From assembly GCF_000178955.2 (NCBI RefSeq), contig NC_016631.1, positions 2,108,001-2,172,000 on the forward strand: 64,000 nt of DNA, read 5' to 3'. The position numbers and the translations under genes are program-made. Positions 1 to 64,000 of the stretch are shown here, in pieces. Positions within the stretch are counted from its first letter, which is position 1, and the number at the start of each line of letters is the position of its first letter. This DNA comes from Granulicella mallensis MP5ACTX8. Its GTDB lineage: Bacteria > Acidobacteriota > Terriglobia > Terriglobales > Acidobacteriaceae. The notes below the pieces were generated by a model. The model was not told where the DNA came from, made no database searches, and worked only from the letters and a program-made list of their open reading frames with translations.

Positions 1-987
1 CTGAATACCTCTAGTTCCTTTGCCATTATTAAACTGGGCCGTAACTTCGCAAAGGTAGAGCGTGCGCTTGTCCGGGCCGGCCTTGCCGATAGGGCCCTCT
101 TTATCGAGCGCGCAACGATGCCCAATGAGCGCATCCTGAAGCTGAGCGAGGTTGATCCACTGAACGTTGCTTACTTCTCGCTGATTCTGATTCCGGATTT
201 AAGTGGGTGCGTGAAGGATATAGCCGCGGAGGATCTGGGCCGGATCACGGTTGTAGGACTTGGGCCCGGTGCGGCTGGCTGGATCACTCCGGAGGCTCAG
301 CAGGCGCTGGACGATGCGACGGATGTTGTTGGCTATAAGACCTATCTGGATCGTGTTCCTGTAAAACCCGGTCAGCGCCGCTATGGCTCGGACAACAAGG
401 TCGAGGCAGAGCGCGCGCGTCATGCTCTCTCGCTGGCGGAGTCAGGGCGTCGAGTGTGTGTGGTTTCGTCCGGTGATCCCGGCATCTTTGCGATGGCTTC
501 GGCTGTGTTGGAGTCCGTGGAGCAGGGGCCAGAGGAATGGCGTTCGCTCGATATCCATGTCGTTCCGGGCCTGTCGGCGATGCAGGCTGCGGCTTCGAGG
601 GTCGGAGCTCCTTTAGGGCATGACTTCTGCGTTCTTTCTCTCTCCGATCGGCTGAAACCTTGGGAGGTGATTGTGAAGCGGCTGCACGCCGCTGCCTCCG
701 CGGACTTTGCGCTGGCTCTCTACAACCCTATTTCGTCCGAGCGCACATGGCAGTTGTCGGAGGCGCAGTCGATCCTCGCGCAATACAGGGCACCCGAAAC
801 GCCCGTTGTGCTTGCCCGCAGCGTTGGCAGATCGGACGAGAAGATTGTTTTCACCGATCTCGGAAGGCTCGATCCCTCATTGGTTGATATGCAAACACTG
901 GTTCTGGTTGGCTCGTCGACCACTCGCCAGTTCACTCTCGCGAACGGCAGGCAACTGATCTACACTCCGCGGAGCTATGGGGTTTAA
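1..987 (+). CDS. cobIJ: CobI-CobJ fusion (precorrin-2 C20- / precorrin-3B C17-methyltransferase), 5' partial
   Basis: The frame is open from base 1, so the gene starts outside the window. The first ~70 codons read as the C-terminus of CobI/CbiL (motif FAIIKLGRNFAKV, then VERALVRAGL and an RATMPNERI block ending YFSLILI). After a ~10-residue linker, a complete CobJ/CbiH domain starts at about base 238 (RITVVGLGPGAAGWITPEA) with the SAM-methyltransferase segments SSGDPGIFAM and VVPGLSAMQAAASRVGAPLG. CobI adds the C20 methyl to precorrin-2 and CobJ methylates C17 with ring contraction, so a fusion would join consecutive or near-consecutive SAM steps. The ATG at 118 lies inside the CobI part and is unlikely to be the true start. 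It heads the cob operon; cobL follows after 21 bp. Confidence 0.88.
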   Translation: MNTSSSFAIIKLGRNFAKVERALVRAGLADRALFIERATMPNERILKLSEVDPLNVAYFSLILIPDLSGCVKDIAAEDLGRITVVGLGPGAAGWITPEAQQALDDATDVVGYKTYLDRVPVKPGQRRYGSDNKVEAERARHALSLAESGRRVCVVSSGDPGIFAMASAVLESVEQGPEEWRSLDIHVVPGLSAMQAAASRVGAPLGHDFCVLSLSDRLKPWEVIVKRLHAAASADFALALYNPISSERTWQLSEAQSILAQYRAPETPVVLARSVGRSDEKIVFTDLGRLDPSLVDMQTLVLVGSSTTRQFTLANGRQLIYTPRSYGV

Positions 988-1008
988 TCCTATGCAGACG
1001 GAGTTGCG

Positions 1009-2232
1009 ATGACGGAGGACAAACAGCCCTGGCTGACGATCGTCGGCATCGGAGAAGATGGCTGGGACGGCCTCAACGCAGAAGCGAAGCGGGCCATCGC
1101 GTCTGCTGACATTCTGTTTGGCGGAGTTCGTCATCTGGCGCATGTGCCTGAGGGGGCTGTGTCGAGAGTTGCATGGCCGTCTCCCATGGCCTCTGCGGTG
1201 CAGGAGATCTTGACGACGCATCGAGGACAGGGAAGCGTTGTCGTCCTCGCCAGCGGCGATCCAATGCTCTATGGGGTCGGCGTGACGCTGACTCGTGACT
1301 TGTCTCCATCAGAGTTTCGCGTAATTCCTCAGGTCTCTGCGTTCTCGCTGGCTTGCGCACGAATGGGTTGGCCAGTTGCGGAGACGGTGCTTGTTTCCCT
1401 GGTAAGCCGCCCGATGGAGCAACTTCATCGGCATCTTTTTCCTGGGCAGCGGCTCGTGGTTTACTCCGAAGACGGTGCGACGCCAAAGCATGTTGCTCAG
1501 TGGCTTACGAGTGAGGGCTATGGTTCGAGCCGCCTAAATGTCTTTGAGAATCTGGGTGGTGCTGCAGAGAATCATCGTGAGTCGTTGGCAAAGGAATGGT
1601 CTACAGAGCGATGCGGTGATTTAAACCTGATTGCATTTGTCTGTGTTGCTGATGCTGGAATTAAATCCTTCTCTCCAGTTACAGGCTTGCCGGAAGAGGC
1701 TTTTGAAACCGATGGCCAACTGACGAAGCGTGAGGTTCGTGCTGCTACGCTCGCCCGGCTCGCTCCTTTGCCGGGACAGCGGCTATGGGACGTAGGCGCA
1801 GGTTCAGGGACTATTGGTATCGAATGGATGCGGGCGCATCCTTCGTGTTCCTGCATCGCCTTTGAAGCGCGACAGGATCGAGTTCACAATATTCAAATAA
1901 ATGCCCAGCGTCTGGGTGTGCCGGCTTTGAAGGTTGTTACGGGGACAGCGCCTGACAGCTTCGAGGGGTTGGCTAATCCGGATGCCATCTTTATCGGAGG
2001 CGGCCTCACTTCCGAACGCCTGTTTGAAGAGTGCTGGGAGAGACTCGCCTCCGGTGGACGATTGGTTGCGAATGCCGTAACCATCGAAAGTGAAGCACGC
2101 CTTGCAGCCCTGCATAAGACGCACGGCGGTGAATTAGTGCGAATTCTTGTTGCGCGTGCTGAACCGATCGGTGGCACTCTTGTTTGGCGACACCTGATGC
2201 CTATTACGCAGTGGGCAGTTGTGAAACCATGA
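1009..2232 (+). CDS. cobL: Precorrin-6Y C5,15-methyltransferase (decarboxylating) CobL
   Basis: The 407-aa protein has the usual two-domain CobL layout. The N-terminal CbiE-type tetrapyrrole methylase (residues ~1-205; LTIVGIGEDGWDGL, LASGDPMLYGVG) methylates C5 of precorrin-6B. The C-terminal CbiT-type Rossmann methyltransferase (~225-407; LWDVGAGSGTIGIEW glycine-rich SAM loop, DAIFIGGG) methylates C15 and decarboxylates the C12 acetate. Length fits the fused family rather than separate CbiE and CbiT. The stop overlaps the cobE start (ATGA at 2229-2232), indicating translational coupling in the operon. Confidence 0.93.
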   Translation: MTEDKQPWLTIVGIGEDGWDGLNAEAKRAIASADILFGGVRHLAHVPEGAVSRVAWPSPMASAVQEILTTHRGQGSVVVLASGDPMLYGVGVTLTRDLSPSEFRVIPQVSAFSLACARMGWPVAETVLVSLVSRPMEQLHRHLFPGQRLVVYSEDGATPKHVAQWLTSEGYGSSRLNVFENLGGAAENHRESLAKEWSTERCGDLNLIAFVCVADAGIKSFSPVTGLPEEAFETDGQLTKREVRAATLARLAPLPGQRLWDVGAGSGTIGIEWMRAHPSCSCIAFEARQDRVHNIQINAQRLGVPALKVVTGTAPDSFEGLANPDAIFIGGGLTSERLFEECWERLASGGRLVANAVTIESEARLAALHKTHGGELVRILVARAEPIGGTLVWRHLMPITQWAVVKP

Positions 2233-2594
2233 GCCAGCATGTTTCGATAGGGATTGGCTGCTCCTCTCGCGCGACGGTCGAGGATGTTCTCCAACTCGTC
2301 AAGAGTTGTGCTGTCGAGATCGCGCCTGACTCGATTGTCGCGACGCTTGATCGCCGTTCAACGATCGGAGAAGCTGTAGCAGCAAACTTAGGATTACGAC
2401 TTATGTTATTTCCCGCAGATAGACTCGCTCAGGTTCCTGGCGTCACGAATCCTTCTTCTCTGGCCTCTGCAACGGTTGGCACTTCCAGCGTTGCGGAGGC
2501 CGCAGCATTAGCCGCTCTGGGCCCGAGAGCGCGGCTCACTGTAACGCGTCAGACAGGACGCTTCTGCACCTGCGCCGTGGCGGTGATCGCATGA
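2229..2594 (+). CDS. cobE: CobE / CbiG C-terminal domain protein
   Basis: The 121-aa protein matches the small CobE/CbiG_C fold: [15 protein letters not shown] at the N-terminus, an internal [13 protein letters not shown] segment and [12 protein letters not shown] near the end. In the aerobic pathway CobE is a small accessory protein of uncertain role; in the anaerobic pathway the equivalent domain is part of CbiG. I chose the ATG at 2229 because it overlaps the cobL stop; an upstream in-frame ATG at 2184 would sit deep inside cobL. The 3' end overlaps cobM by 4 bp. Confidence 0.85.
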
Positions 2595-3349
2595 GCGTTC
2601 ACTTTATCGGTGCCGGTCCGGGAGCGGCAGATCTACTTACTCTTCGAGGCCGTGACTTAATTCAGAAGTCCCAGGTGTGTCTCTACGCCGGCTCTCTGGT
2701 GCCGAAGGAAGTGCTTGCGCATGCTCCGGCCGGTGCTCGCATCATCGATTCTGCTGAGATGAACCTTGACGAGATTATTGCCGTAATCGCTGCGGCGCAT
2801 GAGGAAGGTCTTGATGTCGCGCGCATTCATTCGGGAGATCTCTCCATCTGGAGCACGATGGCGGAGCAGATTCGCCGCCTCACTCAGCTCGGCATTCCCT
2901 ACGATGTGACTCCCGGTGTTCCTTCCTTTGCCGCTGCCGCCGCTGCTCTGAGCCAGGAGCTGACACTACCCGAGATCGCCCAGACCCTGATCCTGACACG
3001 GACTTCGACTCGATCAACCCCCATGCCTCTTGGGGAAGATCTCACCACGCTGGGCAAGACCGGGGCAACGATGGCCATCCATCTCTCGATCATGAATCTC
3101 GAGATGGTGACCTCGCAGTTATTGCCGCTGTATGGAGCGGACTGTCCCGTCGTGGTGGTGTATCGAGCCAGTTGGCCGGACCAGGCTATTCTGCGAGGGA
3201 CGTTGTCTACGATTCAAGAGATCGTTGCTGCCTCAGGTATCAACAAGAATGCCCTGATTTTAGTCGGCAAATCTCTTGGCCAATCGGTCTTCGGTGAGAG
3301 CTATCTTTACTCCGCATCCAGAGATAGGGAACCGGAAGCAAAAGCGTAG
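2591..3349 (+). CDS. cobM: Precorrin-4 C11-methyltransferase CobM
   Basis: The 252-aa protein has the expected size and motifs of CobM/Cbi[21 protein letters not shown] at the N-terminus, [19 protein letters not shown], and [16 protein letters not shown] for the SAM-binding region. It methylates C11 of precorrin-4 using SAM. The start ATG overlaps the cobE stop (ATGA). The gene lies between cobE and cobK and is probably co-transcribed with them. Confidence 0.95.
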
Positions 3350-3368
3350 GGATTCAAGAGAGAAGGAA

Positions 3369-4178
3369 ATGCAGACGCTGCACGACATTACATCGAAGGA
3401 CGCTCCGCCACGCGTATTGATCCTCGGTGGAACCGGAGAGGGTGCGCAGCTTGCTGCCAGACTTGCAGAGAGAACAGACTTCATTGTGATCTCGTCGCTT
3501 GCCGGTCGAATCGGCGAACCTAAACTTCCCCAGGGTCTTGTCAGGGTGGGTGGTTTCGGTGGTCTTGATGCACTCGCCTCTTATCTCGTGAAGGAAGAGA
3601 TTAAAGCAGTGATTGACGCGACCCATCCTTTCGCCGCGAAGATCAGCCACAACGCCGCAATCGCGTGCAGTCGCACGGGATTACCGTTGATCGCTCTGCG
3701 TCGTCCACCCTGGGGAAAGATCGACGGAGACCTATGGCATGAGGTTGACGACTTTCAGAGTGCGGCCAGCTTTGTGGAGGCTAAGAAAGCTCGCGTATTT
3801 CTTTCTATTGGCCGCCAGGAAGTAGGTGCGTTCTCAGGGTGCAGGGATGCATGGTTTCTGATTCGCGCCATTGAGATGCCTGGTGAAGGTCTGCCGCCTC
3901 ATCACGAAGTGATCCTGCAACGTGGTCCCTTTGCGCTTGAGGATGAACTGCATTTGCTGCGCAAGTATTCCATCGATTATCTGGTTTCGAAAAATAGTGG
4001 CGGTTCGGCAACTTACACCAAGATCGAAGCTGCTCGTTTCCTTAAGATTCCGGTGGTGATGATCAACCGGCCTCTCAAGCCCTCTGTCCCGTGCGTCGGG
4101 ACAGTCGAAGAGGCTATCGATAGGCTTGAATGTCTCGTGCCTGCTGTTTCTAAATATTCGGAGGAGTGCAGAGGATGA
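3369..4178 (+). CDS. cobK: Precorrin-6A reductase CobK
   Basis: The 269-aa protein is the NADPH-dependent reductase that converts precorrin-6A to precorrin-6B. Visible motifs are RVLILGGTGEGAQLAARLAE (dinucleotide-binding start), VIDATHPFAAKISHNA and a C-terminal SKNSGGSATYTKIEAA. I chose the ATG at 3369, preceded by GAGAAGGAA, instead of the in-frame ATG at 3276, which lies inside the end of cobM and would add a basic unrelated 31-residue extension. The 3' end overlaps cobF by 4 bp. Confidence 0.93.
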   Translation: MQTLHDITSKDAPPRVLILGGTGEGAQLAARLAERTDFIVISSLAGRIGEPKLPQGLVRVGGFGGLDALASYLVKEEIKAVIDATHPFAAKISHNAAIACSRTGLPLIALRRPPWGKIDGDLWHEVDDFQSAASFVEAKKARVFLSIGRQEVGAFSGCRDAWFLIRAIEMPGEGLPPHHEVILQRGPFALEDELHLLRKYSIDYLVSKNSGGSATYTKIEAARFLKIPVVMINRPLKPSVPCVGTVEEAIDRLECLVPAVSKYSEECRG

Positions 4179-4939
4179 GAAAGCTTTACGTCATTGGCAT
4201 TGGTGCGGGTGATCCGGAACAGGTCACCATGCAGGCGATCCGAACGATGAACCTGGTCGATGTGTTTTTCTTCCTTAGCAAAGGGGACGCCAAAGACGAT
4301 CTCCTGCGTATCAGAAAAGAGATCTGCGATCGCTATATCGAACAGGGAACGTACAAGGCGATTGAAGTTACAGATCCGGAGCGTGATCCTTCGATAACAC
4401 CCTACTCTGCACGTGTTGAGGCGTGGCATCTGGAGAGGGCTCTTATTTATGAAGGGCTGATCGAACGAGAGCTGGGCGAGGAGGATTGCGGCGGCATTCT
4501 GGTATGGGGAGATCCTTCTCTCTACGACAGTACGCTGCGGGTTATTGATCAAGTTCTCAAGCGGGGCAACGTTCATTTTGACTATGAGGTGATTCCAGGA
4601 ATTACCAGCGTCCAGGCCTTGGCCGCGCGTCACAAGATCGTCTTGAACGGTATTGGGGAATCGGTGTGTGTGACGACTGGCCGTCAATTAGCGGCTACTG
4701 GTCTGCCAGACAATACTGAAAATGTAGTCGTTATGCTGGACGGTAATAACTCCTATAAGAACCTGGCGGACCCCGACCTTCATATTTATTGGGGAGCTTA
4801 TCTCGGAACCGAGAACGAGATCCTGCTCTCCGGGAAGCTTGGTGAGCTTGCCGAGACGATCGAAGCAACGCGCGCCGAAGCCAGAAAGCGTAACGGTTGG
4901 ATCATGGATATCTATCTCCTCAGAAAATCAGATTTGTGA
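4175..4939 (+). CDS. cobF: Precorrin-6A synthase (deacetylating) CobF
   Basis: The 254-aa tetrapyrrole methylase is CobF, which methylates C1 and removes the acetyl group during conversion of precorrin-5 to precorrin-6A. Motifs are KLYVIGIGAGDPEQVTMQAI, ILVWGDPSLYDSTLR and YEVIPGITSVQALAARHKI. CobF is characteristic of the oxygen-dependent route, so with cobK and cobE it marks this operon as aerobic-type. I prefer ATG 4175 because it overlaps the cobK stop and has GGAG/AGAGG upstream; ATG 4166 is also in frame. It is the last gene of the operon and converges with the next one. Confidence 0.92.
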   Translation: MRKLYVIGIGAGDPEQVTMQAIRTMNLVDVFFFLSKGDAKDDLLRIRKEICDRYIEQGTYKAIEVTDPERDPSITPYSARVEAWHLERALIYEGLIERELGEEDCGGILVWGDPSLYDSTLRVIDQVLKRGNVHFDYEVIPGITSVQALAARHKIVLNGIGESVCVTTGRQLAATGLPDNTENVVVMLDGNNSYKNLADPDLHIYWGAYLGTENEILLSGKLGELAETIEATRAEARKRNGWIMDIYLLRKSDL

Positions 4940-4975
4940 TCTTCTGAGATTGATTAAATCTCCCACCTATCCCCA

Positions 4976-5665
4976 CTACTTATCATCGATGGTGTTTGTC
5001 CAGTGGGGAGCCGTAGCTGCCAGCTTCCGTTCAGCGCCGATATTTCGTATGACGGTTAGTCCCTGTGTTCCGAGCAGGTAGGTCGTGCCGTTGCTTTCGT
5101 CCGTCTGCTGTTGCACGACGCCCTTTACGATCGCGATGGCATGCGAGGCCAAAGGCTCAATCACTTCATAGTCCTGAGGGGCAGGGGGACTTTGGGTGTT
5201 GGTTTTGTTCTCCGCTACCGGGACAATGTAGCAGGAGTTTGTCGCCGCTCCAACGGCTTTGAGGACAGGCTCTTTCGGCTTGCTCAGATCGATGATTGCC
5301 GTTCCGCGCCCATCGCGATAGCGAATCATCTCCAGCGATTGACCGGCAGGCTGCACGAAATCGAAGGCCGCGGGCGCATTAATCTCCGACAGCTTTTTGA
5401 ACTTGATTCTTCCGGGATCTGAAACATCGAAGATGGCAATCTGTCGCCCGTTGTCTTGTTCGATGTACAGATAGAGCGTAGCCGGATTCACGAGGTGAAG
5501 GTCCATTGCCAGGCCCTGTTGCTGTGCCTGCTGCGGCAACTTGTTCTCGGGCACGATGACAAGGCCCTCTGCAATTGTCTTCGCCTCGCAAAGGGCTGAT
5601 TGAGCTACCAGGACTACTCCTAAAAGAAAGCCAGCCGAACGGCCGGTAAATCCGAGAATTGACAT
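4976..5665 (-). CDS. Secreted hypothetical protein, possibly beta-propeller-like
   Basis: The 229-aa product begins with a signal peptide (hydrophobic FLLGVVLVAQSALC with a likely cleavage after CEA or AKT). The mature part has strand-rich segments such as IAIFDVSDPGRIKF and TAIIDLSKPKEPVL, which resemble LVIVD-type repeats (xxIxDVSxPxxP) of secreted beta-propellers, but only two or three units are present. No catalytic motif is visible. It is transcribed convergently to the cob operon and divergently from the MATE gene. Confidence 0.6.
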   Translation of the reverse strand: MSILGFTGRSAGFLLGVVLVAQSALCEAKTIAEGLVIVPENKLPQQAQQQGLAMDLHLVNPATLYLYIEQDNGRQIAIFDVSDPGRIKFKKLSEINAPAAFDFVQPAGQSLEMIRYRDGRGTAIIDLSKPKEPVLKAVGAATNSCYIVPVAENKTNTQSPPAPQDYEVIEPLASHAIAIVKGVVQQQTDESNGTTYLLGTQGLTVIRNIGAERKLAATAPHWTNTIDDK

Positions 5666-5885
5666 TGAGAGCTGCTCCCTGTGTCGCAGATTGTTGTTGC
5701 GATCATTAAGATGAGCTTCGGCATATTGAAGGTGCTGAATACTTTGTATGAGGTGTATGCGAAATGGGAATAGTGGATTGGCATGTTGAACTGAGGCTTA
5801 TCGAGATCTATGGGCCAGAATGAGGTTTGAGGATTCGCTGCCGACCGCGAATTGAATGTCATGACACCGCAGTATCATAACGAGC

Positions 5886-7304
5886 ATGCAATTGCAGACA
5901 ACGAGCAAACCGGAGATCTCGCCGAGTCTCTGGCAATCCATCAAAGAATCTCTACGTGGCAGCCATCAGGACTACACGACGGGTAGCCTGAACCGGTCGA
6001 TTCTTCTGCTCGCCATTCCCATGGTGCTGGAGATGGTGCTCGAATCGCTTTTTGCCGTGGTGGATGTCTTCTGGGTCAGTCGGCTGGGTGCGGATGCTAC
6101 TGCCACGGTGGGTTTGACGGAGTCGGTTCTCACTCTGGTCTTTGCTGTGGGGATGGGCCTTGGCATGTCGACCACGGCCATGGTCGCGCGTCGCATAGGC
6201 GAGAAGGATGCGGATGGTGCCGCCATCTCTGCGGTTCAGGCGATGATCCTGGGCTTCATTGCCTCCCTGGTGCTCGGTGTTCCGCTTTACTTTTTTGCGC
6301 CCCATCTGCTTGGGCTGATGGGTGCGTCGCCTGCCATTATCGCCAGTGGAGTGAACTACACGCGGATCGTGCTGGGCGGCTCCGGCATCGTGCTGATGTT
6401 GTTCCTGAACAACGCTATCTTCCGTGGCGCGGGCGATGCCGCCATTGCCATGCGTCTGCTTTGGGTCTCGAACATTCTCAACCTGATCCTCGATCCGTGT
6501 CTTATCTTCGGCCTTGGATCCTTTCCCCGGATGGGCGTTACGGGCGCAGCGCTCGCGACCTTTACCGGGCGTGGTATCGGCGTTCTTTACCAGTTCTACC
6601 GGCTGGGCAAGGGAACGGAACGGCTGCAGATCCTCTCGCGCCACATGAGATTGCAGGGCGCCGTTCTCTGGCGCCTGGTGCGTGTGTCGTTATCCGGCAT
6701 TCTTCAATTTCTTATCAGCCAGGCCAGTTGGATCGGCCTCGTTCGCATTGTGAGTATCTTCGGCGCTCCTGCCCTGGCCGGATACACCATCGGCATTCGC
6801 ATCGTCATCTTCGCGATTCTGCCCTCCTGGGGATTGAGTAACGCTGCCGCTACACTCGTGGGGCAGAACCTTGGAGCGGGCCATCCTGACCGCGCCCGCA
6901 ATGCCGTGTGGAGAACAGGCCTGTGGAACATGGTCTTTCTCGGTTCCGTGGGCATCGTCTTTATCGTCTTTGCTCCCTTTATCATCGGCCTGTTCACGAG
7001 CGACCCAGCGGTAGCGGCTGTAGCCGTTAATAGTTTGCGCATCTTCAGTTGCGGGAACATCGCCTATGCCTATGGCATGGTGCTTCTGCAGGCATTCAAC
7101 GGAGCTGGGGACACGGTCACACCTACCTACATCAATCTCTTCGGCTTCTGGATCGTCGAGATCCCTCTGGCGTGGTGGCTGGCGATGCATACCCGGATGC
7201 ACGTCAATGGAGTCTTCGTCTCCGTGGTCGTGGCGCAGTCCGTCATTGTGCTCATCAGCCTGGTGCTCTTTCGACAGGGGCGATGGGCTACGCGGCGCAT
7301 CTGA
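5886..7304 (+). CDS. MATE-family efflux transporter
   Basis: The 472-aa polytopic inner-membrane protein has about twelve hydrophobic segments in two homologous halves, as expected for a Na+- or H+-coupled multidrug and toxin extrusion transporter. Diagnostic stretches are SILLLAIPMVLEMVLESLF (TM1), FRGAGDAAIAMRLLW in the first half and FNGAGDTVTPTYINLFGFW in the second, the repeated G-A-G-D signature of MATE proteins. The ~30-residue N-terminal extension is cytosolic. No clear Shine-Dalgarno precedes the ATG. Substrate cannot be inferred. Confidence 0.92.
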   Translation: MQLQTTSKPEISPSLWQSIKESLRGSHQDYTTGSLNRSILLLAIPMVLEMVLESLFAVVDVFWVSRLGADATATVGLTESVLTLVFAVGMGLGMSTTAMVARRIGEKDADGAAISAVQAMILGFIASLVLGVPLYFFAPHLLGLMGASPAIIASGVNYTRIVLGGSGIVLMLFLNNAIFRGAGDAAIAMRLLWVSNILNLILDPCLIFGLGSFPRMGVTGAALATFTGRGIGVLYQFYRLGKGTERLQILSRHMRLQGAVLWRLVRVSLSGILQFLISQASWIGLVRIVSIFGAPALAGYTIGIRIVIFAILPSWGLSNAAATLVGQNLGAGHPDRARNAVWRTGLWNMVFLGSVGIVFIVFAPFIIGLFTSDPAVAAVAVNSLRIFSCGNIAYAYGMVLLQAFNGAGDTVTPTYINLFGFWIVEIPLAWWLAMHTRMHVNGVFVSVVVAQSVIVLISLVLFRQGRWATRRI

Positions 7305-7390
7305 AGGGGACCGGATAGGCTCCGGATTATGTGGGGCGATTTTGGTTGCTCGCTTTACAGAACCTTCATCTTAGATTTCTTCCGGCTTCC

Positions 7391-7396
7391 TATAAT
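7391..7396 (+). promoter_or_regulatory. Perfect -10 hexamer very close to the next start codon
   Basis: TATAAT at 7391-7396 lies only 10 bp upstream of the ATG at 7407, so a transcript would have a leader of a few bases at most. A convincing -35 is not visible. The spacing suggests leaderless or near-leaderless expression of the P-loop gene; it could also be chance. Confidence 0.35.
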
Positions 7397-7406
7397 CGGA
7401 AGACTC

Positions 7407-8087
7407 ATGAACGCTCCAATCGTATTTGTCAGCGGAAGCAAAGGCGGCGTCGGTAAATCCATCACCTCGATGGCAGTGCTCGACTACTTCACCACGCAGC
7501 ATACATTTCTGAAGCTGATTGAGTCGGACAAGAGCAATCCTGACGTATGGAGCTCTTACGGCAGCACCGTCGAGAGCGAAGGTGTGGACTTGGACGACGT
7601 TGAAGGCTGGATCCAGCTCGTAAACATCTGCGACGCACAGCCCTTCAAGGCGATTGTGGTCAATACGCCCGCGCGCAACAATATGGGCGTTCGTGCCCAT
7701 GGAGCGATCCTGCGCGACTCCCTGAAGGAGTTGGGACGTCCCCTCGTGACGCTGTGGGTGATCAATCGGCAACGCGACAGCCTGGAGTTGCTGAAAGAGT
7801 ATATGGAGCTGATGCCGGATGGGGTGACCCATGTCGTCAAGAATGGATACTTCGGAGAAGAGCGGAAGTTCGAGCTCTACGAGAAGAGCCCCGTTCATGA
7901 GAGCATCCAGCAGCAGAACGGCAAGAGCCTCTTCCTGCCGGACCTGGCGGATAGAGTCACGGACGAGCTTTACAGCAAAAGAATCACCCTGGCGGAAGCG
8001 GCCCAGCAGTTGAAGGTCGGCGACAGGGCAGAGCTGCAGCGATGGAGAACAGCGGTTGCAGAGATGCTGACCTCCATCGGGCTTTGA
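7407..8087 (+). CDS. ParA/TraL-like P-loop NTPase
   Basis: The 226-aa protein starts with a deviant Walker A motif (VFVSGSKGGVGKSITSMAVL), followed by LIESDKSNPDVW, as in MinD/ParA-type ATPases and especially the TraL-like proteins of mobilizable plasmids. There is no ParB partner, relaxase or centromere-like repeat nearby, so a partition role is not supported; it may be an orphan from a former mobile element. The ATG at 7407 sits directly before the P-loop sequence; an upstream in-frame ATG at 7329 would add a region overlapping the putative -10 box. Confidence 0.7.
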   Translation: MNAPIVFVSGSKGGVGKSITSMAVLDYFTTQHTFLKLIESDKSNPDVWSSYGSTVESEGVDLDDVEGWIQLVNICDAQPFKAIVVNTPARNNMGVRAHGAILRDSLKELGRPLVTLWVINRQRDSLELLKEYMELMPDGVTHVVKNGYFGEERKFELYEKSPVHESIQQQNGKSLFLPDLADRVTDELYSKRITLAEAAQQLKVGDRAELQRWRTAVAEMLTSIGL

Positions 8088-8229
8088 TTCCCATAGACGA
8101 TAGCAGTCTTCTGGAAGACTGGCGGTCCCGGTTTTATCTCACGTCATAAGGGGTTCCCAGCAGTGTATTCGATACCGTAAAGTAAACCTTTTGCCGAGAA
8201 TACCGGTCTATCAGGTTAACGAGGTCGCG

Positions 8230-8793
8230 ATGAAACTGCGTTTATCCTCTCTTCTTTTACTGGCTGCGCTTTGCGCAAGGGGCCATGCCCAGCAGCCGCA
8301 AGGGGCGGTTGAAGCCCTGCGTAGCCTGTGTTCGCAACCGGCGAATCATACCGCGTTTACCTTCGATCACAACATGCTCCAGGTGGCAGAGGGCTATATC
8401 GACGATGGCTCAGAGGGGAAACGCGCCTTCGCCGCGCTGAACAGTATTACGGTGGAGAACTTTCACTACCACGAGCCGGCGTTCTACCTCCCCGAAAGCA
8501 TGTCCGCGCTAGTAGCGGTTTATAACGCTGCGGGTTGGAAGCACCTGGTCAACCAGAATGCGCCACCGCGCGAGTCTGCTTCGCCTCATGCGCCGATCAC
8601 CGATCTGTGGCTGCACTTTCGCAGCGGCGAGATCGACGATGTGACCGTGCTGGTGCGGGGACAACGCGAGATGAACCTGATTGAAGTTTCAGGTGCGCTG
8701 CGGCCGCTCGATCTCGTGCACTTGAGCGGGCACTTTGGCATTCCGAAGATCGATCCGAATGCTGTGATGGTGCCTGCGCCTCCAGGGAAGTAG
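8230..8793 (+). CDS. Secreted DUF4252-like hypothetical protein
   Basis: The 187-aa product has a clear signal peptide (LRLSSLLLLAALCARGHAQ, cleavage after AHA/GHA). The mature domain contains VAEGYIDDGSEGKRAFAAL and DDVTVLVRGQREMNLIEVSG, an arrangement reminiscent of DUF4252 proteins seen in Bacteroidota and Acidobacteria. I recognised this by pattern only. GAGG nine bases before the ATG supports the start; an upstream ATG at 8191 would lack a proper signal sequence. Function unknown. Confidence 0.6.
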   Translation: MKLRLSSLLLLAALCARGHAQQPQGAVEALRSLCSQPANHTAFTFDHNMLQVAEGYIDDGSEGKRAFAALNSITVENFHYHEPAFYLPESMSALVAVYNAAGWKHLVNQNAPPRESASPHAPITDLWLHFRSGEIDDVTVLVRGQREMNLIEVSGALRPLDLVHLSGHFGIPKIDPNAVMVPAPPGK

Positions 8794-9379
8794 TTTTATT
8801 GTCCGTGCCCTGTCGTTCCTCGCTTCGAGGCGTTTTAATAATCCCACGAGCTCATGCGCTTGGAGTCACGATCTAATTCAGTTTTCTAAAGCTAAATAGG
8901 CCAGTCCGTCATGGGCTGGCCTTTTGCTGTGTTCGGAATCACAGAACGTATCCAAATAGAAGTTTGCGTGATTCGCCTGGGATGATGAATAAGCGAATCG
9001 TAGACGCCTGTCTGTTGCAATTGGCGAGTTGCGGTCGCTATATCGTTTCCACGATTTCGCCTTGACAAGGCGAGCAGAGCACTCTACCGTTCCCACATCG
9101 GAATTTCGTTAAGGATTCGCGATAACTACTCCCACACAACAGAGGTGTTTCCGTGTCTTTCTTCGCGATATCAGGACATGCGTATCAACCGCCAAGTCCC
9201 CATCTAAACATCCATCCTCGATAACAAATACATCACTCAAGCCAATAGACCCACTTGGCGGACGGCTCAATTGGACCAGCCTGTGTCTTGATCTGTAGAG
9301 GTAAAGACGAGGCACTATTCATAACGAATAACTGAGGTTAGGGGAGACCCCAGCCATACCTTATTAGAGAAAGCGATCA
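8794..9379 (+). other. Gene-free stretch at the left edge of the accessory flank
   Basis: I see no convincing gene in these 586 bp. The one structured item is the terminator-like hairpin at 8899-8925, near-identical to copies at 10,410 and 48,055, the latter inside the prophage. The rest has short frames without ribosome sites or recognisable products. This stretch probably marks the left limit of recognisable element-derived DNA. Confidence 0.5.
8899..8925 (+). terminator. Repeated GGCCAG/CTGGCC hairpin terminator, copy 1
   Basis: GGCCAG (8899-8904) pairs with CTGGCC (8916-8921), followed by TTTT. The surrounding sequence is shared with 10,410-10,436 and 48,055-48,081, so it is a dispersed element and not merely the end of the preceding gene. 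Confidence 0.65.
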
Positions 9380-10246
9380 ATGAAGCCGATTTTGCTCGCA
9401 GCGCTAATTACACTGGGGTGTCTCTCTGCTACTACGCCCAGTGTTGGACAGGTCCAATCGGACGGTGTTGTCCAAACGCCAAATCAGAATGGGCCTTCGA
9501 ATGGTCGTATCCCGGTGTTTGACGTTGTTTTGATTAAGCCGAACAAGTCCGAAACTCAAATGCAAGAAACTCAACCACCCGATGGCTTCGGTGTAAAAGC
9601 TATCTCGCTCGAGGAGCTTATTGCCTTAGCGTACAACGGTACGCCCTTCCTGTTGGATTCTCTGATTGAGAATGCACCGAAGTGGGCTAAATCTGACAGA
9701 TTCGATATTGAAGCGAAGGTCGATAGCTCCGAGATGGACACCATGAAAGCTGTGAACAATGAAGATTATTTCGCAGCTATGATGCGCGGCGCTCCGACAA
9801 CCAGGATGCTGATGCTACAGGCGCTGCTGCGTGATCACTTCAAGCTCATGGCGCATTTTCAGACAAAGGATCTTTCGGTTTATGCCCTGACCGTGCTGAA
9901 GGGAAAGCTCAAACTGAAAGAATCCGATACCACTGACGTTCTTAAGACAGAAGCCCGTTTCAGTGATGGTGAACTTACAGGAAGACGGATGACGTTGAGC
10001 ATCCTACCGCCTTTTCTCATGATGCAGCTCGGGAAGCCGGTTATAGATCAGACCAATCTGAAGGGACGCTACGACTTCGACCTGAGGTGGACACCGGAGG
10101 GCCGCTCAGACGAAGAGGCTGGAGCGAATCCCCCTCCCGGATTGTTGACTGCTATCCAGGAAGAACTAGGGTTGAAATTAAACGCTACGAAAGGGCCGGC
10201 AAAAGTCTTGGTAATAGATCATGTCGAGCGACCATCAGAAAACTAG
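9380..10246 (+). CDS. TIGR03435-family secreted protein
   Basis: The 288-aa protein has an N-terminal signal peptide (ILLAALITLGCLSATTPSVG) and the typical TIGR03435 pattern: PVFDVVLIKPNKS, then SDRFDIEAKVD, LMLQALLRDHFKLMAHF, VIDQTNLKGRYDFDLRW, and at the end TAIQEELGLKLNATKGPAKV with LVIDHVERPSEN. This family is strongly expanded in soil Acidobacteria; its function is unknown. It lies in the repeat-rich flank left of the prophage and may be cargo of an older element. Confidence 0.88.
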   Translation: MKPILLAALITLGCLSATTPSVGQVQSDGVVQTPNQNGPSNGRIPVFDVVLIKPNKSETQMQETQPPDGFGVKAISLEELIALAYNGTPFLLDSLIENAPKWAKSDRFDIEAKVDSSEMDTMKAVNNEDYFAAMMRGAPTTRMLMLQALLRDHFKLMAHFQTKDLSVYALTVLKGKLKLKESDTTDVLKTEARFSDGELTGRRMTLSILPPFLMMQLGKPVIDQTNLKGRYDFDLRWTPEGRSDEEAGANPPPGLLTAIQEELGLKLNATKGPAKVLVIDHVERPSEN

Positions 10247-10646
10247 CCTTTCAGTCAGCCGCTACATCTATTTGACTGAACAGTGAAGGCTATATTGCCT
10301 GTTCAGATCTTTCAGCAACCGATCCGAAGACGGTATCAAGCTGGAGCTCACCGGTGAGCAATAGCTGCACGCGGAGTCACCATCTGATGGTGATTTCTAA
10401 TGCTAAATAGGCCAGTCCATGATGGGCTGGCCTTTTGTTGTGCTCCGAGTTGATCGTTAGACTCTCCGAAGCCAGATGTGCTACAAAGTCTGGGTGCATG
10501 ATCCATGCATCCCACCGGGCTACAGCTTGGCATCCCCTTACGTGAATATCAGTGCAGTTGAATTCGCTTTCCTGCCTCTGTGTCTGCCGCACATTTTCAA
10601 CAAACACAGAAAGTCATCAATCTCTCAACCTATAAGGAGAAATGAT
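10247..10646 (+). other. Intergenic block: gene relic, terminator and conserved leader
   Basis: There is no intact gene here. It holds an in-frame relic reading LTGEQ-stop at 10,347-10,364 (the same coding tail occurs near 11,590, 12,780 and 48,673), a terminator at 10,410-10,436, and from about 10,470 a ~170-bp leader strongly conserved upstream of all three copies of the small acidic ORF. Confidence 0.55.
10410..10436 (+). terminator. Repeated GGCCAG/CTGGCC hairpin terminator, copy 2
   Basis: GGCCAG (10,410-10,415) pairs with CTGGCC (10,427-10,432) followed by TTTT. It is near-identical to copies at 8,899 and 48,055. Confidence 0.65.
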
Positions 10647-10796
10647 ATGCCGACAGTTATTTCCGAGGAAATTGCAAAGGAACCCACCGCAGAGAAGCCC
10701 ACAGAAGAGAAGTCCACCGATGAACAGGCTCCAACGAAGGAAGAGGTCGTGAAGCCGGGTGAGGCTTACGTCTATAGGGCACCTAATCAGCTTTGA
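10647..10796 (+). CDS. Small acidic repeat-family protein, copy 1
   Basis: The 49-aa product is rich in E, T, K and P (core KPTEEKSTDEQAPTKEEV) and looks intrinsically disordered. The start is set by AAGGAGAAATGATATG, a strong ribosome site shared by three copies in this window (also 11,834 and 48,284, the last inside the prophage). A conserved ~170-bp leader precedes it and a GCCCGG/CCGGGC terminator follows. I do not recognise the family. The frame is open upstream to 10,476, but there is no ribosome site there. Confidence 0.55.
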   Translation: MPTVISEEIAKEPTAEKPTEEKSTDEQAPTKEEVVKPGEAYVYRAPNQL

Positions 10797-10830
10797 TTAA
10801 GCCATCACCAACCGCGACACAAGCAAGAAT

Positions 10831-10864
10831 GCCCGGCAACCTCTCATGAGGACCGGGCATTTTC
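10831..10864 (+). terminator. GCCCGG hairpin terminator after small ORF copy 1
   Basis: GCCCGG (10,831-10,836) pairs with CCGGGC (10,853-10,858) and is followed by ATTTT. The same hairpin with the internal CTCATGAGGA follows small ORF copies 2 and 3. It sits between converging genes and may serve both strands. Confidence 0.7.
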
Positions 10865-10890
10865 TGTTTCGCGAGGCTGGTCCGATGACA

Positions 10891-11439
10891 CTACGGTTGT
10901 GATGTTTGTGCGGGTCCAGATACAACGGCTTTTATCCGGTCGGTCAATGTCTCGATGGACTTTGTGAAAGCAATCTTACCTTTGGGTATGGTGGTATCCC
11001 GTCCTGCCCAGATGGTGATCGCATACAAAGAACTTTGCGTAGAAGGATCGAGGATGGAAAGGTTCAAGAACGCGGGGAAATAGGTGACTCCCTGAGCGCT
11101 CCCAGGGTTCCCAGCCACCTCCGCTGAACGCTCCGTACCCCGTATCTCGAAGATAAGATCAGCTTGCGCCGGTGAAGCGACTAACTGGAATCGGCCCCAC
11201 TGCTTGAGCGACGCGTAAAGCTCGTTGTAAGCCTCATTTGGGCCGCCCGGAATATTTTGTACGAACTGCTGCTCCTCGCCTCCATTGGAGAGAAAGATCT
11301 TCTTTGCGGAGGTCACCCTGGCAATCACTTCAGGCGAAGGTGGCGGCGAAGGTGGTGGTGCTACTGTCAGGCAGGCTATGGTAAGAAAGGGAAGCAAAAG
11401 GCAGAGGCTCAGCAAGGGCCTGCGGATTAGGGTGTTCAT
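10891..11439 (-). CDS. Predicted lipoprotein, tandem copy 1
   Basis: The 182-aa product has a lipoprotein signal (LLSLCLLLPFLTIAC lipobox, lipidated Cys at ~residue 23), a proline-rich linker (PPPSPPPSPE) and a compact domain with FLSNGGEEQQFV, YNELYASLKQWGRFQLV and ADLIFEIRGTE. The pattern of a strand, then WGRF-LV, then ADL-hydrophobic suggests a small periplasm-facing beta domain; function unknown. I chose the ATG at 11,439, which opens the signal sequence; the frame extends upstream to 11,496. A paralogue ~80% alike lies at 12,118-12,672. Confidence 0.65.
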   Translation of the reverse strand: MNTLIRRPLLSLCLLLPFLTIACLTVAPPPSPPPSPEVIARVTSAKKIFLSNGGEEQQFVQNIPGGPNEAYNELYASLKQWGRFQLVASPAQADLIFEIRGTERSAEVAGNPGSAQGVTYFPAFLNLSILDPSTQSSLYAITIWAGRDTTIPKGKIAFTKSIETLTDRIKAVVSGPAQTSQP

Positions 11440-11833
11440 GATGTACCTATCGTTGGGCGTACTCAATGGGGAAAGCGGGCGACGAGGTGCAGGCACAATA
11501 CTACTGCACCCACACGCCTAAATTTTGCCGCCCGACAGGCTTTGGACTCTACTCTTCAGAGTGGCGAAGGCGGTATCAAGCTGGAATGACCGGTGAGCAG
11601 TACGCAAAGCTGAAGAGGTAGTGTTGTCATCGATTCCGCCAAGTTTCCACTTTCTCGGCGTGTGTGCTACAAAATTTGGGTGCATGATTCCCGTGCATCC
11701 CTCCGGGCCACAGTTTAGAACTCCACACCTGAATATCAGTGCAGTTCAAATCGCTTTCCTGCCTCTGTGTCTGCTGCACATTTCCTATGAGCACAGAGAT
11801 TCGTCAATCTCACAACATACAAGGAGAAATGAG
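11440..11833 (+). other. Intergenic block between the tandem modules
   Basis: No intact gene. It contains an in-frame relic at 11,586-11,621 (MTGEQYAKLKR-stop) and, from ~11,650, the second copy of the conserved leader leading into the small acidic ORF at 11,834. The tandem duplication unit of this region is about 1.2 kb. Confidence 0.5.
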
Positions 11834-12034
11834 ATGGCTCTAACTAGTATCTTTCCAGCCGTAGCAGAGGTAACCCCGCCCGAACAACCCTCTGCTGAAA
11901 ATGCCGATGTCACCACAGAAGAGAAGTCCAGCAATGAACAGGCTGTAGAGGCTCCCGAGAAAGAAACCTCTAATAGACCGGTCGTCGTACCGTCGATGGA
12001 TTCGCATAAAATAAAAGGAAACGTAACGTGGTGA
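11834..12034 (+). CDS. Small acidic repeat-family protein, copy 2
   Basis: The 66-aa product shares leader, ribosome site (ACAAGGAGAAATGAG then ATG) and the TTEEKSSNEQAVEAPEKE core with copies 1 and 3, while its C-terminus (MDSHKIKGNVTW) is unrelated to theirs. Conserved N-terminal/central part with a variable tail is the family pattern. Function unknown. Confidence 0.5.
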   Translation: MALTSIFPAVAEVTPPEQPSAENADVTTEEKSSNEQAVEAPEKETSNRPVVVPSMDSHKIKGNVTW

Positions 12035-12058
12035 ACCGCAGCAAAAGCAAGTCCAATC

Positions 12059-12090
12059 GCCCGGCAGCCTCTCTGAGGACCGGGCGTTTT
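12059..12090 (+). terminator. GCCCGG hairpin terminator after small ORF copy 2
   Basis: GCCCGG (12,059-12,064) pairs with CCGGGC (12,080-12,085), followed by GTTTT. Homologous to the hairpins at 10,831 and 48,598. Confidence 0.7.
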
Positions 12091-12117
12091 CAGTTTAAGG
12101 AGACTGTTCCGATGGCA

Positions 12118-12672
12118 CTACGGTTGTGGCGTTTGTGCGGGTCCAGATACAACGGCTTTTATCCGGTCGGTCAATGTGCCGATGGACTTCGTGAAAGCGA
12201 TCTTACCTTTAGGGATGGTGGTATCCCGCCCTGCCCAGATGGTAATCACATACAAAGAACTTTGCGTAGAAGGATCGAGGACGGAGAGGTTTAAGAATGC
12301 GGGGAAATAGGTGACTTCGGAATGGCGGCTATCCATACTCGTGGAAATTAGGTCTGGTGGACGTTCCGCACCATGTATCTCGAAGATGAGATCAGCTTGC
12401 GCCGGTGAGGCGACTAACTGGAAGCGGCCCCACTGCTTGAGCGACGCGTAAAGCTCGTTATAAGCCTCATTTGGACCACCCGGAATATCCCGTACAAACT
12501 GATGATCCTCGCCTCCATTGGAGAGAAAGATCTTCTTCGCAGAAGTCATCCTGGCAATTACATCAGGCGAAGGTGGTGGGGAAGGTGGCGGCGCTACCTT
12601 CAAGCAAGCCACAGTAAGAAGCAGAAGCAAAAGGCAGAGGCTCAGCAAGGGTCTGCGAATTAGAGCGTTCAT
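12118..12672 (-). CDS. Predicted lipoprotein, tandem copy 2
   Basis: The 184-aa product is the paralogue of 10,891-11,439: the same signal with lipobox LTVAC, the PPPSPPPSPD linker and the domain containing YNELYASLKQWGRFQLV and ADLIFEIHGAE. The copies differ mostly in the short stretch after that motif. Both copies keep open frames, suggesting recent tandem duplication with retained coding function. Confidence 0.65.
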   Translation of the reverse strand: MNALIRRPLLSLCLLLLLLTVACLKVAPPPSPPPSPDVIARMTSAKKIFLSNGGEDHQFVRDIPGGPNEAYNELYASLKQWGRFQLVASPAQADLIFEIHGAERPPDLISTSMDSRHSEVTYFPAFLNLSVLDPSTQSSLYVITIWAGRDTTIPKGKIAFTKSIGTLTDRIKAVVSGPAQTPQP

Positions 12673-12878
12673 GGCATTCCTATCGTTGGGCGTACATCCA
12701 TGTGGGAAGGCGGGTGACGAGGGGCAGGCACAATACTACTGCACCCACTTCAGAGGGGAGGCCAGATAGCGCTAGAAGTGACCGGTGAGCAATACGCAAA
12801 GCTACGGAGGTGAACTTACTTCATCCTTATCCGGCTCATTCACAATCAAGCTGAATCAATCATGCTCATTCATCACCA

Positions 12879-12909
12879 CGCCCCATCCTGACAGCAGGGC
12901 GGGGCTTTT
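12879..12909 (+). terminator. GCCCC/GGGGC hairpin terminator
   Basis: GCCCC (12,880-12,884) pairs with GGGGC (12,901-12,905) around CATCCTGACAGCAGGGC, followed by TTTT. A homologous, slightly decayed version lies at ~48,769-48,796. Confidence 0.6.
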
Positions 12910-13018
12910 GTGTTTGTGAATTGGTATTAGGTGCAGCGAAGTACAGCGTGCAAAAGTAGCACAAGTTGCTTTTGGAGGCTTTGATGATTTCTGGGGAGGG
13001 TTGTAAAACCTGCATATT

Positions 13019-13080
13019 TATTGAGGATTTATGGTGGCCCGGGCAGGAGTCCAACCTGCGACCTTCGCGTTAGGAGTGCG
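13019..13080 (-). repeat. attL: direct repeat containing the 3' part of tRNA-Arg
   Basis: 62 bp identical to 48,914-48,975 except at 13,031; the 49 bp from 13,032 to 13,080 are a perfect match. It comprises the CCA end, acceptor 3' strand, T arm, variable loop and anticodon half of tRNA-Arg(CCT), ending inside the anticodon stem; the 5' half of the tRNA is missing here. It defines the left prophage boundary. Confidence 0.9.
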
Positions 13081-13208
13081 AATTTGCACTCTCTTGAGTA
13101 TGCCTGAACTGAACTGCACGAAGACGAATAAATCTAGTAAAATGAATAAGATATAAGGTTTATTTGCGTCAAACTGACTGCACGCTCCTGCACGAATTAC
13201 CGGTACAA

Positions 13209-13228
13209 AATCACACAATAATCACACA
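13209..13228 (+). promoter_or_regulatory. Putative integrase arm-binding sites, left
   Basis: AATCACACA occurs at 13,209-13,217 and again at 13,220-13,228, an 11-bp period. The same pair with the same 11-bp spacing lies at 48,840-48,859 near the other prophage end. Paired short direct repeats on both sides of the att core are typical of arm-type sites for tyrosine recombinases. The left pair also overlaps the region upstream of the integrase start, which would allow autoregulation. Confidence 0.6.
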
Positions 13229-13247
13229 TTTGGGTTATCATCGACCC

Positions 13248-14396
13248 ATGCCAAGAGGTCGGAAAGCAGCAAAAGTGAAGGGCGTGTTCGAGCGGTCGCC
13301 CGGGGTATGGTGCGCCCAATACCCAAGCGGAGCCTATCCGGATGGACGTACTCGATGGGTTCGGAAGTCGTTCGGCTCTGACAGGGCGGCAGCGGTTTCG
13401 TATGTCGAGAAGGCACGGCTCATTGAGCGGACGGGTGAGGGGCTGTTGCCCACTACGGCTCGGAAGCCTGTCCTGACTTTCACTGAGGCAGACCGACAGG
13501 CTGCAAGTGTCACGGTCGATGAGCTGGCTGACGATTACCTCGCGTTCGTCCAGGCCAACCCGACCGAGTTCAAAGATCAGGTCAATCCTCCCCGCGTCAT
13601 CAAAGAGATCAAAGAGGTGTTCGGCTCACATCCTGCAACGACCTTGGAAGCTCATCAGATCGATGACTGGTTGACCGAGATTCAGAGGAAACGAGATCTC
13701 GCTCCCGGCACCGTCAACCGAATCAAGTCCACCTTTTCGGGTATATACCGCCGTGCTCTACAGCGCTCAAAGGTGAAGGTGAACCCTGTTCGTAATGTTC
13801 CGCAGCGGAAGATGGACAACAAAATAGGGAAGAGATTGACCGATGCAGAGATCGAAAAACTCCGAAATGCCATCCGCAAGAGTGGTGAATCTAAGGCTCA
13901 CCTCGCGCAGTACCAGCCGGATGTGATTGAACACCGGTTATGTGAACTTGATTTCGCTCTTGGCACCGCTTGGCGCAAGTCTGAGCAATACGGGCTGAGA
14001 TGGCCACAGGTGGATTTCAAGAACAAGAAAATCACTGCGCTGAACACTAAGAACGGCGAGACATACGTGTGCGAGATGATGGGGCTTGCAGAAAAGGCAT
14101 TACGAAGGCTTCAGAAACTCAAACGTTCCCGGTTGGCTGGCCGGAAATACGATGCTCCAACTGATGCCGTGTTCGCTATTGGAGACAACAAGAAGTGGTT
14201 TGCTCAGGCGACGAAAGATGCGAAGTTGAAGATTCGCTGGCACGATCTCAGGCACACCGCGATATCGATCGTTGCAGAGAAAGCACCGTTTGCCGTGGTC
14301 CAGGCGTTCAGCAGACACAAGTCCTCATCGATGGTCATGCGCTACGCGCACGCTGACTCCACCACTATCCGCGATCACTTAGCAATGCTGGACTAA
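13248..14396 (+). CDS. int: Tyrosine recombinase / phage integrase
   Basis: The 382-aa enzyme has an N-terminal arm-binding region, a core-binding SAM-like domain (~90-180) and a C-terminal catalytic domain. Visible catalytic residues are the Arg in GTAWRKSEQYGLRW, the His-x-x-Arg in WHDLRHTAIS, a second His in FSRHKSSSMV and the nucleophilic Tyr in VMRYAHAD. It presumably integrates the phage into tRNA-Arg. I chose ATG 13,248 (MPRGRKAAK, a basic arm-binding start) over the in-frame ATG at 13,164, whose extension runs through the AATCACAC sites. Confidence 0.93.
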   Translation: MPRGRKAAKVKGVFERSPGVWCAQYPSGAYPDGRTRWVRKSFGSDRAAAVSYVEKARLIERTGEGLLPTTARKPVLTFTEADRQAASVTVDELADDYLAFVQANPTEFKDQVNPPRVIKEIKEVFGSHPATTLEAHQIDDWLTEIQRKRDLAPGTVNRIKSTFSGIYRRALQRSKVKVNPVRNVPQRKMDNKIGKRLTDAEIEKLRNAIRKSGESKAHLAQYQPDVIEHRLCELDFALGTAWRKSEQYGLRWPQVDFKNKKITALNTKNGETYVCEMMGLAEKALRRLQKLKRSRLAGRKYDAPTDAVFAIGDNKKWFAQATKDAKLKIRWHDLRHTAISIVAEKAPFAVVQAFSRHKSSSMVMRYAHADSTTIRDHLAMLD

Positions 14397-14417
14397 CAAA
14401 GGGATGGATGCGTCGTT

Positions 14418-14744
14418 TCAGCGATCCTTGACCTGTAGTCCAATCAGAATGCGGAGCTTCTTCAAATATGCATCCATGTTTGCTGAGGAGATTTCAGGAT
14501 TGGAACCATCGTTGTAGAAATAGATTCGATCACTGGTTCCCAACCCATGACAATCGAGCTTGGCGAGTGTAGATGGCCCAAGTCCCGTTATAAACATCTT
14601 GTGCAATGGATCGTTCCACTCCGACCACCCGTCTGTGATTGTTCCTAGAGTTTTGTATTTTCTGTTAAAGAACGTCCATGATCCATCAGGATTCTTCTCC
14701 ATCCCATAAGGAAACATGGCCTGACGCACATTAAGATTCGTCAT
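14418..14744 (-). CDS. Hypothetical prophage protein
   Basis: The 108-aa product starts at the ATG preceded by AAGGAG with 5-bp spacing, which decides the start against 14,771. It contains NPDGSWTFFNRKYKTLG and ends in a basic helix (YLKKLRILIGLQ). No domain recognised. It converges on the integrase and is separated by ~300 bp from the excisionase on the opposite strand, so it may be expressed in the lysogen. Confidence 0.55.
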   Translation of the reverse strand: MTNLNVRQAMFPYGMEKNPDGSWTFFNRKYKTLGTITDGWSEWNDPLHKMFITGLGPSTLAKLDCHGLGTSDRIYFYNDGSNPEISSANMDAYLKKLRILIGLQVKDR

Positions 14745-15058
14745 TGAACTCCTTAATCGTCGCGATTGCAAGATACCCCATGTGGGGCGATTTCATTGCG
14801 ATCAGCATACAGCGTGGCTTTGAACCACATGTTCGGAAATAGAGAGCTTGCACTAAATTCCACCCGTAGTTATTCTGTAAAAGATGCATTCGGAATTCCT
14901 GTTCCTGATTTCGGGAGTTTGCAGCCATCAAATCGAGTAGAGCCTAACAGGCCAGTGGTATCCCCAACATCCTTAGAGTCACTGTGTACTCGTGACTTCG
15001 TGTGTCCACTGCTGGTCTTCCGGCATGGTGCCTGTGTGCCTATGCCTTTTGAGGTTCT

Positions 15059-15289
15059 ATGAACGACAACACCGCAACACCCCTTCTCGTATCGCGGAAA
15101 GATTGTGCAACCCTTCTCTCTCTTTCCGTCCGCAGCATTGACTATCTCATTGCCGACAAGCGCATCAAGACCCGCCGTGTCGGTGGCTCTGTGCGCATAC
15201 CCATGACCGAAGTACATCGCATTGCTCGGATGGATTTCATCGGCAGCATTCGTCCTGTCAAGACGCAGGAGGTGGCGAATGCAGCCTAA
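15059..15289 (+). CDS. xis: Excisionase-type helix-turn-helix protein
   Basis: The 76-aa product fits the HTH_17/excisionase family: LLVSRKDCATLLSLSVRSID (helix-turn-helix) followed by LIADKRIKTRRVGGSVRIPM and a terminal helix. Such proteins direct recombination towards excision or act as small regulators. Position close to the integrase supports this role. The next gene begins inside its 3' end. Confidence 0.75.
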   Translation: MNDNTATPLLVSRKDCATLLSLSVRSIDYLIADKRIKTRRVGGSVRIPMTEVHRIARMDFIGSIRPVKTQEVANAA

Positions 15290-15554
15290 CCTTCAATCGC
15301 AACTCACCGCCATCACTAACCAACTCGCAGCCATCACCGACTACCTCGGCGATCAAATCACCTGGACCGGGAAGACGTTCAATCCCACGCAGGGCAAACG
15401 CAAAGGCTGCAAGAATTGCTATGCCGCCAAGCCGAAGCCTACAGCCAAGCGCGGTCGTCCAGCCAAGCCGAAGCATGGACGCAGCCGTGGCAAGGCGCAC
15501 AGCGATGCCATCAGGGCAGGTCTGAGAAAGTCCAAACGCGCCAACGCCAAGTAA
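15279..15554 (+). CDS. Small basic protein with a DUF5131-like Cys segment
   Basis: The 91-aa product starts at an ATG with AGGAGGTGGCGA directly upstream, overlapping the preceding gene by 11 bp. A short helical N-terminus is followed by ITWTGKTFNPTQGKRKGC and CKNCYAAK, then a strongly basic tail (PAKPKHGRSRGKAHSD). The middle segment resembles the N-terminus of the DUF5131 protein at 16,924 (INWTTGTFNAWTG then CKNCYAE). It may bind nucleic acid through its basic tail. A terminator follows. Confidence 0.5.
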   Translation: MQPNLQSQLTAITNQLAAITDYLGDQITWTGKTFNPTQGKRKGCKNCYAAKPKPTAKRGRPAKPKHGRSRGKAHSDAIRAGLRKSKRANAK

Positions 15555-15576
15555 TCCGTGTCAGTTGAACTACCTC

Positions 15577-15612
15577 AGCCGCTTCCGGTGCATTGGAAGC
15601 GGCTTTTCTTTT
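15577..15612 (+). terminator. Strong intrinsic terminator
   Basis: AGCCGCTTCC (15,577-15,586) pairs perfectly with GGAAGCGGCT (15,595-15,604), followed by TTTCTTTT. It ends the xis-containing transcript. Confidence 0.88.
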
Positions 15613-15677
15613 GCAGAAGTATGGACTTTACGCAAGGGCGAGCGGAGGTCACAATGAGACTCCGTGACAGGGCATCG

Positions 15678-16604
15678 TTACTTTACCTTGCAGTCTTCAT
15701 CTGCGCAGTTGTGCTGGGAGTTTTTTCCTTCACACGGGGTCATGTACAAAGTCTCAGCAAAATTTCCGTCTCTGGGCATGTGAAAGTTGTACCGATAGCA
15801 ATACTCCGTGATATGTGGCGTTCCAAATATGTCCTTGTAGGTGAGTCGTCCGAAACTATACCAAGATCCAGGATCTTTCACGATACCAGTATGCAAAACA
15901 AGCGAAGCAAGGGCTCCGCATTCACTAATCGTTTGCATAGAATGTGGGCCTATCGTGAGTTGCTGTTTTTCCCCCAAGAATTGAGAAAAATCCAGCAACT
16001 CATTCGATCTAAGTTTGAATTGCTCTCCCGTGCCACAATTCCTTTGCAGCACCAAACCGCGCGCGTTGGTGCTACCGCTGTTTTCAAGGGTTATATCCCA
16101 AGAATAGGCTGGCTCGCCGTTGGATGCGAGGCCGTATGTGGTATCAATCGACTTCACAAAGACGAACGCTCTCTGAGTCTCCGTATATTGGCTCTTGAAC
16201 GTATTAGCTTGGGTGTCGAGTTTTTCTACTGCATCACCGACCCCATTACTGATTTTTCTTGCGCTGGTCGAAAAACTTTCAGCCGCATCGTCAACGCGGT
16301 TGGCAGCGGCTATCAGTCGGTCTACTTGAGTAGAGGTGGCGCGGTTATTGCTCCACGATTCGTAAGCCTGAAAAGCGGATACAGAAAAGATAAGCGCAGT
16401 AAGAATAATCATCCAGCGCTCGCCCACCTTCACCCGGTCGAGAAGTTTCTCGTTTGTATCTTTCTCGTTTTGAGCGGGTTTATCTGCGCGTGTCTGGGTT
16501 TCAAAAGGCTTTCCCGTTTCCATAGGAAGTCTGACATCTGGCGGGCTGTCGGCCTGCTGATTATTAGTGCTTTTCTTATCGTTCAATTTGGGCGCCTTAT
16601 CCAT
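15678..16604 (-). CDS. Membrane-anchored coiled-coil protein, unknown function
   Basis: The 308-aa product has a polar N-terminus, one transmembrane helix (WMIILTALIFSVSAFQAYES, ~residues 65-84), a heptad-rich segment (RLIAAANRVDDAAESFSTSA...) and a C-terminal beta-rich domain with YSWDITLENSGSTNARGLVL, several Cys residues and a YGLASNG loop. The + strand frame over the same DNA gives an implausible protein. Start ATG 16,604 is chosen for its basic leader; 16,655 is also in frame. It may be a lysogenic-conversion membrane protein. Confidence 0.65.
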   Translation of the reverse strand: MDKAPKLNDKKSTNNQQADSPPDVRLPMETGKPFETQTRADKPAQNEKDTNEKLLDRVKVGERWMIILTALIFSVSAFQAYESWSNNRATSTQVDRLIAAANRVDDAAESFSTSARKISNGVGDAVEKLDTQANTFKSQYTETQRAFVFVKSIDTTYGLASNGEPAYSWDITLENSGSTNARGLVLQRNCGTGEQFKLRSNELLDFSQFLGEKQQLTIGPHSMQTISECGALASLVLHTGIVKDPGSWYSFGRLTYKDIFGTPHITEYCYRYNFHMPRDGNFAETLYMTPCEGKNSQHNCADEDCKVK

Positions 16605-16923
16605 GTATGAGGATCGCTCCGATGAAGCACAAATACTAAGAGGGCCCAGAAGCACTAGAGCGGTTCAAGCAAGGGATGTCCTAAAGATGCTTTGAAAGAC
16701 AAGGTTATACCGAAGCGCCAATCTGTGCGATCATGCAAGCCGGGAACGGCCTTGGGTCGGATTTCGCACTCTGTACTGCACTACGCTGCACTGTGTAACC
16801 ATAAACCACTTGCCAGTGTCAAATAATAGGAGTAGAATTGGCAAATTGGTCGGAAAAGGCCATTTAGTAGTAAGCGGCGGCTGGGGCAGGACTTCGGTGG
16901 TCAAAGGTGGATTATGAAAGGGA
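16605..16923. other. Divergent intergenic region
   Basis: These 319 bp separate two divergently transcribed genes and probably hold both promoters. I see short direct repeats (CTGTACTGCACTACGCTGCACTG at 16,770-16,792 includes two TGCACT-like units) but no clear -35/-10 pair and no gene. Confidence 0.35.
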
Positions 16924-18411
16924 ATGCGGAATAGTGGAATTAATTGGACAACGGGCACTTTCAATGCGTGGACGGGCTGCACAAAGATAGATCAGGAATG
17001 CAAGAACTGCTATGCAGAGGTATTGCTAGATCAGAGGTACGGGGCTAATAGAGAGAAGCGGTGGGGTACAGAAGCCAAGCGGAAACGGACTTCTGAAAGT
17101 AATTGGAAACAAGTAAAGAAATGGAACTCTGATGCGGCTTCCTCCGGGGAACCGCATTTCGTGTTTTGTGGCTCTTTGATGGATGTGATGGACGGCCATG
17201 AGTCGATTCCTCAGGCGTGGCGGGATGATCTCTATAAGCTGATATCGGAAACGCCCAATCTTACTTGGTTGCTTTTGACTAAGAGGCCAGAGAACTATGT
17301 GAGCTTTTTGAATGGGCGGCAATTGTCCTGGCCGCATGTGTGGCTTGGGACTACTTGCGGGCACGATGGCGATAAAGCAAGAGGCCGAATAGAGGCATTA
17401 CAAGGAACTCCTATTCATTCTGAGGCGCAGCGGTTCGTCTCGGCAGAGCCTCTTCTGAGTGATATCAGCGGTATCGATCTATCCGGCATTGGATGGGTGA
17501 TAGCGGGCGGTGAGAGCGGAGCTGGTGCAAGGCCATTTGATCTAAAGAATGCTTGGAATCTATATGAGGCGTGCGACCGGCAGCATATCGCATTTTGGTT
17601 TAAGCAGATAGGCGAGATCACTGTTGACGGCGCGGAATCAATCGAGAAAGTCAGCAGTCTCCATGATCTTTCGCAGGTGCCATCGAAGTATGCGGCGATG
17701 ATTCGGCGGGAGCGACCAGAGCCATATAGGGCAAGCGTGCAGGCCGTGCCCACGGTGAAGGCCGATCTCCCGGCTCTCGAAGCGGCTACATGGATGGATG
17801 CGACAGAGGGCACTGATTCGGCTCTGTCTGAGTGGGTTGATTGCCAGTTTCCGACTGATGAAGTGAAGGCTAGGGAACTTGTTCTGAGGCCGCAACTGTT
17901 GGCGGCGGTGACGGCGTTGAAGCGGTCCAGGTTCGATACCGGTCGGCTGTTGACTGAGTATCGGAAGCTGTTCAAAGGCACCTTCGACGGGCTTCTTAAT
18001 GCGCTGGGAATTAAGCGTAGGACAGGCTTCGACATCATTGAGGATTACGAGAGAGCGAAGGCTGTAGCTGAACCATTGAGGGCGGCAGCATCGCGAAAGG
18101 GAATCGATCTAGCGGAGCGGAAGTACGAGGACTTGGCTTTGCAATTGGCTAAGAGTGCGAAATCCGCACTGTCTGATGATGAGGCTGATGTCGAGTTTGA
18201 GGCTGTTGCTGAGGAAGTCAAGAGTGAGCGATTGAAGAGCAAGCTAGATAAAGGCAAAGCAGATAAGCTCGTTCAGATCTCGTTATCCGGCGGTGCTAAT
18301 GCGACAGAGTTGGAAGAGAAAGTGAAATCGGCCCTGGGTGCAGATGTGTTTCGGGCGCGATACATCGCCTGGCTGAAGACTCAAGAGGCGGCATTAGCGG
18401 AAGCTGCGTAA
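16924..18411 (+). CDS. DUF5131 (phage Gp37/Gp68) family protein with extended C-terminus
   Basis: The 495-aa protein has an N-terminal DUF5131 domain (~1-260) with the characteristic Cys cluster (WTGCTKIDQECKNCYAEV, C-x6-C-x2-C), the WLLLTKRPENY segment and GWVIAGGESGAGARPFD. The family is common in phages and defence/mobile loci; biochemical function is not established and a metal- or SAM-dependent TIM-barrel-like fold has been suggested by pattern. The ~230-residue C-terminal part is helical and charged and not part of the usual family. AAAGGGA precedes the ATG. A terminator follows at 18,423. Confidence 0.82.
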   Translation: MRNSGINWTTGTFNAWTGCTKIDQECKNCYAEVLLDQRYGANREKRWGTEAKRKRTSESNWKQVKKWNSDAASSGEPHFVFCGSLMDVMDGHESIPQAWRDDLYKLISETPNLTWLLLTKRPENYVSFLNGRQLSWPHVWLGTTCGHDGDKARGRIEALQGTPIHSEAQRFVSAEPLLSDISGIDLSGIGWVIAGGESGAGARPFDLKNAWNLYEACDRQHIAFWFKQIGEITVDGAESIEKVSSLHDLSQVPSKYAAMIRRERPEPYRASVQAVPTVKADLPALEAATWMDATEGTDSALSEWVDCQFPTDEVKARELVLRPQLLAAVTALKRSRFDTGRLLTEYRKLFKGTFDGLLNALGIKRRTGFDIIEDYERAKAVAEPLRAAASRKGIDLAERKYEDLALQLAKSAKSALSDDEADVEFEAVAEEVKSERLKSKLDKGKADKLVQISLSGGANATELEEKVKSALGADVFRARYIAWLKTQEAALAEAA

Positions 18412-18422
18412 GACGCAGAAAT

Positions 18423-18456
18423 GCCCGGCTCTCGTTATGAGTTGCCGGGCGTGTTT
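18423..18456 (+). terminator. Intrinsic terminator after the DUF5131 gene
   Basis: GCCCGGC (18,423-18,429) pairs with GCCGGGC (18,444-18,450), followed by GTGTTT. It may also serve the converging histone-like gene. Confidence 0.65.
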
Positions 18457-18485
18457 GCTTGCCTGTAATGCGGGTTGGGTAAGGT

Positions 18486-18839
18486 TTAAAACGCCAACGG
18501 CCCGTTATTCCGCTGCGCCTTGATGGAGACTTTCTTTGCGGCTTTCTTTGCCGGAGCCTTCTTCTTTGCCAAGGTCACAGGACCAGTAAGAGTGCCAGTC
18601 CCGGTAACTGTCGCTCTTGTCACGGTCTTCTTCTTGGCAGCGGCTTTCTTCGCTGGCTTGGCAGCGTAGGCCCCCATGTACATGCGTGACTTTGCTGGGG
18701 ACTTCCTCGCAGCCGTCTTCTTAACAGCCTTCTTCGCTGGTGCCTTCTTTGCTACAGCTTTCTTCGCGGGAGCCTTCTTGACTGCCTTCTTTACGGCTTT
18801 CTTTGCAGGAGCTTTCTTTACAGCTTTCTTGGTTGCCAT
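18486..18839 (-). CDS. Histone H1-like Lys/Ala-rich protein
   Basis: The 117-aa product is dominated by repeats of KKAPAKKAVKK and related units, with a short interruption (MYMGAYA) and a TVTGTGTLTGPVTL stretch before a final repeat block. Composition matches bacterial H1-like DNA-binding proteins (e.g. the C-terminal tail of HU variants), expected to bind and compact DNA. AGAGGCG before ATG 18,839 decides the start. Repeated codons make the locus prone to copy-number change. Presence in a prophage suggests a role in DNA packaging or nucleoid takeover. Confidence 0.75.
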   Translation of the reverse strand: MATKKAVKKAPAKKAVKKAVKKAPAKKAVAKKAPAKKAVKKTAARKSPAKSRMYMGAYAAKPAKKAAAKKKTVTRATVTGTGTLTGPVTLAKKKAPAKKAAKKVSIKAQRNNGPLAF

Positions 18840-18962
18840 TGTGTCGCCTCTCATAGATGAATTGGGAGCCTACACCAGAATGAGGTCGATGCAGCGAATG
18901 GGGAAGACTCAACTTTGGTTCATGCGCGAGGCATAAGACTCACCCTCGCAGCATCGACTGAT

Positions 18963-19157
18963 TCAGATTCTGTGCGACATCAGGGCGGCTGCGAACATCG
19001 CAACGTAGGAAAGTGTCAGCATTTTCCAATAGCCATTCTTGCCTAATCGAAAGGGTATTGAAGGGAACCCGACTTTGGGACCGTAGCGAAGGACCTGCCA
19101 CAGGATGAATGCGAGAACCGGGGGAGCTAAGACAAGAATCAAGATTGTGGTCTGCAT
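18963..19157 (-). CDS. Small membrane protein
   Basis: The 64-aa product has two hydrophobic segments (TILILVLAPPVLAFILWQVL and LTLSYVAMFAAALM) separated by a basic loop. GGAGGT at a good distance before the ATG supports translation. No family recognised; could be a holin-like or superinfection-exclusion peptide, but nothing in the sequence decides this. Confidence 0.55.
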   Translation of the reverse strand: MQTTILILVLAPPVLAFILWQVLRYGPKVGFPSIPFRLGKNGYWKMLTLSYVAMFAAALMSHRI

Positions 19158-19240
19158 TGCTGCTACCTCCGCAATAACTATTTCATGCTTTCTTCAGCTT
19201 TGACCAGCGTCTCTTCTGTGAAGCGTTGATTCTAGCGCAT

Positions 19241-19702
19241 TCAGCAGGCCTTCTTAAAGCATTTGATCCGTTTTGGCATGTTAGTTCGTACTGATGGTGG
19301 GGAATTCTTAATCCTCTTCAAGAGTCGCTTTACATCCGTTTGCTCGGCAGGGCTGAGGCTTTCATCAAATATCAATCGGGCAGGACGTGTCACATACATC
19401 CGCTGCGCGAGATCGGGCGCTATGATGCGCAAGTCCAAATCTTGATCCTCGAACGAGACAAATCGATCGAATGTAACCAAAGGGCCACGTCCCCCTGGGC
19501 ATTCGTGTCTATGTGGACCCACACCAATCCAATTCAACTTGTAGGCTATCCCATTTGCTCTGGCTTCGCCGCCACTCCCACCAATCCCTATTACAGCGTC
19601 ATAGGAATAGCCTCGGACAACCCCCATGCAGTCGTGGATTCCAAACCGCCCCTTTTCGTCTGGATCACCATTGTGAGTTCGTTTATAGATGAGGGTTCTC
19701 AT
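19241..19702 (-). CDS. Hypothetical prophage protein with conserved N-terminal motif
   Basis: The 153-aa product starts MRTLIYKRTHNGDPDEKGRF and continues GIHDCMGVVRGYSYDAVIGI, a pattern I associate with unclassified phage/island proteins. Cys and His residues in HDC and GPHRHECPG could bind metal or be catalytic. The ATG at 19,702 gives the conserved start; the frame is open to 19,747. It is the last minus-strand gene before the putative ncRNA locus. Confidence 0.55.
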   Translation of the reverse strand: MRTLIYKRTHNGDPDEKGRFGIHDCMGVVRGYSYDAVIGIGGSGGEARANGIAYKLNWIGVGPHRHECPGGRGPLVTFDRFVSFEDQDLDLRIIAPDLAQRMYVTRPARLIFDESLSPAEQTDVKRLLKRIKNSPPSVRTNMPKRIKCFKKAC

Positions 19703-19770
19703 GCCGGATAGTGTACATGGCGCTGATGTTTTACTGTGTTGTCTCAAAAGTATCGAGAGTCATGTGCCTT

Positions 19771-19792
19771 GAAAATAATTTCAATTATTTTC
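19771..19792 (+). promoter_or_regulatory. Palindromic operator upstream of the ncRNA promoter
   Basis: Two perfect 10-bp arms, GAAAATAATT and AATTATTTTC, flank a 2-bp centre. The -35 hexamer of the promoter at 19,801 starts 8 bp further on. The same palindrome (one arm mismatch) precedes the promoter at 21,491, where the gap is 18 bp, i.e. one helical turn more. Confidence 0.7.
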
Positions 19793-19800
19793 GTTTTCCA

Positions 19801-19829
19801 CTGACGGAATTGAAAAAGATTCCGATACT
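19801..19829 (+). promoter_or_regulatory. Promoter of the putative structured ncRNA
   Basis: CTGACG (19,801-19,806) and GATACT (19,824-19,829) are separated by exactly 17 bp. The unit is repeated as TTGATG-17-CATACT at 21,491-21,519, including GGAAAAAG-like spacer sequence. The predicted start of transcription is near 19,836. Confidence 0.6.
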
Positions 19830-19836
19830 ACCTATT

Positions 19837-20470
19837 TACATAAGCAGCAAAGCCCATCTGGATATTTGAAAACGGGGCAATTGAGCATTGAAACCGGGCC
19901 GTCGTGATGACGCCTCGACCGAAGGGCTCAATACGCATGGTAAGAAGTTAGACTGTCCCATGACCGGGTAACGCACTCAGGCGTCCGGCGAAGTGATGAA
20001 CCGATATGTTCGGGTGGGGCACAGCACAAGCGATACAGGGCATGATGTAAAGAGCCTTGGATCACTCTCCGAAGGGAGCTGGTGTGTTGGCGATACTTTC
20101 TCAGGATGCGTTACAGGACCGGGGGGTGACAGAGCACCCATAGCCAGCCTGAGAGTACGAGTCTAAGAAAGTCATACGCTAAGGTCTTTATACTGTCGGC
20201 CCTCCTCAGGGTAACGATTGGTGATGATTCAGAGTGATGCACTTCTCTTCAATACCTATAGGGTAAGGAGAAGTGTGTCACCACTGAATCATTGCCTGTC
20301 GTTATAGGGTGCGACGACAAGTTCATTCATGCTGTGATGTGATGCCAGACGATCTCTGTGTATGACGTGCTGCCAATCTGTTGAAGTCAGCCATCATTAA
20401 CACCCTATCTGGCCCTGACCATTTGTACTTGCGGTGTTTGATTCGTAAGCAACAGGTCTATCGTCTGTGA
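19837..20470 (+). ncRNA. Putative large structured non-coding RNA of the prophage
   Basis: This ~630-bp stretch lacks any plausible gene but is full of complementary segments. Examples: 19,880-19,886 with 19,926-19,932 (ATTGAGC/GCTCAAT); 20,099-20,105 with 20,148-20,154 (TCTCAGG/CCTGAGA) enclosing GGGTG/CACCC; a long hairpin 20,213-20,303 with 9-, 8- and several shorter runs; 20,304-20,311 with 20,401-20,408 (ATAGGGTG/CACCCTAT); 20,428-20,433 with 20,444-20,449; and 20,346-20,353 with 20,460-20,467 (CAGACGAT/ATCGTCTG), which would form a pseudoknot with the previous pair. Several G-U pairs fit only the + strand. Size and phage location recall GOLLD/ROOL-type RNAs, but I cannot assign a family. 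The 3' end is approximate. Confidence 0.6.
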
Positions 20471-20511
20471 AGGTAATATGCTTCACTGAACGTGGCTGAT
20501 AGCATGGTCGA

Positions 20512-21351
20512 ATGCCAAATTCTCCGACACCACGAGAACTCCTGCTAGTAAAAGTTGACAGGGCCTATAAGCACATCATCGATCTTGAGGCCGAAATCCT
20601 CCAATTCAATCGGGAGGGAGACAGTCACGAAATCTTCTCTAAGGACGACCTTCAGACCGGTGAGCGAACGTTTTATCTCCGAATTATCAAGGATATCCCT
20701 CTGGGCATTTCTGCGCTTGTCGGAGATGTTGTTCAGAATCTCAGAAGCACACTCGATCATCTTGCCTTTCACTTGGTACAAAGTAGCCCCATTACTCCTA
20801 AGCCCAAAGAGCAAGACATTTACTTCCCCATCTATGAGACGGCCGCCAAATACGATTCTGGAAAGATGAGAAAAACACAAAGCATGGCGGATGCTGCTAT
20901 AAAGGCTATCGATGACATCCAGCCCTACTACAGAAGCGACCCCATTGATTACTCCGCTGGGATCGGGAATGGAACTCCCCTCTTTTGGCTCGACGAAGTC
21001 AGCAAGCTCGATAAGCATCGCCTTCTCGTCACGATTCGAGGTGATGTAGTATCCCATTCCCTTCCAAAATCTAAGCGGATTGAGATGGCCAATTTCTTGA
21101 AGACCGCATTGGGGAGCACGTCGGCTGATGTTCGGATTGCCTTTAGGCCAACTGATAGCCCTTTGGTAGATGGCAGCGTGTTGTGTACCCTCCCCATCGC
21201 AGATGTAGACAATAAGATGGAGTTTGGATTTCAAATAGCCTTCGGAGAGCCGAAATGGGTTAGAGGCAAGGAACTGCTCTCTACTTTGAAGCACTGGCAC
21301 AAGTTCGTTAGAGATATTATCGAGGACTTCGACGCTAAAGGTTTGCTCTGA
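20512..21351 (+). CDS. Hypothetical protein
   Basis: The 279-aa product has an N-terminal helix (LLLVKVDRAYKHIIDLEAEI), then VGDVVQNLRSTLDHLAFHLV, a motif recurring in unclassified proteins of soil bacteria, and a later WLDEVSKLDKHRLLV. It appears soluble, with no catalytic signature. The opposite-strand frame (20,545-21,300) gives an implausible protein. It directly follows the putative ncRNA and may be co-transcribed with it. Confidence 0.6.
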   Translation: MPNSPTPRELLLVKVDRAYKHIIDLEAEILQFNREGDSHEIFSKDDLQTGERTFYLRIIKDIPLGISALVGDVVQNLRSTLDHLAFHLVQSSPITPKPKEQDIYFPIYETAAKYDSGKMRKTQSMADAAIKAIDDIQPYYRSDPIDYSAGIGNGTPLFWLDEVSKLDKHRLLVTIRGDVVSHSLPKSKRIEMANFLKTALGSTSADVRIAFRPTDSPLVDGSVLCTLPIADVDNKMEFGFQIAFGEPKWVRGKELLSTLKHWHKFVRDIIEDFDAKGLL

Positions 21352-21450
21352 CCGCTACCGCGCAAAAGGCTCCTAAAAGGATAAAAGCAACGGGCGGCAA
21401 TCTCAAGCTCATGCCGATCACAAACGTGATTAAAACAGTCAGTGCGTCAT

Positions 21451-21519
21451 GAAAATAATTACAACTATTTTCATTTATTTGCGTTTTTCGTTGATGGTTT
21501 AGCGTGGAAAAAGCATACT
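21451..21519 (+). promoter_or_regulatory. Second copy of palindrome plus promoter, driving the early operon
   Basis: The palindrome arms are GAAAATAATT (21,451-21,460) and AACTATTTTC (21,463-21,472), with one mismatch. The promoter is TTGATG (21,491-21,496), 17 bp, then CATACT (21,514-21,519). It precedes the HNH/regulator operon starting at 21,607. Shared architecture with 19,771-19,829 implies common control. Confidence 0.65.
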
Positions 21520-21606
21520 AAGGATATGTGTAGGCAAGAATACGCCTGCACTTGCATTGAGTTCTGTTGAGAACCAGCAAGTCATCTCTCAACATAGGAA
21601 CTCATC

Positions 21607-22221
21607 ATGCAAGCTCTGCTCGACAATCCCCCAAATCCCAACATTCCTGAAAAGTTCATAGACAGGTTCTTCGATAAGGTCCAGGTCGATCCTGTGACCG
21701 GCTGCTGGCACTTTGACGCTGCTCGCTTTCGCAACGGATATGCCCATTTCCATAATCCCGTCACAACCGCGTATGCCCATAGATTTTCTTTCCTAGCCTT
21801 TAATGGCCCTCTTCAAAAGGGTCTGAGTGTCCAACATCGTTGTCCGGCTGGATCGAATAAGGCATGTGTCAACCCTGCTCATCTCTTCCAGGACACGGCG
21901 AAGAAGAACAGCCAGGATGCTGTTGTTGAAGGTCTGTATTCGGCTACACCACGCCGTAAACAAGTGAAGGCTACAACGGAAGAGATTGCAGACATTCGCA
22001 AACGTTTCAATGATGGGGAATCTCTATATTCCATCGCGAAGAAATGGAATCGTTCTGTTCCGTATGTGTCGAGTGTCGCCTCGATGAAGCTGCACACTGG
22101 CAAACCACGCAAGCCTAGGGCTCCTCTATCAGGCATATCAGCAGTAGAGAAACCCGCCAAAAAGAAGAGTGGAAAGGTCTGGGACACATTAGCCACCCAT
22201 CTCGCAAAGGAGGCCGCGTAA
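21607..22221 (+). CDS. HNH endonuclease with C-terminal helix-turn-helix
   Basis: The 204-aa protein has an HNH_3-type nuclease domain: GCWHFDAARFRNGYAHF, AHRFSFLAFNG, then the HNH core LSVQHRCPAGSNKACVNPAH. Residues ~120-160 (TTEEIADIRKRFNDGESLYS) form a putative DNA-binding helix-turn-helix. TAGGAA precedes the ATG. Such phage HNH proteins act as free-standing homing endonucleases or packaging-associated nickases; far from the terminase, homing is more likely. It is the first gene after the repeated promoter. Confidence 0.75.
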   Translation: MQALLDNPPNPNIPEKFIDRFFDKVQVDPVTGCWHFDAARFRNGYAHFHNPVTTAYAHRFSFLAFNGPLQKGLSVQHRCPAGSNKACVNPAHLFQDTAKKNSQDAVVEGLYSATPRRKQVKATTEEIADIRKRFNDGESLYSIAKKWNRSVPYVSSVASMKLHTGKPRKPRAPLSGISAVEKPAKKKSGKVWDTLATHLAKEAA

Positions 22222-22379
22222 TGACCAATCAGAGAGAACGGAACGCGGAAGCCATTGAGCGGTATGCCCAGCAGGTTCGCGAAGCCTCGGCCGATGTGGA
22301 AAGAGCATTTAAGAAGGTTCAAGAATTGATCGATCGATATTACCCAAACGGGATCATGGAGAAAGACGATGCAGAATAA
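22221..22379 (+). CDS. Small coiled-coil hypothetical protein
   Basis: The 52-aa frame starts one base after the upstream stop (TAATG overlap) with AAAGGAGG upstream and overlaps the next gene by 11 bp. The product (MTNQRERNAEAIERYAQQVR...) is a single charged helix likely to form a coiled coil, ending EKDDAE. Tight packing and the strong ribosome site argue it is real. Function unknown. Confidence 0.6.
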   Translation: MTNQRERNAEAIERYAQQVREASADVERAFKKVQELIDRYYPNGIMEKDDAE

Positions 22380-22794
22380 TCGCCTCGCTCCAGATCACTT
22401 CTTTCGCCTTGCGGATGCACGAAATAGAGATTACCGGCAAGACCAATACGTCGCATTGCTTGAGGCCGCGCCACAAACTGAAAAGGCAGCATTAGCAATC
22501 CTCCGAACGGTTCATCATCGGCAAGAGACATCACGCCGTCGGGATCGTAAGTGGACTGTCCAGCCCGACCTGACATTCGATCCCATCGCGCCACAGGGAG
22601 AAGATACAGACGGTCATATAGTAGCTGCCTTATCCTGCTTGCCCCTTGAAGATCAAGACATAATCAGCCAACACATCATCGAAGGAATGTCACTCAGAGA
22701 CATTGCCAAGCAGCAAGGCGTCTCGAAGGACTGCATTCGTAAGCGGTATGACCACGCCAAGCAGAAACTTCAGGCACTCGCCCAAAAAGAGTAG
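22369..22794 (+). CDS. Sigma-region-4-like transcriptional regulator
   Basis: The 141-aa product ends in a clear sigma-70 region 4 / LuxR-like helix-turn-helix: LPLEDQDIISQHIIEGMSLR followed by DIAKQQGVSKDCIRKRYDHA. The N-terminal half is polar with no region 2, so it is not a complete sigma factor. Phages use such proteins as late-gene activators (RinA/ArpU-like). It is a candidate regulator of the palindrome/promoter units in this prophage, though that is inference. Confidence 0.7.
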   Translation: MQNNRLAPDHFFRLADARNRDYRQDQYVALLEAAPQTEKAALAILRTVHHRQETSRRRDRKWTVQPDLTFDPIAPQGEDTDGHIVAALSCLPLEDQDIISQHIIEGMSLRDIAKQQGVSKDCIRKRYDHAKQKLQALAQKE

Positions 22795-22937
22795 CCAATT
22801 TCCTTCTCAAAGACCCGTAATAAGTAGAGGGGAAATATCTCCGCATCAGTCCGATCATTCGATCACCCACCTATTGACTGTTAACGCGTGCTGCATAAAC
22901 CCCGCCCAATAGAGAACCAACCCCTCGACACATTCAA

Positions 22938-23156
22938 ATGCGAAAAGACACATCACTCCCAAAGCGGGAGAAACACATCCCCGAACGTATCAAGCTCGCT
23001 GACGCGTCCGCTCATCCTGGTGTCGAACTCATCGAAGCCTTGACCGAGAGACGGCCAACAGCCGAAGCCAAAGCGATTCTCGAATCATGGCGTTTCAAAT
23101 ATCAGCCGTATAGCGGCAAAACACACCCTAAAAATAGGTACATCCTAAATGTCTAA
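22938..23156 (+). CDS. Small hypothetical protein
   Basis: The 72-aa basic product (KREKHIPERIKLADASAHPG, ending GKTHPKNRYILNV) overlaps the next gene by 8 bp. No family recognised. About 140 bp upstream are free of genes. Confidence 0.5.
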   Translation: MRKDTSLPKREKHIPERIKLADASAHPGVELIEALTERRPTAEAKAILESWRFKYQPYSGKTHPKNRYILNV

Positions 23157-23451
23157 TTGGATCACTAACGCCGCCGACGCCATTGCACACGCCTTCACAA
23201 GCGTATTCGGCTCAACAGCCGCAAAGAACTTCCTCGATGCCGAAAAGAACATCCTAAAGACTGCTCTCGGTGTCATCGCAAAGGATGCCGTCACAGCAGT
23301 TCAGCAAGACGTAACCAGTCCTCTATCTGAAGCCCAATGGGCAACAGCAGCCGCCACCATCGGCGCTAAAGCAGCAGGCGAGGGAATCGTCGTAGCCGGT
23401 CAAGAAATCGACCTGTTGATTGGATTGTTCAGCGCCGTCAAGGTCAGCTAG
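23149..23451 (+). CDS. Small Ala-rich hypothetical phage protein
   Basis: The 100-aa product has two amphipathic/hydrophobic helical regions (AADAIAHAFTSVFGSTAAKN and IGAKAAGEGIVVAGQEIDLL). It may associate with membranes or oligomerise. Its stop overlaps the start of the HNH gene by one base. No catalytic motif. Confidence 0.55.
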   Translation: MSNWITNAADAIAHAFTSVFGSTAAKNFLDAEKNILKTALGVIAKDAVTAVQQDVTSPLSEAQWATAAATIGAKAAGEGIVVAGQEIDLLIGLFSAVKVS

Positions 23452-23828
23452 TGCCCCAGGCTGCAAAGCGCCCATGCAAGAAGTCAGGATGCAGTGAACT
23501 CACCTTATCCGGCTATTGCGAGAAACACAGCACGACAGACAATCTGTACAAATACGATAATCATCGTGGTTCAGCAACATCTCGCGGATACGGTGCGGAC
23601 TGGAACAGGCTCCGTGTGCAGGCACTCATCAGAGACTTCTATCTCTGTGTCCGTTGCAAAGCGAACGGCGATATAAAGCCCGCTACGGATGTTGACCATA
23701 TCCGGCCATTCAATGGCAAAGACGATACTCTCCGTCTTGATATAGACAACCTTCAATCCCTTTGCAAAGCCTGTCACTCACGCAAAACGGCCAAGGAAGA
23801 TGGCGGCTTCGGTCACGCCAAATCATGA
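23451..23828 (+). CDS. HNH endonuclease
   Basis: The 125-aa protein starts at a GTG overlapping the previous stop. It has an N-terminal Cys pair (CKKSGCSELTLSGYCEKH) and a canonical HNH core: CVRCKANGDIKPATDVDHIR, then LQSLCKACHSRKTAKEDGG. Small HNH proteins of this type often sit near terminase genes of HK97-like phages and assist packaging. Here it is separated from terS by other genes. Confidence 0.85.
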   Translation: MPQAAKRPCKKSGCSELTLSGYCEKHSTTDNLYKYDNHRGSATSRGYGADWNRLRVQALIRDFYLCVRCKANGDIKPATDVDHIRPFNGKDDTLRLDIDNLQSLCKACHSRKTAKEDGGFGHAKS

Positions 23829-23829
23829 A

Positions 23830-24096
23830 TCAAGACCTCATAGATATAGCTACCAAAAGAAACATCATTGCGGACGATAGTATTGTCCGGGTAGTTAAAT
23901 CAAGATGAGGCGAGGCTATAACTGAGATAACGAGTAACAATGCAATCCGCATAGTTACCATATTCCAATTTAGCTGTTGGCCTGACCGTCGAGATTGCAT
24001 GAGCATACCGCCAAGCGCAATCAACGCCGCAATGCCACCGAAAATAGTCGATCCCCAACTAGCCAAGAACTCATGATCGTGCAGCCAAGTTTGCAT
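23830..24096 (-). CDS. Small membrane protein
   Basis: The 88-aa product has three hydrophobic stretches (TIFGGIAALIALGGMLM, VTMRIALLLVISVIA and ILSSAMMFLLVAISM). GGAG before the ATG supports translation. It forms a minus-strand pair with 24,111-24,518 (14-bp gap), opposed to the surrounding phage genes, so it is a candidate lysogenic-conversion or superinfection-exclusion gene. Confidence 0.6.
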   Translation of the reverse strand: MQTWLHDHEFLASWGSTIFGGIAALIALGGMLMQSRRSGQQLNWNMVTMRIALLLVISVIASPHLDLTTRTILSSAMMFLLVAISMRS

Positions 24097-24110
24097 GACT
24101 ATCTCCTCGC

Positions 24111-24518
24111 TTAGAACTTGTTTCTGTCTGTTTCAGGAAGCCCACCCGACACTTCATTGGGATTCTTCGTCTCTTCGGGATCGTCATACTCCCGCAGAGC
24201 GCGCACCTCATGATGCCAAATTTTCATCGTTGAGATGACATCTGTGAGGCTTCCTGACTGCAAATCTGTTTTTTCAGGCTCGCTCTTTGCCAAGCGAGGC
24301 CTGACTATCGTCGCTCCTGGTGGATGGGATTCCACGATAAGGAAGACGCCTTGCGCGTCCTTGCCTCCGAGCTGAGGCACAATAGCTGCTCTTACCTGTC
24401 CATGCGCAATGTAAACGCATTCAGCTCCGGCTAAACGCCTAGCTTCTGCAACCACATCTCTAACTAGACCCGCTACGTTCACATCGAATAGTAGCCCCGC
24501 CACGTCTTCCATCGACAT
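24111..24518 (-). CDS. Hypothetical protein
   Basis: The 135-aa product has an N-terminal helix (VAGLVRDVVAEARRLAGAEC) followed by alternating strands (VRAAIVPQLGG, GVFLIVESHPPGATIV) and a polar tail. AGGGAGA precedes the ATG. It is the first gene of the minus-strand pair. No family recognised. Confidence 0.55.
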   Translation of the reverse strand: MSMEDVAGLLFDVNVAGLVRDVVAEARRLAGAECVYIAHGQVRAAIVPQLGGKDAQGVFLIVESHPPGATIVRPRLAKSEPEKTDLQSGSLTDVISTMKIWHHEVRALREYDDPEETKNPNEVSGGLPETDRNKF

Positions 24519-24542
24519 CGTGCGTCTCCCTACATCATTTTC

Positions 24543-25376
24543 TTGAGTTTCTTAGTGCCAGAACTATATCAGCTTAGCCACGGTGACTGTCTTACGGAGA
24601 TGTCAAAGTTGCCCGCCAATAGTGTCGATATGGTCTTGACTGACCTGCCGAAGCGGTTTCCACCACCGAGCGACGAGGTTGTCAGGCTGTACACACAGGA
24701 ACGATGGACACTCCGCAGAATAGCTGACCTCTATCATTCAAATCACCACGTTATTCGCCGTATCCTGCATAAAAACAATGTCGAGATTATCGGCAACAGG
24801 GCGCGGAAGCCAGTCAGCGATGAGACGCGAAAGCGTCAGAGCGCGGCGGCTAAAAAGCGTGGCCCGCACCTGACCAAGTACACATACAGCGAAGCCCAGA
24901 ATAGAGCCAATCAGAAGCGCAAGATGGGAACAGTGATTGACCTCGATCAATACAAAGATTTCGAGCGTCTCAAGTTCCTTACAAAACTGACCTCCAGATA
25001 TCGAAAACACTTTGGACATTCCGATGAGGTCCGCAAGGCATTTATAGATAAGTTCTGGAATGATCCGGCTTTCAATGCGATATACGACCGATGGATTAGC
25101 TCCGGCCAGAACAAATGGTGGATGCCTTCTCTCGATCACAAGCAACCGAAATCACGAAAAGGCTCTTGGGCCTTGGACAATCTGGAAATGCTTACGTGGT
25201 TCGAGAACAGGGCCAAAGACAACATGACATCCGAAGAGTGGGCAGCGTTCAAACGCACAAATCACATTAGCTCAGACCTCTTCATCGAGAACATACTTAA
25301 TGACCGAATCCAACCCAACGGAGAACAACATAGGGAAGACAGCGGATTATCAACTCCTCTTAGGCGATGCGCTTGA
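24543..25376 (+). CDS. HNH homing endonuclease fused to a methyltransferase N-terminal fragment
   Basis: The first ~36 residues are the N-terminus of a beta-class DNA methyltransferase (YQLSHGDCLTEMSKLPANSV then MVLTDLP). Exactly at the catalytic DLPY motif the frame passes into a homing endonuclease: a helix-turn-helix (TLRRIADLYHSNHHVIRRIL), a NUMOD-like basic segment (SDETRKRQSAAAKKRG) and an HNH-type core (WWMPSLDHKQPKSRKGSW followed by NLEMLTWFENRAKDN). The start is TTG 24,543 or GTG 24,555. The 3' end overlaps the next, divergent, methyltransferase N-terminus in another frame. It may derive from intron- or intein-like insertion. Confidence 0.7.
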   Translation: MSFLVPELYQLSHGDCLTEMSKLPANSVDMVLTDLPKRFPPPSDEVVRLYTQERWTLRRIADLYHSNHHVIRRILHKNNVEIIGNRARKPVSDETRKRQSAAAKKRGPHLTKYTYSEAQNRANQKRKMGTVIDLDQYKDFERLKFLTKLTSRYRKHFGHSDEVRKAFIDKFWNDPAFNAIYDRWISSGQNKWWMPSLDHKQPKSRKGSWALDNLEMLTWFENRAKDNMTSEEWAAFKRTNHISSDLFIENILNDRIQPNGEQHREDSGLSTPLRRCA

Positions 25377-26123
25377 GCAGATGAAAGTGATACCGGCAGG
25401 ATCGATAGATATGATCCTCACCGATCTTCCCTATGGTTAGGAACGACCAGCAACGCGTGGGACAGCATCATTCCGATGGAAAAGCTCTGGGCAGAATGGA
25501 AACGCGTCTGCAAGCCAGGAGCGCCAATCGTGCTCTTTACACAGCAACCATTCACCACGACTGTCGCCGTGAGCAATCTCAAACAGCTAAAGACTGAACT
25601 CATTTGGGAGAAACCGCAGGGAACGAACTTCCTAAACGCGAAGAAATATCCCATGAAAGTTCACGAGAATATCCTCGTGTTCTGCGATCAAACTCCGCTG
25701 TATCACCCACAGATGACGACCGGAGCAACACCATACGTCACTGGCGCTCATTATGGTTCGAGCAACTATCGTCCGATGGATTACGCGGGCGGTAAAGTGA
25801 ATGCTGACGGCTCTCGCTATCCAAGATCGGTTCTACAGTTCATACCTGAACGAGGAATGCACCCAACACAGAAACCTGTTTCTCTCTGCGAATGGCTCAT
25901 ACGCACATATTCAAATGCTGGCGATACCGTGCTTGATTGCTGCATGGGGTCTGGCACAACGATTCTCGCGGCACTCAATACAGACAGAAAGGGAATCGGC
26001 ATTGAACAAGATCAGAAGTATTTCGATATAGCAGCACAACGATGCAAAGAGACAGAGGCTAACCAAACAACGTTAACCTCTATCCCGCATGAACCAGACA
26101 TCATAGAAGATAGAGCGGCTTAA
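25300..26123 (+). pseudogene. Beta-class DNA methyltransferase broken by a 5-bp insertion
   Basis: The frame from ATG 25,300 encodes an N-terminus (DYQLLLGDALEQMKVIPAGS then IDMILTDLPYG) and stops at TAG 25,438. Removing TAGGA (25,438-25,442) would restore DLPYGTTSNAWDSIIPMEKL and join the downstream frame, which holds HPTQKPVSLCEWLI and the SAM-binding VLDCCMGSGTTILAAL. Motif order (DLPY before GxG) is that of the beta class, probably N6-adenine. The C-terminal part could still be translated from ATG 25,476 but would lack the catalytic motif. The lesion lies at the same codons where the upstream gene joins its endonuclease. Confidence 0.8.
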
Positions 26124-26127
26124 TAAC

Positions 26128-27054
26128 CTACCAATCTCGATATGGCAGATTCGATTTCGTCACATTAGCTGATGTCAATCCAATTGAGCGGCAAAAGCCA
26201 AAGACCGCGAGCTGAGTGAGATCAGCATTGGGCGTCGGTCCTATTTTGATCTCAGTGACTGCATCCCAACGAAAAACGTCAGGACGCATCTCCTCGGCGG
26301 CTTTCGAATGAGGCACATTTAGGGCGACATACGGGACCAAAGATGAACGCGTACATCTGAACTCAATTTGATGGGCCTGCTGGAATTGGGATGGCAGAAC
26401 CAAACGATACTCAGATTCGCTGCTGAATCCCTTATGTTTGTAAAAACTGGCCTGAGCTTCGATGTTGAAACGGAAGTAAGCGTCGATACTAGCGAACTCA
26501 TCTCCATAGTTATCCTTTAGCTCCTGCACTGACTTCAACGCATCGTTATACGCCGAATTCAATACTTTAATCGCAAGCTCGCCGTCATTAGGATCAACAT
26601 AGAATACGCGTTTGAATTCACAGGGCAGTATATAGTCCCACACGTTTCGCTTATAACCCTCGTAGGCAGGCTTCCACGCAAGCTCTACTGCTTTTAGACA
26701 CTCTGTCTTGAATCCGATGCTGACGCCGTTAGCCTGTGGACAATACGAGCGCCATTGATTCAGCGAATCTGACTCTGCGGAGAACGATGCGACATATGGA
26801 CCATCGGGTACCTGTGATCGCTGGCTAATTCGAAATTGTTCGACTTCCATGCGATGTTCTGACGCGAAGTTGAGTAAATGTCCATCCACGGTGTCGAGCA
26901 GAAGGTTCCGCTCAGAGACATCATTCAAATATCCGATATCCGTAGCCCATATCTTCTGTGTCTTCAGAATCTTCATCATTGAAGCCAGAGACGTGTAGTG
27001 ATACACCACGGTCGGCTCTACGTCTGGAATCAGGGGTTTGAGAACACTGCTCAT
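26128..27054 (-). CDS. DUF2971 family protein
   Basis: The 308-aa protein shows the DUF2971 pattern: VVYHYTSLASMMKIL at the N-terminus, ATDIGYLNDVSERNLL, YVASFSAESDSLNQWRSYC followed by GVSIGF, and SFYKHKGFSSESEYRLVLP. The family is scattered in accessory and defence-linked loci and its activity is unproven. It is a minus-strand gene between early genes and terS, the typical place for a moron expressed from the prophage. Confidence 0.78.
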   Translation of the reverse strand: MSSVLKPLIPDVEPTVVYHYTSLASMMKILKTQKIWATDIGYLNDVSERNLLLDTVDGHLLNFASEHRMEVEQFRISQRSQVPDGPYVASFSAESDSLNQWRSYCPQANGVSIGFKTECLKAVELAWKPAYEGYKRNVWDYILPCEFKRVFYVDPNDGELAIKVLNSAYNDALKSVQELKDNYGDEFASIDAYFRFNIEAQASFYKHKGFSSESEYRLVLPSQFQQAHQIEFRCTRSSLVPYVALNVPHSKAAEEMRPDVFRWDAVTEIKIGPTPNADLTQLAVFGFCRSIGLTSANVTKSNLPYRDW

Positions 27055-27178
27055 GTATCCGCCATCCTAACGGAAATCAAAGGTTAGGGGTATGGGGTCG
27101 AAATCCCTCGCATTCAGGCCCCCTGAGACCGCACATTGGTCGAATTTTTACGTCTGCAATTCAAAGTTTTGAAAATCG

Positions 27179-27568
27179 ATGCCCAAACCACGTAAACCGA
27201 CGGCCCTGCTTGCCTTAAATGGCGGTCTGGCCACTAATCCTGGCCGCTATGCAGATAGATTGAGCGAACCTAATGTGACTCTTCCCATTGGTTCAGCCCC
27301 ATCCGGTTTCTCCAAAGCGAAACGTGCGATATGGGATGAAGTGGCTGGCTTGGTTGCGCCTGGTGTTCTCCAACGCAGTGACCGCATCATCCTTGAACTC
27401 ATCACCCACCTCATATATGACCTACGCACAGGCCAATCGACTGTCGCGTCTATCGCGCAGCTACGTATGGCTCTCGCCTCATTAGGCATGACCCCTTCAG
27501 ATCGAAGCCGCGTGTCAGCCGCTCCCCAAGATTCCCCCAATGACCCCTTGCAGTTCCTCGACAGTTAG
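27179..27568 (+). CDS. terS: Terminase small subunit (P27 family)
   Basis: The 129-aa protein matches the P27-type small terminase: PRKPTALLALNGGLATNPGR at the N-terminus, LPIGSAPSGFSKAKRAIWDE and ILELITHLIYDL. It recognises phage DNA and recruits the large subunit. It overlaps terL by 29 bp. Confidence 0.85.
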   Translation: MPKPRKPTALLALNGGLATNPGRYADRLSEPNVTLPIGSAPSGFSKAKRAIWDEVAGLVAPGVLQRSDRIILELITHLIYDLRTGQSTVASIAQLRMALASLGMTPSDRSRVSAAPQDSPNDPLQFLDS

Positions 27569-29231
27569 CTTCACCGACCGCGCCATCCATTATTGCCGGT
27601 CCATCTTCGCGAAGGAACATCCTGCTAGTCGATACACAATCGGAGCCTGTCAACGCTTCCTAGACGATCTAGAGCGCACTGATTGGCGCTGGATATACGA
27701 TCCCGCCCGCGCACATAAGGTTTGCAGCTTCATCCAGCTCTGCCCACACGAAAAGGGCGCAAAGCAATCAACGCCATTCCTATTGGAAGACTTCCAGGTC
27801 TTCATTGTCTGTTCCATATTTGGCTTTGTTGACCGTGACACCCAGCTCAGACGCTTCCGTGAGGCTGTATTGCTCATTCCCCGGAAGAACGGCAAGTCGC
27901 CTCTAGCTGCTGCCATTGCTCTATACATGACTTTCTTTGACGGGGAGAAAGGTGCCGAAACCTACTGCGGAGCACTCACCGAACAACAGGCCTTTGAAGT
28001 CTTCCGGCCTGCAAAGGCCATGCTCGAAGGGATGCCTGCACTCTGCAAGCGTTACGGAATCGAGATAAACGCAAAGTCTCTCGTACAACCTACATCCCGC
28101 TCTCGAATGATGCCCGTCATTGGCACAGGCCGGGACGGCTCCATGCCTCATCTGTTCGTAGGCGACGAAGCGCATCAGTGGAGAGACGCATCTCTCTATG
28201 ACGCCCAATCAACGGGCATGGTCGGACGTAAACAACCTCTCAAGCTCATCATCACCACTGCTGGCGAAACGATCAGCGGCCCGGCCCACTCCAAACAGCG
28301 TGAAGTTGAAGCACTGCTAGATGGCAAAGGCGATAACGAACGTCTATTCGGTGTCATTTATACCGCCGATCCCGAGATCCCCTGGACCTCACGCGAAGCC
28401 CTCCTAAGCGCCAATCCCAACATTGGTGTGAGTGTCTCGGAAGAATCCCTCATTGAGGCTCAAGCCGAAGCAATTCGTAATAGTGCCAAGCAGGGAACAT
28501 TCCGCTGCAAACACTTGAATCATTGGATAACCGCCTCATCCGCATGGATGAACATGGAGTTCTTTCGCAAGTGTGCGGATTCCGCACTCAGCCCAGACGC
28601 ATTCCTCGATGATCCCTGCATCCTCAGCAGCGATCTTGCCTCCAAGATCGACCTCTGCGCTCTCTGCAAACTGTTCAGGCGGGATATAGAAGGCAAACCC
28701 CACTATTACGCCTTCGTTCAGTGTTACGTTCCTGAGTCACGCGTCAACGACCCCGCCAACCAACACTTTCAGAAATGGTGCGCTGACGGGCTTCTCACCT
28801 CCACACCGGGCAGCAGCATTGATTACGCCACGCTCGAACGAGACACCCTCGCTGATATCGCCAAATTCAAAGTTTCTCTGCTTGCCTATGACGAACGCTA
28901 TGCAGACCAATTCTCCCAGCGCGTAGCCGAACAAAGCGGCATAGATAGGGTCATTATCCCGCCATCTCCTCGCGAGCTATCACCCGCAATGAAGGAATTG
29001 GAATCAGCCGTATACGACGGCAGGTTCCATTACGACGGCAACCCACTTCTTGAGTGGGCGATGGGCAATGTTCTCACTCACGAGACAGTCGCCGGCAATC
29101 TCACAATGCCCGACAAGCCGGCTCCCGAAGCCAAGATAGACCCCGCAATAGCCATATTCCTCGCTATGAACCGAGCCATGTTGCTCGATCCCGCAGATAA
29201 GACATCTGCCTTTGAACCGTTCTTCCTATAA
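27540..29231 (+). CDS. terL: Terminase large subunit
   Basis: The 563-aa packaging motor has an N-terminal ATPase with Walker A (LLIPRKNGKSPLAAAIALYM) and Walker B (HLFVGDEAHQW), then the coupling segment KLIITTAGETISGPAHS. The C-terminal nuclease contains acidic patches (CILSSDLASKIDLCALCKLF and LLAYDERYADQF). Length and motifs fit Terminase_1 of HK97-like phages. It overlaps both neighbours. Confidence 0.95.
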   Translation: MTPCSSSTVSFTDRAIHYCRSIFAKEHPASRYTIGACQRFLDDLERTDWRWIYDPARAHKVCSFIQLCPHEKGAKQSTPFLLEDFQVFIVCSIFGFVDRDTQLRRFREAVLLIPRKNGKSPLAAAIALYMTFFDGEKGAETYCGALTEQQAFEVFRPAKAMLEGMPALCKRYGIEINAKSLVQPTSRSRMMPVIGTGRDGSMPHLFVGDEAHQWRDASLYDAQSTGMVGRKQPLKLIITTAGETISGPAHSKQREVEALLDGKGDNERLFGVIYTADPEIPWTSREALLSANPNIGVSVSEESLIEAQAEAIRNSAKQGTFRCKHLNHWITASSAWMNMEFFRKCADSALSPDAFLDDPCILSSDLASKIDLCALCKLFRRDIEGKPHYYAFVQCYVPESRVNDPANQHFQKWCADGLLTSTPGSSIDYATLERDTLADIAKFKVSLLAYDERYADQFSQRVAEQSGIDRVIIPPSPRELSPAMKELESAVYDGRFHYDGNPLLEWAMGNVLTHETVAGNLTMPDKPAPEAKIDPAIAIFLAMNRAMLLDPADKTSAFEPFFL

Positions 29232-29244
29232 GACTCCCTCCCGA

Positions 29245-30897
29245 ATGTCCCTTATCAAACTGAATTTAGAAGTGCCGCCATCGCCTCCGATAGAGCAGCG
29301 CGACAGCACCGTTAACGTCAATGGCCTGTTCTCCGCAGCATGGTCAATGCTGACGGATACAACACCCACCGCATCCGGCGAGATGGTCAATGAAGCCATC
29401 GCCCTGCAACACATTACTGTTTATGCGGCTGTCCGGTGCATTGCTGAGTCCGTAGGCTCTCTGACTCTCCGTCTCTATCGGCGCACCGACAGAGGCCGTC
29501 AGGAAGCACTAGACAAGTCCCTATACCGCGTTCTTACCGTTTCGCCTAACGATGAGATGTCTGCACCTGTTTTATGGGAATCAATTGCTGGTTGCATGGC
29601 CCTCACAGGCAATGCCTATCTTGAAATCCTCCGCAACAGCGCATTGGAACCAGTCGGCATATATCCGCTATCACCTCTATTAACCACACCAGTCCGTCTC
29701 CCTGACAAGACCCTGGCCTTTAAGACGAGTGTCGGCCTCACTAACGGTCAGACACGCATTGTCGCAGCGAAAGATATGCTCCATTTTCCTCTGTTTTCAT
29801 GGGACGGCCTCAAAGGTCTGTCACCCATTGGTCAGGCGCGGCAAGCAATTGGCCTCGCGAGAGCAGCTGAAAAGTTCGGAAGCAAGTTCTTCGGCAACGG
29901 CTCACGCCCAGGTGGATTGCTCACACCGAACAGCAAGATAGACGAAAAAGAAATGATTAACTTCCGCAAGTTCTGGGAAGCCGCCAATGGTGGAGAGAAT
30001 CAAGGCCGAATAGGTGTTTTACCTCAGTCCTGGACCTACACCCAGCTTGGCCTGTCACCTGAAGACAGTCAGTTTCTCGAAACCCGTCAGTTTAGCCGTA
30101 CAGATATCGCAGCACTCTTCCGCGTGCCGCCTACGATGGTCGGCGATACCACCCGCCTGTCAAATAACAATCACGAGCAGCAGTCACTCTCATTCGTCAC
30201 CGATACATTGCGCCCCTATCTGGTCCGTATCGAGAAGGAAATCCAGCGCAAGCTGCTTCCTGTAGACGGCTCAATGTTTGTTGAATTCGATGTTTCTGAA
30301 CGTCTACGCGGTGACTTCGCAACGACGATGGCGGGATTCGCAACAGGGAAACAATGGGGCTTCTATTCCACCAACGCAGTCCTAGAAAAGCTCGGCGAGA
30401 ATCCCATCGGTCCAGAGGGTGATGTCTATTGGGCTCCCGTCAACATGATGAACGCGGCAAGTCTCACCACTGTTCAGAAACCCATAGCGCCGACCACGCC
30501 TGCTGAAGCAGAAGCCGAAGTCGATCAAAGATCACTGTTCGATGCCTATATCCCGGCATTCAACGGTCTGTTTCAGGATGCCGTTAGCCGCATATCCTCT
30601 CGCAGCAAACGCGATGCGGAATCCATCACACCGATCTTGAACCCAATCCTTCAGTCGATTTCTAGCCTGATCGTCACCGAGGCCCGCAGCAAGTTTGATC
30701 TTCCTGATGATTGGACGCCTTCAGACAAGATCGTCCGTGACTGTATCAAAAACGCCTCTAGCCGCGCCAATGAATGGACCACGGATAACGCTTCATCTGT
30801 ATCCGGCTCCGAAATGAGCAAAGCGATTCGTTCCATCCACACAAACATCTTTCGCGAAGCCGGTGCAGCAATAGCCACAAGGAACCCCCATGTCTAA
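29245..30897 (+). CDS. HK97-family portal protein
   Basis: The 550-aa protein has the portal core: HITVYAAVRCIAESVGSLTL, NDEMSAPVLWESIAGCMALT, LTGNAYLEILRN, HFPLFSWDGLKGLSPIGQAR and FRVPPTMVGDTTRLSNNNHE. It forms the dodecameric vertex channel. Its ~130-residue helical C-terminal extension after NMMNAASL is longer than in HK97. I favour ATG 29,245 (MSLIKLNLE); ATG 29,212 inside terL is also possible, and neither has a clear ribosome site. Confidence 0.93.
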   Translation: MSLIKLNLEVPPSPPIEQRDSTVNVNGLFSAAWSMLTDTTPTASGEMVNEAIALQHITVYAAVRCIAESVGSLTLRLYRRTDRGRQEALDKSLYRVLTVSPNDEMSAPVLWESIAGCMALTGNAYLEILRNSALEPVGIYPLSPLLTTPVRLPDKTLAFKTSVGLTNGQTRIVAAKDMLHFPLFSWDGLKGLSPIGQARQAIGLARAAEKFGSKFFGNGSRPGGLLTPNSKIDEKEMINFRKFWEAANGGENQGRIGVLPQSWTYTQLGLSPEDSQFLETRQFSRTDIAALFRVPPTMVGDTTRLSNNNHEQQSLSFVTDTLRPYLVRIEKEIQRKLLPVDGSMFVEFDVSERLRGDFATTMAGFATGKQWGFYSTNAVLEKLGENPIGPEGDVYWAPVNMMNAASLTTVQKPIAPTTPAEAEAEVDQRSLFDAYIPAFNGLFQDAVSRISSRSKRDAESITPILNPILQSISSLIVTEARSKFDLPDDWTPSDKIVRDCIKNASSRANEWTTDNASSVSGSEMSKAIRSIHTNIFREAGAAIATRNPHV

Positions 30898-31648
30898 AGA
30901 ACCAAATTCAGTTGAGCATCGCTATCTAACACAAGAGTTTCGTGTGTCCGATACAGGAGCGCCAACCATTTCCGGTTATGCCGCTCTATTCGGCGTTTTT
31001 TCAGAAGATATCGGAGGCTGGACCGAATCGATTGATCCTCACGCATTCGATGCCATCATGATGACGAATCCTGATGTCCGTGCTCTATGGAATCACAATC
31101 CTGACCATGTATTAGGCAGAACTCTATCGGGCACATTGAAGCTAAACCTTGATTCTCGCGGATTGGCCTACGTCATTGATCCACCTAACACAACACTGGC
31201 TAACGACCTGATTGTTTCGATGCGCCGTAAGGATGTAACGCAATCGTCATTCGGCTTCAAGGTCAAACGCGATCAATGGACAGAGCAACCAGACGGCAGC
31301 ATCACTCGCCGCATATTGGAATTCCAAGAGTTGCTAGACATATCGCCTGTTACCTATCCGGCTTATGCCCAAACAAGCTCTCAGGCCCGCAACATGCCTT
31401 CGACAATGCCAGCCGAACTCCGCTCTAAGATCATCACCCGATCAGCAGACGACATCTCAAATGAACCTATTTGCGAATGTGAATGCACCCAATGTCTCGC
31501 AGGAGCCTGCAATCTCTGCTCTGACGATGACTGCATAGACGAAGTTTGTTCTTGCTACAACCAGAATGCTCAGAGATCACTACATGTCTCTGATTCAGAG
31601 CATAGACGCCTTCTGATGAAGCTGGCTCTATTGGCTCATAAGCACTAA
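30890..31648 (+). CDS. Prohead protease (HK97 U35 type) with Cys-rich C-terminus
   Basis: The 252-aa protein contains the protease fold signature: ISGYAALFGVFSEDIGGWTE, VRALWNHNPDHVLGRT (catalytic His) and VTQSSFGFKVKRDQW (catalytic Ser region), ending LDISPVTYPAYAQTSS. Residues ~193-222 form a tail with nine Cys and many Asp/Glu (e.g. ICECECTQCLAGACNLC), suggesting metal binding. It processes the capsid scaffold domain and overlaps the portal gene. Confidence 0.9.
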   Translation: MSKEPNSVEHRYLTQEFRVSDTGAPTISGYAALFGVFSEDIGGWTESIDPHAFDAIMMTNPDVRALWNHNPDHVLGRTLSGTLKLNLDSRGLAYVIDPPNTTLANDLIVSMRRKDVTQSSFGFKVKRDQWTEQPDGSITRRILEFQELLDISPVTYPAYAQTSSQARNMPSTMPAELRSKIITRSADDISNEPICECECTQCLAGACNLCSDDDCIDEVCSCYNQNAQRSLHVSDSEHRRLLMKLALLAHKH

Positions 31649-31797
31649 TCCCCACCCCACAAATTTAGTAATTCGCAAGTAGGACGTCGCCGCTATGTCG
31701 TGCCGCGTTCAATCGCACCCGTCTGCCTTGCAGCCCTGAAGTCTCGCCCGCAGCGAATCGGTCAGCGCATATCCCCCCTGCAACACGGAAACACACA

Positions 31798-32979
31798 ATG
31801 GAAATCAAGTCTTTAACAGAAAAACGCAACAAGATCATGTCTGATGCGACTGCATTAGTAGCGGGCGAAAACGTCACCGCAGAACAACGCACTCAATTCG
31901 ATTCAATGTTGGCTGATGTCACAGCCATTGACGGCGATATCGCCAGAGTCCAGGCCGCTGACGAATACCGCGCCTCCATCAACAAGGCTACAAACAGCCC
32001 ACGTCCTAACCCAGGCGAATCCAACGACGTTCATGAATCCGTTGAAGTCCGCAGCGCCCAGGTAAAGCAATCATTTCGCAATTACCTTCGTACCGGCCAG
32101 ATAGAGATACGTGATTTAACTGTCGCCAACAGCGGCGTTATGATCCCCACTCTCTTCAATCCTTCAGTCTTTGAAGCTCAGAAGTCATACGGCCAAATCT
32201 ATGACCTCGTTAACGTGATGAAGACCGACACTGGCGATCCTATCAAGCTAGTTCTTGATAACGACACCAACAACGGCCTTACCTCCGTCACCGTTGGAAC
32301 TAACGCCAGCGAAGTCGACCCATCCATCACTGGATTAACCCTTCAGGTGGACAACTTCACCACAGGCGTTATCAGAATCGACAATGGCCTCCTAACAGAC
32401 GCCGGATTCGATGTTGAGGCCTTCATCCGTGACAGATTCGCTAACCGCTTCTTTCGGGGTGCAAGCAATCTCATCATCAACGGCAACGCAGGTGCGGTTC
32501 AGTCAATAACCACCGCATACAACACCCAAGGTTTCACCAGCGCCACAACCAACAAGCTCGGCTATGTTGACTTTGCTACTGCTATCGGAACCCTAGACCC
32601 TGCATATCAGCCTAACGCCGTATGGGCAATGTCCAATGCAACACTTGGCTATGTCATCGGTCTAACTGACACCGCTGGCCGTCCCTTATTCCTTCCTAAT
32701 TACGGTGACGCATCAGGTGGTTTCGTCGGAACCATTCTCGGTCGCCCTGTAAAGCTAGTCACCCAGCTTCCCGCTGTTGCAACAGGTAATGTTCCTGTTC
32801 TATTCGGTGACTTCAAACAAGCCTATACATTCCGTCAGCAAAATCCTGGCCTCGGAATCCTTCGCTTGAATGAACTCTTTGCAGCCGGATACGAAACAGG
32901 CTTCGTCGGTTTCGCCCGTGTCGGTGGATTAGCCACTAACGCCGGTGTCTCACCCATCTGCGCAATCACAATCAAGTAA
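31798..32979 (+). CDS. HK97-family major capsid protein
   Basis: The 393-aa protein has an N-terminal coiled-coil scaffold (delta) domain of ~95 residues (LTEKRNKIMSDATALVAGEN), expected to be removed by the protease, followed by the HK97 fold: SFRNYLRTG, SGVMIPTLFNPSVFEAQKSY, VEAFIRDRFANRFFRGASNL and LPNYGDASGGFVGTILGRPV. It builds the capsid shell. Confidence 0.94.
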   Translation: MEIKSLTEKRNKIMSDATALVAGENVTAEQRTQFDSMLADVTAIDGDIARVQAADEYRASINKATNSPRPNPGESNDVHESVEVRSAQVKQSFRNYLRTGQIEIRDLTVANSGVMIPTLFNPSVFEAQKSYGQIYDLVNVMKTDTGDPIKLVLDNDTNNGLTSVTVGTNASEVDPSITGLTLQVDNFTTGVIRIDNGLLTDAGFDVEAFIRDRFANRFFRGASNLIINGNAGAVQSITTAYNTQGFTSATTNKLGYVDFATAIGTLDPAYQPNAVWAMSNATLGYVIGLTDTAGRPLFLPNYGDASGGFVGTILGRPVKLVTQLPAVATGNVPVLFGDFKQAYTFRQQNPGLGILRLNELFAAGYETGFVGFARVGGLATNAGVSPICAITIK

Positions 32980-33042
32980 CCGCCCAAGAAGAAGGCAGGG
33001 GATGGCTCACGTCGTCCCTTGTCTCTTCGGTATCCCGCCTAA

Positions 33043-33720
33043 ATGATCCTCAGCTATCAACTCATCACACCGCCAACGGTGGAACCTGTCACGCTCGAAT
33101 TGGCAAAAAGCCATTGCAGAGTCGACTTTACTGCTGATGATCCTCTGATCCAGGTCTACATCACAGCGGCCCGGCAGTATGCGGAGAAATACACCAATCG
33201 CGCATTCTTCAACCAGACATGGGTGTTGGCATTGGATCACTTTCCGTTGCCGAGATTCCAAACGTCATTGAATGCAGAACAGCGTCATGATTGGCCCTAT
33301 TTCGGTGCCGCATGGGACTACTTCAGCATCAGGCTGCCTAAGCCACGATGCGTCTCTGTTCAGTCCGTCACATATCTTGACCTGAACGCACAGCTTCAGA
33401 CATTAGACCCATCGACATACTTCGTCGATACGACCTCCGAGCCTGCTCGTCTCGTGCCGTCTGAAAACCTCTTCTGGCCATACACACAGCAATATCTCCC
33501 CGGCTCAGTAAAGATCACCTATCTGGCTGGCTCTTATGGTGATGGCGTGACCGTCAACACATGCCCACAAACCATTGTGATGGCGATTCTGTTGCTCGTG
33601 AGCCATTGGTATGAGAACAGGGAAGACAGTACAGCCCTAAACCTCAAGAACATCCCTATGGGTGTCAGTGCCTTGCTGGATACGGAAGTGTTCAACGCGC
33701 TGACTTACGACGCGGTATAA
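33043..33720 (+). CDS. Head-tail connector protein (gp6 / phiE125 gp8-like)
   Basis: The 225-aa protein has the helical connector pattern VEPVTLELAKSHCRVDFTAD, IQVYITAARQYAEKYTNRAF and near the end ILLLVSHWYENRED. It forms the ring below the portal. Its position directly after the capsid gene is canonical. Confidence 0.87.
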   Translation: MILSYQLITPPTVEPVTLELAKSHCRVDFTADDPLIQVYITAARQYAEKYTNRAFFNQTWVLALDHFPLPRFQTSLNAEQRHDWPYFGAAWDYFSIRLPKPRCVSVQSVTYLDLNAQLQTLDPSTYFVDTTSEPARLVPSENLFWPYTQQYLPGSVKITYLAGSYGDGVTVNTCPQTIVMAILLLVSHWYENREDSTALNLKNIPMGVSALLDTEVFNALTYDAV

Positions 33721-33723
33721 GCC

Positions 33724-34053
33724 ATGCAAGCAGGAAATCTCAAACGCCCCATCACCGTCGAAGTTCCCGGCACTACCAAAGATCAATACGGCCAGATAAC
33801 GGCCACATGGGACACTCTGTTGCAGACATGGGCAGACATCCACACGATCACTTCTAAGGAAGTCTATGCTCTGGGTGCTGGATTCAATTCTCAAATCTCC
33901 CACAAGATCACTATCCGGTTTCAACCTGCTGTAACGCTCGCAGCCGGAATGCGTGTCGTCTATCTCACCCGCAATTTCATCATTCAAGCTGTATCCGATC
34001 CCACAGAAGAGCGTAGGGAACTGGACCTGCTCTGTCTTGAGCAAACGAAATAA
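33724..34053 (+). CDS. Phage head closure protein
   Basis: The 109-aa protein starts MQAGNLKRPITVEVPGTTKD and continues YGQITATWDTLLQTWADIHT, the head-tail joining/SPP1 gp16-like signature. It follows the connector after 3 bp and precedes the tail terminator after 2 bp. Confidence 0.87.
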   Translation: MQAGNLKRPITVEVPGTTKDQYGQITATWDTLLQTWADIHTITSKEVYALGAGFNSQISHKITIRFQPAVTLAAGMRVVYLTRNFIIQAVSDPTEERRELDLLCLEQTK

Positions 34054-34055
34054 CA

Positions 34056-34463
34056 ATGATTGAATCCGGTCTTTATCAACTCATCACCGCTAATGCAGGA
34101 TTCTCGGCCATCGCAGGAAACCGTCTGTATCCCCTGGTGTTGCCTGATTCGCTAGTGCAATCAGATACGACACAACCATCTGCGACATACCAGACTGTCT
34201 CGTCTGTGCCTGTTTACACCAACGACGGCCCTGCCGGATGCGTGCTCGCCAGAGTGCAGTTTGATTGTTTCGCGGCGGCTTATGCAGACGCAAAGTCTGT
34301 CAGCGATGCGATCAGAAAGACGCTTGACGGCTATACAGGAACACTCCCTGATGGAACCCCTGTGTCGAATTGCTGGATAGATAACGTCACTGATTCCTAT
34401 TCGCAAGACACCCGCCTATATAGGACATCGACTGATTACCGCGTCCTCTACGCACAGCAATAA
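34056..34463 (+). CDS. Tail terminator / DUF3168 family protein
   Basis: The 135-aa protein matches DUF3168: LYQLITANAGFSAIAGNRLY, PSATYQTVSSVPVY, then ARVQFDCFAAAYADAKSVSD and RLYRTSTDYRVLY at the end. It caps the tail tube and joins it to the head. Confidence 0.85.
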   Translation: MIESGLYQLITANAGFSAIAGNRLYPLVLPDSLVQSDTTQPSATYQTVSSVPVYTNDGPAGCVLARVQFDCFAAAYADAKSVSDAIRKTLDGYTGTLPDGTPVSNCWIDNVTDSYSQDTRLYRTSTDYRVLYAQQ

Positions 34464-34569
34464 CGAAACTGTCCGGTCTGGACACTTTCTCTGAACATCC
34501 GCAACACCCCTCTCCGCAACATCCCCTCCGCACTGCCCATTTCCCTCCGCTTCAAAGGAATCCCCATCT

Positions 34570-35034
34570 ATGTCTACCGCCTTTATATCCGGTAAGAGTT
34601 CCGTATTGTCTATTGCCGCAGCTTCGGCTACCGGAACACCCACCTTTACCCCAATCAATCAGATCAAAACCACTCAGTATTCAGGCCGCAAGATGGATAC
34701 CGAAGACATCACCAACATGAGTTCTGCTGGCGTGACTCGTGAGTATGCCCCAACTCTCAATGATGCCGGTCAGCTTGCAATCAGCGGTGTGTGGGACCCC
34801 TCAGACCCCGGCCAGCTCATGCTCAGTGCCGCATTCGATGCTCAAACTCTTCTCTCGGTAAAGCATCAGCTTCCTCTCATTCAAGATGCTGCAACTGTCC
34901 AGACAACCGGACCTTTGCTCACTTATGTGGGTTACGTCACTGAGAGCACTTTCGATATTCAGTTCGATAAGAGTTCGACATTCAACGCCACCATCAAAAT
35001 CACTGGCGTAATCACCATCGCTCCCGGCAACTAA
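34570..35034 (+). CDS. Major tail tube protein
   Basis: The 154-aa protein has typical tube features: TPTFTPINQIKTTQYSGRKM, DTEDITNMSSAGVTREYAPT and FNATIKITGVITIAPGN at the C-terminus. Position before the frameshifted chaperone is standard for siphoviruses. Confidence 0.85.
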   Translation: MSTAFISGKSSVLSIAAASATGTPTFTPINQIKTTQYSGRKMDTEDITNMSSAGVTREYAPTLNDAGQLAISGVWDPSDPGQLMLSAAFDAQTLLSVKHQLPLIQDAATVQTTGPLLTYVGYVTESTFDIQFDKSSTFNATIKITGVITIAPGN

Positions 35035-35056
35035 TCCGTAGGAACCCTAGAAATCC

Positions 35057-35410
35057 ATGTCTGAAAATAATCAAGTAGCAGGCACGGTAGGGAAAGACCC
35101 TACTCTGCCTGACGTATCCCTAATCCTGAATGGTGTGGAGCGGCATCTGTGTTATGACTTCAATGCCATCGCCCAGGCCGAAATCCATACCGGTATCAAT
35201 CTGTTAAAGAACATCACTGACGTATCCGCAACCAATCTCCGTGCGCTGTTGTGGGCGGCATTACTAAAAGAGAATCCCAAACTCACAATCGAAGAAGTTG
35301 GTAGTTGGATCAGCCTGCATAAGGTTCCTGCAATCCATAACGCCATCATCACCGCATGGTTTGGTTCGTTAGACGAGCCAGAACCTAAGGGTGAAGACGC
35401 GGGGGAATAG
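35057..35410 (+). CDS. Tail assembly chaperone, short (G) form
   Basis: The 117-aa helical protein (LPDVSLILNGVERHLCYDFN, LLWAALLKENPKLTIEEVGS) is the GpG-like chaperone that coats the tape measure. Its last codons are GCG GGG GAA TAG, with five G residues at 35,401-35,405, where a -1 shift would bypass the stop and continue to 35,817. Confidence 0.8.
   Translation: MSENNQVAGTVGKDPTLPDVSLILNGVERHLCYDFNAIAQAEIHTGINLLKNITDVSATNLRALLWAALLKENPKLTIEEVGSWISLHKVPAIHNAIITAWFGSLDEPEPKGEDAGE
35398..35410 (+). promoter_or_regulatory. Candidate -1 programmed frameshift site
   Basis: The run GGGGG followed by AATAG lies at the end of the chaperone frame. Slipping one base back turns GCG-GGG-GAA-TAG into GCG-GGG-GGA-ATA-GAC, giving a long open frame. 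The GGG codon re-pairs perfectly after slippage. This is the conserved place for the lambda G/GT-type frameshift. Confidence 0.7.
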
Positions 35411-35817
35411 ACGGCTCAGGTGGTGCAGATCATCTGAGCCTTTCTTATCTTTGGTCTGTTGCGAGATACGACCTCCGTCTCACTGACGTTGAGTTCTATT
35501 CGCTGACCCCTCGTCAGTTTTCCCTATTGTTCAAGCGCCATAGAGAAATGCTCCAGCATCGCGAGATGTGCGCTGCATTCACTACAGCAGCGGTCATCAA
35601 TAGCTCTATATACGCGCCTAAAGAAGCCGTCTCACCGCTCTTATACATGCCAAGTCATCGTGAGAGTGTCCCGCCTAAAGCCCTCGCCCCTCCAGAAGAG
35701 TTGCAAGCAATACGAGATGCCTTCATGGCTCAATCGGCCCAACTTGCCTACGAGATGAAACAGGGATTCGGCCCACTGTACGACCGTATCTGCCTGCACA
35801 AGACACCTGATGCCTAA
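35401..35817 (+). CDS. Tail assembly chaperone, frameshift extension (T part)
   Basis: In the -1 frame the DNA is open from the G run to 35,817, reading GIDGSGGADHLSLSYLWSVA, then RYDLRLTDVEFYSLTPRQFS and FKRHREMLQHREMCAAFTTA. Protein-like sequence starts well upstream of the first start codon in this frame (TTG 35,527), so it is best read as the T part of a ~253-aa G-T fusion made by frameshifting. Confidence 0.75.
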   Translation, partial: GGIDGSGGADHLSLSYLWSVARYDLRLTDVEFYSLTPRQFSLLFKRHREMLQHREMCAAFTTAAVINSSIYAPKEAVSPLLYMPSHRESVPPKALAPPEELQAIRDAFMAQSAQLAYEMKQGFGPLYDRICLHKTPDA

Positions 35818-36259
35818 CGAATTCTCCGATCTCATAGCAAAGCTCGATGCCCTGAAGGGTGATGCGCTCAAGAAAGCTGAACGCAAAGCCCTGACGGAAG
35901 TCGGCCAGATAGTGAAGACAGCAATAGTCGAACGAACTCCTGTTCAGTCTGGTGTTGCCGAGGGTCTCCTCAAACCCGGTGAACTAGCCGCCAACATAAA
36001 AGCCGCTGTTCACATCGCGAGCGACAAATCCACCACGACAGGCGATGTCTCCAGCGTCACCATCGGTCCTGGAACTGCCGTGACACGTTCTGTTGCCAAT
36101 TGGGTAGAGAACGGACACGCGAATGCTCGCGCTACTAAGGGCAAGAAGACAACCGATCCTCATCCCTTTATCCGGCCAGCTCAAGACGCCACACAACAAC
36201 AAGCTATTGACGCTTACGCCGCCACGATGACGGCTGAAGTCACTAAGGCACTTAACTAA
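35810..36259 (+). CDS. HK97 gp10-like tail protein
   Basis: The 149-aa protein has EFSDLIAKLDALKGDALKKA at the N-terminus, IVERTPVQSGVAEG, VANWVENGHANARATKGKKT and the ending PHPFIRPAQDATQQQAI, the usual HK97_gp10 pattern. In most relatives this gene precedes the tail terminator; here it lies after the chaperone. It overlaps the chaperone by 8 bp and abuts the tape measure gene. Confidence 0.8.
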   Translation: MPNEFSDLIAKLDALKGDALKKAERKALTEVGQIVKTAIVERTPVQSGVAEGLLKPGELAANIKAAVHIASDKSTTTGDVSSVTIGPGTAVTRSVANWVENGHANARATKGKKTTDPHPFIRPAQDATQQQAIDAYAATMTAEVTKALN

Positions 36260-39037
36260 ATGGCAACACAAGTTCAGGTCGTATTCAACGCCGACACAGG
36301 GCAGTTCGTCTCAAATGTCGATAAGGCGAATCAGGCAGTCTCTAAGTCTAGTCAAGCTGTAGCCAACGCTAAGAATCAAATCCTATCCAGCTTCAAAATG
36401 CAGATCGATGCTGCTAAGAGTGTTGGCGCATCTTCGGATGAGTTGGCAAGGATTCAACAGCGTACCGCTAGGATGATGTCAGAGGTCACTGATACGAATG
36501 CGAACCGCATCGTAAACAGTCTCGACCGAATCAGCGCCAAGAACAAGCAAGTTCAGGCAGAACTAGCCACACTCAATAAAGTTTCCCCTGTTTCAAGTTC
36601 AATCGGTGCGGATGTCTCTGACCGTGCAAAAGCCTCTGCCAGCATTCGTGCCCTAAGCGGAACCGGAAGCATTCGCGCGGCTGAATCATTTGCATCATCT
36701 ATCCCGCTCTTATCGAAGGCATTCGATGTCGCGTTTCCCATCGTTGGCGCAGTTGCTTTCACCGCTGAAATCGTCAGAGGTGTTGAAGCTCTCCATCAGA
36801 TGTATGAGACGGCGGTCAAACTCCCTGACGCACTGAAGGATGGCTTTGAATCGCTGAATGCTCCCATTGAGACTAACGTCGATGGACTCCGCAAGGCGAA
36901 CGATGAATTAGAAATCACCATTGCCAAGTTAGAGCACAAGCCGGTCAACACATTGGCGCTTGCCCTCGACGAAGCGCGAATCAATGCAGATCGTCTCGCA
37001 GAGTCGTCGGACAAGGCGGCAGCGAATGTCAAAAAGCTATTAGCAGAGAACTCAGCAGGTCTAGGTGCGTTCGCCCTCACTGGTCAAATCAGCACCGGGC
37101 CTGTCTCTGATGAAGTAAACAAGCGGATGACCGACATCCGCAATATGCAACGGGATAACCGGGACGCAACACGCTCCGGCACTGACACACCCGAGGCAGC
37201 AACGGCACGTATCGCAAAGATCACCGCAGCTCTCAAAGACTTGTCAGCATGGGCGAAACAGTCACGCACTGATATCCAGTCATTCGATACCGGCGGCAAG
37301 AACAGCGCCAATATCAACATCTTATCTGGCGTTCAAGACTTTGCAGACAATACGCTCGATGAGCAGTCTCAGCAGAATCGCAACACCGCTGACCAGCAAC
37401 AAGAAAAACAGCTTCAGGATGCGCAAAAGCGTCGTCAGGAAGCACAAGAGGCAACACGTCAAGCCTCTGAAGCTCAACGGAAGGCGATGGAAGCCCAACG
37501 TCAGCAATGGCAGGGCCAAGACGATTCCCGTAAAGACTCTGGCAACGATTCAGCCGTCATTGAAGTAAACACATGGGATCGTCGGTTAGCCGGTCTTCAG
37601 CAGGGTTCAGCACAATATCTCTATGCGCAAAACGAACTCACCGCAAAGCTAAGGGAAGCTCGGACTCAAGCCGCCGAGGCTCAGAAGCAAGCTGCTGCTA
37701 AGGCTCTCAAAGATCAGAGCGATTCATGGGATCTCGATCACGACTCATGGACTCAGGCAGGGCATCGCACGGCACAGGATGAAGCCGACTATTGGTCTAT
37801 CCGTGTCTTGGAAGCCCAGCAAGGTTCAGCCAATTACAAAGCCGCATACGATAAATACACCGCTGCCATCAATGCCAGCCAACGTGAGGCCGAGGAAGCT
37901 GCGAAAGCACGCTCTAAGGCATCCCTCGAACAGGGATCACAATCGACAGGCTATGCTGAAGCTGTTCTAGGCATTCAGCGACAGACCGGCCAAATAAGCA
38001 ATCAAGATGCTGCCACACAACAGGCCAACATCCATGCCGAACAGTATCGTCAGCAGATTGCAGCCCTCAATGATGAACTAGGCAGACAGACCGGCTTAGA
38101 CCCCAACTCAGCCGCCACAGTCAATGCGCAAGCTGCCGTGGCGAAGGCTCAGGCCGACCGCCAAGTCCAGATCATGCAGGACGCGGCACAGACTGCCGGT
38201 GCCTCATGGCAAGGCGCACTGAAGAATGCGAATGCCTTATGGGTGCAGGACAGTGAAGACTCTGCTAAACAAGTCGTCGCGCTATATCAACAAGCTATAT
38301 CTGGCCTAAATGACAACCTTTCAAACCTAATGGTCGGTGATAAGACCAATTGGTCGGGCATGTTCCGAGGCATTGGCAAGAGCCTAGCGAATGACAGTCT
38401 GAAACAGATTGAAGCCCCTGTCTTAGGCGCTCTCGGTCTAAGTAAGCCTGATGGAACAGCTACCAATCCAATCAATGTCCGCATCGTCGGCCAATCCGTA
38501 GGTGGTGCAGCTAGTGGCCCCTTTGGAAATCTCTTTTCAGGTAAAGTCCCCGGTGGTGCAGGTTCATCCTCTGGTGGCATCTTCGCAAGTCTCTTCCATC
38601 GATCAGCTAAGGTCGCCAGTCCTGGTGCCTCTGCCGATTCAACAGATGGTGATGACGTAGAGTCACCAGACGATGATGGAGCTGGTTCTGGCGTAGGTAC
38701 TGTCGTTAGCGGTGGCTTTGGGAAAGTCCTTCCTGAACTGTCTATGTTCGGTGGTGGCTTCGCATTGGGCGGTGGCGTCCAAGCTGGCGTACCGATCGAT
38801 GTGGGTGAGATGGGAAGGGAACGATTCGTTCCGTCTACTCCCGGCACGATCATCCCGCATAACGCTCTCGGTGGTGGCAGCAACTATTACTCAATAAACG
38901 TTGCTAACGGCGTGACCCCCGAACAATTCGATATGAAGTTCAGGGATGCAATGGGTCAAGTTGCACCGCAATTAACGAAGACAACTTCTCAGGCCATGAA
39001 AGATCATCAGCGCCGTCAGCCTTCCTCGAAGCGATAA
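36260..39037 (+). CDS. Tail tape measure protein
   Basis: The 925-aa protein is largely helical and coiled coil, with Gln/Ala-rich stretches around residues 370-640 and one hydrophobic region (LLSKAFDVAFPIVGAVAFTA). The C-terminus carries the typical tape-measure ending FALGGGVQAGVPIDVGEMG then RERFVPSTPGTIIP. Its length would set a tail of roughly 140 nm at ~1.5 A per residue (family rule, not measured). Confidence 0.92.
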   Translation: MATQVQVVFNADTGQFVSNVDKANQAVSKSSQAVANAKNQILSSFKMQIDAAKSVGASSDELARIQQRTARMMSEVTDTNANRIVNSLDRISAKNKQVQAELATLNKVSPVSSSIGADVSDRAKASASIRALSGTGSIRAAESFASSIPLLSKAFDVAFPIVGAVAFTAEIVRGVEALHQMYETAVKLPDALKDGFESLNAPIETNVDGLRKANDELEITIAKLEHKPVNTLALALDEARINADRLAESSDKAAANVKKLLAENSAGLGAFALTGQISTGPVSDEVNKRMTDIRNMQRDNRDATRSGTDTPEAATARIAKITAALKDLSAWAKQSRTDIQSFDTGGKNSANINILSGVQDFADNTLDEQSQQNRNTADQQQEKQLQDAQKRRQEAQEATRQASEAQRKAMEAQRQQWQGQDDSRKDSGNDSAVIEVNTWDRRLAGLQQGSAQYLYAQNELTAKLREARTQAAEAQKQAAAKALKDQSDSWDLDHDSWTQAGHRTAQDEADYWSIRVLEAQQGSANYKAAYDKYTAAINASQREAEEAAKARSKASLEQGSQSTGYAEAVLGIQRQTGQISNQDAATQQANIHAEQYRQQIAALNDELGRQTGLDPNSAATVNAQAAVAKAQADRQVQIMQDAAQTAGASWQGALKNANALWVQDSEDSAKQVVALYQQAISGLNDNLSNLMVGDKTNWSGMFRGIGKSLANDSLKQIEAPVLGALGLSKPDGTATNPINVRIVGQSVGGAASGPFGNLFSGKVPGGAGSSSGGIFASLFHRSAKVASPGASADSTDGDDVESPDDDGAGSGVGTVVSGGFGKVLPELSMFGGGFALGGGVQAGVPIDVGEMGRERFVPSTPGTIIPHNALGGGSNYYSINVANGVTPEQFDMKFRDAMGQVAPQLTKTTSQAMKDHQRRQPSSKR

Positions 39038-39075
39038 CACGGCTTCCTCTCACACATCTTTAGGAACACCTTCAT

Positions 39076-39708
39076 ATGTCCACAATCGGCACCTATAACG
39101 GCGCTAATATCGTCGCGTTTCCGTGCGCCCCCGGAATCAAACAGCTAAATCTCTCCATGAACGACACAACACCTGTATCGACCTCACCCTTTACAGGTGT
39201 TCAGCAGGTCCAGGCATGGCCCGGTGCAGACTTCTGGACTGCCGACCTCACACTCCCGCAGATGACATCTGAAACAGTTGCCGCGTGGGAAGGATTCTTA
39301 GGCGAATGCAGAGGTATGACCAATGTGTTCTATCTCGGCCATCCCTTCCACATCTCTCCTAGCGGTTCAGCAAGCGGCACACCTGTCTGTAACGGCGTGA
39401 CTGCCCCCATGAGCTACACGCTTGCCACTCGTGGATGGACACCGAACACCTATCGTTTACTTCTACCGGGCGATCATCTCCAGATTGGTTATCGTCTGCA
39501 TCGTGTTCTGACTCAGGTTGATTCCGATGTAAACGGTGGCGCGATCATCTCTGTTTGGCCTTCTATTCGCGAGGCTACGACAGACGGTGAACCGGTCATC
39601 CTCAATCGTCCGCAAGGGCTCTTTCGCCTATCCAGCAACAAACGATCCATTCTGAGCGCTGAAACAAGACTGAATGCCGTCACGATCTCCGTGATAGAGG
39701 CCAGATAG
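39076..39708 (+). CDS. Distal tail protein (minor tail, GTA gp12-like position)
   Basis: The 210-aa protein contains APGIKQLNLSMNDTTPVSTS, VQQVQAWPGADFWTADLTLP and EAFLGE-like VAAWEGFLGECRGM, features of baseplate hub/distal tail proteins. TTAGGAACACC precedes the ATG. It lies directly after the tape measure gene. Confidence 0.65.
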   Translation: MSTIGTYNGANIVAFPCAPGIKQLNLSMNDTTPVSTSPFTGVQQVQAWPGADFWTADLTLPQMTSETVAAWEGFLGECRGMTNVFYLGHPFHISPSGSASGTPVCNGVTAPMSYTLATRGWTPNTYRLLLPGDHLQIGYRLHRVLTQVDSDVNGGAIISVWPSIREATTDGEPVILNRPQGLFRLSSNKRSILSAETRLNAVTISVIEAR

Positions 39709-39710
39709 AC

Positions 39711-40262
39711 ATGAGAACAATTGATCCACTCATGTTGGCTGCGCTTCAGGCTTCTGTTGTGGTGCCTGCATTCTTGGCCTCACTTCAATTCAAGTCCGGC
39801 CCACAGTACATATGGAGCGGTGTTGGTCCTCTTGTCTACAACTCCAACACCTATCTCGGTGTCGGCTCTCTCGGTGGCGTAGGAACAATCAGTGAGGGAA
39901 CAGAAGTCCAGGCAGCAGGAACAGCTCTGACTTTATCTGGCATCGATCCTGCACTCTACTCAGCCTGTCTTACTGACATTCAGTTAGGCGCTCCAGCTCA
40001 AGTGTGGTTCGCGTGCCTGAATAGCGGGCAGATCATCGGCACACCCTATTTGCTCTTCAGCGGCCAAGTAGACAAGCCACACATCACAACCGGGGCCAAT
40101 ACGATCACCGTTTCTCTTGCTCTAGAGAATCGCCTGGCCAACCTGCAAAGGGCATCTGCTCGGCTATGGACGGCGGCTGACCAGAACATGGAATACCCGA
40201 CCGACAGCGCCTTCAACTGGGTCGAGATATTGAACGATATCTCGTTGAATTGGGGTTCTTAA
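39711..40262 (+). CDS. Minor tail protein (DUF2163/BR0599-like), possibly truncated
   Basis: The 183-aa protein has ALQASVVVPAFLASLQFKSG, IWSGVGPLVYNSNTYLGVGS, LTLSGIDPALYSACL and LLFSGQVDKPHI. It ends ILNDISLNWGS at TAA 40,260. The same frame stays coding-like after the stop (PSLTATQSAALGSSIAYVRV) up to a TGA, and the GIY-YIG gene beyond is also in this frame, ending in LIWGS. The gene may once have been longer and been interrupted by the endonuclease. Confidence 0.7.
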   Translation: MRTIDPLMLAALQASVVVPAFLASLQFKSGPQYIWSGVGPLVYNSNTYLGVGSLGGVGTISEGTEVQAAGTALTLSGIDPALYSACLTDIQLGAPAQVWFACLNSGQIIGTPYLLFSGQVDKPHITTGANTITVSLALENRLANLQRASARLWTAADQNMEYPTDSAFNWVEILNDISLNWGS

Positions 40263-40358
40263 CCCTCTCTTACCGCCACACAATCAGCAGCGCTCGGTTC
40301 ATCCATCGCCTATGTGCGCGTGGATTGATTCGCCACGCCTGCGAAGGAACACAGTTAC

Positions 40359-41018
40359 TTGAACATCTACGGTTATATCTATTTGATTCGTAATCGAATC
40401 GATGGAAAGGTTTACATAGGACAGACTGCAAGAACTATCGAACAACGATGGAAACAGCACAAGAAAGAAGCGCGTGCTGTGAGAAGCAATGCTCATTTGT
40501 ATTGCGCGATGAGAAAGCATGGACTGGAATCGTTCGACATCGTTTGTCTTCATCAAGCCTTCAGCAAAGCAGAGTTAGACGACATGGAGCGTCGAGCCAT
40601 CTTTACTCATGATTCGATGAACCCTGACTTCGGTTACAACAAGACCGATGGCGGTGCAAACGGAAAACGATCCGATGAGACTCGTAAGAGATTGAGCGAG
40701 TCACATATGGGACACAAACGCTCTGCTGAGTCCCGTCGAAAGCAAAGCCAATCGCTCATGGGACATTCTTCCGGAATCAAGGGTAAGAAACATTCGCAAG
40801 CTACACGGCAAAAGATGAGTGAGTCGCAGAAGGGCAACACCTATTGTCTTGGCAACAAACTCACAAAAGCTCACCGTCGCAAAATCAGTGATGCCGTAAA
40901 AGGTGAGAATCACCCGAGCTTCGGTAAGAAACTCTCAGAGACGACACGCCAAAAGATGCGTGAGGCACGACTGAGACGTAAGTCGGAAGCGTCTCCAGCC
41001 CTCATCTGGGGCAGCTAA
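40359..41018 (+). CDS. GIY-YIG homing endonuclease with NUMOD3 repeats
   Basis: The 219-aa protein starts at TTG 40,359 (GAAGGAA upstream). The GIY-YIG nuclease core is YGYIYLIRNRIDGKVYIGQT with ARTIEQRWKQHKKEA and a later ELDDMERRAI (catalytic Glu). The C-terminal half has several NUMOD3 DNA-binding units (SDETRKRLSESHMGHKRS, SQATRQKMSESQKGN, SETTRQKMREARL). It is in the same frame as the upstream tail gene and ends PALIWGS, echoing that gene's LNWGS terminus. Confidence 0.88.
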   Translation: MNIYGYIYLIRNRIDGKVYIGQTARTIEQRWKQHKKEARAVRSNAHLYCAMRKHGLESFDIVCLHQAFSKAELDDMERRAIFTHDSMNPDFGYNKTDGGANGKRSDETRKRLSESHMGHKRSAESRRKQSQSLMGHSSGIKGKKHSQATRQKMSESQKGNTYCLGNKLTKAHRRKISDAVKGENHPSFGKKLSETTRQKMREARLRRKSEASPALIWGS

Positions 41019-41020
41019 TC

Positions 41021-41464
41021 ATGGCGCTTGTAAGACTCCCAAAGTGGGACACACAACTCCTACCTGCATTCATCGCTGCTCACAAAAATGTTTCTTTCAA
41101 GTGGGGCACATCGGACTGTTGCCTGATAGCAGCAGATGCGATTCAGGCAATGACAGGCGTGGATATCGCCAGCGACTTCCGGGGCAAATACACCGACGAA
41201 GCCTCTGCATTCGCACTCATCAAGTCTGTAGCGAACGGCACAACCGTAGCTGATGCAGCCGCCTATTGTGCAGCCAAGCACGGACTCACCGAATGGTCGA
41301 AGCCTTTGCTTGCGCAACGTGGCGATCTTGTCACCATTCAGAACGGAACACAGCTCATCGCTGGCTTCGTCGGCATCGATGGCAGATATGCAATCAGCAT
41401 CGGTGAAACCGGCCTGATGCAGTTTCCCATTTCAGTCATTACTCGCGCGTGGAAGACCTCCTAA
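41021..41464 (+). CDS. DUF6950-like tail-associated peptidase
   Basis: The 147-aa protein has FKWGTSDCCLIAADAIQAMT (candidate nucleophilic Cys) and AQRGDLVTIQNGTQLIAGFV, similar to small NlpC/P60-like proteins at the corresponding position (between minor tail and tail tip genes) in many siphoviruses. It would cleave peptidoglycan during DNA entry. The catalytic His is not obvious. Confidence 0.65.
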   Translation: MALVRLPKWDTQLLPAFIAAHKNVSFKWGTSDCCLIAADAIQAMTGVDIASDFRGKYTDEASAFALIKSVANGTTVADAAAYCAAKHGLTEWSKPLLAQRGDLVTIQNGTQLIAGFVGIDGRYAISIGETGLMQFPISVITRAWKTS

Positions 41465-41488
41465 GCAGGCACACGCTCCAGAACACAC

Positions 41489-41520
41489 AAGGTCGCTCAT
41501 TCAGAGCGGCCTTTCTATTT
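41489..41520 (+). terminator. Hairpin with T-run between tail genes
   Basis: AAGGTCGCTC (41,489-41,498) pairs with GAGCGGCCTT (41,504-41,513), one G-U pair on the + strand, followed by TCTATTT. It may attenuate transcription into the tail-tip gene. Confidence 0.65.
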
Positions 41521-41535
41521 AGGAACACAAAACAC

Positions 41536-44328
41536 ATGAGTAAGGCCTTGGTTGGAGCAAGTGAGCTGATTGGCGCTGTTGGCATGGGTGTCGCCGCATT
41601 TCTAGACCCCGCACTCGTAGCGAGTCCCTGGTTCGACAAGATCATGGCATCGCTGGCTATCAGCGGTATCAGTATGGAAGCCGGAGCTATAGCCAACGCT
41701 CTCACTGCTAACCGTGGCGTCAACATCACCACTCGTCAAGCTGCCTCATATAGACAAATCATCTATGGGATTCAGCGTGTCGGTGGAATTCAAATCTATC
41801 GTTCGACTACAGGCGGTCACCATGACCAATTCAATTATGTAATCGTCATCGCTACTCATGAATGTTTCGCCATTGAGAATCTTTACCTTGACGGCAGACA
41901 GGTTTATTGGGATACCACCAGCGCTGGCAACACCACACAAAACGGATATAACTTCGGTGGCAATGCTGACGGTAATTCCCACCAAGGCCCTAACGGCGTT
42001 CAATACAATTTCGGGACTCTTGTCTACTGTGAAGCTCGCTATGGAGAACAACTTCCTGGTGATGTCATCGGTGGTCTCACCGCAAACGATCCTACCTGGG
42101 CTGCATCATCCGGCAAGTCTCCCTTTGTAGGCGGCTGCACGTACGTCTATCTCAAAGTTGAATATGACTCGTCTATGTTTCCTTCTGAGCCTGAAGTAAG
42201 GTTCACGGTGCATGGAAAGCCTGTCGTTGACCCTCGCGTAGGAACAACGCCCACATACTCTGCCAATGCAGCCCTCATCATCAATGATGTTCTGACTGAC
42301 CCTGAATGGGGCCTCGGTGACGACAGCGTAAATCAGGACCAACTGATTGCAGCAGCCAACATTTGTGATGAACAAGTCGCTCTCGCAGCGGGCGGCACAG
42401 AAAGCCGATATTCCTGTCATTGGCATTACGACACAGGCACCGCTGTCGGAGATATCATCTCGACGCTCATGGAGTCGATGGGTGGAAAGATCAGCCGAAT
42501 AGGCGGTCAATGGTTCATCTATCCGGCAGCCTATTACGGACCTTCAGCATCATTCAACAGCGACCACCTGATTGACTCTGTTGATTGGACTACTAAAGGC
42601 TTCCGTGACATCTCGAATAGAGTTCGCGGCAAGTACACAGCGCCAAATTTTCCATTCAACGTCGCTGGCAACCTGTACGACTCTAACGGTTGGTACAACG
42701 GCCAGATACAGGACAACTTTCCCTTTGCCTTCCAGCCGACTTCATATCCAGACTATGCAGCGGACACTCTCCACGGCTACGCCAATGATGAATACCTGAC
42801 CGAAGACGGTGGGGTTGTTCTCCCTCTTCAGAAGGATTTCATTCAGGTTCTCAGCATCGCCCAGGCGCAGCGTCTAGCGAAAATTGCGTTACTCCGCAAC
42901 CGGATGCAAATGGGTTCGGGCACGCTAAAGATGTCTCTTGCCGCTTTCATGTTGCAGCCAATGGACACGTTCAATATGACGTGTTCTCAGATGGGTTGGA
43001 CAGACAAACTGCTCGAAGTGAACTCATTTCAATTCGCTACCGATCAGACCGATGCAGGGCCTCTCCTCAGCATCACGCTCGGCGTCAATGAAACCGACCC
43101 AACAATCTATGACTGGAGCGTAGCCGAAGAGCTGACCGTCTATGACGTGCCAGCCGCTCCATCGCTTCAGGCTCCCTATACTCCTGCACCGCCTACAGAC
43201 ATGGAACTCATCTCCTCGGCTGCGACTGCATTGCTACAGCCTGACGGCTCTGTTGCGCCACGAATCCAAGTCAACTGGACAACACCTCTAGACATCCTCG
43301 TCACCCAGATACAGGTTCAGTATCAGCCGGTTGGTGCAGCCAATTGGACGGATGCGGGTTCAGCGTCGGTCAATAGCAATTTCTACTTCATCAGTGGTGT
43401 TGTATCCGGCCAGCAGTATGACGTTCGGATTCGATCAATACGCGGTAATGGTGCGACCTCTGTATGGGTGGAACTCGACGGCTTCACCGCAGGATTGGTT
43501 CTATCTGTTCAGACTCAGGACGGTGTCGGTAAAGGCTCACTCGTCGGGGAAGCGTATCCCGATGGAACCGCTGCTATCGAGTGCAATCCCTTCACCGCGC
43601 TTGTCGGCCAGTTGTCTTTGCCTGTCTTCCCTGGTGGAGCAGTGACGATCTCAGGCCTGACTCAACAAACTCTCTATTACGTGTACTATATCGATCCAAC
43701 CTATGTGGGCGGCAATGTCACACCGATAGCAACGACAAATCAGTCTGACTTTCTCGGCAAGCTCGGATACTTCCTCATCGACTCTATTGTGACGCCTTTT
43801 GCTGGCTCAGGTGGAGGGGGTGGAGGTACAGGAACGAGCGGCGGTAAATACCAGCCAACAACTTTTAGCGATTTAGGAACCAGAACCACCACGACCCCTG
43901 CTGCTGCATATGACGGAAATCTAAGTTCATATGCCACGGTATCGGGATCGAGTACCTCTACCTTTGCTGTTGGTAAGACATCGAATACAACAGCGATAGG
44001 CAGTGGGGCATGGTCAGGTTTTAACTCCGTAGTTGCCGCCGCCGACATGACCCTGACGGTTATCTGTACTACGATCCTTAGGCAATCGGCCACTTCGCCG
44101 AGTGGGAGCGTTAGTATTAATGCCTCTTTAGGAGGAAGCACAACCTCTCCTCTCGCTAATTCAGCAGGAAATTTGACTACCTATACATTGACTGTTCCTA
44201 CTGGAACCAATCTGTCTGGCATCTCGGTTTTTGTGAATGCTGTTCCGGGTGTTGGTGGAGCATCGAGTTCTGTCCCGAGCGCTTCGTCTTCAGTACAGGC
44301 CCAGGTGGCTGAGATTTACATTCAATAA
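41536..44328 (+). CDS. Tail tip / host specificity protein (J-like)
   Basis: The 930-aa protein begins with a hydrophobic N-terminus (KALVGASELIGAVGMGVAAF) and contains RQAASYRQIIYGIQRVGGIQ, FVGGCTYVYLKVEYDSSMFP, DPEWGLGDDSVNQDQLIAAA and RGKYTAPNFPFNV, matching the phage tail-tip J family. Later parts hold a fibronectin-III-like segment (IQVNWTTPLDILVTQIQVQY) and a Gly-rich linker (GSGGGGGGTGTSGGK) before a Ser/Thr-rich receptor-binding end. ATG 41,536 has AGGAA upstream; 41,449 would overlap the previous gene and the hairpin. Confidence 0.85.
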   Translation: MSKALVGASELIGAVGMGVAAFLDPALVASPWFDKIMASLAISGISMEAGAIANALTANRGVNITTRQAASYRQIIYGIQRVGGIQIYRSTTGGHHDQFNYVIVIATHECFAIENLYLDGRQVYWDTTSAGNTTQNGYNFGGNADGNSHQGPNGVQYNFGTLVYCEARYGEQLPGDVIGGLTANDPTWAASSGKSPFVGGCTYVYLKVEYDSSMFPSEPEVRFTVHGKPVVDPRVGTTPTYSANAALIINDVLTDPEWGLGDDSVNQDQLIAAANICDEQVALAAGGTESRYSCHWHYDTGTAVGDIISTLMESMGGKISRIGGQWFIYPAAYYGPSASFNSDHLIDSVDWTTKGFRDISNRVRGKYTAPNFPFNVAGNLYDSNGWYNGQIQDNFPFAFQPTSYPDYAADTLHGYANDEYLTEDGGVVLPLQKDFIQVLSIAQAQRLAKIALLRNRMQMGSGTLKMSLAAFMLQPMDTFNMTCSQMGWTDKLLEVNSFQFATDQTDAGPLLSITLGVNETDPTIYDWSVAEELTVYDVPAAPSLQAPYTPAPPTDMELISSAATALLQPDGSVAPRIQVNWTTPLDILVTQIQVQYQPVGAANWTDAGSASVNSNFYFISGVVSGQQYDVRIRSIRGNGATSVWVELDGFTAGLVLSVQTQDGVGKGSLVGEAYPDGTAAIECNPFTALVGQLSLPVFPGGAVTISGLTQQTLYYVYYIDPTYVGGNVTPIATTNQSDFLGKLGYFLIDSIVTPFAGSGGGGGGTGTSGGKYQPTTFSDLGTRTTTTPAAAYDGNLSSYATVSGSSTSTFAVGKTSNTTAIGSGAWSGFNSVVAAADMTLTVICTTILRQSATSPSGSVSINASLGGSTTSPLANSAGNLTTYTLTVPTGTNLSGISVFVNAVPGVGGASSSVPSASSSVQAQVAEIYIQ

Positions 44329-44344
44329 CTAAATCCCCTTTGCA

Positions 44345-44386
44345 GTGAGCGCATAGAAGCCCGATTCCTTTGGGCCTCTATGCCCC
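44345..44386 (+). terminator. Inverted repeat before the endolysin gene
   Basis: GCATAGAAG-CCC and GGG-CCTCTATGC form a hairpin between the tail-tip gene and the lysis genes. No strong T-run follows, so it may be a processing or attenuation structure. Confidence 0.4.
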
Positions 44387-44416
44387 TGCATGTCCGCACT
44401 ACGAGATTCCCCTTCA

Positions 44417-44857
44417 ATGACATATCAATTCAGCCCTCAGGGCCTCTCACTGACCAAACAGTTTGAGGGGCTTAGGCTCACCGCATATCAAGATGTAGCC
44501 GGTGTCTGGACAATCGGATACGGCCATACAGGCGATGTCCATCCCGGCCAAACGATCACAAACGAACAGGCAGACAGTCTGCTTCTGTCGGACATGGCGA
44601 TAGCGATTGCTTGCGTCAATCGTCTGGTCAAAGTCCCGCTCACGCAAGGGCAGTTCGACGCTCTCTGTGACTTCACCTTCAATGAGGGGGTTGGAAACTT
44701 CACCACATCCACTCTTCTTCGCGTGCTCAATACAGGCGATTACACCGCAGCCGCGAAGCAGTTCAGCGTTTGGGTGTATGCCGGTGGGAAGGTGCAGGCC
44801 GGTCTTGAACGGAGACGCGCAGCCGAGCAAGCCATGTTTAGCGGGAGCGGCGAATAA
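44417..44857 (+). CDS. Endolysin, GH24 lysozyme family
   Basis: The 146-aa muramidase has LSLTKQFEGLRLTAYQDVAG followed by WTIGYGHTGDVHPGQTIT, i.e. the catalytic Glu-x8-Asp-x5-Thr triad of T4/lambdoid lysozymes, plus FDALCDFTFNEGVGNFTTST. No signal peptide, so it needs a holin. ATG 44,417 gives the family-typical start; ATG 44,390 is nine codons earlier. Its stop overlaps the next start. Confidence 0.93.
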   Translation: MTYQFSPQGLSLTKQFEGLRLTAYQDVAGVWTIGYGHTGDVHPGQTITNEQADSLLLSDMAIAIACVNRLVKVPLTQGQFDALCDFTFNEGVGNFTTSTLLRVLNTGDYTAAAKQFSVWVYAGGKVQAGLERRRAAEQAMFSGSGE

Positions 44858-45405
44858 TGCCTCCACAAATCACTCTCCGAGACTTGGATGGAATGCCAAA
44901 AGGAGAAATTCACTTAGCAATCGCTAACTCTGAGCGACAAACACTCGGCCTAATGGAACAGAAATTGAATGAACACCGCGAAAAGATAGAGCGCCGACTA
45001 GACAATCAGGACGAGAAGCTGGAAACCATGCAACAGGACATCACCTCTCTAGTGGGGACTGATAAAGTCCCTGGCCAGATAGGGCGAAACACTGAATTGC
45101 TTGAGGGCCTCGTTGCTAAACACGAAGCATGGCATGAGCAGGACACAGAGTTTCGATCTCACATCACCAGCCAAGTCAGCGAACTGAAAGAGCAACACAA
45201 ATCTGTCACTAAAGACATTCGCTCTGTTAAGTGGTTCATCACTATTTGTTCTGCGCTCGGCATGGCAGGGAACGCGATTCTCAAAGTCGTGCGGCAAGGC
45301 AAAGAACTGTACAAGGCAATTGGTGTCGGTGGAATCCTCTGGATTCTGATTGTTCAGTTTCTACACCTTATCTGGCCTCTTCTTCACGCTTGGCTCCATT
45401 GGTAA
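44857..45405 (+). CDS. Coiled-coil membrane protein, holin/XhlA-like candidate
   Basis: The 182-aa product has a long coiled coil (LNEHREKIERRLDNQDEKLE, SQVSELKEQHKSVTKDIRSV) and two C-terminal hydrophobic stretches (WFITICSALGMAGNAIL and GVGGILWILIVQFLHLIWPL). Its overlap with the lysozyme gene (TAATG) and its membrane anchors suggest a role in lysis, like XhlA-type holin partners. No other holin is evident. Confidence 0.6.
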   Translation: MPPQITLRDLDGMPKGEIHLAIANSERQTLGLMEQKLNEHREKIERRLDNQDEKLETMQQDITSLVGTDKVPGQIGRNTELLEGLVAKHEAWHEQDTEFRSHITSQVSELKEQHKSVTKDIRSVKWFITICSALGMAGNAILKVVRQGKELYKAIGVGGILWILIVQFLHLIWPLLHAWLHW

Positions 45406-45507
45406 TCGAAGACGGCGCGAATAGGGAAGACACATTCTATTCAGCACTCTTCTAAACATCCCCTTCAGTAACAAATCCCCCCACACATTCATTAGGAAAC
45501 ACACTCA

Positions 45508-47703
45508 ATGGCAAGTCTCACTGCAACGGTGGGTTACACCGTCGTGTCTGCATCTAATCTTCGTGATTCGAGCAGCGCACCAATAACCAATGCAACAATC
45601 TATTTCACACCTGTAGACAATAAAGGCAAGCCTCTCTCATACAAGACAGGAGGTGTCGCTCCTGGGCCGACTACGGTCTACAAGGTCTCTGCTGTCGTCA
45701 CTAATGGCGCGTTTCAAATACTTCTTGCCGATCCTAATCTGACAACCCCAATCAACATTGGCTATGCGGTCAGGCTCATTGACAACGTGACAGGCAACAA
45801 TCTTCTCGGCCCTGGTTATGGCTGTGTTCAGTGGCCTACAGGTTTGGCCTTCGACTTCGATACCTATGAACCGGACCTTGCAGCTCAGGTCACTGTTCAG
45901 CCCGGCCCCATTGGACCTCAAGGTGTAGTCGGTCCTGTTGGTCCTCAAGGCATTCAAGGGAATGTTGGTCCTGTTGGTCCCACTGGACCTCAAGGTGTTC
46001 CCGGTATCGCTTCATTGGGAGCGCTTGCTTCGCTTGCCTCAAAACAACCGGCTGGTAGTTCTCTCTTGCAGCTATGCAATGTAGCGGCCTGCACCACAAA
46101 CGCTTTCTTGAATACAGGAGGCGTCGTAACTCCTAACACCTCGGCCAACGTGGCCGTCAGCGACTACATTCCAATCACAGCAGGGCAGCAGTACATCTCG
46201 ACTGATTCGCTTCCTAGCGTGCAGCGCATTTCGTATTTCGATCAAAATTTCACATGGGTTGTCGACGATACGACGATGCATGGTGCTGATACGGCTATCT
46301 CCGCTCCGTCTAACGCGAACATTGCCTACATGCGGATTACTCTGGCCAACACCCACGTAATCGCCAACCCAAATAGCTTGATGATTAACTACGGAACTGT
46401 CCTCGCCCCTTGGCAGGCATATGGTACTTATCCGGGTAGCACGATAGATGCAAAAGATGCGGCTGTAGCCACTACCGCAGCAGCTCAACTTGCGTCTGGG
46501 CTTGGTCTGGCGACCCTCCCACATGCTGAACTTGGTATTTGGCCTAACGGTCGCAACCTCATTGACATCAATAATGCTCTTGCAGGCTGTCGCAATGTTG
46601 TCGATGGCACAATCAATACAACCGGTGTCGCTGCGTCTTTAAGAAGCAGTCTACTCACACCTTGCGCAGGGCTGAGTTTTGTGTCTTGCGCTATGCAGAA
46701 CGGCAGCCCCGGAAATGCAAACTTTGGACATTGTTTCTATAAAGCAGACGGTACATTTTTATCTGCTATTCCTACAACGACATTTGCAGCAGGGCAAGCA
46801 ATTCCAATTCCAAACAATGCTGTTTTTATGAGTTTGATGTGGTCACCTGCAACAGGTAAAGTTCCTTACTTTGCACCTTGTACATCTGCTGGCGGCATTC
46901 CTCCAATTATCAATCCATACAGAGGCCGTCCGCTTACGCCACTGACTAACATCAATGTTTGGTTCTGTGGCGATAGTCGCTTAGGTCAATCTTCCATCAC
47001 TAACGGTTTTTGTGCTGCATCAGGTTGCAATTTGGCAGGACTGGACGCACGCGCTGGCCGGGCATTCTCACAGATATTTGAGATGTACGGTAATGATCCC
47101 GTCAATGGCACTAATCAAGGATTCACATCCACAGTTGCAAATCCGACCACAGGGCAACAAGCGCAGACTTATCACAACAGCGGGACTATTGGAAACACCC
47201 TTGCACAAGACTTGGCGACTATGGAAATGGTCATCATCGCGCTTGGCACTAACTTTGATTCACCAATGGGAACGTATGTGGACACATCTGCGACAGCGAG
47301 CATGTGTGGCTATTTGCGCAGGGCAATTGAGGGCTACCTGCAAGCCAATCCATTCGCCCGATTGATCCTGATTGCCCCGCAGCACAACTCATTTCAGACC
47401 GATGTCAACGTTAATGCCTGGAATGCGTTGGAAACCCAAATTGCAAACGACTACGGTGTGCCTGTGCTGAATGAACATGCTACCGGGCAATTCAGCGCCT
47501 TCATGGCTACATTACCTGCGGGTGTTTCAGTCGGCAATGTCAACACCCAGCAGACCTACACAATTGACGGAACCCACCCAACTATCTGGGGAGGCTTTTA
47601 TGTGGAAGGTCCTCTATGGGCACGGTTCGCACAGCATTACGCTTACGCAAAACAGCCTGTGACCGGTGCCGGTGCTAATTTGTATGACTGGTCTACCAAA
47701 TAA
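45508..47703 (+). CDS. Tail fibre with collagen-like repeat and SGNH hydrolase domain
   Basis: The 731-aa protein has an N-terminal beta domain (SAPITNATIYFTPVDNKGKP), a collagen-like Gly-X-Y stretch at ~131-167 (PGPIGPQGVVGPVGPQGIQG), a central trimeric-fibre region and a C-terminal SGNH/GDSL-esterase-like domain: INVWFCGDSRLGQ (nucleophilic Ser), IIALGTNFDSP and IDGTHPTIWGGFY (Asp/His). It may deacetylate or de-esterify host surface polysaccharide. Confidence 0.82.
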   Translation: MASLTATVGYTVVSASNLRDSSSAPITNATIYFTPVDNKGKPLSYKTGGVAPGPTTVYKVSAVVTNGAFQILLADPNLTTPINIGYAVRLIDNVTGNNLLGPGYGCVQWPTGLAFDFDTYEPDLAAQVTVQPGPIGPQGVVGPVGPQGIQGNVGPVGPTGPQGVPGIASLGALASLASKQPAGSSLLQLCNVAACTTNAFLNTGGVVTPNTSANVAVSDYIPITAGQQYISTDSLPSVQRISYFDQNFTWVVDDTTMHGADTAISAPSNANIAYMRITLANTHVIANPNSLMINYGTVLAPWQAYGTYPGSTIDAKDAAVATTAAAQLASGLGLATLPHAELGIWPNGRNLIDINNALAGCRNVVDGTINTTGVAASLRSSLLTPCAGLSFVSCAMQNGSPGNANFGHCFYKADGTFLSAIPTTTFAAGQAIPIPNNAVFMSLMWSPATGKVPYFAPCTSAGGIPPIINPYRGRPLTPLTNINVWFCGDSRLGQSSITNGFCAASGCNLAGLDARAGRAFSQIFEMYGNDPVNGTNQGFTSTVANPTTGQQAQTYHNSGTIGNTLAQDLATMEMVIIALGTNFDSPMGTYVDTSATASMCGYLRRAIEGYLQANPFARLILIAPQHNSFQTDVNVNAWNALETQIANDYGVPVLNEHATGQFSAFMATLPAGVSVGNVNTQQTYTIDGTHPTIWGGFYVEGPLWARFAQHYAYAKQPVTGAGANLYDWSTK

Positions 47704-47729
47704 GCGCTTGTTTCTGCATCAGAACAACA

Positions 47730-47765
47730 AAGAGCCTCATCGTCATTGCGCGGTGAGGCTCTTTT
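47730..47765 (+). terminator. Terminator after the late operon
   Basis: AGAGCCTCA (47,731-47,739) pairs with TGAGGCTCT (47,754-47,762), followed by TTTC. It closes the tail fibre transcript. Confidence 0.85.
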
Positions 47766-47798
47766 CATTTGCAGAAATAGTGCGATAGCATTGCTTTT

Positions 47799-47930
47799 AT
47801 GTGGCGCACCCTACTCACCGTATTTCTTTATATCTTCGCTGCCGCGATTCTTCTAAACGCTCTTCTGAACGTGGTGAAGCTCGTATTGAGAATCTTTCGG
47901 AAGAGGCAGAAGAGATCAATTTCAAACTGA
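47799..47930 (+). CDS. Possible 43-aa membrane peptide
   Basis: The frame from ATG 47,799 gives a single hydrophobic helix (LLTVFLYIFAAAILLNALLN) followed by a basic tail (RIFRKRQKRSISN), a layout typical of small toxins or holin-like peptides. No clear ribosome site. A competing frame (GTG 47,801 to 48,067) has a protein-like middle (SEEAEEINFKLRHYLKLGFI) but an implausible N-terminus; at most one is likely real. Confidence 0.35.
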   Translation: MWRTLLTVFLYIFAAAILLNALLNVVKLVLRIFRKRQKRSISN

Positions 47931-48283
47931 GGCACTACCTCAAATTGGGATTTATATGGGCCAAGGCGGATTATGAAAATATAGCGGATTGCTGGCTGAT
48001 GTGTGCGCTTGGTTCATTTATTCAAGCCGAATGCAACGCAATTGAAACTAAAAAGGCCAGTCCGTGATGGGCGGGCCTTTTGTTGTGCTCACTTGGACGC
48101 CTGAAAGCCGGATGTGGTACAAAATTTGGGTGCATGATTCCCGTGCATTCCTCCGGGCCATCTTTCCGAACACCACACCTGAATATCAGTGCAGTTGAAT
48201 TGGCTTTCCTGCCTCTGTGTCTGCCACACATTTCCAACGAGCACAGAAAGTTATGAATTTCACAACATACAAGGAGAAATGAT
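47931..48283 (+). other. Gene-poor stretch with terminator and conserved leader
   Basis: Apart from the doubtful frame to 48,067, no gene. It contains the third GGCC hairpin (48,055-48,081) and the third copy of the ~170-bp leader (from ~48,112) that precedes the small acidic ORF. In this copy the leader frame is interrupted by TGA, so conservation of the leader is not due to coding. Confidence 0.5.
48055..48081 (+). terminator. Repeated GGCC hairpin terminator, copy 3
   Basis: GGCCAGTCC (48,055-48,063) pairs with GGGCGGGCC (48,069-48,077) with one mismatch, then TTTT. Homologous to copies at 8,899 and 10,410 outside the prophage. Confidence 0.6.
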
Positions 48284-48559
48284 ATGAGCAACATGATATC
48301 CGAGAGTGCATTCTTTGCAGAGAACCCCACGGAAGAGAAGTCAACCGATGAACAGGCTCCAACGAAGGAAGCGGTCCTAAAGGCAAGTGAGGACTTCCAT
48401 GCGATACCGTTGAGCATGGTGGCCGACGCGGATAAGCCTACGGAGGAAAAAGCCCCCGAGAAGTTGAACCCAGCACTTACCGGTCAGGATATGCTCCAAC
48501 CAAAACGCCAAACGTTCGTAAAACCAAACGAGGACCTCGCGGCACTTGACGCGCTTTAA
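48284..48559 (+). CDS. Small acidic repeat-family protein, copy 3 (prophage)
   Basis: The 91-aa product shares the leader, the AAGGAGAAATGATATG start region and the core NPTEEKSTDEQAPTKE with the two chromosomal copies, then contains a second related unit (KPTEEKAPEKLNPALTGQDM) and a unique tail. It is the last gene before attR, the place of lysogenic-conversion cargo. Confidence 0.6.
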   Translation: MSNMISESAFFAENPTEEKSTDEQAPTKEAVLKASEDFHAIPLSMVADADKPTEEKAPEKLNPALTGQDMLQPKRQTFVKPNEDLAALDAL

Positions 48560-48597
48560 TTGAGCCACCATTAATCAAAGGCACAGGCAATTGAAAC

Positions 48598-48629
48598 GCC
48601 CGGCAATCTCTCATGAGGACCGGGCGTTT
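48598..48629 (+). terminator. GCCCGG hairpin terminator after small ORF copy 3
   Basis: GCCCGG (48,598-48,603) pairs with CCGGGC (48,620-48,625), followed by GTTTT; same family as 10,831 and 12,059. Confidence 0.7.
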
Positions 48630-48839
48630 TCCGTTTAAGGAGACTGTTCCGAACTGATATGGAAGACCGCACGTGACCGGAGAGCAATTCATCAAGCTAC
48701 GTAAGTGAACTCACTTCATCCTTATCCGGCTCGCTCTCTAACAACCTGAATCAATCAGCACTGCGCCTCATCCTGACAGCAGGGTGGGGCTTTTCTGCTC
48801 GCGGATTGGTATTGTGTGCAGCAAAGTACAGCGAAACAA

Positions 48840-48859
48840 AATCACACCAGAATCACACA
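48840..48859 (+). promoter_or_regulatory. Putative integrase arm-binding sites, right
   Basis: AATCACACC (48,840-48,848) and AATCACACA (48,851-48,859) repeat with 11-bp spacing, matching the pair at 13,209-13,228 in sequence, orientation and spacing. They lie ~55 bp inside the right att repeat. Confidence 0.6.
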
Positions 48860-48913
48860 GCAGCCCAAAATGGATTTTGATGCTTTTGAGTGAATGCTAC
48901 GAACCCGCATGGA

Positions 48914-48975
48914 TATTGAGGATTTTTGGTGGCCCGGGCAGGAGTCCAACCTGCGACCTTCGCGTTAGGAGTGCG
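48914..48975 (-). repeat. attR: direct repeat within the complete tRNA-Arg
   Basis: Matches attL at 13,019-13,080 with a single mismatch (48,926). The 3' half of the tRNA within this repeat was supplied by the phage and rebuilds the gene. Confidence 0.9.
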
Positions 48976-49003
48976 CTGCTCTATGCAACTGAGCTACCGG
49001 GCC
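48930..49003 (-). tRNA. tRNA-Arg (anticodon CCT)
   Basis: A 74-nt cloverleaf: acceptor GGCCCGG/CCGGGCC, D stem GCTC/GAGC, T stem GCAGG/CCTGC, discriminator A, encoded CCA at 48,927-48,929. The anticodon loop CTCCTAA puts CCT at 48,967-48,969. The anticodon stem has three G-C pairs in the middle, with G27/A43 and A31/C39 mismatched. Position 19 is C and position 56 is G, an inversion of the near-universal G19-C56 tertiary pair. It is the integration target of the prophage. Confidence 0.92.
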
Positions 49004-49047
49004 CTGGAGTGGAAAGGGAAGAGCGCAACGAACCACAGAAGGAACGA

Positions 49048-50088
49048 ATGCGAACCACTCCTGCTAGTGTACCGCGCCATAGAGGCCGGCTCAGGCGTAA
49101 AATTGAGGACGTGCCCAGGTATTCCATTGTCGTCCCGTTTCATAACGAAGAAGAGAACGTAACGAAGCTCTATGACCGCGTAAAGGACGTGATGGAACAC
49201 GTCAACGCGAGTTTTGAGATGGTCTTCGTCGATGACGGTTCTCGCGATCGCACCTACCGCCTGCTGGAGGAGATCGCCGCCGTCGATTCACGTGTATTGC
49301 TGGTCAAGCTGCGCCGGAACTTCGGCCAGACGTCGGCGCTGGCTGCTGGTTTCGACCACTCCTCCGGGGAGTATGTCCTGGCGATGGACGGCGATCTGCA
49401 GCATGATCCCAACGAGATTCCGACGTTTCTCGCCAAGCTGGAAGAGGGCTACGACGTCGTCAGTGGATGGCGTGCGCAGCGGGGCGACAACATGGTGATG
49501 CGGCGGATTCCGTCGCGCATCGCCAATTGGTTGATGGCGAAGCTCTCGGGTGTGGATATCCACGACTTCGGCACGACGTTCAAGGCCTATCGCCGCGAGG
49601 TGATCCACAATATTCCGCTGTACGGGGAGATGCACCGCTTCATCCCCGCGCTGGCGAGCTGGTACGGTGCGAGCATCTGTGAGATTCCGATCTCGAATCC
49701 GGCACGCGAAGCGGGGCAGAGCCACTATGGCATCTCGCGCACATTCCGGGTGTTCTTCGATCTGCTGACCATTCGATTTCTGCTCAAGTACATGACGCGC
49801 CCGCTGCACTTTTTCGGAAGCATCGGCGCGCTCGCTATGGTTTCAGGCGGGGGCATCGCGACGTGGCTGCTGATCTACAAGCTGATCTCAGGTCATGCTG
49901 TTGCGGGGGAACATGCACCCTGGTTCATCATCGCCGGTGTGCTGATTCTGGCAGGCATTCAACTCATCGGGGTCGGCTTGCTCGGCGAACTCCAGGTGCG
50001 GCACTTCTTTACGCAGACGCAGCGCACGCCCTATACGGTGGACCGCGTCGTGCGGATGAAGCCCTCAGAAGAAAGCCTGCTGCACTGA
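49048..50088 (+). CDS. Family 2 glycosyltransferase (DPM1/GtrB-like)
   Basis: The 346-aa protein has a GT-A domain starting YSIVVPFHNEEENVTKLYDR, with MVFVDDGSRDRTYRLLEEIA, YVLAMDGDLQHDPNEIPTFL (DxD-type) and FGTTFKAYRREVIHNIPLYG. Two C-terminal transmembrane helices (FFGSIGALAMVSGGGIATWL and WFIIAGVLILAGIQLIGVGL) fit polyprenyl-phosphate glycosyltransferases. GAAGGAACGA precedes ATG 49,048; the frame extends upstream through the tRNA, which cannot be coding. Confidence 0.9.
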   Translation: MRTTPASVPRHRGRLRRKIEDVPRYSIVVPFHNEEENVTKLYDRVKDVMEHVNASFEMVFVDDGSRDRTYRLLEEIAAVDSRVLLVKLRRNFGQTSALAAGFDHSSGEYVLAMDGDLQHDPNEIPTFLAKLEEGYDVVSGWRAQRGDNMVMRRIPSRIANWLMAKLSGVDIHDFGTTFKAYRREVIHNIPLYGEMHRFIPALASWYGASICEIPISNPAREAGQSHYGISRTFRVFFDLLTIRFLLKYMTRPLHFFGSIGALAMVSGGGIATWLLIYKLISGHAVAGEHAPWFIIAGVLILAGIQLIGVGLLGELQVRHFFTQTQRTPYTVDRVVRMKPSEESLLH

Positions 50089-50153
50089 GCCCGCGCTTTG
50101 GAACGGGAGCAGTCCGTCTTTGTGCGCCGGAAGAGCCGATTTGCCGTGCCCGT

Positions 50154-50534
50154 TTACTCGGGACGCAGATAGAACTCGATGCGCAAGCCGTCGGGATCGT
50201 CCAGCCAGATAAATTCCTTCAAACCATACTGGTCCAGCTTCAATCCGCTATGCGAGATTCCGGAGCTGTCCAGTTGTGTCTGAATGGCTTCAAGTTCCGC
50301 AAGACTGCGAACGCCGAAGGCGATGTGATTCAAGCCGACGCGTTCCTTGTCCTGCATTCCTGCGTGGTTCTCGACCGTACTCGTGAAAAACAGACGAGTG
50401 TCGCCTACCACGTACAGAAGGCTATCTTCAGCTCTTTCAAGGGGTTGGCCGAGAAGTGCCTGGTAAAAACGCTCCGTCCTATCGAGCCCTGAGACGCGGA
50501 AGACCAGATGGTCGACAAATCCGGGATAGGTCAT
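50154..50534 (-). CDS. VOC-family (glyoxalase/dioxygenase-like) protein
   Basis: The 126-aa protein has two beta-alpha-beta-beta-beta units: VDHLVFRVSGLDRTERFYQA with LLGQPLER, and LNHIAFGVRSLAELEAIQTQ with the end FIWLDDPDGLRIEFYLRP. Likely metal ligands are the His in VDHLVF, the His in LNHIAF and the Glu in RIEFYL. Substrate unknown. Confidence 0.85.
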   Translation of the reverse strand: MTYPGFVDHLVFRVSGLDRTERFYQALLGQPLERAEDSLLYVVGDTRLFFTSTVENHAGMQDKERVGLNHIAFGVRSLAELEAIQTQLDSSGISHSGLKLDQYGLKEFIWLDDPDGLRIEFYLRPE

Positions 50535-50772
50535 AGGCAGCTCTCTTGCTCATAAAAAGGGATAGGCCTGTGTCACCAGCCAGAACACTTCTGCAGGATA
50601 TCCCGGCTTCAAACCAGCTCTAAACTCTCCCACTGCCATCGGACTGTAACAACCGTTATGTATGATAGACGACATAGCCCGGCGGGCAGACCTGCGATCT
50701 ACGAATCACTCCCCTCGATTCGTTCCATTGTAAAGACACTCACTGAAGCCACCGCACTCGTACGAGGAAAGG

Positions 50773-52377
50773 TTGGATTCGTTGAGCGTCCATCTTATAA
50801 ACCCTAGCGACAACTCTTTTGGTACTGCCGTCATTACCCCCAGATGGCTGTTTGTATTGGCTGCGGCAACGCCGCAAATAGCAGGGGATCCCATCCTTGT
50901 CGACGAATCCCTGGAGCAGGTTGTTCCGGAGAGCATTCAGGCCGGAGACATCGTCGGCATCAGCGTTCATACCGGCAATGCGCTGCGTGGATACGAAGTG
51001 GGCCGCATGGCCCGTGGCCGCGGCGCCTGGGTGGTATACGGCGGCATTCACGCTACGCTCTTTCCCGAAGAGGCCTTCGAGCGTGGTGAAGCGCACGCTG
51101 TTGTAAAGGGCGATGGCGATATCGCCTGGGGCAAGGCCGTTGTCGATTGCCTGGCGGGCACGCCGGAGCGGATCTATGAGGGCGGCCGCATCGATGGTGA
51201 CCAGTTCCTCGCAGCGCGCTGGGACCTGATGCCTCCTGAGAAATATATGTGGGCCTCGGTGCAGACGATTCGCGGATGCCCGAAGCACTGCTCATTTTGC
51301 AGCGTCTGGCGGACCGATGGACAGCAGCCGCGGCAGCGCCGGTTCCAGAGTGTGATCGATGAGATCGTCGATCTGCGACGTCTTGGTTTCCGGTTTATTG
51401 CCCTGGCCGACGACAACTTCTACCCGGTAACGCTGACCGATCTGCGCCTCGCCCGTGAACAGAACAACACTGCCAAGGTCGACGAGTTGATGGCGATCCG
51501 CACGGAGCGCTTTCAGCTCATGGAAGAGCTGGCGAAGCTGCCGAAGGACATGGTGTTCTTCACGCAGATCACGATGGAGGCTGGAGAAGACGGCGAGTAT
51601 CTCGACGCCATGCGGAAGGCCAACATCAAGGGGGCGCTTGTAGGCGTGGAAGCCGTGACTCCGGAAGGTCTCAAGGCTGTCTTCAAGGACTTCAACTACT
51701 CCGGCGACGCCTTGGCGAAGCAGTTGCAGACATTCAAGAAGCATGGTGTGCACGTTCTCGGCTCGTTTATCTTCGGGCTTCCGACCGATAAACCGGCTAC
51801 CTTTGACGCCACGGTAGAGATGGCTTTGAAGGCCGGTGTAACCTTCGCCCAGTTCGTGATGATGACGCCGTTCCCCGGAACGATCGATTTTGGACGCTGG
51901 GAGAAGGAGCAGGCCAAGGACCCCACGATGGTGGGCGATGTGCCGATCACGCGCTACTGGCTGATTCCAACGGCAGTCCGTCCCAAGATGTTCACACCCC
52001 ATCCTTCGATGAGCTCGGACGAGATTCGCGAGCGGACGCAGAAGGTCTGGGACAGGTTCTACAACTGGAGCGCGATCTGGCAGCGGTCTGCCTGCACGCC
52101 GAACCTGAAGTCCAGGGTCGCGTTCATGTTCCTCTCCAAGCTCTATCGGCAGATGTATGCCGGGACGGGAATCTCCACGGACAGCGCTCGCCGTAAGAAG
52201 TCCAAGTCGTGGGCGCGCTGGACGGCAAGACAGTGCAAGAAGCTGTTCCAGGCAAAGCCGATGCCGGAACTGCAGTCGCCTGTATGGGCACTGCCCTCGA
52301 CAGTGAAACTGCTGCGGACGGCGTTAGTGGCAGGAATGCCGCAAGAGACACCGTTTGTGGTGTTGCCAAGGGAGTAA
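50773..52377 (+). CDS. B12-binding-type radical SAM protein
   Basis: The ~534-aa protein has an N-terminal B12-binding-like Rossmann domain (VGISVHTGNALRGYEVGRMA, WVVYGGIHATLFPEEA) and a radical SAM domain with the cluster motif RGCPKHCSFCSVW (C-x3-C-x2-C), ALADDNFYPVT and GVHVLGSFIFGLPTDKPATF. This architecture resembles HpnJ/HpnP-like and BchE-like enzymes; the substrate is not evident. The start is TTG 50,773 or, better spaced from GAGGAAAGG, TTG 50,782. If cobalamin-dependent it would link to the cob operon in this genome. Confidence 0.85.
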   Translation: MDSLSVHLINPSDNSFGTAVITPRWLFVLAAATPQIAGDPILVDESLEQVVPESIQAGDIVGISVHTGNALRGYEVGRMARGRGAWVVYGGIHATLFPEEAFERGEAHAVVKGDGDIAWGKAVVDCLAGTPERIYEGGRIDGDQFLAARWDLMPPEKYMWASVQTIRGCPKHCSFCSVWRTDGQQPRQRRFQSVIDEIVDLRRLGFRFIALADDNFYPVTLTDLRLAREQNNTAKVDELMAIRTERFQLMEELAKLPKDMVFFTQITMEAGEDGEYLDAMRKANIKGALVGVEAVTPEGLKAVFKDFNYSGDALAKQLQTFKKHGVHVLGSFIFGLPTDKPATFDATVEMALKAGVTFAQFVMMTPFPGTIDFGRWEKEQAKDPTMVGDVPITRYWLIPTAVRPKMFTPHPSMSSDEIRERTQKVWDRFYNWSAIWQRSACTPNLKSRVAFMFLSKLYRQMYAGTGISTDSARRKKSKSWARWTARQCKKLFQAKPMPELQSPVWALPSTVKLLRTALVAGMPQETPFVVLPRE

Positions 52378-52383
52378 ATTGGG

Positions 52384-52413
52384 CGCCCTGATGCTTCGGC
52401 ATCAGGGCGTTTC
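52384..52413 (+). terminator. Strong UUCG-loop terminator
   Basis: CGCCCTGATGC (52,384-52,394), loop TTCG, GCATCAGGGCG (52,399-52,409), then TTT. An 11-bp perfect stem closing the radical SAM gene. Confidence 0.93.
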
Positions 52414-52900
52414 CGGGACCAGGTAGTGTCTGACGAATCGGGATAACGATTCACCTATTTTGTTCCCCCACAGATCCGTCATCCTGAGCGGAGCATCTCG
52501 CGCTTTTGCGAGAGCGGAGTCGAAGGACCCCGAAGAGCTTGATCTCACCCGGGATGTTGGGACATTTTCCAGCACGAGAGTCCAGGCTCGAGCGCTTGGG
52601 GTTGAAAAGGTGCAAAAGGTTTGGGCAAGAGGATAACCCTCGGGGTCCTTCGACTGCGCGTCCCCAAAGGCTGGGACGCTTCGCTCAGGATGACGATTCT
52701 GTGGGGGGACGAAGAACAAAGCTATGCGTGGAGCGAGCTTGATTTCACTCTACAACCGCTATCCCCGGCTGGCAGGCGCTTTCGATTTAGTGAAGGCCGC
52801 CGTACACTAAAGGTCCGCCAACATTCGTTAAATGTTGCCTTTGCGGTACTGCATCTCCTCGTCATGCTCTCCATGGGAGACAGGCGGAGTCAATCTACTT
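52414..52900 (+). other. Intergenic region holding the REP-like element
   Basis: 487 bp without a supported gene; frames on both strands through 52,477-52,720 follow the repeat and are not protein-like. The 200 bp before the receptor gene show no clear promoter; a GGGAGACAGGCGG segment superficially resembles a B12 box but the rest of a cobalamin riboswitch is absent. Confidence 0.45.
52477..52695. repeat. REP/MITE-like nested inverted repeat
   Basis: The ends CGTCATCCTGAGCG (52,477-52,490) and CGCTCAGGATGACG (52,682-52,695) are perfect inverted copies, as are the inner GTCGAAGGACCCC (52,519-52,531) and GGGGTCCTTCGAC (52,642-52,654). The interior has no gene. Similar sequences (CATCCTGAGCG/GTCGAAGGA) are familiar from acidobacterial intergenic regions (from memory). 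A related trace (GGAATGACA) occurs near 63,390. Confidence 0.75.
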
Positions 52901-55393
52901 ATGCTTTCTCTTTCTTCACTGGGCCGCCCCGTGGCCAGGTTGTCTTTACGCGCCGGTCGCCGGCGCCGATCCGCCTGTGCCCTCCTTCTGCTCGCTGCAT
53001 TTGGAACCGCGGCCCATGCCGTTATCGTGCGCGGTCATGTGACCGATGTGCTGGGCAGGCCCGTGCCTGGAGCCCGTGTGCAGCTCATCGAGTCGGGTAA
53101 GGTGTCGGCCATCGCGTATTCGGAGGAAGATGGGTCCTATGAGATTCGCTATGCGGGTGCTGGCCGGTTCATCCTGCTGGGCTCGATAAGGGGATTTTTC
53201 CCTTCCATCGGCGAAGACTTCTATAGCGGAACGACGGATGTCCTGGAGAAGGATGTCGTGATGGCGACGAATACGGTGCGCCAGGAGGTCTCCGTGGCGG
53301 CGACGGGCATTCCGACGCCTCTGCCGCAGCTCACAGCTCCGGTTAGCGTCATCCAGGGAGAGACGCTCGATACACGCCTTGGTGTGGTCGATGAGATGCG
53401 TCAGATCCCGGGAGCCTTCCTGGTACAGACGGGCCAGACAGGCGGGGTGACTTCGTTATTTCTGCGTGGCGGCAACTCGACCGCAAACCTGGTGATGATC
53501 GATGGAGTCCCTGCCGACGATGTAGGCGGCACCTTCGACTTTGGCACGGTCAGTTCGACGGCGGTGGGCCGCATGGAGCTGCTTCGGGGGCCGGATTCGG
53601 CAATGTATGGAACGGACGCCGGATCGAGCGTGATCTCAATCGAGACACCGCGCGGTACGACGGCGGTCCCCCTGTTGACTTACTCGGGCGATGCGGGCAA
53701 CCTGCACACCTGGCGTAATGAGGCGACGCTGAGTGGAACGCTGCAGAAGTTCGACTACTTTGGCGCCGTGTCGCGACTCGATACGTCGAATGCGCTGCAG
53801 CTCGACCGGTATCACTCTGTGACGTCGGCGCTCAACCTTGGCTACGACATCAACGGCAATACGCAGGTGCGGTTTACGATCCGCAACGCGGATTCGGCGA
53901 CCGGTGTGCCCGGACCGCATGATTTCTGGGGAATCTCGGACGACAGCAAGCTGGGGGATCAGGACCTGTACTCAGGGCTGACCCTCGAGAACCGCTACAA
54001 GGGAAATTGGCACAATCTGTTCCGCTACAGCATCGCCCGCAAGCGCGAGCAGCAACAGCAGTTCGGCCAGCAGGGAACCCCCATCACGTTCGAACAGGGG
54101 CAGCCCGATCAGTACACCGCGTACTTCGGTCCGGTAGTCACGATTCGGGGAGCGAATGGCTATACGGCTACAGGGCAGACGGAAGTGTATGGCGACAATA
54201 CCGATCAGGATTCCAATCGCGACCAGCTCTATTACCAGAGCGACTATAGCTTCTCGCGGCATTTCATCGGGCTATTCGGGTTCCGCTACGACAACGAGCG
54301 CGGCAGCTTCAACGACGCCGATATCTTTGAGCATGAGAAGACGCAACGTACCAACTTCGAGTACAACCTCCAGTTCCAGGGTGAGTTCTTCAGCCGGCTG
54401 TTCTACTCGGCTGGCGGTGCGGTAGAGAAGAACCATCTTTATGGCATTGCAGGGACGCCCCGGCTGGGGCTGACCTATGTTCCGGTACGCCCGTCGGGCA
54501 AGCTCTTCCACGGCACACGGCTGCGTGCCAACTTCGCGACCGGCGTGCAGGAGCCGACGCTGGCGATCGAGTTCCAGAGTCTGTATACGCAGCTGCTGAA
54601 CGCCGGCGATACGGCGGATATTGCGCTGTATCACGTTACACCGCAGTCGGCGCAGCGCTCCCGGACCTACGATGTGGGGATCGACCAGAACATTCTCGGC
54701 GAGAAGCTGACGCTGAAGGCCGGCTATTTTCACAATGTCTTCGACCGGCAGCTTGAGGGCGTCGGCAATGCTGCGCTGGCGCAGTACTTCAACCTGAATA
54801 TCAATCCGGGTGTCGGGCTCTATGAGGCGTATCTGAACTCGCTGGCGTACCGCGCGCAGGGCGAAGAGATCGAACTGGCGTGGCAGCCCAAGCCGAGCGT
54901 GCTGGTACGCGGCGGCTATACGAACCTCGATTCGAGGGTGCTGCAGTCGTTCGCCTCTGACGCGGTGGCAGCCGCCGAAGGGACTCCGACCGAGAACCCG
55001 AATCTGGCGGGAATCGCGATTGGGGCGGAGAGTCCGCTGGTTGGGGCAAGGCCCTTTCGGCGAGCGCCCAGCACGGGCTATTTCGATGCGCAGTACATGC
55101 GGCGGAAGTTTACCGTGGCGCTCAAGGGCGCGTTGGCCAGCCGCAGCGACGACTCTACGTACCTGGGTTATTCCGACGCCACCGGCGGCAACACGCTTCT
55201 TCTGCCCAACCACGACCTGGATTTCGGCTATGTGAAGCTCGACCTGGGAATGACCTACGCGATGCCTCACCACCTGCTTTTCTTCACGCAGATCGACAAT
55301 CTATTGAATAACCAGCACATCGGGCCGATCGGCTATCCTGGGCTTCCGCTGACCTTTCGGTCGGGCCTGAAGATCCGGTTGGGTGGCAATTAG
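52901..55393 (+). CDS. TonB-dependent outer-membrane receptor
   Basis: The 830-aa protein has a signal peptide (SACALLLLAAFGTAAHA), a carboxypeptidase-regulatory-like domain (VTDVLGRPVPGARVQLIESG), a plug domain (PQLTAPVSVIQGETLDTRLG, TSLFLRGGNSTANLVMIDGV, MELLRGPDSAMYGTDAGSSV) and a C-terminal beta barrel ending FRSGLKIRLGGN. The layout resembles BtuB-like receptors, but ligand cannot be inferred. I chose ATG 52,901 (GGAG upstream) over 52,832. Confidence 0.9.
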   Translation: MLSLSSLGRPVARLSLRAGRRRRSACALLLLAAFGTAAHAVIVRGHVTDVLGRPVPGARVQLIESGKVSAIAYSEEDGSYEIRYAGAGRFILLGSIRGFFPSIGEDFYSGTTDVLEKDVVMATNTVRQEVSVAATGIPTPLPQLTAPVSVIQGETLDTRLGVVDEMRQIPGAFLVQTGQTGGVTSLFLRGGNSTANLVMIDGVPADDVGGTFDFGTVSSTAVGRMELLRGPDSAMYGTDAGSSVISIETPRGTTAVPLLTYSGDAGNLHTWRNEATLSGTLQKFDYFGAVSRLDTSNALQLDRYHSVTSALNLGYDINGNTQVRFTIRNADSATGVPGPHDFWGISDDSKLGDQDLYSGLTLENRYKGNWHNLFRYSIARKREQQQQFGQQGTPITFEQGQPDQYTAYFGPVVTIRGANGYTATGQTEVYGDNTDQDSNRDQLYYQSDYSFSRHFIGLFGFRYDNERGSFNDADIFEHEKTQRTNFEYNLQFQGEFFSRLFYSAGGAVEKNHLYGIAGTPRLGLTYVPVRPSGKLFHGTRLRANFATGVQEPTLAIEFQSLYTQLLNAGDTADIALYHVTPQSAQRSRTYDVGIDQNILGEKLTLKAGYFHNVFDRQLEGVGNAALAQYFNLNINPGVGLYEAYLNSLAYRAQGEEIELAWQPKPSVLVRGGYTNLDSRVLQSFASDAVAAAEGTPTENPNLAGIAIGAESPLVGARPFRRAPSTGYFDAQYMRRKFTVALKGALASRSDDSTYLGYSDATGGNTLLLPNHDLDFGYVKLDLGMTYAMPHHLLFFTQIDNLLNNQHIGPIGYPGLPLTFRSGLKIRLGGN

Positions 55394-55508
55394 TCGTTCT
55401 CTAGCCCAAAAACTGGAAGATCCAGGAACTAGAGTGGCAGGGCTATTCAAACAAAATACTGACATCTCACGATTCTTTTACGCGTCTATAGTAGTGAAGG
55501 GGTTAGAC

Positions 55509-56441
55509 ATGATTACTTTTCGCCGTGCATTGCTTGTTTCTTCCTTAGCCGCACTCGTTGCGGTTCCGATGTTCGCTCAGGAGATGCCGTCCGAAGGACC
55601 GCTACCCACCTCCGCGCTCATTAACGCCGAATCAAAGAACGGTGTTCCGCTCGATCCTGCCATGTTGACTCTGGAGATTAATGGTCATGGGACGCCTCTT
55701 ACTGGTGTGACTCCCGTTCATCCGGGTGGCACGCAGTTGGCGATCCTGATCGACGATGGTCTGCGGGGCTCTTTCGGCCTGCAACTGCCGGACCTGAAGA
55801 AGTTCATCAATGACCTGCCGCCCGGTGTACAGGTGATGGTCGGTTATATGCGCAATGGAACGGTGCAGGGAACCGGCTTTACGACCGACCACGCAGCGGC
55901 CACCAGCGTGCTGCGTTTGCCCATCTCCGCGCCGGGTGTCGATTCGAGCCCATACTTCTGCCTTTCGGAGATCTCCAAGCACTGGCCGTCGAACAAGCCC
56001 GCCGCGCGCTTTGTGATGATGATTACCAACGGTGTCGATCCCTATAACGGCAGCACCTCGATCCTGAATCAGGACAGTCCCTATGTCCAGACTGCCCAGG
56101 AAGACGCCCAGCGTGCTGGTGTAGCCGTCTACTCGATTGCGTTTACAGAAGCCGGTATGCGCGGTCGGCGGGGAAGCTTCAGCGGTCAGAGCTATCTGAG
56201 CCAGGTTGCCGAGGCTACGGGTGGCCGTTCCTTCTACCAGGGTTTTGGCAATCCCGTCTCCCTGGGGCCGTTCCTTGATGATTTCCGTAAGGCGATCAAC
56301 GAGAGCTACACCATCAACTTCATGGCGAATGCACCCCTCTCGAAGCGCGATACGCTCACCCGTATCAAGGTGAGAACCAGCCAGCCTGGGGTCAAGGTCC
56401 ATGGACCGGATGGTGTCCATCCGGGTGTTGTGGCGGAGTAA
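55509..56441 (+). CDS. Secreted VWA-domain protein
   Basis: The 310-aa protein has a signal peptide (LLVSSLAALVAVPMFAQ) and a von Willebrand A-like fold: THE metal-site-like DxxxS is weak (QLAILIDDGLRGSFGLQLPD), followed by RFVMMITNGVDPYNG and QRAGVAVYSIAFTEAG. Such secreted VWFA proteins are numerous in Acidobacteria. ATG 55,509 begins the signal peptide; the frame is open to 55,383 inside the receptor end. Confidence 0.8.
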   Translation: MITFRRALLVSSLAALVAVPMFAQEMPSEGPLPTSALINAESKNGVPLDPAMLTLEINGHGTPLTGVTPVHPGGTQLAILIDDGLRGSFGLQLPDLKKFINDLPPGVQVMVGYMRNGTVQGTGFTTDHAAATSVLRLPISAPGVDSSPYFCLSEISKHWPSNKPAARFVMMITNGVDPYNGSTSILNQDSPYVQTAQEDAQRAGVAVYSIAFTEAGMRGRRGSFSGQSYLSQVAEATGGRSFYQGFGNPVSLGPFLDDFRKAINESYTINFMANAPLSKRDTLTRIKVRTSQPGVKVHGPDGVHPGVVAE

Positions 56442-56490
56442 CCTGGAATTACAGCCGTTTTCAGCCAGACATAAGGCTTTAACGCAGAGG

Positions 56491-56556
56491 CGCGGAGGTT
56501 TCGCGAAGGTCGCAATGGATGCCATTGCAGCTTTCCCGAAACCTCCGCGCTTTTTG
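56491..56556 (+). terminator. Two-stage hairpin terminator
   Basis: CGCGGAGGTTTCG (56,491-56,503) pairs with CGAAACCTCCGCG (56,537-56,549), enclosing GCAATGG/CCATTGC (56,512-56,518 with 56,522-56,528), and is followed by CTTTTT. It lies between the VWA and decarboxylase genes. Confidence 0.8.
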
Positions 56557-56633
56557 CATTAAGTGATTCGCTCTTTCTTACACATATTCCATTCAACTTC
56601 GCGCTGTACCATTGCAATAGAAGTGAGAGGTGT

Positions 56634-59078
56634 ATGAGCGAAGGCCGCTGGGTATTGTTGATTGCGAGTGAGGTGGGTGGCACGGATTCCGTTTCGGATC
56701 GTGCCATGGAGCGTTTGGTCGAAGCCATTGGAAAAGAAGGTTACGAAGTTGTCAGGACTTCGACGCCTGAAGATGGATTATCGCTGGTAACCTCGGATCC
56801 CTCGCATAGCGCGATTTTGCTGGACTGGGACCTCGAAGGGGAGAACCAGTTCGACGAACGCGCCGCGCTCAAGATCCTCCGCGCCGTTCGCCGCCGCAAT
56901 AAGAAGATCCCGATCTTTCTGATTGCGGACCGTACGCTTGTCAGCGAACTGCCGCTGGAGGTCGTCAAGCAGGTGCATGAGTACATCCACCTCTTCGGCG
57001 ATACACCCGCGTTCATCGCCAACCGCGTGGACTTCGCGGTCGAGCGCTATCACGAGCAGTTGCTGCCTCCTTACTTCCGCGAACTCAAGAAGTACACCGA
57101 CCAGGGTGCATACTCGTGGGACGCGCCAGGGCATATGGGCGGCGTCGCCTACCTGAAGCACCCGATCGGCATGGAGTTCCACAAGTTCTTCGGCGAAAAC
57201 ATCATGCGGTCCGATCTCGGCATTTCGACCTCGCCGTTGGGATCGTGGCTGGACCATATCGGGCCTCCGGGAGAGAGCGAACGCAACGCTGCCCGCATCT
57301 TCGGCGCCGACTGGACGTTCTTCGTGCTGGGCGGTTCGTCCACCTCCAACCAGATTGTGGGCCACGGCGTAATCGCGCAGGACGACATCGTGCTCGCTGA
57401 CGCGAACTGCCATAAGTCGATCTGCCACTCGCTTACGATTACTGGTGCGCGTCCGGTGTACTTCAAGCCCACGCGCAATGGCTACGGCATGATCGGGCTC
57501 GTCCCCATCAAGCGCTTCAGCCCGGAGAACGTCCAGGCGTTGATCGATAAGAGTCCCTTCTGCGCCGGTGCGCCGGTGAAGAAGGCGACCTATGCGGTCG
57601 TCACGAATTCGACCTACGACGGCCTCTGCTATGACGTGAATCGCGTTGTCGAAGAGCTGGCCAAGAGCGTTCCGCGCATCCACTTCGACGAGGCCTGGTA
57701 CGCCTACGCCAAGTTCCACGAGATCTATCGTGGACGCTTCGCCATGGGAGTTCCGGATGAGATTCCCGATCGTCCGACCATCTTTTCCGTGCAGTCCACG
57801 CACAAGATGCTGGCAGCGTTCTCGATGGCGTCGATGGTGCACATCAAGCTCAGCCAGCGCGCACCACTGGACTATGACCAGTTCAACGAGTCGTTCATGA
57901 TGCATGGGACGACCTCGCCGTTCTATCCGCTGATCGCTTCGCTCGACGTCGCAGCAGCCATGATGGACGAGCCTGCCGGCCCCACGCTGATGAGCGAGAC
58001 GCTGCAGGATGCGATCAGCTTCCGCAAGGCCATGTCGTCGGTGGCACACCGTCTGCGCGCTGCGGAGCAGGGTTGGTTCTTCCGGCTCTATCAGCCGGAG
58101 TACGTCTTCGATCCGCTCGACGGTGAGACCTACCTGTTTGAGGAAGCTGCCGATGGTTTGCTGACGAATCGTTCCAGTTGCTGGACTCTAAAGCCCGGCG
58201 AAGACTGGCATGGCTATCAGGATGAGGACATCGCGGACGACTATTGCATGCTCGATCCGTCGAAGGTGACGATCCTTACGCCGGGTGTCAACGCACAGGG
58301 AGTGGTCAGCGATTGGGGCATTCCCGCGGCGATCCTCACGGAGTTCCTGGATGGCCGCCGCGTCGAGATCGCGCGCACCGGTGACTACACCGTGCTGGTG
58401 CTGTTCTCGGTCGGAACCAGTAAAGGGAAGTGGGGCGCGCTGCTCGAGAACCTCTTCGAGTTCAAGCGGCTCTACGACAGCGAAGCTCCGCTGGAAGAGG
58501 CATTGCCTGAACTGGTGCTGAAGTATCCGGCGCGTTACCGCAACGTGACGCTGAAAGAGCTGAGCGATGAGATGCACATGGTGATGCAGCAGCTCAATCT
58601 CTCGGGCCTGGTGAACGCGGCGTGCGACGAGGACTTCGATCCAGTTCTTACGCCGGCACAGACGTACCAGAAGCTCCTGCGCGGCGAGACGGAGAAGATC
58701 AAGTTCTCGGAGATGGCAGGCCGCATCGCTGCCGTGATGCTGGTGCCGTACCCGCCGGGCATTCCGATGAGTATGCCGGGCGAACGTCTCGGAGGCCCGG
58801 AGAGCCCCGTCATCCGCCTGATTATGGCGATGGAGGAGTTCGGCAAGCGCTTCCCGGGCTTCGAACGCGAGACGCACGGCATCGAGGCTGATGCGAATGG
58901 CGAGTACTGGATGCGTGCTGTGATCGAGACTCCCAATGGGAAGCGCAACGGCCGGAATAAACAGCGTCCGCCAAGCTCCGCGCCACCGGTGAAGCGGAGG
59001 AAGAAGACGATTCCGCTTCCGGGGGATGATTCACCTCTGGAGCCTGGCGCGCCGGTAAAGATCTCGCCGGAACGGTAG
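56634..59078 (+). CDS. Orn/Lys/Arg decarboxylase (PLP-dependent, inducible class)
   Basis: The 814-aa protein has an N-terminal receiver-like wing domain (~1-130), the PLP-binding aspartate-aminotransferase fold domain with AYSWDAPGHMGGVAYLKHPI, VLGGSSTSNQIVGHGVIAQD, IHFDEAWYAYAKFHEIYRGR and the lysine motif FSVQSTHKMLAAFSMASMVH, and the C-terminal domain with MLVPYPPGIPMSMPGERLGG. This is the AdiA/CadA/SpeC-type architecture; arginine, lysine or ornithine cannot be distinguished by eye. Extra ~60 basic residues follow the usual C-terminus. Confidence 0.92.
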   Translation: MSEGRWVLLIASEVGGTDSVSDRAMERLVEAIGKEGYEVVRTSTPEDGLSLVTSDPSHSAILLDWDLEGENQFDERAALKILRAVRRRNKKIPIFLIADRTLVSELPLEVVKQVHEYIHLFGDTPAFIANRVDFAVERYHEQLLPPYFRELKKYTDQGAYSWDAPGHMGGVAYLKHPIGMEFHKFFGENIMRSDLGISTSPLGSWLDHIGPPGESERNAARIFGADWTFFVLGGSSTSNQIVGHGVIAQDDIVLADANCHKSICHSLTITGARPVYFKPTRNGYGMIGLVPIKRFSPENVQALIDKSPFCAGAPVKKATYAVVTNSTYDGLCYDVNRVVEELAKSVPRIHFDEAWYAYAKFHEIYRGRFAMGVPDEIPDRPTIFSVQSTHKMLAAFSMASMVHIKLSQRAPLDYDQFNESFMMHGTTSPFYPLIASLDVAAAMMDEPAGPTLMSETLQDAISFRKAMSSVAHRLRAAEQGWFFRLYQPEYVFDPLDGETYLFEEAADGLLTNRSSCWTLKPGEDWHGYQDEDIADDYCMLDPSKVTILTPGVNAQGVVSDWGIPAAILTEFLDGRRVEIARTGDYTVLVLFSVGTSKGKWGALLENLFEFKRLYDSEAPLEEALPELVLKYPARYRNVTLKELSDEMHMVMQQLNLSGLVNAACDEDFDPVLTPAQTYQKLLRGETEKIKFSEMAGRIAAVMLVPYPPGIPMSMPGERLGGPESPVIRLIMAMEEFGKRFPGFERETHGIEADANGEYWMRAVIETPNGKRNGRNKQRPPSSAPPVKRRKKTIPLPGDDSPLEPGAPVKISPER

Positions 59079-59097
59079 GGTTGGATGTAGGGAATAA

Positions 59098-59137
59098 CGG
59101 ATAAGGGCATGGCTTCTGGCCATGCCCTTATCCGTTT
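59098..59137 (+). terminator. Strong terminator after the decarboxylase
   Basis: CGGATAAGGGCATGG (59,098-59,112) pairs with CCATGCCCTTATCCG (59,120-59,134), a 15-bp perfect stem, followed by TTTG. Confidence 0.88.
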
Positions 59138-59249
59138 GCGGTGTTGATGGCATGGCACATTTCGACGGAGCACTCTGGCGCAATCCGGTGTGTTTTGCCG
59201 AAATGTGGGGTGATTTGAGGTTTTCCTGTATAGCCTCTCGCGTTATCCC

Positions 59250-59291
59250 TTGACACTTTGCATCGCAAAGTATTACTTTGTAATGCAAAGT
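59250..59291 (+). promoter_or_regulatory. Promoter with two overlapping ACTTTG-N5-CAAAGT operators
   Basis: TTGACA (59,250-59,255) is followed after 17 bp by TTACTT (59,273-59,278). Operator 1 (59,255-59,271, ACTTTGCATCGCAAAGT) fills the spacer and operator 2 (59,275-59,291, ACTTTGTAATGCAAAGT) covers the -10, centres 20 bp apart. This is a typical repressor arrangement. Confidence 0.7.
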
Positions 59292-59400
59292 GAAAAGTGC
59301 ACAAATGCTCTGAATCGCGATCTTGAAGATATTCGCAACATACGCCGCCACAAGTTAGCCCGGAGTCTTTTACCAGCCTGGGCTTGTTTTTTCTCTATCA

Positions 59401-59417
59401 ACTTTGCATTACAAAGT
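59401..59417 (+). promoter_or_regulatory. Third ACTTTG-N5-CAAAGT operator
   Basis: ACTTTGCATTACAAAGT at 59,401-59,417 lies 29 bp before the creD-like ATG and 126 bp (about 12 helical turns) from operator 2, compatible with looping or roadblock repression. Confidence 0.6.
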
Positions 59418-59445
59418 GTATTTGCCACCTAAAGGAGACACGCCG

Positions 59446-60168
59446 ATGAGCACCATCTTTCCGCCGCAACCTGCAACTCCAATCGCCAGTCTTAAGTCGC
59501 GTTCTATGGGAACGAAGTTTTTCTTGTTATTTGCCCTGGCAGTGCTGATGAGCCTTCCTGGCTTCTTCGTCGACAGCCTTGCGGATAGCCGCGCCGAACA
59601 GAGAGGCGCGGTAACCACCTACAGCAATGGAACACCTCAGCCGCCGCACACAGTACTCGGCATCAAGATGGCGGACTCCTACCGCTCTATCCATCGCTCG
59701 CTCAGGTACATCACTTTATTTCTGGGATTGGTGTTCATTACGTATTTTCTTTTCGAGGTCACGGCAAAAAAGCGGGTCCACCCTGGGCAATATGCGCTGG
59801 TCGGTGTGGCGCAGACCATCTTCTACCTGCTGTTGCTTTCGTTATCGGAGTTGGTTGGGTTTGACCTTGGATTCCTGATCGCCGGGGCAGCGACGGTGCT
59901 GCTCTTTTCCATGAATACCGCATGGCTGTTTGTGAGCCGCAAGCTGGGCCTGCGAGCTCTGGGCGTGTTCAGCCTGCTCTATGCCTTTATCTACGTGCTG
60001 CTGAGGCTGGAGAACTATGCGCTCCTAGTCGGCTCCTGCGCGAGCTTTGCCTCCATCGCTGCGACGATGTACTTTACGCGGAACATCGACTGGTACAGCC
60101 CCGGCGGCAACGATTCGCCAGCTCCTGCAGGGGCTCCAGCGACCACACACGAATCCTGGTTGAAATGA
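59446..60168 (+). CDS. creD: CreD-like inner-membrane protein lacking the periplasmic domain
   Basis: The 240-aa protein matches CreD at both ends: the N-terminal transmembrane helix (SMGTKFFLLFALAVLMSLPG) and the C-terminal multi-helix region (YRSIHRSLRYITLFLGLVFI, KKRVHPGQYALVGVAQTIFY, LLSLSELVGFDLGFLIAGAA, ending TMYFTRNIDWY). Full CreD is ~430-450 aa; here ~200 residues of periplasmic domain are replaced by a short TTYSNGTPQPPHT linker in an intact frame. AAAGGAG precedes ATG 59,446. Confidence 0.8.
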   Translation: MSTIFPPQPATPIASLKSRSMGTKFFLLFALAVLMSLPGFFVDSLADSRAEQRGAVTTYSNGTPQPPHTVLGIKMADSYRSIHRSLRYITLFLGLVFITYFLFEVTAKKRVHPGQYALVGVAQTIFYLLLLSLSELVGFDLGFLIAGAATVLLFSMNTAWLFVSRKLGLRALGVFSLLYAFIYVLLRLENYALLVGSCASFASIAATMYFTRNIDWYSPGGNDSPAPAGAPATTHESWLK

Positions 60169-60202
60169 CCTTGTGTGGATGGCCAAATGTACCCTGAACC
60201 AT

Positions 60203-60313
60203 TTGGGTGCCCCATTCATGACGGTTTCATGTCATGAGTGGGGTGGCGATGGTTCTAAGACATTCGTGGCAGCTCACTCATGCACAAAGAACGCGCATGA
60301 ATGGGGCACCCGG
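60203..60313. repeat. Palindromic GGGTGCCCCATTCATG intergenic repeat
   Basis: GGGTGCCCCATTCATG (from 60,206) has an inverted copy CATGAATGGGGCACCC (to 60,311). Further on, CCCACATCTC and GAGATGTGGG (60,350-60,376) form a hairpin followed by another GGGCACCC. These GGGTGCCC/ATG palindromes look like a REP family. No gene lies between 60,169 and 60,450. Confidence 0.65.
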
Positions 60314-60416
60314 CGAACAAGATCCTTCGGCATGGCACTCATCCTACAGCCCACATCTCAAAAGCGAGATGTGGGGCACCCTCTTTGCTTCCTATTTAGA
60401 CTTGGGCCACCCGCCC

Positions 60417-60866
60417 GTCGTACACATAGATTGCCGAGCGCTCTCAAATCCTATTTCCTTGCTACCTTCTCAACTAGCTTGATGCAGCCCCAAACGATGG
60501 CATAGTCCACTACTCCGACAGGCAGAAGTGTAATACCTGGATAGCTCTTGCTTGTCCAAGGAACGAGCAGAACGAGAGAAGCTTGAAAAGCGACCGTGAT
60601 CGCTAGCGTCATCCAAAACTATGTGTACTTTTTCAAATCCCAGCAAGCTCTAGCAGCTAAAACCACAACTCCAACCGCGACCAGGGCGGCTCGCCCCCTC
60701 CCCGGGTCGCCCAGATATACAAACAAAACAAAAAACGGTAGCCCGCACAAAAGAGCTATAAGAACCCATTTTCGATTAAGTAGATTGGAAGATTTAGTAT
60801 TGTTCGATTCAACCATTAGTTAGTGCCCCGCCTGACATGCTCGGTAGTCTTTGTAGGTATCGTGCA
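60417..60866. repeat. Segmental duplication, copy 1
   Basis: About 450 bp near-identical to 62,504-62,953. Copy 1 contains the nonsense-mutated version of the membrane-protein gene. Confidence 0.85.
60451..60816 (-). pseudogene. Nonsense-disrupted copy of a small membrane-protein gene
   Basis: It aligns over its whole 366 bp with the intact gene at 62,540-62,905. A TGG codon of that copy (YTWFWV) is TAG here (YT-stop), leaving a 65-aa product with the first two of four membrane helices. The rest of the frame is otherwise conserved, so the loss is recent. Confidence 0.8.
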
Positions 60867-60972
60867 ACCAAGGTATAGATGCTTACACGATTCATTGCAA
60901 CTCTCTTTCTCGCCCCAGACCAGCAACAAGGCCGCCCCGAAGGGTGGCCAGCTGGCTGGATTTTGCTAAAGG

Positions 60973-61512
60973 TTATTGCTTCATTTTCTCCATGAACGTG
61001 AGCGGCCTGACGAACAGGACTACTTGTCCGGGCTGGGGCTGGACTGTGACTTTACCGCATGTGTTTCTCGAAGCATATCCGTGCTCAAGAACTTCTTTTG
61101 TGCTGAAGTTGTTTAGTTCGAGCGGAGAGCGGTTTCCTTCCCCTGACCCACACAACACGTAGGGAACATTGATTAGGAAGGACTCATCGTATTTCACAAC
61201 GGGATACTTCTCGACGATAGTACTGTGACCCGTCGAGATGGGGATATTCACCTCGTTCGGATTCAGCGTGAGTTGTAGTCGAGCAATGCCGTTGTCGTCC
61301 GTGGGGATCGCGATTGCTTCTTTGCGCTCTCCGCCCACCCAGACATTCACGTACGCGGAGGTTCCAACCATAGGGCGTCCATTTCTACCGTCCACCAACT
61401 TGATTTCGAGCATCTGAGCAGCAAGTGACATCGCAGGCATGGCCATCAAAACGGTTACAAGCAGGTTGAGCCATCCACGGTGGAAGGATACTTGACGGTG
61501 CCCGATCAGCAT
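60973..61512 (-). CDS. Secreted hypothetical protein with CarboxypepD_reg-like domain
   Basis: The 179-aa product starts at ATG 61,512 with GGGAGG upstream, and has a signal peptide (LNLLVTVLMAMPAMSLAA). The following QMLEIKLVDGRNGRPMVGTS and DNGIARLQLTLNPNEVNIPI resemble a beta-sandwich of the carboxypeptidase-regulatory type. The start overlaps the stop of the upstream broken gene (ATGCTGA). Confidence 0.6.
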   Translation of the reverse strand: MLIGHRQVSFHRGWLNLLVTVLMAMPAMSLAAQMLEIKLVDGRNGRPMVGTSAYVNVWVGGERKEAIAIPTDDNGIARLQLTLNPNEVNIPISTGHSTIVEKYPVVKYDESFLINVPYVLCGSGEGNRSPLELNNFSTKEVLEHGYASRNTCGKVTVQPQPGQVVLFVRPLTFMEKMKQ

Positions 61513-61897
61513 TTGGGGTATCCTCCCACCTTCGTCATATTCAGGAGCCAATGGAAGAACGCACCAACCGGGTTGTACACGTAGCCGGAGTCGATGTGGA
61601 ACGTAGCCTGATTCGGCCCAAACGGCACGGTCAGTTGATCGCCATGTCCTCCTGGACTGCTTACGGCATGAAGGGTTGGCCCATAGCCGATGGCGTATGT
61701 CCACCAATGAACCGGATAGTAGCCCGTGGATACGCCGGATGTGAGCCATAAATATTCAGGTTCAACGTACCTTGGCCTGAAGGCGCTCCCGTTGAGTAAT
61801 TGAAAGTGCTGCTGACATTCGCATCTGTATAGTTCGTCCCAAACTGATTATTGGTGGCGTTCAAAATCTTCGCTTGGCATGGCGGAGGAGGCTCCAC
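61506..61897 (-). pseudogene. Frameshifted acidobacterial secreted-protein fragment
   Basis: One frame from GTG 61,897 reads CQAKILNATNNQFGTNYTDA and STGAPSGQGTLNLNIYG, then loses coding character. A second frame continues from about 61,745 as GVSTGYYPVHWWTYAIGYGP, FGPNQATFHIDSGYVYNPVG and AFFHWLLNMTKVGGYPKC-stop at 61,506. Together they form one domain broken by an indel; the N-terminus is also missing. I recall similar sequences as C-terminal parts of acidobacterial secreted proteins. Confidence 0.65.
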
Positions 61898-61898
61898 T

Positions 61899-62357
61899 TT
61901 ATTTGGGGCTCGGAGTCGAATTCACGTCCGCAATATTCACATACTTGATTGACACGTTGTCGCTGTGGGACTGCTCTCCATTTATCTCATCTTTTGAGAT
62001 AGTATTTCCTGCGCAAGAGATCTCGAGGTGAAGTGGATCTTGCCATTTTAAAGTAATGCAATCATGATCTGTTGAGAAAATGACCGAAGGCCCATGCAAA
62101 GCGTACCTAAGTTCAACAGGCGAAAAGATATGGTCTCCCATAACTACAAAGATCTCGTCATTATTGAGCGCGTCATTATCTGAGCGCTTTGCGACCATCG
62201 CAAACCTACCCGAGGAAGATCGTTGGGTAGACAAAACACTGAAGTCGCCGTGATCGAAATAGCCATGAAAGAGCCCGTAAAGGGCGAATGCTAATACGAT
62301 CACCGTTGTACAGGCGGCGATTAGTCCCACTCCTAAGGTCTTGTTCACAAATGGCAT
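61899..62357 (-). CDS. Small membrane-anchored hypothetical protein
   Basis: The 152-aa product has one N-terminal helix (GVGLIAACTTVIVLAFALYG) and an exported beta-rich domain (FSVLSTQRSSSGRFAMVAKR, HDCITLKWQDPLHLEISCAG). No family recognised. It ends next to the frameshifted fragment downstream. Confidence 0.6.
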   Translation of the reverse strand: MPFVNKTLGVGLIAACTTVIVLAFALYGLFHGYFDHGDFSVLSTQRSSSGRFAMVAKRSDNDALNNDEIFVVMGDHIFSPVELRYALHGPSVIFSTDHDCITLKWQDPLHLEISCAGNTISKDEINGEQSHSDNVSIKYVNIADVNSTPSPK

Positions 62358-62503
62358 CCGGCTGCCCTCATCGCTTGCCCCTGTCTAATCTGAGCGTTAT
62401 TGGTGCCGTGCTCCGCATTTAACATGCTGAGCAGTTGGGCTTGACATGCTGCTGAAACGTGGGTCCGGGCGTCGGATTACTTGGGGAAGAAAAAGTCACC
62501 GTG

Positions 62504-62953
62504 CGTCGTACACATATGATTGCCGAGCGCTCTCAAATCCTATTTCCTCGCTACCTTTTCAACTAGCTTGATGCTGCCCCAAACGATGGCATAGTCTGCT
62601 ACTCCGACAGGCAGAAGTGTAATGCCGGGATAGCTCTTGCTTGTCCAAGGAACGAGCAGAACGAGAGAAGCCTGAAAAGCGACCGTGATCGACAGCGTTA
62701 CCCAAAACCATGTGTACTCTTTCAAATCCCAGCAAGCTCTAGCAGTTAAAACCACAACTCCAACCGCGATCAGGGCGGCTCGCCCCCTCCCTGGAGCACC
62801 CAGATATACAAACAAAACAAAAAACGGTAGACCGCACAAGAGAGCTATAAGAACCCATTTTCGATTAAGTAGATTGGAAGATTTAGTATTTTTTGATTCA
62901 ACCACTAGTGACCCGCCTCACATGCCTGGTAGGCTTTGTAGGTACCCGTGCAA
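62504..62953. repeat. Segmental duplication, copy 2
   Basis: Near-identical to 60,417-60,866 over ~450 bp, in the same orientation. It contains the intact membrane-protein gene. Confidence 0.85.
62540..62905 (-). CDS. Small four-helix membrane protein
   Basis: The 121-aa product has four hydrophobic segments (WVLIALLCGLPFFVLFVYLG, AALIAVGVVVLTARACW, VTLSITVAFQASLVLLVPW and LLPVGVADYAIVWGSIKL). The start is GTG (ATG in the duplicated pseudogene). It follows the short secreted peptide gene after 12 bp. Confidence 0.6.
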   Translation of the reverse strand: MVESKNTKSSNLLNRKWVLIALLCGLPFFVLFVYLGAPGRGRAALIAVGVVVLTARACWDLKEYTWFWVTLSITVAFQASLVLLVPWTSKSYPGITLLPVGVADYAIVWGSIKLVEKVARK

Positions 62954-63067
62954 ATTGCTCGACTCGTCATAAGTCTGGAAGGGAACCAGCCCGGGCTGTT
63001 GTTGTGCTGTGGACAAGACCGGGATAGAGAAAAGACAGACGAAAGGGCAGAGCTTCCAAAGTCTCAC
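62918..63067 (-). CDS. Short secreted peptide, probably truncated
   Basis: From GTG 63,067, with GGAG seven bases upstream, the 49-aa product has a signal peptide (LWKLCPFVCLFSIPVLSTAQ) and a mature part of under 30 residues (GLVPFQTYDESSNLHGYLQS). The last codons lie in the duplicated segment, so the gene was probably cut by the duplication. Confidence 0.45.
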   Translation of the reverse strand: MRLWKLCPFVCLFSIPVLSTAQQQPGLVPFQTYDESSNLHGYLQSLPGM

Positions 63068-63520
63068 GATGATCTCCGATTTGCGGTCAACGAACCACGC
63101 GAGGCCATTCCAGGCACACTTATAGCAAGGTTTAGTCGATTTTTCTAAACTGCTTTTGGGAACACGGGGCACGGGACGTATTATTTGCGACAGTAAACGA
63201 TCTATCGTTTGCAAACGGTTGTATCTCTGTTTTTGAGTTGACCAAGAAGATCACGATGAAGTCGATTAGTTGTCACAGTTTTGTCTTGATTTTGTCATTG
63301 CGCTTGACGGCGAGGAAATAGAAACGCTCTCGCGAATATTGTTGATGTGCGCGGGAAGCAGTTTCCTTCCATTCGCTTCGTTCGGTTGGAATGACAGAAA
63401 AGCAGAAGCAACGACAAAAGCAAAAGCAACGACAAAAGCAGAAGCAGATTCCCTACGGGAATGACAAGCCAGAAAAGCAAAAGCAAAAGCAAAAGACAAA
63501 GAATGGTAGTGACACGGCAA
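63068..63520. other. Gene-free stretch with low-complexity repeat
   Basis: No supported gene. It contains a REP-like remnant (TCGGTTGGAATGACAGAAAAG near 63,383-63,403) and a low-complexity tract. Confidence 0.5.
63395..63505. repeat. Low-complexity (AAAAGC / AACGAC) tandem tract
   Basis: Units of AAAAGCA, GAAGCA and ACGACA repeat for ~110 bp, interrupted by TTCCCTACGGGAATGACA. Frames through it encode KQKQRQ-type repeats and are not genes. The uniform short purine-rich units without spacers exclude a CRISPR array. Confidence 0.65.
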
Positions 63521-63554
63521 ACAGAAAGCCCCGGATTTCTCCGGGGCTTTCTGT
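63521..63554 (-). terminator. groEL terminator
   Basis: ACAGAAAGCCCCGG (63,521-63,534) pairs with CCGGGGCTTTCTGT (63,541-63,554), a 14-bp perfect stem, 27 bp after the groEL stop on the minus strand. Confidence 0.85.
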
Positions 63555-63581
63555 TTACTGCTATTGCTTGTTGGTGGAGGC

Positions 63582-64000
63582 TTAGTACATGCCGTCCATG
63601 CCGCCGCCGCCGTGGTTGTGTCCGCCGCCCGCTGCTTCCTTCTTCTCGGGAATCTCGGCGATCATGGCTTCGGTGGTGAGCATCAGGCCTGAGATCGACG
63701 CGGCGTTCTGCAGGGCAGTGCGCGTAACCTTGGTCGGATCGATGACGCCGGCCTTGACCAGGTCCTCGTAGGCGCCGGTTCCGGCGTTATAGCCGAAGTT
63801 CGGGTCCTTCGATTCGTGGATCTTGCCGATGACGACCGCACCCTCTTCGCCCGCGTTGTGGACGATCATGCGCAACGGCTCTTCGATGGCGCGGCGAATG
63901 ATCTGCGCGCCGACCTTCTCGTCACCCTCGAGCTTCGCGATGAGAGCGTCGACAGCCTTGGCGCAACGCACCAGAGCCACGCCGCCGCCCGGGACGATGC
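63582..64000 (-). CDS. groEL: Chaperonin GroEL, C-terminal part
   Basis: The frame is open to the right edge; the gene's 5' part is outside. The visible 139 residues match the end of Gro[62 protein letters not shown] and [14 protein letters not shown]. The tail is [15 protein letters not shown], with His residues instead of pure GGM repeats. GroEL is the 60-kDa ring chaperonin. Confidence 0.96.

Follow-up and report, generated by a model that had tools for sequence, protein, structure and literature searches.

A candidate large structured RNA in an operator-linked, apparently exchangeable cassette of Acidobacteriaceae prophages

Introduction

The closest described systems are GOLLD (RF01998), a large structured RNA of phages and prophages whose level rises during lysis, and ROOL, a prophage RNA which contains pseudoknots and has no known partner, both as presented in the passages of PMC12286853 devoted to them. 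The function of GOLLD, ROOL and other large phage RNAs is not known. A large RNA is also found near an HNH-domain gene in HEARO and the IsrB omega-RNA. With regard to acidobacterial prophages, no such RNAs were mentioned in the titles and abstract openings of the literature searched, which was mainly open-access journal literature. PMC11924767, which deals with acidobacterial viruses, contains none of the terms noncoding, non-coding and ncRNA, and the available passages of PMC5900883, which describe a prophage cluster with many Granulicella members, contain no description of ncRNAs in that cluster.

The window analysed here is a 64,000-nt stretch of the Granulicella mallensis MP5ACTX8 genome, in which a large structured phage RNA with its own promoter, read from the + strand, had been predicted from the letters alone. 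Its locus was compared with those of five related phages, namely G136, a prophage from the same genus, G105, G083, G113 and the metagenome phage L028.

Results

The prophage and its ORF-free interval

The source genome of the window consists of one contig of 6,237,577 bases. The prophage is a lower-GC stretch located at about 9–49 kb of the window and possesses an integrase gene, recognized by a family match, as well as terminase and structural genes, recognized by homology to IMG/VR viral contigs together with ORF reading. Near both of its ends there are repeats, namely 11663–11836 and 48113–48286 (87% identity), and 12778–13080 and 48673–48975 (75%), which possibly represent an attachment site or duplicated ends. 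The last of these copies extends into the tRNA-Arg gene at 48927–49003, the only tRNA gene of the window, lying about 28 kb from the interval described below.

No ORF of at least 60 aa touches positions 19,748–20,511, which is in line with the predicted lack of a plausible gene over about 630 bp; this is the longest such gap in the prophage, the runner-up being 230 nt long. On its own, the gap is weak evidence because an internal ORF of at least 60 aa was likewise absent from 59 of 300 shuffles of the same segment. The proposed structured noncoding RNA occupies 19836–20500 on the + strand, with both ends predicted and the 3′ end uncertain (about 20470–20511), and contains no ORF of at least 60 aa.

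Operator and promoter

The putative promoter CTGACG-17-GATACT is located at 19801–19829 on the + strand, with CTGACG at 19,801–19,806 and GATACT at 19,824–19,829, and its position points to a transcript start near 19,836. The sequence of this predicted promoter with a 17-bp spacer is thus present and also kept in G136, although the site was not listed by a generic sigma-70 promoter scan. Upstream of it lies the palindromic operator AAAATAATTTCAATTATTTT (19772–19791), with its centre about 54 bp before the expected start, which is also kept in G136 and for which 0 matches are expected in window shuffles. A second operator and promoter, leading to the HNH gene, were found at 21452–21519 on the + strand and consist of a near copy of the operator (21452–21471) followed by TTGATG at 21491 and, after 17 bp, CATACT at 21514. 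The palindrome is separated from the '-35' element by 9 nt at the RNA promoter and by 19 nt at the HNH promoter; the two spacings are one helical turn apart, which suggests that the operator may act via an activator.

A pattern combining the half-operator and the promoter occurs once per genome in three of the 28 genomes of the genus, and its reversed control never does. In the window and G136 it precedes the RNA, in G083 the HNH gene. In the viral contig collection (viral_contigs), the operator-promoter pattern was found in 20 stretches, three of which are known members; the other 17 loci gave no match to 31 proteins of the lineage.

Predicted fold of the window RNA

The most prominent element of the predicted fold is the main long hairpin at 20213–20303 (+), with a folding energy of -52.4 kcal/mol versus -39.0 kcal/mol on the opposite strand. 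Its stability was matched by none of 500 shuffles, no 91-nt window among the 7,160 taken in 10-nt steps on both strands exceeded it, and the four wobble pairs on which the strand had been assigned (G239–U276, U238–G277, U222–G294 and G223–U293 of 20,xxx) are present as claimed. The candidate pseudoknot at 20304–20467 (+) is formed by two mutually crossing, perfect 8-bp helices, 20304–20311 with 20401–20408 and 20346–20353 with 20460–20467, and when the 3′ 211 nt were shuffled 1,000 times, any such crossing pair of 8-bp Watson-Crick helices appeared in only 8 cases, so both of these elements of the original prediction hold. The many long-range complementary segments do not exceed chance, as the six helices of at least 8 bp (shuffle mean 2.6) were equalled in number by 17 of 300 shuffles; the best long-range helix of the window RNA was equalled in 57 of 60 shuffles.

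The proposed RNA as a whole has a folding z-score of -3.92 in the sense and -2.62 in the antisense orientation (40 shuffles). With regard to the energy over 676 nt, the interval ranks first among 90 windows of the + strand (z -3.73), its rivals being an intragenic window at 17,800 (z -3.56) and the antisense of the interval itself (z -3.21), and a scan with 150-nt windows did not single it out. The folding energy of the whole interval is therefore not unique in the prophage.

Downstream genes

The interval is followed by a cargo ORF of 279 aa (20512–21351, +), which is absent from the same place in the relatives, has no match in Pfam, PHROGs, PADLOC or NCBIfam and for which structure prediction was uninformative (mean pLDDT 33). 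No terminator-like site was found between the RNA and this ORF. Next comes the gene (21607–22221, +) coding for a homing-endonuclease-like HNH_3 protein of 204 aa, assigned with Pfam and PHROGs, with a weak helix-turn-helix match and no RuvC match. The gene at 22369–22794 (+) encodes, according to family matches, a regulator resembling sigma-70 region 4 or the Q antiterminator, hereafter the sigma-like protein, which serves as the lineage marker. It shares 96% identity with its counterpart in G136 and 51% with that in G105, while the HNH protein has diverged to 35% between the window and G136.

The same locus in related phages

The window and G136 share at 92% a 74-bp island (19772–19845) comprising the operator and the promoter, beyond which no RNA sequence aligns. 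The outer flanks, 18,396–19,225 and 22,204–23,603, are about 91% identical to G136, and a segment that starts at about +10 of the transcript and extends through the HNH gene, thus comprising the RNA, the cargo and the HNH gene, is replaced, as is 19,226–19,771 on the opposite side of the island. Two further genes of the window have counterparts in G136: the gene at 18486–18854 (-) codes for a Lys/Ala-rich (KKA) histone-H1-like protein, present also in the G136 prophage and with no match in Pfam or PHROGs, and the one at 26128–27054 (-) codes for a DUF2971 protein with weak matches to the candidate defence models PDC-S31 and 36% identity to a G136 protein encoded at the same place.

G105 and L028 were recognized by the same landmarks, namely an excisionase-like gene, an ORF-poor interval, an HNH gene and a sigma-like gene. 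G083 was included via the search with the G105 RNA, its HNH gene being also among the matches of the HNH search. The promoters read from the sequence have the form seen in the window, being TTGCTT-17-TATATT in G105, TTGATG-17-CATACT in L028 and TTGACG-17-TATACT in G083. In G113, the gap is bordered by the HNH gene and a gene of 396 aa, and the better fold is that of the minus strand (z -3.22 versus -0.93), which carries the only promoter of the searched form within the gap and heads toward the end of a convergent gene. The next ORF after the RNA codes for 279 aa in the window, 165 aa in G136, 54 aa in G105 and 155 aa in L028, and G083 has no ORF of at least 60 aa that lies wholly between the RNA and the HNH gene on the RNA strand. 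The 155-aa protein of L028 (2883–3350) has no match in Pfam or NCBIfam, and we take it, by its motif, to resemble an HUH replication protein. The loci of the relatives contain one tRNA gene, which precedes the G105 interval by about 3.5 kb.

In each of the six related phages of the Acidobacteriaceae, no ORF-poor gap of the examined locus is larger than the one at this place, the gap being defined across the six as free of ORFs of at least 85 aa (60 aa in the window). The sense and antisense z-scores from 40 shuffles are -3.92 and -2.62 for the window, -2.58 and +0.45 for G136, -2.60 and -0.34 for G105, -0.72 and -0.38 for G083, -5.04 and -1.84 for L028, and -2.63 and -1.48 for G113. The sense value is the lower one in 6/6, with the strand of G113 chosen after folding, and on the strand read by the promoter the fold surpasses every shuffle in five of the six phages, G083 being weak.

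As controls, 78 loci (L080–L157) from the HNH search were used, of which 69 remained after filtering for a length of at least 6 kb and the absence of N; L098 was excluded as a copy of G136. A gap of at least 500 nt was found in 12 of the 69 control phage loci, and four of these 12 fold at z ≤-2.5 on one strand. All four relatives picked by synteny or RNA homology (G136, G105, G083 and L028) have the gap (P 0.0017 versus the controls), and three of them, G083 being the exception, fold at z ≤-2.5 (P 0.002), a comparison of differing procedures since the control segments were cut to 650 nt and folded against 12 shuffles and the z-scores of the relatives come from 40. The window and G113 were excluded from both tests as they had been chosen by their gaps. 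Among five further HNH loci (L194–L198), a gap upstream of the HNH gene is found in one, L194. In L197 (G172), there is a 1,289-nt ORF-poor gap (7396–8684) downstream of the HNH gene. The phage L030, with a related terminase (70%), was not counted as a further member: its region 2930–3600, in front of a 358-aa ORF, contains iteron-like TATGCG repeats as well as direct repeats of 24 nt, and its fold is modest (z -1.94).

Searches for homologues and known families

No homologues of the window RNA were detected in phage or plasmid collections. Among 397 genomes of the order, it matched itself, the promoter island of G136 and six stretches of 24–32 nt (E 0.002–0.008), which were taken as chance matches and not as homologues; one of them, L004, looks like a host locus, and the other five were compared by BLAST. 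The sigma-like protein was found in three of 398 genomes of the family, including its own, and at two loci in genome_contigs, and no phage record matched it. The HNH alignment proved generic in viral_contigs, where the best 80 of 155 stretches were kept; it matched 20 of the 398 genomes, yielding G113 and G083.

Two covariance models, R1 and R2, built for the G105/G083 RNA, match only those two among the six sources and do not match the window, G136 or L028; R1 did not match G113 either. In 160 genomes of the family per model, R1 found G083 and a weak match in G067 (E 0.03), and R2 found G083 only. A search of viral_contigs with an 18-nt core pattern gave no match. BLAST among the six RNAs showed similarity for G105 and G083 only, and 10-mers shared across the RNA types are, judged by eye, no commoner in the sense orientation than expected. 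As neither BLAST nor the models reveal any likeness outside G105/G083, the six RNAs appear to be five unrelated sequence types.

None of the intervals has a match in Rfam, including GOLLD and ROOL, the model of the latter being presumably part of the library searched. When the window interval was searched at E up to 10, seven matches were returned, the best being microRNA models at E 0.47 and all far under threshold; the original prediction had seen no basis for equating this RNA with GOLLD or ROOL, and the covariance search agrees at both stringencies. A type III toxin-antitoxin RNA was rejected as there are no tandem repeats (0 direct-repeat families of at least 14 nt) and neither PADLOC nor Pfam matches the cargo. 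An intron, a retron and a CRISPR element were set aside as alternatives, as no Rfam, protein or repeat support was seen for them.

Pair-preserving changes between G105 and G083

The RNAs of G105 and G083 are 90% identical over about 435 nt. Their joint fold has 115 pairs, six of which are changed on both sides. When substitutions are placed independently as the null, the G105 structure shows four double changes versus 0.64–0.67 expected (P 0.004) and the G083 structure four versus 0.53–0.72 (P 0.002–0.003). Broken pairs number six versus 16.0 expected for the G105 centroid (P 0.0002) and 11 versus 17.0 for its MFE structure (P 0.02), six versus 15.1 for the G083 centroid (P 0.0008) and 17 versus 21.4 for its MFE structure (P 0.08), the deficit being significant in three of the four tests. 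The two RNAs differ by indels of 1 and 2 nt, and their longest sense ORFs are 79 and 44 aa, respectively, in one RNA and its partner, which argues against a protein. A 14-bp closing helix in G105 was equalled in two of 60 shuffles, and its 5′ arm is missing in G083. Due to the compensatory changes in this pair, the G105/G083 type appears to be a real structured RNA. Comparative folding among acidobacterial prophages, proposed with the original prediction, has thus given pair-preserving changes in two positional relatives but found no homologue of the window RNA.

Discussion

The ORF-free stretch probably gives rise to a large folded RNA and not to a protein, and we consider it somewhat better than an even bet that this is a free-standing, promoter-driven structured phage RNA located in a swappable cassette with the HNH gene. 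For the predicted RNA read from the + strand, the position, the conserved operator and promoter and the compensatory changes between two of the positional relatives speak in favor, but the searches returned no homologue of the window RNA itself. According to the model, the free-standing RNA of about 650 nt would be transcribed on the + strand from CTGACG-17-GATACT, and its fold would combine a strong rod with a pseudoknotted 3′ domain. The palindromic operator would be common to the RNA and the downstream HNH/sigma-like operon, and due to this shared operator both would probably be switched on together upon prophage induction. By analogy with what has been proposed for GOLLD and ROOL, the RNA may work in trans, either as a particle or as a decoy, possibly in the form of oligomers. 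The RNA, an optional cargo gene and the HNH gene would form a segment which is exchanged between related phages with the promoter retained, and the HNH protein might be the driver of this exchange. Transcription, its timing, the action in trans, the particle or decoy role and the HNH-driven exchange are what we infer from the arrangement of the locus; a free-standing trans-acting RNA coregulated with the HNH/sigma-like operon would fit all six phages.

An RNA could also be made as a very long structured 5′ leader (an attenuator, an antiterminator or another cis regulator) cotranscribed with the cargo gene at 20,512. That ORF directly follows the RNA with no terminator-like site found between them, and ORFs also follow the RNA in G136, G105 and L028; however, the following ORF is different in each phage, G083 has none of at least 60 aa wholly between the RNA and the HNH gene on the RNA strand, the RNA strand of G113 points to the end of a convergent gene, and with about 650 nt it would be a long leader, so we regard this explanation as unlikely. 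Even less probable is decayed or junk intergenic sequence with a chance hairpin. The lack of sequence relatedness between the relatives and the 59 of 300 shuffles also devoid of internal ORFs speak for it, but the hairpin and the crossing helices exceed chance, the promoter island is conserved, pair-preserving changes are seen in G105/G083 and the gap is present in six phages.

The inverted repeats might instead belong to a DNA element, such as a replication origin or a packaging or recombination site, and only mimic RNA structure. The window antisense also folds well (z -2.62), and the L028 interval precedes the HUH-replication-like protein, which resembles that group by its motif and has no family match, but the sense strand folds better than the antisense in 6/6, a promoter stands in front of the interval and the changes in G105/G083 are G-U compatible, which makes such an element very improbable. 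We give least credence of all to a strongly diverged RNA of the GOLLD, ROOL or HEARO type: the size, the prophage setting and the pseudoknot, together with the rise of GOLLD in phage lysis noted in the passages of PMC12286853, are reminiscent of these RNAs, but no interval has an Rfam match and no tRNA gene is nearby, the closest case among the relatives being that of G105, at a distance of about 3.5 kb.

Returning to the free-standing RNA in an exchangeable cassette, it is tempting to extend it to a class defined by slot and promoter and not by sequence. In one lineage of acidobacterial phages, an operator-controlled locus would receive unrelated RNAs, of which the six phages show five types, through the exchange of cassettes, with an HNH homing-like nuclease as a possible agent. 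This might be expected of RNAs that serve as particles or decoys in a phage-host arms race; this broader proposal is tentative, and we would put it somewhat below an even chance. Such a locus, where the promoter is kept and the RNA exchanged, would be a natural comparison, as features common to the unrelated RNAs, such as expression time, oligomerisation or partners, would indicate function. RNAs of this kind escape covariance-model searches and may therefore be commoner than Rfam suggests.

Comparison with known systems

Like GOLLD, the proposed RNA is large, structured and carried by a prophage; unlike GOLLD, the members of which are often longer than 800 nt and lie near tRNA islands, it is about 650 nt long with no tRNA gene within about 28 kb, and it has no Rfam match at the gathering threshold or at E up to 10. 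It shares with ROOL the prophage setting and, as a candidate, a pseudoknot, but ROOL has multiple pseudoknots and forms homo-oligomers, and one candidate pseudoknot was seen here. The proposed RNA is not near tRNA genes and likewise has no Rfam match to ROOL. With HEARO and the IsrB omega-RNA it shares the neighborhood of an HNH-domain gene, differing in that Rfam gives no match and that the window HNH protein (204 aa, HNH_3) lacks RuvC and is not encoded adjacent to the RNA. Finally, the locus resembles those of free-standing phage homing endonucleases (intronless homing) in having an HNH gene within a segment replaced between otherwise similar phages; here, however, the exchanged segment would also carry a structured RNA, and its putative spread by homing is a hypothesis.
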